Shown here: positions 1 to 23,156 of the stretch, piece after piece | Position numbering within the stretch: the first letter of the stretch is position 1 | Layout of the letters: each line of letters begins with the position of its first letter | From: a virus | Length of the DNA: 23,156 bases | Virus record (IMG/VR): IMGVR_UViG_3300021197_001907 | Span: 1-23,156 of that record | Strand: one strand, 5' to 3' | Position numbers and translations under genes: made by a program | Notes under the pieces: generated by a model | Database searches by the model: none | Seen by the model: only the letters and a program-made list of their open reading frames with translations | Told to the model about the DNA's origin: nothing

Positions 1-316
1 CAGACTCTGAATCAAAGTATACCACGTCCATACCCATCTTCTGGGCGTTGCCGGCAATCTGCGCTGCCATATAGGACTTGCCTGTAGCCTCTAGACCGGC
101 GATCTCTACGACCTTTCCGACAGGGATACCACCGAGTTTTCCTCGGCAAATGATAGAATCCAGCCAGCGTGAGCCGGTCGGAATCCAGTCCTTCACTTCG
201 GTTGGGTTTTCCTCTGTTAGGTTGTGGGCAACGTTCATGCCCGCCTTCTTATTAATAAGATTTCTCATATCCGCCAAAGACAGTTTTCCCGTCTTGGCTT
301 TTGAAACTCTAGCCAT
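1..316 (-). CDS. uvsX: UvsX/RecA-type recombinase, N-terminal part (runs off window)
   Basis: This is the first 105 codons of a RecA/UvsX strand-exchange ATPase. It coats single-stranded DNA and pairs it with duplex DNA in recombination-dependent replication and repair, together with the gp32-like protein encoded upstream. I translated it directly: after a basic N-terminus comes the WIPTGSRWLDS segment typical of phage UvsX, then a Walker A loop GLEATGKS (near residues 74 to 81), and the window edge falls in the YFDSES strand that follows. The Walker A form (LEATGKS rather than PESSGKT) fits phage UvsX better than cellular RecA, though I cannot exclude a RecA-like variant. The ATG at 316 has a GAGGT ribosome site 5 bases upstream and lies 50 bases beyond the preceding nuclease-like gene. 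A sigma70-type promoter overlaps the end of that gene. The C-terminal part, including Walker B and the DNA loops, is outside the window. Confidence 0.95.
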   Translation of the reverse strand, partial: MARVSKAKTGKLSLADMRNLINKKAGMNVAHNLTEENPTEVKDWIPTGSRWLDSIICRGKLGGIPVGKVVEIAGLEATGKSYMAAQIAGNAQKMGMDVVYFDSES

Positions 317-340
317 TTTTACCTCGTTTTAGTTTGTCTT

Positions 341-369
341 ATTATAGCACAGCGTGCTGAGAAAATCAA
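341..369 (-). promoter_or_regulatory. sigma70-type promoter of uvsX
   Basis: On the minus strand TTGATT (369 to 364) and TATAAT (346 to 341) are separated by exactly 17 bases. This lies just upstream of the uvsX start at 316, with an expected leader of about 20 bases. The -35 box overlaps the stop codon of the preceding nuclease-like gene. The spacer holds a palindrome, recorded separately. The call rests on sequence match only. Confidence 0.7.
346..358. repeat. inverted repeat in the uvsX promoter spacer
   Basis: AGCAC and GTGCT flank a 3-base centre and form a perfect 5+5 palindrome that abuts and shares one base with the -10 box of the uvsX promoter. This is where a repressor or activator operator is often found, but binding is inference. 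A similar GCACAC...GTGTGC element followed by TAT lies upstream of the DGQHR gene at 3543 to 3562. Confidence 0.5.
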
Positions 370-1400
370 GAAAGAATATTCGCAATTTCTCGGGCGTCCC
401 CTGGGCTTAGGAGGGACTTGGAGGAGGTCTCTAGGGCGCCCCTCACCTTAATCGCAATCGTAAAGCTGTGGGTTCCGTTTATGCTCATATGTGGCTTAAT
501 GCGAAAGCGAACATAAGCCTCAAGACCACTATTGGAGAAGAGGGGCACGCCCAGCCTCTGCGCAGCCGTCTCATTAAGGGCATAGAGACCCTTCCTGCCG
601 ATTTGGATATATTCGTCACCCTTGTCAGCATAGTAGCCTGCAATGGCTGCAAAATCAAAATCTACGATGTAGTCTTTTCTGCCCTTAAACCAAGCTTCCT
701 GAAGCTTTTGTTTGAGTTTCCCCGTGGTTGGCGACCTCTTAATCCCAGCGACCTGACCATCCTTATCAAGACGTAAACGTGGGTCACCGAGGGGCAAAGC
801 ACAGTTTTCGTTCAGATAGGATAAAAGCAATTGATTAAAAATAGACTTAAACAGCGCTTCATTGGCTTTATATCCAGCTGTTTCTCGTGGTTGCCAGCTT
901 TCCTTGTCAGGGTCATATTCCGCCCTAAACTGACCAAAATCAGCAGAAAGAGCGGTCTTCACTTCAATCTTTAGAGTACCTTTCGGACCAGTGATGGTTA
1001 GATCGCTGCCGTGTCCGGGTCCAGCAGTTTCAGCTTCTAGACCGGCGCCCTGCATAATTGTTGCCAGTCTTTTCTCAAAATCTATACCAGCTGTTGCTGC
1101 GCGTGTGCGGCTCTTGGGCTTGAACAAAATGAAAACACTGCCATCGAGTCGCGACTTCATCTCTAGGCGCCCCAGGGACCCCCCAATAAACGGATTGTGC
1201 ACAAACCCCATGGGCTCTAGGACGCTGAGCATCTTGTCCAAAGCATCTTCACGATTATCGTCAACAACCCGAATGGTATTTCCGCTGCCTATAAGCTGAT
1301 ATTCATAGCCTTCGTTCTCAATGGCTTGAATGGCGAGCTTAAGGTTATCACCCTTCTCTTCGGATAAAAAAGAATTAAAGTTTTCCATAAGATTTTTCAT
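366..1400 (-). CDS. PD-(D/E)XK nuclease-like protein, partner of the methyltransferase
   Basis: This protein of about 344 residues probably cuts DNA. Counting from the ATG at 1400, a FEKRL helix with E109 is followed by GSDL with D133 and then by IEVK with E146 and K148. That spacing matches the E...D...ExK core of PD-(D/E)XK nucleases, including many type II restriction enzymes. An alpha/beta domain of about 100 residues precedes the core, and a C-terminal domain of about 180 residues follows. An ATG at 1409 overlaps the methyltransferase stop (ATGA). I prefer 1400, which begins MKNLMENF, because AGGA then sits about 8 bases upstream. The overlap with a D12 adenine methyltransferase suggests a paired restriction-modification function. 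Alternatives are a recombination or packaging nuclease, or an orphan endonuclease for host DNA. The fold is inferred from motif spacing only, and I do not recognise a named family. Confidence 0.7.
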   Translation of the reverse strand: MKNLMENFNSFLSEEKGDNLKLAIQAIENEGYEYQLIGSGNTIRVVDDNREDALDKMLSVLEPMGFVHNPFIGGSLGRLEMKSRLDGSVFILFKPKSRTRAATAGIDFEKRLATIMQGAGLEAETAGPGHGSDLTITGPKGTLKIEVKTALSADFGQFRAEYDPDKESWQPRETAGYKANEALFKSIFNQLLLSYLNENCALPLGDPRLRLDKDGQVAGIKRSPTTGKLKQKLQEAWFKGRKDYIVDFDFAAIAGYYADKGDEYIQIGRKGLYALNETAAQRLGVPLFSNSGLEAYVRFRIKPHMSINGTHSFTIAIKVRGALETSSKSLLSPGDAREIANILS

Positions 1401-1405
1401 TTGCA

Positions 1406-2209
1406 TCATCCTTTAATTAGTATCTCAGAGGACTTACCCATCTTTTTGCCTCCGATATTTTTCATTCCGTAAGCCCATTCGGCTTCGCGGATTTCATAGT
1501 TTTCGTAGAGGTCTCGGATTTCTTCGCAATCGTTGTAGGACAGGACCCAGCCAGAACGCTGGCTAAGGATGTCATAGAGGGCTCTGTGGTCAAATCCTGC
1601 GTGCGTGCTGCCCTGGTCACCATATAGCCTGTCCTTGTCGTCTCCAAGTAGGTATGGGGGGTCGCAATATAAGAATGCGTCGGGGTGTTTATTAATCGAG
1701 GTTTTAAAATCCTCGCAATTAACTGTTATATTGGGCTCTCGGAAGTTATATATGCGGTCAATAGAGCTGTCAGTGAAGCGAGCGTAGGATGCCCGCTTTG
1801 ACCAGCCTCCGGAGAACGTGGCTCCTGAAAAGCTGCTCCGATTGATGGCATAGAGCTTGGCTGCGTTGGTGAAAGAGAAGCGATCGCTCTCTCTCAGCTC
1901 GTTCCGAAGGCACACAAAGTCTTCCTTTAGAAGCCCTCGCTTTCCTTCAAAATCAGGATGTTCTTTTCGGTAGGAATCGGCACAAATCGCCAACAAGCGG
2001 GGGTCTGTTAGCAACGCATTCCAAAACCACACAAGTGGCTCAAAGATGTCGTAAGCGTGGACTGGCGTCCCCCTGGCGGCAACCGCAAGCTCCACCGACC
2101 CACCCCCAAGGAACGGAGAGCAAAGCTCCGTTATGTCCTCGGGGATGAGAGGGAGGATGTGCTTTACAGCACGGGACTTACCACCCGGATATCGGAGTGG
2201 GGTCTTCAT
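1406..2209 (-). CDS. dam: D12-class DNA adenine N6-methyltransferase (Dam type)
   Basis: This 267-residue enzyme transfers a methyl group from S-adenosylmethionine to adenine N6 in DNA. The D12 class motifs are present in order: PLRYPGGK at residues 4 to 11, the AdoMet loop FLGGGS at 33 to 38, an acidic AYD at 52 to 54, and the catalytic DPPY at 183 to 186. The length matches Dam and T4 Dam (about 260 to 280 residues). By family the likely target is GATC, but target recognition cannot be read reliably. GATC sites occur in this window, for example near 2520 and 3410. The ATG at 2209 follows the DGQHR gene stop by 2 bases without a clear ribosome site, and the nuclease-like gene overlaps its end, so the three are probably translationally coupled. 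It may protect phage DNA from host or self-encoded cleavage. It could also be a standalone regulatory or anti-restriction methylase. Confidence 0.95.
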   Translation of the reverse strand: MKTPLRYPGGKSRAVKHILPLIPEDITELCSPFLGGGSVELAVAARGTPVHAYDIFEPLVWFWNALLTDPRLLAICADSYRKEHPDFEGKRGLLKEDFVCLRNELRESDRFSFTNAAKLYAINRSSFSGATFSGGWSKRASYARFTDSSIDRIYNFREPNITVNCEDFKTSINKHPDAFLYCDPPYLLGDDKDRLYGDQGSTHAGFDHRALYDILSQRSGWVLSYNDCEEIRDLYENYEIREAEWAYGMKNIGGKKMGKSSEILIKG

Positions 2210-2211
2210 GA

Positions 2212-3468
2212 TTAAGCAGCAGCTGCGGTGGGCTTGGTCAAGCCAAGTGTCTTATGCTGGCGCTTAATGCTTTTAATTAGCTCGTCTTTCCTACGAATGC
2301 GGTTGACTGGCTGGTGGGGCAGCTCCGCACACCTATGATAGTAGTTATAGGCTTTTGGCTTTACCGGCTCAGGATTACTTCCGCCAGGAGAATAGCTGGC
2401 TAGTTTTTGATTGTATAGTTCAAGCGCCTTGCCGTAAGAAGTCTGGGACTTGTCACATAGCGTTTGATCTATTTCCAAAATTTTGCTAAAAAACTTTGCC
2501 TCATCTTGGATCTGCAGACCATGATCATATACATACTCGCATGCAAACAAAACAGCCCACATAGTCTTGGAAGGAATTCGCGAGCGAGCTGACGCCTTGT
2601 AGATATCTTGCTTTTTAACGACCTTCATTGTTAGGTTCAAAATATCTCCAGACCTGCCAATAATTGAGGCGTAAGCGCTCTTGTGAATATTCGCCGGTCC
2701 TCCTACTCCTAGCTCATAAAAACTATCCAACGTAGAACTTTTAAGATCATAAAAGCTGGGGGTTACGCTGCTAATGTTTACATTAAGTGCAAGAAGCATC
2801 TTGAGAAAAAACTCATCATCTAACTGACGAGAGATGTCCGCTGGTTTGACAAACAATTTGGTAACACCGCTTTTCTCGTGCTTTCTACCAACTCCCCATA
2901 TCCAAGCACCAATTGGTGTTGCGAGGGCATGACGAAGTTCCTGCTTGTTCAGGGCTCGCGATGTGTTCTTCCTGATGAACATCCAGCCCAATTCTCTCTT
3001 GCCTATCTTCTCATATATATGAACTGAAATAAGTTGAGTTCCGTTAATATAGCTCTTAAGGTCGTTAGGAAACTCCCTGTAAAGCTTATTACTAATTTCA
3101 TGACGATTTTGTTTAGCATCATAGAACCCACCATTAAATTGAAATTCATTATTTATGAACCTATGCAAGACCTTGGTCCTATGTTGACCGTCAATCGCAA
3201 TGTATTCATACCCTCTGTTTAGAAGGTCTTGATAATATTCTATTGACTGTTCGTCTTGCGGTTGCTTCTCCTGACAATACCTAAGTGATTCTTTGATATT
3301 GACTAGGTTGATAGGCTGTCCGTGAACCCAGTTTCTGGATACGGACTCTATGTAGCTTCGCTCATCACCGATAGACCAGCAAGTATCCTTGCGATTCCAT
3401 GAGTGATCAACAAAAACTGTATCTTCATTGAACTTCCTTACGAAGTCCTCCATTGTGTGTATACTCAT
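2212..3468 (-). CDS. DGQHR-motif protein (ParB/DUF262-like)
   Basis: This protein of 418 residues carries the motif DGQHR at residues 93 to 97 inside YIAIDGQHRTKVLHRF. About 70 residues later comes IRKNTSRALNKQELRHA, resembling the Asn-rich 'N-t...L+.qElr.a' segment of DUF262/GmrS-type proteins. Known DGQHR and DUF262 proteins often act with DNA-modification or modification-dependent nuclease systems (DndB and GmrSD are examples). A nucleotide-dependent nuclease or regulatory role is therefore possible, but no function is shown. The C-terminal tail is basic and ends in a run of Ala. I chose the ATG at 3468 because AAAGGAGAT sits 6 to 7 bases upstream; longer in-frame starts up to 3546 lack such a site. 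The gene heads the cassette with the methyltransferase (2-base gap) and nuclease-like genes, and follows a 142-base intergenic region after gp32. Confidence 0.75.
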   Translation of the reverse strand: MSIHTMEDFVRKFNEDTVFVDHSWNRKDTCWSIGDERSYIESVSRNWVHGQPINLVNIKESLRYCQEKQPQDEQSIEYYQDLLNRGYEYIAIDGQHRTKVLHRFINNEFQFNGGFYDAKQNRHEISNKLYREFPNDLKSYINGTQLISVHIYEKIGKRELGWMFIRKNTSRALNKQELRHALATPIGAWIWGVGRKHEKSGVTKLFVKPADISRQLDDEFFLKMLLALNVNISSVTPSFYDLKSSTLDSFYELGVGGPANIHKSAYASIIGRSGDILNLTMKVVKKQDIYKASARSRIPSKTMWAVLFACEYVYDHGLQIQDEAKFFSKILEIDQTLCDKSQTSYGKALELYNQKLASYSPGGSNPEPVKPKAYNYYHRCAELPHQPVNRIRRKDELIKSIKRQHKTLGLTKPTAAAA

Positions 3469-3610
3469 TTTGTAATCTCCTTTCATATGTTGTGGATTAG
3501 ATCTCGCTATACGAACATTCGCATGCAAAATCATGAGTAATAGCACACATTTACCGGTGTGCCAGCGGTTGTTTTATATTAACAAACCAACAGTGATTTG
3601 TTAAGCCATT
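3469..3610 (-). promoter_or_regulatory. intergenic leader between the gp32-like and DGQHR genes
   Basis: This is the largest gap in the window. Read on the minus strand it holds AACAAA...TTTGTT (3602 to 3581), then GCACAC...GTGTGC (3562 to 3543), both short inverted repeats. Neither is followed by a clean U-run, so neither looks like a strong terminator. A weak -35/-10 pair (CTGGCA, 17 bases, TATTAC) spans the second repeat, placing it in the spacer just as in the uvsX promoter. The ribosome site of the DGQHR gene is at the left end. A promoter here is plausible but poorly supported. Confidence 0.35.
3543..3562. repeat. inverted repeat GCACAC-N8-GTGTGC
   Basis: Perfect 6-base arms flank an 8-base centre. 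On the minus strand the right arm runs into GTGCTAT, the same string that forms the right arm and -10 start at uvsX. It could be an operator shared by two operons, or an RNA hairpin after gp32. Confidence 0.45.
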
Positions 3611-4363
3611 TTAGGCATTCATTAGCTCGTTGAACGCATTGTCCACCGAGTCGGTCTTGTTGGTGTACTGTACGGTCTCCGCAGAGTTACCCTCAGCATC
3701 AACGCCACCGGAAATGAATTCCTCTAGAAGCTTCTCAACCTCATCAGAGGTCTTACGCTCAAAAAGCTCCATGATTTCCTGAATAGAATTCAGATACATC
3801 GTAGTCGTATCCGCATCCTCAGAGAGGGGTGACGGACGACGACGCGGTTGGAGCTTCGTCTGTGGGAACTGAGCGCCTGGCGGCTTCCCGTAGTTTAGCA
3901 CGAGATCGGTTCCCTCATCAGTATCGGTGATATCACCGTAATCTGGGTTTAGCACTAGATTCAGCAGACTCTCGTAAGCAGTCTTGCCATAGCCCCACCA
4001 GCGAACACCGTCAGTCTCCTCGCCACGGACAAGGACCGGGCTAAAGAAACGCTGTCGCACAAAGAGGCTCTTTGCCATCTTCTTAGAAGACTCGTCATTC
4101 TTGTCTGACCCTTCACGCCATAGATTGGAAGCGAAGTCGCAGATGGGACAGGAGTCCCCGAAATTACGCTTAGGGCATAGAATACCGCCCTTGCTTACAT
4201 TGTAGTGAAAATAGACCTCCTTGAAGGGGTCGCCGTCTGCGGTAGGCACCACACGAATTGTCTGGTTGCCGTCGTTTGGACGCCAAAAAGCACTCCTAGA
4301 AGTATCTCCATTGTTCTGCACTGCAGCGAGCTTTGCTCGCATCTTATCTAGATTGATTCCCAT
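3611..4363 (-). CDS. 32: gp32-like single-stranded DNA binding protein
   Basis: This 250-residue protein binds exposed single strands at the replication fork and during recombination. It resembles T4 gp32 in having a basic N-terminus, then H53, C63, C72 and C75 in the spacing of the gp32 zinc site (CP at 63, CPIC at 72 to 75). An aromatic-rich core follows (RWWGYGK and similar). The C-terminal half is acidic and ends in DNAFNELMNA, like the acidic tail by which gp32 contacts replication partners. T4 gp32 is about 300 residues, so this is a compact form. The ATG at 4363 has AAAGGA about 9 bases upstream. The gene has its own consensus promoter and lies after the tubulin-like gene, whose stop overlaps an inverted repeat touching that promoter. 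Strong independent expression fits a protein needed in stoichiometric amounts. Confidence 0.95.
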   Translation of the reverse strand: MGINLDKMRAKLAAVQNNGDTSRSAFWRPNDGNQTIRVVPTADGDPFKEVYFHYNVSKGGILCPKRNFGDSCPICDFASNLWREGSDKNDESSKKMAKSLFVRQRFFSPVLVRGEETDGVRWWGYGKTAYESLLNLVLNPDYGDITDTDEGTDLVLNYGKPPGAQFPQTKLQPRRRPSPLSEDADTTTMYLNSIQEIMELFERKTSDEVEKLLEEFISGGVDAEGNSAETVQYTNKTDSVDNAFNELMNA

Positions 4364-4423
4364 ATTATTTTTTCCTTTATTGGTTATAGTAAGCCGAGCG
4401 AATCTTCCCGACTTCTGTTATTG

Positions 4424-4452
4424 ATTATATCAAATTGAGGGGTAAATGTCAA
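4424..4452 (-). promoter_or_regulatory. consensus sigma70 promoter of gp32
   Basis: TTGACA (4452 to 4447), 17 bases, TATAAT (4429 to 4424) is a perfect match to the bacterial sigma70 consensus in both boxes and spacing. It lies 60 bases upstream of the gp32 start at 4363, giving a leader of roughly 55 bases. It implies strong early transcription by unmodified host RNA polymerase. Confidence 0.85.
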
Positions 4453-4468
4453 GAACTATTTTTCTTGA
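4449..4468. repeat. inverted repeat overlapping the gp32 -35 box
   Basis: TCAAGAA and TTCTTGA are perfect 7-base arms around a 6-base centre. One arm overlaps the TTGACA box and the centre includes the stop codon of the tubulin-like gene. It may be an operator for a phage or host regulator, or a small RNA hairpin at the end of the upstream message. The A/T-rich stem and lack of a U-run argue against an efficient terminator. Confidence 0.55.
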
Positions 4469-5286
4469 ACAATTGAGCTGTAGGCTACGCAATAAACGTA
4501 GTCTTCGTCATATTGAGTGGGGTATATCCCATAAGTGGTCTTAGTGTTTTTGGCGTTTTCTTTTACCTGTGCTATAACCCGTTTATGAATATTCCCCTGC
4601 TCTCTCAACTTTTTTTCATTAATAGCATAATAATACACCTTTTCTCGGACGTTAGCAAGATCAAAAAAAAGATTTTCTTCCCCTGTTTCAAAGTTAACAA
4701 GACCATACGATACGATACGGCTAATCTGATGAGGAGGGGAGATGTTGCCCATAACACTATCGCTATGTCGGAGAACATTAACCATATGCATAGTAGGGAC
4801 CATTAATTCATTTAGCTTGTCATAAAAGCCTATGATTGGCAATTCGCCAAGTATTTGCTCAAGTTTCGTGTTATCAATTAAAATGACCTTTTCGAGTAGA
4901 CCAGAGCGAGCATACTCTTGAAAAACGTTAAAAGTGACCCTTTGCTGCAGCCTGGCGGTTTCTCCGAGCAATTCTTCGTCAGAATAAACATACAACACAT
5001 GTAAATTACATTTTTTTATCTGTTCTAAAATACGTAAGGATGCTCCGCTAATCACACCGCTGCCGCCCAATATAAAGAGCACATCGTTCTCAATGCCCTT
5101 AAAGAAGCGCTTCAAGTTTCCCAAGGACTCTTCCTGCTCCTCGGGGGTTATGGCAAGCTTCAAGCCATAAGTGCTTGGTGTCCGCTTAAGCCCCACATCC
5201 ATTTTATAGACTTTGTATTGGGGATATTGAGCGAACCTATCGGCAATAGCACACCCCGCCTTACCAAGACCAATTATTGTTTCCAT
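4456..5286 (-). CDS. diverged tubulin/FtsZ-like protein
   Basis: This 276-residue protein aligns by eye with the FtsZ/tubulin nucleotide-binding domain. Residues 3 to 16 (IIGLGKAGCAIADR) match the first glycine loop. Residues 68 to 83 (DVLFILGGSGVISGAS) sit where FtsZ has DMVFIAAGMGGGTGTGA. The following segment, SDEELLGETARLQQRV...LIDNTKLEQIL, matches TKPFNFEGKKRM...TIPNDKLLKVL in order and spacing. A C-terminal domain ends in TQYDEDYVYCVAYSSI. The signature GGGTGTG is degraded to GGSGVISG and I see no NxDxxD/E synergy loop, so polymer GTPase activity is uncertain. Phage tubulins such as PhuZ and TubZ position or segregate DNA in infected cells, and a similar role is inference. It overlaps the polymerase gene by 13 bases and precedes gp32. 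A Rossmann-type protein of another family is the main alternative. Confidence 0.75.
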   Translation of the reverse strand: METIIGLGKAGCAIADRFAQYPQYKVYKMDVGLKRTPSTYGLKLAITPEEQEESLGNLKRFFKGIENDVLFILGGSGVISGASLRILEQIKKCNLHVLYVYSDEELLGETARLQQRVTFNVFQEYARSGLLEKVILIDNTKLEQILGELPIIGFYDKLNELMVPTMHMVNVLRHSDSVMGNISPPHQISRIVSYGLVNFETGEENLFFDLANVREKVYYYAINEKKLREQGNIHKRVIAQVKENAKNTKTTYGIYPTQYDEDYVYCVAYSSIVQEK

Positions 5287-6464
5287 TCTCTCATATCCCC
5301 ATAACTTTTACCATATTTTACATTAACTCCGAACTTTCCTAAAGCAGTATTTGAGAAATGTTCAATTAGAGAATTGATCATGGATGGCATTTCAATGTTT
5401 GTTACATCTAATACAACCTCATCATGCACGCAAAATGCAACAAATGACTCCTTGCCCTGAAGATACTTGTCTAGCTTGATCATTTGGCGCAATACAACAT
5501 CGGAGCAAGTGCTCTGAATAAGATAGCTCATTGCATGATGCGCATCGGCTGCTATGGTCCTGCCAAAGGGATTCTTAACTTCACCATTGCTCCAATACTT
5601 CTTTATTACCCTCTGCTTGTCATAAGCCCTATCACTCATCAAATCTCGGGATTGGGGGTTATAAAGCCATGCAAAAAACCTTTCCTTTGCGTCCTCGCGG
5701 GTAAGGGTGCTCTTATAGACGTTTTTGCGGTTCCAGTCATGAACATCAAAGTCTGGCTGCTCCATATCCGACAAAGCCAAAAAGGTTCGCAGCTCGGCGC
5801 CGTTAAAATCAAGCGAAACGAACCAATCATTGGTCGGCGTGACAACTTTTCGGAACTTCTTGTCCATTGTAAGGATTGGAAAACTGTTTTTCCTGGTTGT
5901 CAGGCGCCCTGTCTTGGTACCAAAGATGTTATAATCACACGAAAGTGAAATCTGGCTTAATTTTTGTGTAAAGTTACGTGCTCGCTTCTCGTGCATGATG
6001 TCTCGGAGAGCCCAAGGGTCAATCTGAACTTTGCGGTGCTTTATATCGTGCAAAATCTTAGCTAGATCCACCAAAAAGTCATAGTTTTCGGGCTTCTCCT
6101 GGTTTTTCAAAACGTGCTCTGTGATCTTGTTTTTCATTTCGCAATATTCTCGCAAGAAACGCTCGTTAACGAGGTCAAAAAAGCAGTTTTCAGTAAGATC
6201 TATTTTAGCCGTCGTAAAGGCACGTAGGAGCGCCTTCAATCTTTCATTAATGGTTTCCCACTCGTGGGCGAGATGGACCGGACAGGCGTCTTCTAGAGCC
6301 TTTTGGGCGTATAGGAATGCATACTCCACATTCGTCCGGTCCTGAAGTAATGCAGAGTAACTCCAGGTGTGGGTTAGGTCGTCAGGAATGGTGTCAAAGT
6401 GCAACTCGTTGTTGCAATAGACTCCGACACATTCTTCTTTGTTGTCAAGTGTCTGAAATAGCAT
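5274..6464 (-). CDS. polA: family A DNA polymerase, short form without exonuclease domain
   Basis: This 396-residue enzyme should extend primers during phage replication. It has TGRLT at 185 to 189, motif A SLDFNGAELR with D219 and E224, an O-helix R256, K260, F264 and Y268 in E. coli Pol I spacing (R754, K758, F762, Y766), Q317 in QSTCSD, and motif C VHDEV with H347, D348 and E349. All catalytic positions are therefore present. Asn replaces the usual Gly after Tyr of the O-helix. The N-terminal 170 residues are too short for, and lack the motifs of, a 3'-5' exonuclease, so proofreading would need another protein. T7 polymerase is about 700 residues. T4-like phages normally use a family B enzyme. 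The ATG overlaps the stop of the virion gene (TAATG) and has no ribosome site, implying coupled translation, or an internal promoter near 6551 to 6579. Confidence 0.95.
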   Translation of the reverse strand: MLFQTLDNKEECVGVYCNNELHFDTIPDDLTHTWSYSALLQDRTNVEYAFLYAQKALEDACPVHLAHEWETINERLKALLRAFTTAKIDLTENCFFDLVNERFLREYCEMKNKITEHVLKNQEKPENYDFLVDLAKILHDIKHRKVQIDPWALRDIMHEKRARNFTQKLSQISLSCDYNIFGTKTGRLTTRKNSFPILTMDKKFRKVVTPTNDWFVSLDFNGAELRTFLALSDMEQPDFDVHDWNRKNVYKSTLTREDAKERFFAWLYNPQSRDLMSDRAYDKQRVIKKYWSNGEVKNPFGRTIAADAHHAMSYLIQSTCSDVVLRQMIKLDKYLQGKESFVAFCVHDEVVLDVTNIEMPSMINSLIEHFSNTALGKFGVNVKYGKSYGDMREWKQ

Positions 6465-7711
6465 TAATAGCCGGTTGTTGTGGTACCCCGAGATGCCCTA
6501 CTAGTACGGGATTGTGAAGAATATTTCTTTGTTAATTTAGCCAGGGTACCATTATACTTGTCAAACCCAAATATGTTTAGGTTAATGTGAGCCAGAGCAT
6601 CAACTGTACGAGAAGATGCCTCTATTATGGATTTTGCCTCTGACTTTATCTGTTCTAGTTTCGCTCTACTTGTTGGCTTCTTATGCTCATTATACCTCAG
6701 CTGAGAGTACATGTCAATCCATTTTTTATCGGGGTATTTCTCGTTGAAAGAGTCTAAAGAGATTGAAAAGCGACAAGTTGTTCTCCTCATGCCGCTATCA
6801 TCTACTACTACACTCCGTGGAGACCGACCAGCGAATGAATTATAGATCATAAATGCCATCCTCTGTAAGGATTCAATATCCCCCGTATACGGTCTCTGAT
6901 AAAGAATGGCTAAAATTTGGTCTTCGTTTGCGAGCCCATACCGAGAGGAGTATCTTAACATGCCTGGGCTGGCAATGTCCGCAGTTAGAGCCCATGGAAC
7001 ATCTTTATTAATTACAAACCCGTGTTTGCTAGCAGCGTTCTTAAAAAATGCAAAATTCCTGCTATTGATAAAAAATTCCTTGTCAGAGTCGTCCGATGCA
7101 TCAAGATCAGCAACAAAAATCGTGAGCCCAGAGATTAATGAGTTACAATACCTACTGGTGATAAAAGAGGTGAACGTCACTGGATTGGTTTCAGACATTA
7201 GCATTAGGTATTCTTCAAATATGGGCAAAAAGGTCTCAAAGCTGATTACTTTTGAGCTTCTCCCTTTGTTTAAAAATGAATTTGAAAATACGTCCGTCAG
7301 GCTACTAATGTATTCTTGGTACCTATTCCGTGGATCAGTATAAGAGCGGCGGGCAGCCAATTTAAACAGATACTGGTCTGTGTCTTCTATCTTGCCAGCG
7401 AGACCAGCCTTCTGCATGTCTCGGACCAAAGCTTCGAATGCATCAACTACAAAATTAACCGCCCTCATCTGCCTCCGAGGCTCTTGGCGTGACTTTATGT
7501 CTTTTAGGAAAAAGGTATTTAAAGTTATCGCTTGGTGTCTCTTATTAATTCTACCATATAAGTTTCTCTCAGCAAAGTTAAAATCCCTTATGCCATTTGG
7601 GGTCGTAAAACGGCGATTGTACTCCCTTGGGAAGGCTTTTGAGGAATACCTCAATCTCTCGTAAAACGCCTCTTTTACGTCTATTCCGTTCTTGCCACTA
7701 AAATTTGACAT
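6464..7711 (-). CDS. virion-module protein of unknown function
   Basis: I do not recognise the family of this 415-residue protein. It sits at the end of the baseplate gene run, 1 base after the 1206-residue hub-like gene, so it is probably a baseplate or tail component or its assembly factor. The N-terminus contains FTTPNGIRDFNFAERNLYGRI. The body is rich in aromatic and charged residues without membrane segments, signal peptide or enzyme motifs that I can see. The last 20 residues are Ser/Thr/Arg-rich and probably disordered. The ATG at 7711 has GAAGGGGA about 10 bases upstream, in the end of the preceding gene. Its stop overlaps the DNA polymerase start, which makes it the boundary between structural and replication genes. 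A sigma70-like site inside its 3' end may serve the polymerase. Confidence 0.8.
   Translation of the reverse strand: MSNFSGKNGIDVKEAFYERLRYSSKAFPREYNRRFTTPNGIRDFNFAERNLYGRINKRHQAITLNTFFLKDIKSRQEPRRQMRAVNFVVDAFEALVRDMQKAGLAGKIEDTDQYLFKLAARRSYTDPRNRYQEYISSLTDVFSNSFLNKGRSSKVISFETFLPIFEEYLMLMSETNPVTFTSFITSRYCNSLISGLTIFVADLDASDDSDKEFFINSRNFAFFKNAASKHGFVINKDVPWALTADIASPGMLRYSSRYGLANEDQILAILYQRPYTGDIESLQRMAFMIYNSFAGRSPRSVVVDDSGMRRTTCRFSISLDSFNEKYPDKKWIDMYSQLRYNEHKKPTSRAKLEQIKSEAKSIIEASSRTVDALAHINLNIFGFDKYNGTLAKLTKKYSSQSRTSRASRGTTTTGY
6551..6579 (-). promoter_or_regulatory. possible internal promoter for the DNA polymerase
   Basis: TAAACA (6579 to 6574), 17 bases, TATAAT (6556 to 6551) lies inside the 3' end of the 415-residue virion gene, about 87 bases upstream of the polymerase start. 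The -10 box is perfect and the -35 box matches 4 of 6. It would let the polymerase be made early despite lying directly behind late-type genes. The site is within coding sequence, so chance occurrence is possible. Confidence 0.35.
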
Positions 7712-10700
7712 TTATATAGATTCCCCTTCTGGACCGACAGGGACTGCAATAGAACCACCCGCAGTAGCCGATACCCTATTAATTAGAGAGACCGGATCTG
7801 AAGTAAGTTCCCCACAATTTTCCTCTGAATCAGACTGCACCTCTTCGCCTGGGTTTGCAATAGAGCGACCACCTGATTCCCATATGGCTTTGACAACTGT
7901 TTCAAAGTTCCCGCTCTCTATGAAAGAGGATACGTTTGTTATGACATGGTACCCGCCAATGCCCAAAATACTCGCAGGGCTACGAGGTTCCGATGGAGAT
8001 CTCAAAGCGGGGGAGATGCCGGCTGGATTCACGTATATCTTCATTCCAGGGTAAAAAGCTGTCGTGCCAAAGCAGTTTAACTGGACATTGTAAACATTTG
8101 ACAAAATTGCCAAACCAGTGACCTCGGACAAGAACTCGTTTTCTAGCCTAGATTCTTTTAGGTATGGCATGTCGTTTTTGGAGAATTTGACACTTTTAAA
8201 TATGCCTCGCGAGGTGCCGATATCAAAGTATGGAATTCCGCGCCTCCTATCCGCCATGCGATTCCCGCCTAGCGGCAGGACAGCACCCGCGTTTGTGGAA
8301 TATAAAAGCATATAATTGAAGAATTTTGCATCACTATTCCTCGCGGGGGGTCTCAAAATTGGCATGTCTGCCACGCCCAGCCTATCTAGATCAACCCTTG
8401 TGGCATCGCTAATAAACCCTTGATCGGGAACTTCATCCACATACGGACCCATCGCGGCGCCGGCACCCGGCTGATTTGGAGGGGAACCCGAACTGGGTAG
8501 CAGCCGTTGCTGAGGGACATTTCTTTTAGCATATAGTGCCTCTTCACCCGCACCATTTGCCACTCCAGTGAAAAACTCGGTTCTAAGCTGCATATTTTGC
8601 CGTGCAACATTGTTTAGCCCATGGCACTGTGACCGCAGCATGTTCGCCAGAAGATCACTAGCGACCTCCCTTATGAATGATATAATCGGGTATATCGTCC
8701 TTTCTTGTGAAACAACCTTGCCGAGGAACCAGTCTATGTAGTAATTTATAGATATTGGTATGTCAGCAAGATTTATATCATAAATCAATGAGTGCTGATA
8801 AGAAGGTGGTTCATCAGAATCTTCGGAACCCTCATCGGGCTTGCTAAGAAGTACATATGAGATTGGACCCAATATTATTCGCATATCCTGATCAAGCTTG
8901 CCAGTTGAACCATACGCCAGTATGTCCTCATCTTCACCCAATGTCGGCTCCTGGGTGGTGTTGACCTCTGATAGTGCTGCTTGCAGCAAATCTCCAAAAT
9001 AGAAAAATTGCAGTTGGTAGTCTTCATCGTCAGTATATCTAAGGTCTTTTAGAGATTCAAGGCGGCTCTCTTCATCATCGAAGTCTTCGCCATCAACGCT
9101 TGAAGGTATACTATCTGGGTATACGGATATCGGTGTATCTAGGCTTGTATTGGCTGCCACACTAAAAGTTGATGGGTCTCTTCGTAGCCCCAAGGATTCC
9201 AATAATGGCTGGGCAAATGCGGCTGGACCGTTGTTAATGTATACATCAAGTTGTTCCGTATCAACAGTGGTGTAAAATATCTTATCTTTCTCGTACATGT
9301 TGTCAAGGATCCGATTCCAGCTAGCATAGTTTTCATCCCTAACGCGCTCAGTGAAATCCTGCTGTATGTCCGCTATTGATTCAGAACTGCACCCGTTCTT
9401 TCTGCGCCTAACTATCTCTCTTAGCGTCTCTAGCCTCCTAAGACGACGCTCTGGCGTGGACAATATGTCAGAGTCCGGACCCATGTAGCTCGCTTCTTGA
9501 TAAGCCATATATTTAATGGATAGCGTTACATTGCCTTCGTCTGTAATTTCAATTTCGTGGTCATACGCCCCAAGTGTTAGAACGAACGCAGAGCTGTCTA
9601 TTGCTTCTTTCATCCCGGGAGTTTGGAACGTACTGCTGTCAGCTGTTCCTCCGGGGTCTCGCCAGCCTACAACTGCTTTAATTTTATAATAGTTTGGATC
9701 CCAAACAAAATCAAAACCAGCGTCCGCCACTCCAATATTAACCAGATCAATAAACCTAAAGGATTTTCCGTCGCGTAGAACCGAGTTATCATCAGCATAC
9801 TTTGCCGGAAGTGATTGTATTGTCTGTAGCATTTGGTCCATGCTTTGAAAATAAATTACCAATTTAGCATAAATGTCGCGACGGTCCATGAACGGGTCGC
9901 GACCCTCAAGACTCCAATCAAAGCTTTTAATTCCTACTCCGCGACCGCGATCAAATGAGTTGTCCTTAAGCATGCTGTCTATTTCAGATTGACGCACATG
10001 ATCATGGAACGGCACCTCTTGAATTATCTCCCTGCCTCTAAGCCCATCGTCACGCCTTTCAAAAGACGACTTAAATATCTTTAACATTGGTACTAGCCCT
10101 GAAAGTTCTGAGGTTCTTGCTTCATTTAATTTCTCTAATTGAGGGTTATACACCAAGCTGTTTACAATGGTATCTGTTGGTCCGTGTACCATTATAAAGT
10201 CGGGTTCGCCGGTTCTTTCATTAAGGTAAGCGGGGTTTCTAGCTTGATTTATAGTTGCGTAATCCACAAGATAATCCAGCAGAAAGCACTGCTCGGCGAA
10301 TCTCTTTTGTTGTGCCCTTTCTGCTTCCGAGCGCTGATCGGGCTCTATGCCTGGCTGTCTTTGAGCTGCCTCTTCAATTGCCTCCAGCAGACCATCCTCA
10401 TCTTGTGCGGCGAGGCGAATTATTTCCTCGTCCGTCCGACCAGTGGGTATACCCCTACCCGACGGAGTCGCAGCTGCTTCGGGGGATTTGTTGTATATAT
10501 CCCGAAAGGCGGCGTATACTAAATTTCTAATGCGAGCGCGGCGGAATAAATTAGCAGTAGCTGTAAGCGTGAATTCACTGGGGGCATATGGAATGATTCC
10601 GCCCTGCTGAGATTGGCTGGCATAATGCACCCAAGCTTCATGGGCGCGACCCTCGGACACTATGTTCAGCTCCATCTCGTCCTTAAACCCACCAGCGATA

Positions 10701-11332
10701 AATGTAAAAATAGCCCTGGCATTCCTCGCAGTGGCTTCCCCAATGTCTGCCCTGTCAACATCCAAAGTTTCCATCACCTCATTGGTGATCCCGACACTCT
10801 CTAGGTACTCCTCCAAAAATTGATCGGCTTCACTTTCAATCTCTGAATATTCAGCTATGTCGGCGTCTTGTTCGTTGTAAAGTGCCCGTAATTGTGGTCC
10901 CCTGCGCGCGGTCTGATCAAGAGAGACACCGGGCGTATCCGCTGTTAATTGTCCGTTAAAGCCTGCAGGCGCAATCTGCTGCTGCACAGATCCCTGAATT
11001 GCTACATTTCGGAATGACTTAAAACTCAAGCGTATTTCAGCTTTTGCCCCACCACCGTAATTACAGATTGCGTCTGCAGGATCCGTGTTGGGACCGGAGG
11101 ATATTTCCCACTCACCGGTGCTAGGGTTGCCTACCCATCTTGGGAAAGTTCGAAAATTAATTCTTCTATCGGAGTACCAATTTGAATATCCACTGAGGCG
11201 TGACAACCTTTGATTGAACAGTGATTGTGTGAATGTAGCAAGGTCGGCTTCAATTGATTCTAGCGTGTATTCTTCGCCAAAACCCTCTTGATCTCGGATC
11301 CAGTCCTCGACCGTTTGATTAGTTATTGTCAC
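7712..11332 (-). CDS. very large baseplate hub-like structural protein
   Basis: This 1206-residue protein is the largest in the window. A central segment GIKSFDWSLEGRDPFMDRRDI followed by an amphipathic stretch looks like the strand-rich core seen in large tail hub proteins of marine and jumbo phages. The C-terminal 250 residues (FSKNDMPYLKES, VYNVQLNCFGTTAFYPGMKIYVNP, GIGGYHVITNVSSFIESGNFETVVKAIWES) resemble the gp27/gpD-type hub fold, in which a small barrel is followed by a 'G-G-Y-x-V' strand and a closing sheet. A hub role at the central spike is therefore likely but not certain. No lysozyme or peptidase motif is visible. The start is GTG at 11332, one base after the LysM gene stop, with only a weak AAGG/GAG site, so translation is probably coupled. 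Acidic, Glu/Asp-rich linkers lie in the middle. Confidence 0.8.
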   Translation of the reverse strand: MTITNQTVEDWIRDQEGFGEEYTLESIEADLATFTQSLFNQRLSRLSGYSNWYSDRRINFRTFPRWVGNPSTGEWEISSGPNTDPADAICNYGGGAKAEIRLSFKSFRNVAIQGSVQQQIAPAGFNGQLTADTPGVSLDQTARRGPQLRALYNEQDADIAEYSEIESEADQFLEEYLESVGITNEVMETLDVDRADIGEATARNARAIFTFIAGGFKDEMELNIVSEGRAHEAWVHYASQSQQGGIIPYAPSEFTLTATANLFRRARIRNLVYAAFRDIYNKSPEAAATPSGRGIPTGRTDEEIIRLAAQDEDGLLEAIEEAAQRQPGIEPDQRSEAERAQQKRFAEQCFLLDYLVDYATINQARNPAYLNERTGEPDFIMVHGPTDTIVNSLVYNPQLEKLNEARTSELSGLVPMLKIFKSSFERRDDGLRGREIIQEVPFHDHVRQSEIDSMLKDNSFDRGRGVGIKSFDWSLEGRDPFMDRRDIYAKLVIYFQSMDQMLQTIQSLPAKYADDNSVLRDGKSFRFIDLVNIGVADAGFDFVWDPNYYKIKAVVGWRDPGGTADSSTFQTPGMKEAIDSSAFVLTLGAYDHEIEITDEGNVTLSIKYMAYQEASYMGPDSDILSTPERRLRRLETLREIVRRRKNGCSSESIADIQQDFTERVRDENYASWNRILDNMYEKDKIFYTTVDTEQLDVYINNGPAAFAQPLLESLGLRRDPSTFSVAANTSLDTPISVYPDSIPSSVDGEDFDDEESRLESLKDLRYTDDEDYQLQFFYFGDLLQAALSEVNTTQEPTLGEDEDILAYGSTGKLDQDMRIILGPISYVLLSKPDEGSEDSDEPPSYQHSLIYDINLADIPISINYYIDWFLGKVVSQERTIYPIISFIREVASDLLANMLRSQCHGLNNVARQNMQLRTEFFTGVANGAGEEALYAKRNVPQQRLLPSSGSPPNQPGAGAAMGPYVDEVPDQGFISDATRVDLDRLGVADMPILRPPARNSDAKFFNYMLLYSTNAGAVLPLGGNRMADRRRGIPYFDIGTSRGIFKSVKFSKNDMPYLKESRLENEFLSEVTGLAILSNVYNVQLNCFGTTAFYPGMKIYVNPAGISPALRSPSEPRSPASILGIGGYHVITNVSSFIESGNFETVVKAIWESGGRSIANPGEEVQSDSEENCGELTSDPVSLINRVSATAGGSIAVPVGPEGESI

Positions 11333-11333
11333 T

Positions 11334-11672
11334 TTACTCGTACCTTAGCATTTCCAAAACGCGGTCTAGGGGTAGTGGGATTCTTAGGACATCTCCTGTC
11401 TTACAGTGACCCTCCGTGGGCTTTAGGTTAAACCACGCAATGACCCACCACAATTTTGAATCTCCGTAGTGCCTATCGGCAAGCTTATAAAATCTATCGC
11501 CCACCTTCCATACATGGCGTATTCTCTCCAGAGAAGCCATCTCCTCAATGGAAGGGTGTCTTAGCTTTCCGGTCCTGTATTGTTGTATGAGGTTCACCCC
11601 TCGTTCATCAAGAAATTCCTTGTAATATTCAAGATTATTTGTAAATGTTGAGCGACCCATATATCTAGACAT
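11334..11672 (-). CDS. 53: LysM-domain baseplate wedge protein (gp53-like)
   Basis: This protein of 112 residues has an N-terminal helical arm and a LysM-like fold across roughly residues 50 to 105 (HVWKVGDRFYKLADRHYGDSK, WWVIAWFN, GDVLRIPLP). T4 gp53 and the small LysM proteins of other contractile systems use this fold to lock the baseplate wedge or hub to the tube rather than to bind peptidoglycan. The protein is shorter than T4 gp53 (about 196 residues). I chose the ATG at 11672 because GGAGGG lies 10 bases upstream; a TTG at 11690 and an ATG at 11681 also exist, the latter overlapping the previous stop as ATGA. It lies between a tube/baseplate protein and the large hub-like protein, which fits a connector job. 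Confidence 0.82.
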   Translation of the reverse strand: MSRYMGRSTFTNNLEYYKEFLDERGVNLIQQYRTGKLRHPSIEEMASLERIRHVWKVGDRFYKLADRHYGDSKLWWVIAWFNLKPTEGHCKTGDVLRIPLPLDRVLEMLRYE

Positions 11673-11677
11673 GCTTA

Positions 11678-12583
11678 TCATTCCCTCCAATCACTGCCGC
11701 CCGTGAAGCCCGATAAATCATAATCGTCTTGGGGTGCTCTGTATCCACCGCGATCAGCCTCTTGGCGGCTTAAAGCACTCCGCTGTTCCAGTTCATTAGC
11801 GCGTGCGTTTCTTTCGTCACTATCAATGGTGCTATCAACTTCGGGAATAGACTCGCCGGGAGAGCCCTCTAAGATACCAGCCTCGGGCGGGGCGGTCGTA
11901 GAGGGCGAAGCAGTCTCTAAGTCTCCAAACGGAGCACCCACGCCGCCAAAAGGATAGTCAGCTAGTTCAGTCTTGTTGAAGCCTCTATTCACACCCCACC
12001 CCATATTATGTTCATGAAGCACTGTGATGTCGCAAGACACGTCAATAACTTTTGGGAATAGCGTTCCCACGCCAGGATCAAAGAACCCTGATGAGTCGTC
12101 AAAGACGGGGTTAATGCTTAGATTATTTACAGCTGATAGGAGACCGGACGTTCTTGCGCCTGGATCCATGCCCCGGGCGGCATTTCTAATTAAGTTTGCA
12201 AAACGAACTTTCATAAGAGGCGGCTTTGAAAGGGTGTTAGCACCTGTTGATGTGTAAGCGGGATACATAAATTGGGCGAGTCTGTTGCATCTGGCTAGAT
12301 TAGTTTTCGCCTCTTCCAATGAGGCGGCTGGAATAGACCAGCTGATGTTTATTCTTCTTGTTGTTTGTTTGAAGGTCGCGATAGGATCATTTCGCCCGAA
12401 TACATTTTCAAAATTATAGTCCGACGAGAAGTTCTCACCATAGCTCGTGACAAAGGCTTTAAAATTAATCTCTAGCTTGCTTGCCAAATGAAAGAAGCTT
12501 AGGTACAGAGCTTTACGGTTAGCATAGGCGTCCGATGCATCACCATTGCGAAATATCTCTTGTCTTCTGCCAACACCAGCCAT
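11678..12583 (-). CDS. tube-proximal baseplate protein, possible tail tube initiator
   Basis: This is a 301-residue structural protein. Residues 25 to 200 form a well-conserved-looking domain (NRKALYLSFFHLASKLEINFKAF, VFGRNDPIATFKQTTRRINISWSIPA, FMYPAY, HEHNMGWG). The pattern is of a beta-rich tube or hub domain in which the phage tube fold recurs, so an initiator role like T4 gp48/gp54 is reasonable given the position between the tape measure and the LysM gene. I cannot assign it to a named family with confidence. The last 100 residues are Pro/Ser/Glu/Arg-rich and probably unstructured. The ATG at 12583 has AGGGA about 11 bases upstream. It ends 5 bases before the LysM gene start. No enzymatic motif is seen. 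Confidence 0.75.
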   Translation of the reverse strand: MAGVGRRQEIFRNGDASDAYANRKALYLSFFHLASKLEINFKAFVTSYGENFSSDYNFENVFGRNDPIATFKQTTRRINISWSIPAASLEEAKTNLARCNRLAQFMYPAYTSTGANTLSKPPLMKVRFANLIRNAARGMDPGARTSGLLSAVNNLSINPVFDDSSGFFDPGVGTLFPKVIDVSCDITVLHEHNMGWGVNRGFNKTELADYPFGGVGAPFGDLETASPSTTAPPEAGILEGSPGESIPEVDSTIDSDERNARANELEQRSALSRQEADRGGYRAPQDDYDLSGFTGGSDWRE

Positions 12584-12618
12584 AATTATAATTATCCCTA
12601 ATACTAATTTTTTAAGAG

Positions 12619-14472
12619 CTAATTGCCCCTGCCCAAGACCAGCTCCTCGACCAAGCCCTCAAAAGAGCCCCTTAGACCGGGTATTTTGACAACCATTTTC
12701 TCTACAACTAGACTGTTACTACCACCACCCCTTATCTCTTTTTTGATTGTCTCCAGAAGGGGTCCGCCCTCTCTCATAGAGTAGGTTGTGTCTCCAGAAT
12801 GTGTCACTTTGGTGGGCGTAGAGAAACCCTCATTGATTGCCACTGTACCAGTGCTTATATTATCTCCGACAGCCGTGGTACCGAAGCCAGTGGCTGTTGC
12901 TATCGCCAGACCTAAGCCGGGCAGCGCACCAAGCGGTCCTGCTGCCATACCACCAGCGACTGCGCCAGCTAGTGCCAATATTGTACCAAAACCGCCTGGC
13001 ACGCTCTCTGATAGGTCTAGTATACCCTGCACAACGGCAGCGAATGCGTCAACCAGCGGCTTCACGGCGACAGCTGTCTGCAACATGATAAACTGTAACT
13101 TCTCCATCGTGGAGGTTGCGTTCTGGGTGATCTCTTCCATCTCAGAAGTTGTAAATGAAGTGTCCCCAAGCCTCATGGCGACCTCATCTTGTGACTCGCC
13201 GAGGAGTTTTGAGGCGGTCGCGACGTCGCGGATACCAAGAGCATTTGCAATATTTAACTTAGCATATCTACCCATATTATCAAAATCCACACCTGAGAGG
13301 CGGATCCTTTCTCTAACTATTTCTAATCTTTCGGAATCACTCGCCATCAACAGCTCGTTTGTGCTAAACAGGTCTGTTCTAAGAATCTGGTTAAGCTTTC
13401 CTGCTATTTGCGCAGATCCCTCAAATGTGTTAAACTGGTCTCCAAATATTGAGGTTAGATCTGCAACGCTTGTTCCGGTCCTGCGTGCCTCAATGCTTAA
13501 CTCCTTGAAGACATCCACTGCATTATCGCCAAACTGTGACAAGTGCGGCAACGCTTGGGCGAAATCACGAGCAATGACTGCCGGGGGAATCTTAAGTGCT
13601 TGACCTAGCCCTATAATCTCCCTTTGAGTGGCAGCAGCATCTGTTGCAGACTGCCCGAAAGCTAAGGTTAGAGTATTCATTGTCTCAGCAGTGGTACCAG
13701 CATCAATTCCCAACTTCTGTAGCTGGGCTGCCTGCATCGTCACGCTCTTCCTAACGCTATCTGACAAGAATCCAAATTGTGCGAATTCCTCTCTGAGTGA
13801 CATTTGGGCGCCGGCGACCTGCTGAAAGGATAGAGCCAGGTCTAAATTGTCAAACGTTAGCCCAATAAACATGTCTCTAGCACCGGACATATCTCCCGTC
13901 ATTGCAACAAAGCTTGCGCGGGTTGCGTCTACTTGGACAGCTGCTATAAGAGTAGACTCTGCAAACTTTTCAAAGATTGATACGGCGACGTTTCCAGCTG
14001 TGACAATTCGACCTAGAGATTTGCGGGCTCGTGATAGAGCAACTGATAAACCTTCACCCGATTTCTTAGAGTTCATGAGCTGGCGAAAAAGCCCCTTGGA
14101 GTTATCAGCCGAGAGACCGAGCTTTGAGGCGATGCTACCTACTAGACCATCAGTCTCTTTTTCAATACCTTGGATCGCTTCCTGAGTCTTTTGCTGCTCA
14201 CGTAAATTTTCTGTGATTTGCTTTTGAATCTCAGCATAAGCTTGCGTAGCATCTGTTCTCTGCTTGGCGGACTGCGCGCTCGACAGCAGCAACTCATATC
14301 TAACCTTGGCTATCTTTAACTCTTCCTCAGATTGAGTAACTGCCCGTTCCGCCGCCAATCCATATTCTTTAGCCGCCGCTGCTGCAGCCTTTTCGGTCTC
14401 CGCTAAGTCCCTAGAGACCTCAAGGAGTTGTTGTTGAATTTGTAATTTTTCTTGTTCAGTTATATCAGCCAT
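12619..14472 (-). CDS. 29: tail tape measure protein (gp29-like)
   Basis: This 617-residue protein sets tail length and fills the tube before DNA ejection. The first 110 residues are long charged helices rich in Gln, Glu, Lys and Ala, typical of a coiled coil. The middle is Ala/Gly/Ser/Leu-rich and helical. Residues near 490 to 535 form a glycine/alanine-rich hydrophobic stretch (ILALAGAVAGGMAAG and following) like the membrane-insertion segments of tape measures. Its length is close to T4 gp29 (590), so a tail near 90 to 95 nm is expected at about 1.5 angstroms per residue; that is an inference. The ATG at 14472 has GGGTGAG about 5 bases upstream. A tail assembly chaperone with a probable frameshift lies upstream, as in most tailed phages, separated by a terminator and one small gene. 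Confidence 0.88.
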   Translation of the reverse strand: MADITEQEKLQIQQQLLEVSRDLAETEKAAAAAAKEYGLAAERAVTQSEEELKIAKVRYELLLSSAQSAKQRTDATQAYAEIQKQITENLREQQKTQEAIQGIEKETDGLVGSIASKLGLSADNSKGLFRQLMNSKKSGEGLSVALSRARKSLGRIVTAGNVAVSIFEKFAESTLIAAVQVDATRASFVAMTGDMSGARDMFIGLTFDNLDLALSFQQVAGAQMSLREEFAQFGFLSDSVRKSVTMQAAQLQKLGIDAGTTAETMNTLTLAFGQSATDAAATQREIIGLGQALKIPPAVIARDFAQALPHLSQFGDNAVDVFKELSIEARRTGTSVADLTSIFGDQFNTFEGSAQIAGKLNQILRTDLFSTNELLMASDSERLEIVRERIRLSGVDFDNMGRYAKLNIANALGIRDVATASKLLGESQDEVAMRLGDTSFTTSEMEEITQNATSTMEKLQFIMLQTAVAVKPLVDAFAAVVQGILDLSESVPGGFGTILALAGAVAGGMAAGPLGALPGLGLAIATATGFGTTAVGDNISTGTVAINEGFSTPTKVTHSGDTTYSMREGGPLLETIKKEIRGGGSNSLVVEKMVVKIPGLRGSFEGLVEELVLGRGN

Positions 14473-14481
14473 TCACTCACC

Positions 14482-14823
14482 CTACCTAAATGGCCACTTA
14501 ATGCCTGTTACGTTTTCAAACTTTTTAATTGAAGAGTCCAGAAGAGACTTGCTCTGATAAGTTCTGCGATCATTAAGACCATACCTGGTTATTGCCTCTA
14601 GGTGGTTTTTTTCACGACCCACAGTACGGGCAAAGGACTCAACATCGGCTCGCGAGCCAACGACTTTCATTGGCATACTGACGCCGCTAAACATTGCGTC
14701 TAGAATCGTCTTTGTCCATGAGCCAAACATTCTAAGCCAACTCTCATTGAGACCTTGCTCGCGAGCTTCATCAAAGTTAATTACGATTTCTACAATTTTA
14801 TCTTCTTTTATTTGATCAGGCAT
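14482..14823 (-). CDS. small protein between chaperone and tape measure, function unknown
   Basis: This protein of 113 residues has an acidic, strand-forming N-terminus (KIVEIVINFDEA) and then a helical body (WLRMFGSWTKTILDAMF, SRADVESFARTVGREKNHLEAITRYGL, LLDSSIKKFENVTGIKWPF). I do not recognise the family. I chose the ATG at 14823 because GGGGAG lies 8 bases upstream; an ATG at 14841 would place that ribosome site inside the gene. It ends 9 bases before the tape measure start, so the two are almost certainly co-translated from one message, and a role in tape measure folding or tail initiation is a fair guess. No membrane segment, signal or metal site is visible. Confidence 0.75.
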   Translation of the reverse strand: MPDQIKEDKIVEIVINFDEAREQGLNESWLRMFGSWTKTILDAMFSGVSMPMKVVGSRADVESFARTVGREKNHLEAITRYGLNDRRTYQSKSLLDSSIKKFENVTGIKWPFR

Positions 14824-14877
14824 TAGATGTTCTCCCCTCAATAACCACTAATAAGTAATTAGTTTTAAATAAAAATA

Positions 14878-14900
14878 AAGCCGGAATGGCTTTCCGGCTT
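14878..14900 (-). terminator. rho-independent terminator after the tail chaperone
   Basis: AAGCCGGAA and TTCCGGCTT are perfect 9-base arms with a 5-base loop, followed on the minus strand by TTTATTTTTATTT. It begins right after the chaperone frame's stop at 14902. It should cut transcription between the sheath/tube/chaperone genes and the tape measure/baseplate genes. Confidence 0.85.
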
Positions 14901-14901
14901 A

Positions 14902-15120
14902 TTAATCAGGCAAGTTTGATGGCAATGAGAATGTGCTCTTTTTGTTGCTAGCGTTTTGAACCGCCTCTTTTTCATCCTCCAGCTGCTTGACGAGTCTTTT
15001 TGAAAACCAAGTTCTCAAGCCAACCGGTAAATTATATGCTTGCTGAAAGTCCCACTTCCCGTGATACATTAAGAAGAAAAACTGTTCATAAACATTTTTT
15101 ATATAATCATCGGTTAGGCC
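14902..15120 (-). CDS. frameshift-read C-terminal extension of the tail chaperone
   Basis: These 72 codons lie in the frame one base downstream of the gp26-like gene and overlap its last codons. The frame reads GLTDDYIKNVYEQFFFLMYHG, then LPVGLRTWFSKRLVKQLEDE, a helical, chaperone-like segment, and ends in NLPD. Read as a separate gene it would have to start at the ATG at 15201, deep inside the gp26-like gene with no ribosome site and with an odd Cys/Arg-rich beginning, so I take it as an extension made by ribosomal frameshift at the T7 run (15121 to 15127). The fused product would be about 352 residues. By analogy with gpG/gpGT chaperones of other tailed phages, the extension would bind the tape measure. 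A sequencing error in the homopolymer would also explain the layout, by making it one gene. Confidence 0.72.
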   Translation of the reverse strand, partial: GLTDDYIKNVYEQFFFLMYHGKWDFQQAYNLPVGLRTWFSKRLVKQLEDEKEAVQNASNKKSTFSLPSNLPD

Positions 15121-15961
15121 AAAAAAAGTCCGCCGTAAACGGCACCTCCATATTCTGTTCGTGCCCGCAGGCTGAACAATAAAAATTCTGTGACATGTCA
15201 ACGTTTGGAGTAACAGCCTTGACCGCGTTTCTTAGATGTCGCGAATCTCGTGCTGGCATTAGCTCAACAAACTGCTTGATAGTATTTTTATCCGTGTCAT
15301 CGTTTAGTGCGACGATGCAACGGGTAAGCTGGTCTGTAAGGTTAGTCTCCAGGGCAGAAGCCCTTCTCTTTGTGGCGTTTTGAGAAATGGATGTCTCATC
15401 GTCACCCGTTAGCAGTCTAACCTCTGCCGTCACCTTTGTGAGGGGCAGCTCCACATTAAAGGTGCCGCGAGTCGTCTCCTCAGCAGCGTGGTCCGCTGAG
15501 CCCTCTCCAGGGTGGATGCGTGCGTCACTCAAATCAAATGTATAAGAAGACTTGTTACCGCAGGCGGGGCAGTTTACCTTGGTTTCATATTCTGATCCAT
15601 AGCCTGTAATTCTGGCGGCTACAAGAATAGCATTTCGGTCTCCGATCAACAGGGATCCGGGATCAATGGTCTTGTCAACCAGGACATTCTCTAGGAACTT
15701 CTCTAGAGCCAATCCCTTGCGCAATAGGGTCTGACTAGTTAGAATGTCTTCATCTCTTGCGGTCATGTAACGAATCTCCACGGTGCTGTTACCGTGGAGA
15801 GGGTGACTTGTGCCGTAGAAGCGACCACCACTTGGTAGTTCGACAAAATCAGTTGGGGTTACAAACTCTAATACAGATGTAGTAGTCTTAGGGGCAGCCT
15901 TTGTGGGCTGCTTAGTTTTAGCGGACGCTGCTTTTGTGCGCCCTTGATTGTTTCTAGCCAA
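15107..15961 (-). CDS. 26: gp26/gp51-type baseplate hub assembly protein, likely tape measure chaperone
   Basis: This 284-residue protein has the T4 base plate protein family pattern ELPSGGRFYG at 41 to 50, RYMTARDEDILTS at 64 to 76, and a zinc-binding pair of knuckles: C131 and C134 (CPAC), and C262 and C265 (CSAC). The N-terminal 30 residues are Lys/Ala/Thr-rich and probably disordered. In T4 such proteins act in hub assembly and are not abundant in the final particle. Position directly before the tape measure, and the frameshift layout at its end, point to the tape measure chaperone role. The start is TTG at 15961, supported by GAGGT 5 bases upstream; no ATG in frame occurs until residue 66. 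It lies 59 bases after the tube gene, in a leader that holds a TATAAT-like box without a good -35. Confidence 0.85.
   Translation of the reverse strand: MARNNQGRTKAASAKTKQPTKAAPKTTTSVLEFVTPTDFVELPSGGRFYGTSHPLHGNSTVEIRYMTARDEDILTSQTLLRKGLALEKFLENVLVDKTIDPGSLLIGDRNAILVAARITGYGSEYETKVNCPACGNKSSYTFDLSDARIHPGEGSADHAAEETTRGTFNVELPLTKVTAEVRLLTGDDETSISQNATKRRASALETNLTDQLTRCIVALNDDTDKNTIKQFVELMPARDSRHLRNAVKAVTPNVDMSQNFYCSACGHEQNMEVPFTADFFWPNR
15121..15127 (-). other. putative ribosomal frameshift site (seven T)
   Basis: On the minus strand GAC TTT TTT TGG ends the gp26-like frame four residues before its stop. The downstream frame continues as TTT TTT GGC. Slippage of +1 (skipping one T) or -2 (re-reading two) on tandem Phe codons joins them. 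Phage tail chaperones are classic users of such sites, most by -1 and some by -2. Confidence 0.65.
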
Positions 15962-16020
15962 TTCATACCTCTTTGTTTAAAATATTATACCTTATTGATA
16001 CTCTCAATTTAAGTTATATT

Positions 16021-16620
16021 TTAGCTAAGCGGCGTTGCACCATCAGGCGTGAATAGACGTTTCAAAACTCCCTCGCCTGCAGGCTGCGGGCGACCCTCTG
16101 GAATCACGTAGGAAGCCCAGTCGTATCTAAGCTCCAAGTCAATCGTAGCTAGATCCTCACCCTCATACGTATAATCGTTAAAACCAACAGATACGATGAA
16201 GGGATTGTTTAGTCTCCACTCCTCTAGGAAGTTTCCGTCTTCGTCAATCGCTCTGATGACCACCTCACCCAGTTCAAAATTAGCATTTCCTTTGCCAATC
16301 GTGCTTAGGGTCTCGCTGCCGGAAGTGCCATCTACGTTTGACGGAACGTTGTAACCGCTCTTGCGGAGAATTGAAAGTATGTTGCCTGTTGCATCTGGGT
16401 TAACCGGATCAACCAAAGAAACAGTAACCGTATTCCACTCAACCTTACCAGGATAGTAGAAAGTGTGGTTTAGGAACTTATGCTGTGACTGAGTCACGCT
16501 AAACGTTGGCTTGGTGACACTCCTAGCATAGAACTGAGCTGCCTCGTTCATCTTGGGGATACTCACCAAAAATCTAAATTGTCTCTTTGGCTCAACTTGT
16601 CCAGAACTCCAGAATGGCAT
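16021..16620 (-). CDS. 19: tail tube protein (gp19-like)
   Basis: This 199-residue protein forms the inner tail tube, stacked as hexamers inside the sheath. It shows the T4 gp19-type beginning (PKRQFRFLVSIPKM), a strand pair around VTKPTFSVTQSQHKFLNHTFYYPGKV with the conserved 'F-Y-x-G-x-V-x-W' motif, and the second barrel half VVIRAIDEDGNFLEEWRLNNPFI. It is slightly longer than T4 gp19 (163 residues). The ATG at 16620 has AAGGAG about 10 bases upstream and follows the sheath stop by 48 bases, the usual sheath-tube order. No separate promoter is clear in the gap. The C-terminal tail (PEGRPQPAGEG) is flexible in appearance. Confidence 0.95.
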   Translation of the reverse strand: MPFWSSGQVEPKRQFRFLVSIPKMNEAAQFYARSVTKPTFSVTQSQHKFLNHTFYYPGKVEWNTVTVSLVDPVNPDATGNILSILRKSGYNVPSNVDGTSGSETLSTIGKGNANFELGEVVIRAIDEDGNFLEEWRLNNPFIVSVGFNDYTYEGEDLATIDLELRYDWASYVIPEGRPQPAGEGVLKRLFTPDGATPLS

Positions 16621-16668
16621 CTTTTATTTTCTCCTTACAATTTAAATAGTGTTAACTATTATTTTTCC

Positions 16669-19600
16669 TTAGTCGTCAAACGAAGCGCCAGTCCTCGTAA
16701 TGATGAAGTCTAGTGCAATGAATTCAATGGCGCGGGCGGGCTTGAGGTAGATCTTCGCATATAGAATGTTTCTATCAATTAGATCATCCGTTGTCGTAGT
16801 GTTGTCAAGCACGACCCTAAAGTCTGTCAATCCGAATCTTGCCTTTACGTCTCCCAAGAATGGGTTTACAGCTGAGGTGAATCGGTCCCATGTCGCCTGA
16901 ACATTGGGCTCAAACAAGATTCCGTTTGCAATTCTAGAAATCTCCTTCTTAACAAAGATTAGTAGACGGCGCACGTTAATTCTATCAAGCGCAGAGCGTG
17001 TGACCTGTAGCGTCTTTTGACCGAAGATTACAATGCCCTCGTTGGGGAAGGTGGCAATCGGGTTGATATTAGCTGCATATAGATCGTCACGATCCTTAGA
17101 GTTTAGTCTCATCTTTACATTGGTGACTGGCAGACCAGCTGCACCATTTGAGAGCCCACCTCTAACAAAGCCGGCGGGTGCGAACCATAACTCAGTGCGA
17201 GCCTGTGAGCTTCCGAAGGTGCCCAATGCCACCACAGAGGGGGGCACATCCACTAGACGACCAGTTCTGGTGTCTTTAACTTGGACCCAGGGGAAGAAGC
17301 AGCAGCCATAACTGTTGTTTAGCGACCTCGTTCTTAGAGCGCTAACGGCATTGGCAACATTGGGTCGGTTAGCAACCGCAGACTCCGTGTTCTCGGTCGA
17401 AGGCAGGTAAGAGTGCTGAATATCAATAACACCCAGAGTATCGGCGCGCTCTTCGCAAACATCCAACAAGTGCTCGGTGAGGGTTGAATTCCAAACACCC
17501 GGCACTGTCATTAGGTTTGCCTCTACAACATCTGGGTCGGCAACCGTATCAATAGCCCTCTTGATGGTGTTAAACGCATAGTTAGTGATCTCAGTCTTAG
17601 AAGCCAGTACATCTGTGTTTCTGAACGGCTCCTTTTCCTTGATATTCAATCCATCAAAGCCACCAAACATTGGTGCTGTGAAGCGATCAAATCCAGCATC
17701 TAGTAGAGTCTTGTATGTGTTTGCTCCGGTGGCAGTATAACTCTTTCCTGATCTCTGTGAGCCTGATAGGTGGTTGAAGCCTTCCGAGCCTGAGTGTAGG
17801 TCGTTCATTGAGAAGGCGAAAGAATGCTCTGTTCCGGGAACCGAAACGGTGCCACTGGTGATCGTAAACGCATTTGTTTGGCTTGGGAGCATGCGAACCA
17901 TATCGTAATAGCTCGGATCAAATATTTGACTGCTCGCTTCTCTTGTGGTTTGAATACCAAAGTACGCATCAGTGGGATCAGTCAGTGAGCCTGCGCTAGC
18001 GCTGACTCTTAATCTAATCGCTGGGAATTCAAAGCTAGCGCTGAAGCCGGCAACCACTCCTCCAAGCTCATTGCCACCAACGGCAATGAATACGCCGTCG
18101 TCGCTGCCAAGAGTATAATCTGGCGACCCTAGGCGGATACGAGGCTGAATGGCATGAGCGATAACCTGGTTTCCCTCGACTATAGTCATTGCCGGGGTAC
18201 CAGCACCAGAAACAAATGTTCCAGCAGTGCCCTGAATCATCTGTGGTCCGGTAGAAGCCGAGGTGAACCCCCAACTATTGAAGCGAGGGGGTCCAAAGTA
18301 ACCGAAAGGCAAGGACTCTGCTGAGACGCCTCCGTTGTCAACAGACTCATCCATAACAACATAAACGTATTGTGATACATTCCGGTACGTTCCATAATGC
18401 CTCAATCTTCTCTCGTCATTATCCCATTCGGCGTAGCTGTCTCCAATTCTTCTGGCGATATAATTTTCAGAGTTGGGATTTAGATTAAGGTTGTCAAAGC
18501 GCTCCAGGTATACAGGCTTCTCATCGCGGTCCTTAACTCTTCTGAGGACAACTGAGAATGTGCCGTAGGGATCAACATTCGGATAGGCGGGGGCGCGTAG
18601 CTGCTCAACAGAAACCTTGATATTTCTATTAGCCCACTCGCCCTGGTTTCGCCCGACTAGCTTAAATAGCTTGGGAGAATTCTCCAGAAGGAACGCACTA
18701 GAATCACCTAAGTCCTGTGCACGGAAATACGGTGTCTCGGCGTTTTGAAAGTCCGTTCGGTGATCTTGCCAGACATATGTGCTACCCGTCTGAATCGCTA
18801 GAATAACACCATAGACGCCGCCAGCGCCAGTGGAGGTCACATTCTGACCGTGGAACTGATCAAACGTTTCTCCGAGCCAATATGTGTAAAAGTTTGGATT
18901 GTTAGAATTGTTAACAATTTGAGAGTTTGTCTGAGAGGCGTTGGTATTGAACACCTTGCGGATGTATTTTTCGCTATCTCTATCAAAATTGAAGCAAACT
19001 TTCTGGGACACAGTAGCGTTAAAGCCGTTGCCCTCGCCGTCTGTCAAGACTTCAGCGATAAATTCGGAGTTGGACCCCTGAGACTGAATCATGACTGCGG
19101 TGCCTGATACTTGTGTCTTGGCAGTGCCGTCAGCGAATCCGATCATAGACCCTGTTAAGCGAATTGAAGAGCCCGCCTCAAGGTACCAAATAGCAGCCAA
19201 AGATCCAGTGGACGCCTGTGTAGCAGAGCCTGAGTTGACTAGAAACAGACCATACGCGCCGGCGTTGAGGTCCAGCCGTGAATCGGCGGCGTTCTTAACA
19301 AACCAGCCAGCTTTTGCGTCTTGTGTGGCGTCGGCATCGCGGTGCTTGGCACCCAAGAGTCGCATGAAGGTGACAGGAGCTTCGCCTGAGTTCAGCCAAG
19401 CCTGCGCTGCGTATGCACCATAAGTGGGACCATCAAACTCTCCAGAGCGCCAGTTGTCGCCACCATCTGCGCCTGCGTCAGGCGAACCAAAGACGCGAGT
19501 AAACTCATCAAATGAGGATACCTTAGTTGGAACCATTCCTGGTCCCTGGCGAGTTCTTCCGATGATGACCGGACCCACAGCTGTCGGCTCTGCTGGCAAT

Positions 19601-19671
19601 TGTGAACGATCAATTTCGTTTGTAAAGACACCAGGGGAAATGAACTTGAATTTTCTAGCTCCACTTGCCAT
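16669..19671 (-). CDS. 18: tail sheath protein (gp18-like), enlarged
   Basis: This 1000-residue protein forms the contractile sheath. The N-terminus ISPGVFTNEID...VGPVIIGRTRQGPGMVPTKVSSFDEFTRVFG is the standard sheath opening. The C-terminal 270 residues (NFGCCFF-type core with SYGCCFFPWVQVKD, PSVVALG, LYAANINPIATFPNEGIVIFGQKTL, RRLLIFVKKEISR, and the ending YLKPARAIEFIALDFIITRTG) form the conserved inner domain that carries the linker to the next ring. T4 gp18 has 659 residues. The extra 340 or so lie in the middle (about residues 110 to 690), Ser/Gly/Thr-rich and beta-like, probably surface-exposed outer domains. The ATG at 19671 has AAGGAG about 9 bases upstream, and a late-promoter-like AATAAATA lies 38 bases from the start. 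Confidence 0.97.
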   Translation of the reverse strand: MASGARKFKFISPGVFTNEIDRSQLPAEPTAVGPVIIGRTRQGPGMVPTKVSSFDEFTRVFGSPDAGADGGDNWRSGEFDGPTYGAYAAQAWLNSGEAPVTFMRLLGAKHRDADATQDAKAGWFVKNAADSRLDLNAGAYGLFLVNSGSATQASTGSLAAIWYLEAGSSIRLTGSMIGFADGTAKTQVSGTAVMIQSQGSNSEFIAEVLTDGEGNGFNATVSQKVCFNFDRDSEKYIRKVFNTNASQTNSQIVNNSNNPNFYTYWLGETFDQFHGQNVTSTGAGGVYGVILAIQTGSTYVWQDHRTDFQNAETPYFRAQDLGDSSAFLLENSPKLFKLVGRNQGEWANRNIKVSVEQLRAPAYPNVDPYGTFSVVLRRVKDRDEKPVYLERFDNLNLNPNSENYIARRIGDSYAEWDNDERRLRHYGTYRNVSQYVYVVMDESVDNGGVSAESLPFGYFGPPRFNSWGFTSASTGPQMIQGTAGTFVSGAGTPAMTIVEGNQVIAHAIQPRIRLGSPDYTLGSDDGVFIAVGGNELGGVVAGFSASFEFPAIRLRVSASAGSLTDPTDAYFGIQTTREASSQIFDPSYYDMVRMLPSQTNAFTITSGTVSVPGTEHSFAFSMNDLHSGSEGFNHLSGSQRSGKSYTATGANTYKTLLDAGFDRFTAPMFGGFDGLNIKEKEPFRNTDVLASKTEITNYAFNTIKRAIDTVADPDVVEANLMTVPGVWNSTLTEHLLDVCEERADTLGVIDIQHSYLPSTENTESAVANRPNVANAVSALRTRSLNNSYGCCFFPWVQVKDTRTGRLVDVPPSVVALGTFGSSQARTELWFAPAGFVRGGLSNGAAGLPVTNVKMRLNSKDRDDLYAANINPIATFPNEGIVIFGQKTLQVTRSALDRINVRRLLIFVKKEISRIANGILFEPNVQATWDRFTSAVNPFLGDVKARFGLTDFRVVLDNTTTTDDLIDRNILYAKIYLKPARAIEFIALDFIITRTGASFDD

Positions 19672-19708
19672 TATTAAATTTCTCCTTGCTCAAAATTATA
19701 TACCATAG

Positions 19709-19716
19709 TATTTATT
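19709..19716 (-). promoter_or_regulatory. possible late promoter of the sheath gene
   Basis: AATAAATA on the minus strand differs by one base from the T4 late -10 element TATAAATA. It lies 38 bases upstream of the sheath start, nearly the same distance as the exact element at 23069 to 23076 from its gene (35 bases). The match is A/T-rich and could be chance. Confidence 0.4.
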
Positions 19717-19766
19717 ACTTGGGACTTCTCGTAGTAAATAGTAACTCGTCGTCGCAAAGTCCAAAT

Positions 19767-20621
19767 TTACTCGCGATAAAAGGCTCCGGATATCGTTGTT
19801 GGGATATCTCCCATTATTACGTGCTCTCTGGGTATTTTAACTTCCACAAAATTCTCCCTTACCGTTATTTTTGGACGCTCCTCGTTTTTGCCCGCTCCGA
19901 CCAGGTAGCCCAGCACTCGAATGTTCATTTTTGTCTCAAAAACCCTCTCATCGTCTCCAAGGTTTCCAACGTTATTGTTTTGTGCAAAGTTTTGAGGCAG
20001 GAACCCCTCAAACTTATGACCATCGGCATTAATAAAGAAATTATTAATTTGCCCGGTCTTGACAATAAACGGCGTAAGCATTTCATTTATCTGCTGAAAA
20101 TACTCACCCTTTAGCATTACAGAATACGTCACGTTGATATATGTTGGTACGGGCATCGTGAGCGTCTCATAGACCACCTTCTTGTTTTTATAAGGAAAGT
20201 TAAGTTGTCCGAACCCTCTTCCTTGCGAACTGAATGTTGGACTTTTCCTATAGGCATCTGCGTTGGCAAAATCACCAGTCTTAGTCTGGTTTATTCTTCT
20301 AGAAACAGTAACGGCGCCGCCCTTGAAATCATTCTGGGGTGGTATGTGTGCCTGGTATATACCTTTTCTAGTTGGGTCTTTTACGATCTCTGTTCTCTCT
20401 ATTGTCATGAGCGGAAGCTTTAAAACACCATAGTCGTCTCTCAAATCTTTGTTGCTCTTGATTTGGAACGCTCGCTCGGCTGAAACCCAGATAAGTGGGA
20501 CCTTGTTCCACCCCTTGTTGGTTGTAGAGAATACGTTTAAAGTCTCGTCCAGCCACGTATAAAACGCCTGGTCAATCGTCTCCAGGGTGGAGGGCATTAT
20601 TTCTTCTATTCTATCTACCAT
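19767..20621 (-). CDS. 15: tail terminator / sheath stabiliser (gp15-like)
   Basis: This protein of 284 residues caps the finished tail and offers the docking surface for the head. It aligns by eye with T4 gp15 (272 residues): the early segment WNKVPLIWVSAERAFQ with KLPLMTIERTEI matches gp15 FIRVPITYASKEHF, and PTYINVTYSVMLKGEYFQQINEMLTPFI matches PIKMIYELSIFTRYEDDMFQIVEQILPYF. An ending of alternating strands follows. I chose the ATG at 20621 because GGGAG lies 6 bases upstream and only 11 bases then overlap the gp14-like gene; an ATG at 20687 would overlap by 77 bases and adds residues unlike the family. The next gene, after 95 bases, is the sheath. Confidence 0.78.
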   Translation of the reverse strand: MVDRIEEIMPSTLETIDQAFYTWLDETLNVFSTTNKGWNKVPLIWVSAERAFQIKSNKDLRDDYGVLKLPLMTIERTEIVKDPTRKGIYQAHIPPQNDFKGGAVTVSRRINQTKTGDFANADAYRKSPTFSSQGRGFGQLNFPYKNKKVVYETLTMPVPTYINVTYSVMLKGEYFQQINEMLTPFIVKTGQINNFFINADGHKFEGFLPQNFAQNNNVGNLGDDERVFETKMNIRVLGYLVGAGKNEERPKITVRENFVEVKIPREHVIMGDIPTTISGAFYRE

Positions 20622-21102
20622 CAAATACTCCCGGACGGGCACGAACACACTGCGCAGAGACCTCAATGCTGTGTTCCACCTGACCATAAATCTTTCTTGG
20701 CTCAGACCAATTTACAATCTCATAATATATTCCGCCATACATGACAAAGTCGCCAGCCCGAACATAAAGGTCTTGGTCCTCCTGCAAACGTCGCTCATGA
20801 AAGTGGACAGTGACCTCAACCCTCTGGTCAACGCCAATATTCTCTGAATATTCTGTGCCGTAAGCGTTCCACTCAACAAGGGCGTACACCCTTATTGGGG
20901 GCAAGAAAGTCTTCTCAATCGCCTCGCCATAGATTGGATGAAAGTTTGTGGTGGTTTCATCAATTGGATAGTAAAGAACTTGCTGTCCAATAACGCGCTC
21001 AATTAGCTCGTCATTAACTTGTTTTATTAAGTCTCTTTCTTTCTCACCAATGAACAACGGCGGTGGCGGCTGCTCTGGCTGATTCCATTTGTTGTCTGCC
21101 AT
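20611..21102 (-). CDS. 14: neck protein (gp14-like)
   Basis: This protein of 163 residues resembles T4 gp14, which with gp13 joins the filled head to the tail. An N-terminal helix (DLIKQVNDELIERVIGQQVLYYP) leads to YGEAIEKTFLPPIRVYALVEW, then GVDQRVEVTVHFHERRL and a barrel closing in AGDFVMYGGIYYEIVNW. The order of an early helix, 'YYP', an acidic loop, and 'GD-x-(I/V)-x-(Y/F)...(Y/F)-x-I' matches gp14, though T4 gp14 is longer (256 residues). A head-tail connector of the head-completion type is the alternative, with a similar role. The ATG at 21102 has a GGGGGG stretch 5 bases upstream, 10 bases after the gp13-like stop. The N-terminus is Pro-rich (PEQPPPPLF). Confidence 0.68.
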   Translation of the reverse strand: MADNKWNQPEQPPPPLFIGEKERDLIKQVNDELIERVIGQQVLYYPIDETTTNFHPIYGEAIEKTFLPPIRVYALVEWNAYGTEYSENIGVDQRVEVTVHFHERRLQEDQDLYVRAGDFVMYGGIYYEIVNWSEPRKIYGQVEHSIEVSAQCVRARPGVFDGR

Positions 21103-21112
21103 TTAGTCCCCC

Positions 21113-22387
21113 CTACCCTTGGAAAATTGGCAATGGCGCCTGCTGCTTTATACTCGTGATGTTACCAGCAATGCCAGCATCCTTTTCTGCCAATGCCGAA
21201 TAAGCCATTTCATCTAGAACCGTCTTTAATTCGTCTCTTAATGCGTTTTGCTCGTCCTTCGCTTGCGACAGCAGATCGGCTGAGTTTAGAGTCAGATTCT
21301 CTCCGGGAATCGGTATTGTTCCAAACTTTCCTCTAATCTGCCCAAGAGTCTCTTTTGACAAAGCCAGGCAAAATCTGCGAATCCACTGCTTGCCAACAGA
21401 GTTTATATGTTGGTACGGAATATTTGCAAAGGGAATGGTGTTTAAGTTGTTAATTCCGTCAACCCCATCTTTCCTTGTTGTGTCCACGGTCCAGGCATCC
21501 TCAATAACCTGGAAAGTGAACCACATTGTTTCAATTTCGCCAGTCACTGGCTGAGGGAATATTCGTAGCCGATTGTCCCTCAGCTCATATGAGAAGTGAG
21601 ATGTCCTGGTATAGATCATATCTTCAAAGTTCATGGCTTGCAGTTTGTTTTGCCATACAGGAATAACTTCGAATGTAGAATCATCAGCGTACTGCCCATA
21701 GGTCGCTAGGTTTCCAACCACGTTAAGACCGCCATAGTATCCATAAAACCTCCACATTGAGCGAGGGGTCTTATAAAACACACGATTGATAATTATTCGC
21801 TTGTCCGTATCAATTGAGGCGTAATCAACGCCGCCGGCATCGGCGTTAGCTTTTACGATTGCTTGTAAATCATAATCTTGACTGCCCTCTGAAACACCAA
21901 AAGAGGCTGAATACTCTCTTGTGGTGCCACCCAAGCCTGCATCAAACGAAGCAGCATTGCCGATACGACGAGCATACTCAAACTTTATTTCAGGATATGT
22001 AAGCTCAACTCGGCGTGGACCAAGGCTAGATGACAGGGTGTCTTCCTGCCTAAACTCTCCACGATGATCAAAGGTGCCAGTCGCGTTACCGAGGACAGTG
22101 GAGAGGATGTTTTTAGCCTGGTGTGTGTTTACGAGATAGGAATACTCTAAGACAGCCTCCTCGTAGTTTGCGTATACGTTTGAGGAGTTTAGCTCAATGT
22201 CCAACACATTTCCACCGAGCTTCCTGTATGTATAGTTAACCTGCGCTGAAGCACCGGACAGGAACTCCAGGGAGCCGGTATATATGCCCAGCGGTACAGC
22301 AGCGGCAACATCGCCGGCAGAACCCGTTTCCGGGAGTCTAACCGCGCTTGTTTGACTTGTTGGTGTTAAGGTAGGTGGTGCTGGCAT
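21113..22387 (-). CDS. 13: neck protein (gp13-like)
   Basis: This protein of 424 residues is longer than T4 gp13 (309) but aligns by eye at both ends. Residues about 50 to 90 (YRKLGGNVLDIELNSSNVYANYEEAVLEY) match gp13 [29 protein letters not shown]. Residues about 330 to 400 (WIRRFCLALSKETLGQIRGKF, IPGENLTLNSADLLSQAKDE, LRDELKTVLDEM) match WVKDYATALSKQLNG...LPGGVTVDGERLIAEANADLERLRQEL. Gp13 binds the portal exit and the tail. The extra length lies between these ends, including a Tyr/Gly-rich stretch (WRFYGYYGGLNVVG). The ATG at 22387 has GAGGAG about 11 bases upstream. It is the first gene of the neck block and is followed by gp14-like after 10 bases. Confidence 0.8.
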   Translation of the reverse strand: MPAPPTLTPTSQTSAVRLPETGSAGDVAAAVPLGIYTGSLEFLSGASAQVNYTYRKLGGNVLDIELNSSNVYANYEEAVLEYSYLVNTHQAKNILSTVLGNATGTFDHRGEFRQEDTLSSSLGPRRVELTYPEIKFEYARRIGNAASFDAGLGGTTREYSASFGVSEGSQDYDLQAIVKANADAGGVDYASIDTDKRIIINRVFYKTPRSMWRFYGYYGGLNVVGNLATYGQYADDSTFEVIPVWQNKLQAMNFEDMIYTRTSHFSYELRDNRLRIFPQPVTGEIETMWFTFQVIEDAWTVDTTRKDGVDGINNLNTIPFANIPYQHINSVGKQWIRRFCLALSKETLGQIRGKFGTIPIPGENLTLNSADLLSQAKDEQNALRDELKTVLDEMAYSALAEKDAGIAGNITSIKQQAPLPIFQG

Positions 22388-22436
22388 GCTTAGAATTCTC
22401 CTCTAGATAATTAGTTGGGAGAACTGGAAAGCACGG

Positions 22437-22811
22437 CTACGTTGTTGTTTTTGCCTTGGTGGTTCTTTTTCTTGTTGTCTTGCGAGTCGTGCTGGTGGCT
22501 TTTGGTGTAGACTTTCGCGGTACTGCAGCTGTCTTTACTCTTGTCACCCTTTTCTTTTTAGGCGTCTCGGAAACCTCAATAGCCTTAACAATTGGGTCGA
22601 CCAGCGGGGGGGCAACCTCAAGCTTGGGCTTGGGGATCGCGACGACGGCGGGCTTTTCTACAATTGGTTCGGGAGCAGCCATAATCACTGGCTCTGGAGT
22701 GGCGGGAGCCTCTTTCACCAAGGTCTCTTCATTTTGGTTCATTGCATATTTTAGAGCGTACTTTCTACCAAATTTCTGTGGAAACTTTCTATATCTTCTT
22801 TTCTTACCCAT
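22437..22811 (-). CDS. small Lys/Arg-rich protein
   Basis: This protein of 124 residues is strongly basic. It starts MGKKRRYRKFPQKFGRKYALKYAMNQ, a positively charged N-terminus. Next comes a Pro/Ala/Glu-rich middle with repeated 'PEP', 'KP' and 'AP' steps, and the last 40 residues are almost only Lys, Arg, Thr, Ala and Pro, as in histone H1-like tails. No fold or enzyme motif is visible. DNA or RNA binding is a guess from charge alone. I chose the ATG at 22811 because GGAGG sits 5 to 6 bases upstream; an in-frame ATG further up would start inside the previous gene. It overlaps the acidic protein's end by 8 bases, and the gp13-like gene follows after 49 bases. Confidence 0.75.
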   Translation of the reverse strand: MGKKRRYRKFPQKFGRKYALKYAMNQNEETLVKEAPATPEPVIMAAPEPIVEKPAVVAIPKPKLEVAPPLVDPIVKAIEVSETPKKKRVTRVKTAAVPRKSTPKATSTTRKTTRKRTTKAKTTT

Positions 22812-23034
22812 GGGGTCCTCCGTTGTTTTGCTCTTCATTAGTAGTATCTGCAGGTTGTACCAACAATGTAAATGTGCTACGGTCAACCACGGCTCTCAAT
22901 GTTTTCACTTCTTCAACAAACTCTTCCTCTGTTAGTTCACCTGAGTCTAGTCCATGAACTAGCTCTTCTCTCAATAGGTTCCAAACTTGCTCGCCTGTAA
23001 GCTCCATTGCCGAGCTATCATTCTCTAATTCCAT
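22804..23034 (-). CDS. small acidic protein of unknown function
   Basis: This 76-residue protein is rich in Glu, Asp and Leu. Residues 10 to 55 are mostly helical (MELTGEQVWNLLREELVHGLDSGELTEEEFVEEVKTL), and the last 15 residues are Asn/Glu/Gly-rich and flexible. I do not recognise a family. The ATG at 23034 has AAGGAG about 6 bases upstream. It is the first gene behind the TATAAATA promoter at 23069 to 23076, so it leads the neck-tail operon. Its last codons overlap the start of the Lys/Arg-rich protein in another frame, which favours coupled translation of an acidic and a basic protein. Confidence 0.72.
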   Translation of the reverse strand: MELENDSSAMELTGEQVWNLLREELVHGLDSGELTEEEFVEEVKTLRAVVDRSTFTLLVQPADTTNEEQNNGGPHG

Positions 23035-23068
23035 TTCATACTCCTTCTAATGCAATACAATAAATAGT

Positions 23069-23076
23069 TATTTATA
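23069..23076 (-). promoter_or_regulatory. T4 late-type promoter TATAAATA
   Basis: TATAAATA on the minus strand is an exact copy of the T4 late -10 element, which in T4 is read by RNA polymerase with gp55 and gp33. Start of transcription would lie about 25 to 30 bases before the ATG at 23034. It is part of a 16-base palindrome (ATAAATA, GT, TATTTAT at 23060 to 23075) and follows a terminator directly, as a new transcription unit should. The activator genes are not in this window. Confidence 0.65.
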
Positions 23077-23083
23077 AAAGAAA

Positions 23084-23116
23084 ATTCCCCCCCCAGCAAG
23101 TCGAAGGGGGGGGAAT
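23084..23116 (-). terminator. strong rho-independent terminator of the upstream gene
   Basis: ATTCCCCCCCC and GGGGGGGGAAT form an 11-base stem (eight G:C pairs) with an 11-base loop; on the minus strand TTTTCTTTTAT follows. It ends transcription of a gene beyond 23156. In T4-like gene order a highly expressed head gene such as the capsid gene often ends here, but that gene cannot be seen. Confidence 0.88.
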
Positions 23117-23156
23117 AAACATAATTTTTTAAGTATGTGCGATTTGAACAAGAGCG

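Follow-up and report, generated by a model that had tools for sequence, protein, structure and literature searches.

The T4 protein gp26 has long been described as a component of the baseplate hub. Together with gp51 it is counted among the chaperones of hub assembly; gp51 is essential, does not occur in the particle and has no known function (PMC3004832). According to a review, long-tailed phages widely conserve G–T frameshifting, 'except T4' (PMC5009743), and a genome paper on the T4 superfamily detected no tape measure chaperone (PMC6509524). In the lambda gpG/gpGT and HK97-type systems two proteins are made from one start, the second domain lies in another frame without a start of its own, a slippery site is found near the end of the first frame and the gene sits between those for the tail tube and the tape measure. 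The same features appear to recur, including the slippery site expected of the G/GT class, conserved and close to where the first frame ends, in a locus lying entirely on the minus strand of a 23 kb fragment of a marine phage (IMG/VR record IMGVR_UViG_3300021197_001907, positions 1 to 23,156, hereafter the window). Unlike lambda and HK97, the protein involved belongs to the zinc-site PF12322 family, has no detectable sequence similarity to theirs, and would be shifted by +1/−2 at UUUYUUUGG rather than by the usual −1.

A gp26-type gene with a second open frame

The preliminary description of this locus, made from the sequence alone, had noted a gp26-like frame ending four codons after the Phe codons of a T7 run, a 72-codon open frame one base on that lacks a start of its own with a ribosome site, and a terminator right after the stop of this second frame, and was found to be correct in all details tested (Table 1). 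The gp26-type gene ends in GAC TTT TTT TGG CCT AAC CGA TGA (protein end DFF-WPNR-stop) and its product passes the curated cut-off of PF12322 (T4_baseplate; 68.2 bits against 24.5), a profile that, in relatives, ends at the slip site. The second frame (T) begins GGC CTA ACC GAT, with its first codon at 15120 and its TAA stop at 14904–14902, and its first start-type codon is an ATG at codon 18 that shows no Shine–Dalgarno pairing. The gene order tube, G/T, tape measure is also found in immuto and SP-15. Elsewhere on the minus strand of the window, a 396-aa DNA polymerase (5274–6464) matches the C-terminal part of its family only (phrog_17 positions 961–1237), and the tail sheath (16669–19671) is unusually large (1000 aa), with its phrog_23 sheath match limited to residues 422–998.

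Table 1. Features at and around the gp26-type locus of the window.
Feature	Position	Strand	Basis
Tail tube protein, upstream neighbour	16021..16620	−	phrog_4542, E 2e-18
Shine–Dalgarno AGAGG of the short form	15968..15972	−	Sequence reading
Short form (G), gp26-type protein, 284 aa, TTG start, zinc-ribbon-like CxxC pairs	15107..15961	−	PF12322, E 1.1e-18; phrog_150 baseplate hub, E 8e-22; AF2 model, pLDDT 88
Shine–Dalgarno-like GGAGGTG, conserved, 15 nt 5′ of the T run, possible stimulator	15143..15149	−	Duplex energy; GAG codon bias
Putative frameshift site TTT TTT TGG CCT	15116..15127	−	TTTYTTTGG[C/T]CT in 77/77 relatives; both Phe wobble positions always T
T7 run in the putative frameshift site	15127-15121	−
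Second frame (T), gp51-type domain, 72 codons plus TAA, without own start	14902..15120	−	pN/pS 0.087; phrog_634 (gp51), E 0.97 alone; profile-level match to the T domains of cyanophages and jumbo phages
0-frame stop codon TGA	15107..15109	−
Terminator-like hairpin, GC stem and T-rich tail, directly 3′ of the T frame	14866..14900	−	Fold
Small ORF of 119 aa separating the T frame from the tape measure	14482..14841	−	No family match
Tape-measure-like protein, 617 aa, downstream neighbour	12619..14472	−	phrog_167 tail length tape measure, E 3.5e-5

A scan of viral contigs returned 80 relatives with 34–90% protein identity, 77 of which reach the site. All 77 keep TTTYTTTGGYCT together with an open +1 frame and carry the in-frame TTTYTTTGG[C/T]CT motif (TTTTTTT in 76; TTTCTTT in one, L064). 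Their 0-frame stop follows 3–11 codons past the second Phe codon (n = 77), the +1 frame is open for 55–88 codons where complete, and the −1 frame closes within 2–17 codons with one exception (45 codons), being closed after 2 codons in the window itself. The T domain of the window does not lie in the −1 frame of a classical X_XXY_YYZ heptamer, but in the +1/−2 frame. Both Phe codons of the site end in T in 41/41 non-redundant members, as against 22% TTC among the other Phe codons, and a comparably conserved Phe column elsewhere in the gene does vary. In three relatives (L033, L035 and L036) the 0 frame extends 11 codons past the site, versus 3–6, giving more overlap with the T frame. A Winogradskyella MAG contig (L335) has TTTTTTTTCCCT as its site, i.e. 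UUC in place of UGG, and keeps the +1 frame, so that UGG is not essential.

A second clade, comprising Flavobacterium phage immuto and its kin (79 loci), carries TTTYTTTGG or close variants. TTTYTTTGGCCT is present in 74/79 and the five close variants share the open +1 frame; counted by site, TTTTTTTGGCCT occurs 40 times, TTTCTTTGGCCT 34 times, TTTCTATGGCCT four times and TTTCTTTACCCT once, with the +1 frame open in every case. The +1 frame is also used in Bacillus SP-15, Listeria LIS04, Streptococcus GXN1, Streptomyces BRock and LuckySocke, and Microcystis Mel-JY01. Single protein queries from SP-15 and from Ackermannviridae returned too few relatives in the viral-contig scans for a survey of the site. 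A gp26-type gene with a TTTTTTTGGCCT site was also found in a candidate division WOR-3 MAG chromosome (CP070664, L329), where it is either an integrated phage or assembly contamination.

The T frame is under strong purifying selection, also 5′ of any ATG. Across 13 pairs of relatives, pN/pS was 0.087 for the whole frame and 0.10 for its first 17 codons, which in the window precede the only ATG of the frame, versus 2.2 and 2.6 when the other two frames of this DNA were analysed. A second frame that lacks its own start and is nevertheless selected at the protein level is characteristic of the G/GT class, and the open two-frame arrangement is not due to chance.

Homologous T domains in cyanophages, jumbo phages and T4

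In the cyanophages (Kyanoviridae gp26/'gp51') the G and T domains are homologous to those of the window and T likewise overlaps right after the stop, but here, and not in the window, the shift would be −1 at T_TTT_TTC preceded by a Shine–Dalgarno-like element. The heptamer lies exactly 10 nt 5′ of the stop in 130/130 cyanophage-type loci and the Shine–Dalgarno-like element 7–9 nt upstream of it in 128/130 (mean duplex energy −7.0 kcal/mol vs −1.9 in controls), while the −1 frame, where the contig covers it, encodes a conserved domain of 57–66 residues homologous to the T domain; T_TTT_TTC thus placed reads as a textbook −1 site. The same heptamer occurs in PA5oct, GAP32, Salmonella PHA46 and Agrobacterium Atu_ph07, and T_TTT_TTT in Stenotrophomonas RAS14, Sinorhizobium phiN3 and Acinetobacter SH-Ab 15599. 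In Ackermannviridae, a Vibrio phage and Cygsa01 the T domain lies in an overlapping −1 frame with no classical heptamer. None of the regions inspected carries a joined gp26 annotation, the T domain being unannotated, a small hypothetical protein or 'gp51'. S-SCSM1 (L192, NC_070962, 4640–4874) has T_TTT_TTC, but its gp51 domain is encoded in the other frame, in contrast to L277, with which it shares 79% identity; this reflects either an indel error or a real change. RNA structure downstream of the site was rejected as a stimulator, the window clade showing little of it (mean z −0.4) and the cyanophages somewhat more (mean z −1.7).

T4 gp51 matches PF12322 over residues 1–201 (E 3.9e-52) and carries a 48-residue C-terminal extension, whereas T4 gp26 stops at the family boundary. 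The C-terminus of gp51 matches the cyanophage T domain (hhalign 96.7%, E 3e-10), and profile comparison connects the window-type T domain to those of cyanophages (84%), jumbo phages (93%) and Firmicute phages (89%); in these T-domain comparisons 0/100 column shuffles reached the real score. The direct hhalign comparison of window-type T with the gp51 C-terminus gave no match (0.1%), as did BLAST of the T domain against phages and a Pfam search with it. It is through intermediate profiles that homology of the frameshift-encoded domain to gp51 (phrog_634) is supported, and with it the proposed link between T4 gp26/gp51 and the G/GT chaperones. The two T4 genes are divergently oriented; in RB43 the gp26 and gp51 genes are in tandem, both belonging to PF12322. 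A maximum-likelihood tree places Straboviridae gp26 and gp51 in one clade (99/98), grouped with weaker support (87/72) with the cyanophage −1 members.

To judge from domain composition and phylogeny, T4 gp26 and gp51 are paralogues, gp51 being an in-frame fusion that ends in a T-type domain. They belong to the same family as the window protein, whose short form corresponds to gp26 (PF12322) and whose predicted long form corresponds to gp51 (PF12322 plus C-terminal extension), with the difference that T4 has two divergent genes and no frameshifting where the window has one gene in two frames. The simplest history would be that a single frameshifting gene was duplicated in the T4-like lineage into permanent short and long forms, i.e. 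genes 26 (G) and 51 (GT); that the frameshift is ancestral is an inference, as the tree leaves the root unfixed. Separately, T4 gp26 (L096, 5349–5882) weakly matches the gp28 family (phrog_1140, E 9e-4) and a gp51 model matches the 'GT-like fusion' gp27–gp28 of phage Moon (L327, 8607–10245; E 3.5e-3), in which the two genes were annotated as joined through a frameshift. A third relative may thus exist in gp28, and the frameshift annotated in Moon may be misplaced.

Probable recoding, its direction and the role of the products

Programmed recoding at the window site, as put forward in the preliminary description, is very likely, because the site is deeply conserved, the second frame is selected before any start and homologues from cyanophage-type and jumbo phages independently use a −1 heptamer in this position. 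One start would give two proteins: most ribosomes would end at the gp26-type stop, yielding G (284 aa), and a minority would slip at UUU-UUU-UGG-C into the +1 frame and read 72 more codons, yielding GT, i.e. gp26 plus a gp51-type helical domain. In the simplest +1 slip the peptidyl-tRNA-Phe would leave UUU for the overlapping UUY one base further along, a move that fits all +1-frame sites, including the CTA variants, GXN1 (TTC TTT C) and BRock/LuckySocke (TTT C). The immuto-clade UUU CUU UGG C resembles the RF2-type +1 frameshift site (CUU UGA C), but immuto-type and window sites have the sense codon UGG in place of a stop and no Shine–Dalgarno element 3 nt upstream.

The direction of the slip is less clear-cut. 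The GGAGGTG element of the window clade has a mean duplex energy of −7.4 kcal/mol, vs −2.8 in controls, and its Glu codon is GAG in 22/22 (background 33%). At dnaX-type sites a Shine–Dalgarno spacing like the 15 nt seen here is expected to pull ribosomes backward, and the element therefore counts against a simple +1 slip. Such a pull, from a distance greater than the 7–9 nt of the −1 cyanophage sites, could instead drive a −2 slip, in which the second-codon peptidyl-tRNA (on UUU, CUU or CUA) would re-pair with UUY two bases back; wobble-tolerant re-pairing of this kind is possible at all window-type and immuto-type sites, including those with CTT and CTA. On the other hand, GXN1 (TTC TTT CGT) and BRock and LuckySocke (CTG TTT CGC/CAG) offer no −2 re-pairing and fit a +1 slip on UUU-C, and the immuto clade lacks a Shine–Dalgarno-like element at that spacing. 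We favour the +1 slip and consider −2 about half as likely. The predicted products would differ by one Phe at the junction, the −2 long form having one extra residue.

By analogy with lambda gpG/gpGT, G and GT probably serve the tape-measure protein as assembly chaperones, with the T domain probably recruiting the tail-tube subunit. We consider it highly probable that gp26 is G and gp26–gp51 is GT, made by recoding and acting as tape-measure/tail-tube chaperones, and that in T4 duplication replaced the frameshift; the conservation of the site, the selection on the T frame, the gp26/gp51 homology and their single clade are observed, and slippage, product ratio and binding partners are inferred. 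That a zinc-site T4-type protein uses the G/GT device, as the preliminary description had proposed, is supported as to the recoding and the T4 link, and less so as to homology to the lambda/HK97 gpG proteins. The AlphaFold model of the window G domain (pLDDT 88) has as its best PDB fold match 2ob9_B, the HK97 tail assembly chaperone, which is not significant (prob 0.51, E 0.54; next match prob 0.07), Pfam and PDB-sequence searches gave no similarity of window G to lambda-type gpG, with no match at all in the latter, and Foldseek of a T4-like gp51 model against the PDB found none either. A G/GT-like mode of working is well supported, while descent from the lambda-type gpG family is only hinted at.

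Recoding could also be real with its products acting in the building of the baseplate hub, in line with the place of both T4 proteins on the list of hub assembly chaperones and with some genetics that puts gp26 in the hub (PMC3004832). The position of the gene between tube and tape measure, the G/GT design, the absence of gp51 from the particle and the HK97 chaperone fold hint speak against this, and we regard it as unlikely as an alternative to tape-measure/tube chaperones. The T4 tape measure gp29 is itself a hub protein, and for this reason the hub and tape-measure readings overlap.

Less likely still is that the T domain is a separate protein, made by termination–reinitiation or from a non-standard start, rather than part of a fusion. 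T codon 7 is an in-frame ATG in many relatives, TAATG stop/start overlaps occur in Cygsa01 and Vibrio phage D495, and cyanophage 'gp51' is annotated from an internal ATG as a separate ORF of 46–55 aa starting inside the domain. Relatives in which the downstream frame has its own start and ribosome site had been named as what would speak against a frameshift; in-frame ATGs are indeed common, but they are not conserved and mostly have no ribosome site, and about a third of the non-redundant relatives contain no ATG, GTG or TTG within the first 30 T codons, so that these, like the window, have no usable start. A separate T protein would also leave unexplained the wobble-invariant slippery site and the low pN/pS of the codons before the first ATG, and T4 gp51 is physically a fusion.

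Transcriptional slippage on the T7 run, which would put the second frame in phase, is most improbable: the run is interrupted in L064 and in 39/79 immuto-type loci (TTTCTTT, TTTCTAT) that keep the same two-frame design, which rules out homopolymer-dependent slippage for these members, and the cyanophage sites consist of six T plus C. An assembly error or a decayed gene whose true sequence is a single frame has a negligible chance of being correct and is in practice refuted by conservation, since, error-prone as homopolymers are, dozens of independent metagenomes, along with the isolate genomes of Mel-JY01 and immuto, agree on the length and frame of the run, the variants with interrupted runs (CTT, CTA) need the same shift, and both frames are strongly selected.

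Implications for the T4 gp26/gp51 family

The window belongs to a large family with a very likely frameshift. The G/T arrangement is probably the common state throughout the T4 gp26 (PF12322) family, cyanophage-type and jumbo phages using a −1 slip, and it is quite probable that the whole T4 gp26/gp51 family consists of G/GT tail chaperones, with frameshifting (+1 or −1 by lineage) as the common state that T4 lost by duplication. We found no earlier report of a gp26/gp51 frameshift in the open-access literature searched.

If this reading is true, the 'except' status of T4 (PMC5009743) and the unknown role of gp51 (PMC3004832) would share one answer, T4 being the exception because duplication into 26 (G) and 51 (GT) replaced the frameshift. 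The tape measure chaperone that went undetected in a T4-superfamily genome (PMC6509524) fits this reading as well. It would also assign a role to 'baseplate hub' genes across thousands of genomes of T4-type phages, cyanophages and jumbo phages, and would correct their annotation, in which gp51 ORFs are missed or started too late. Finally, the site would be a deeply conserved +1 or −2 recoding site of bacterial viruses, a type of which few natural examples are known.
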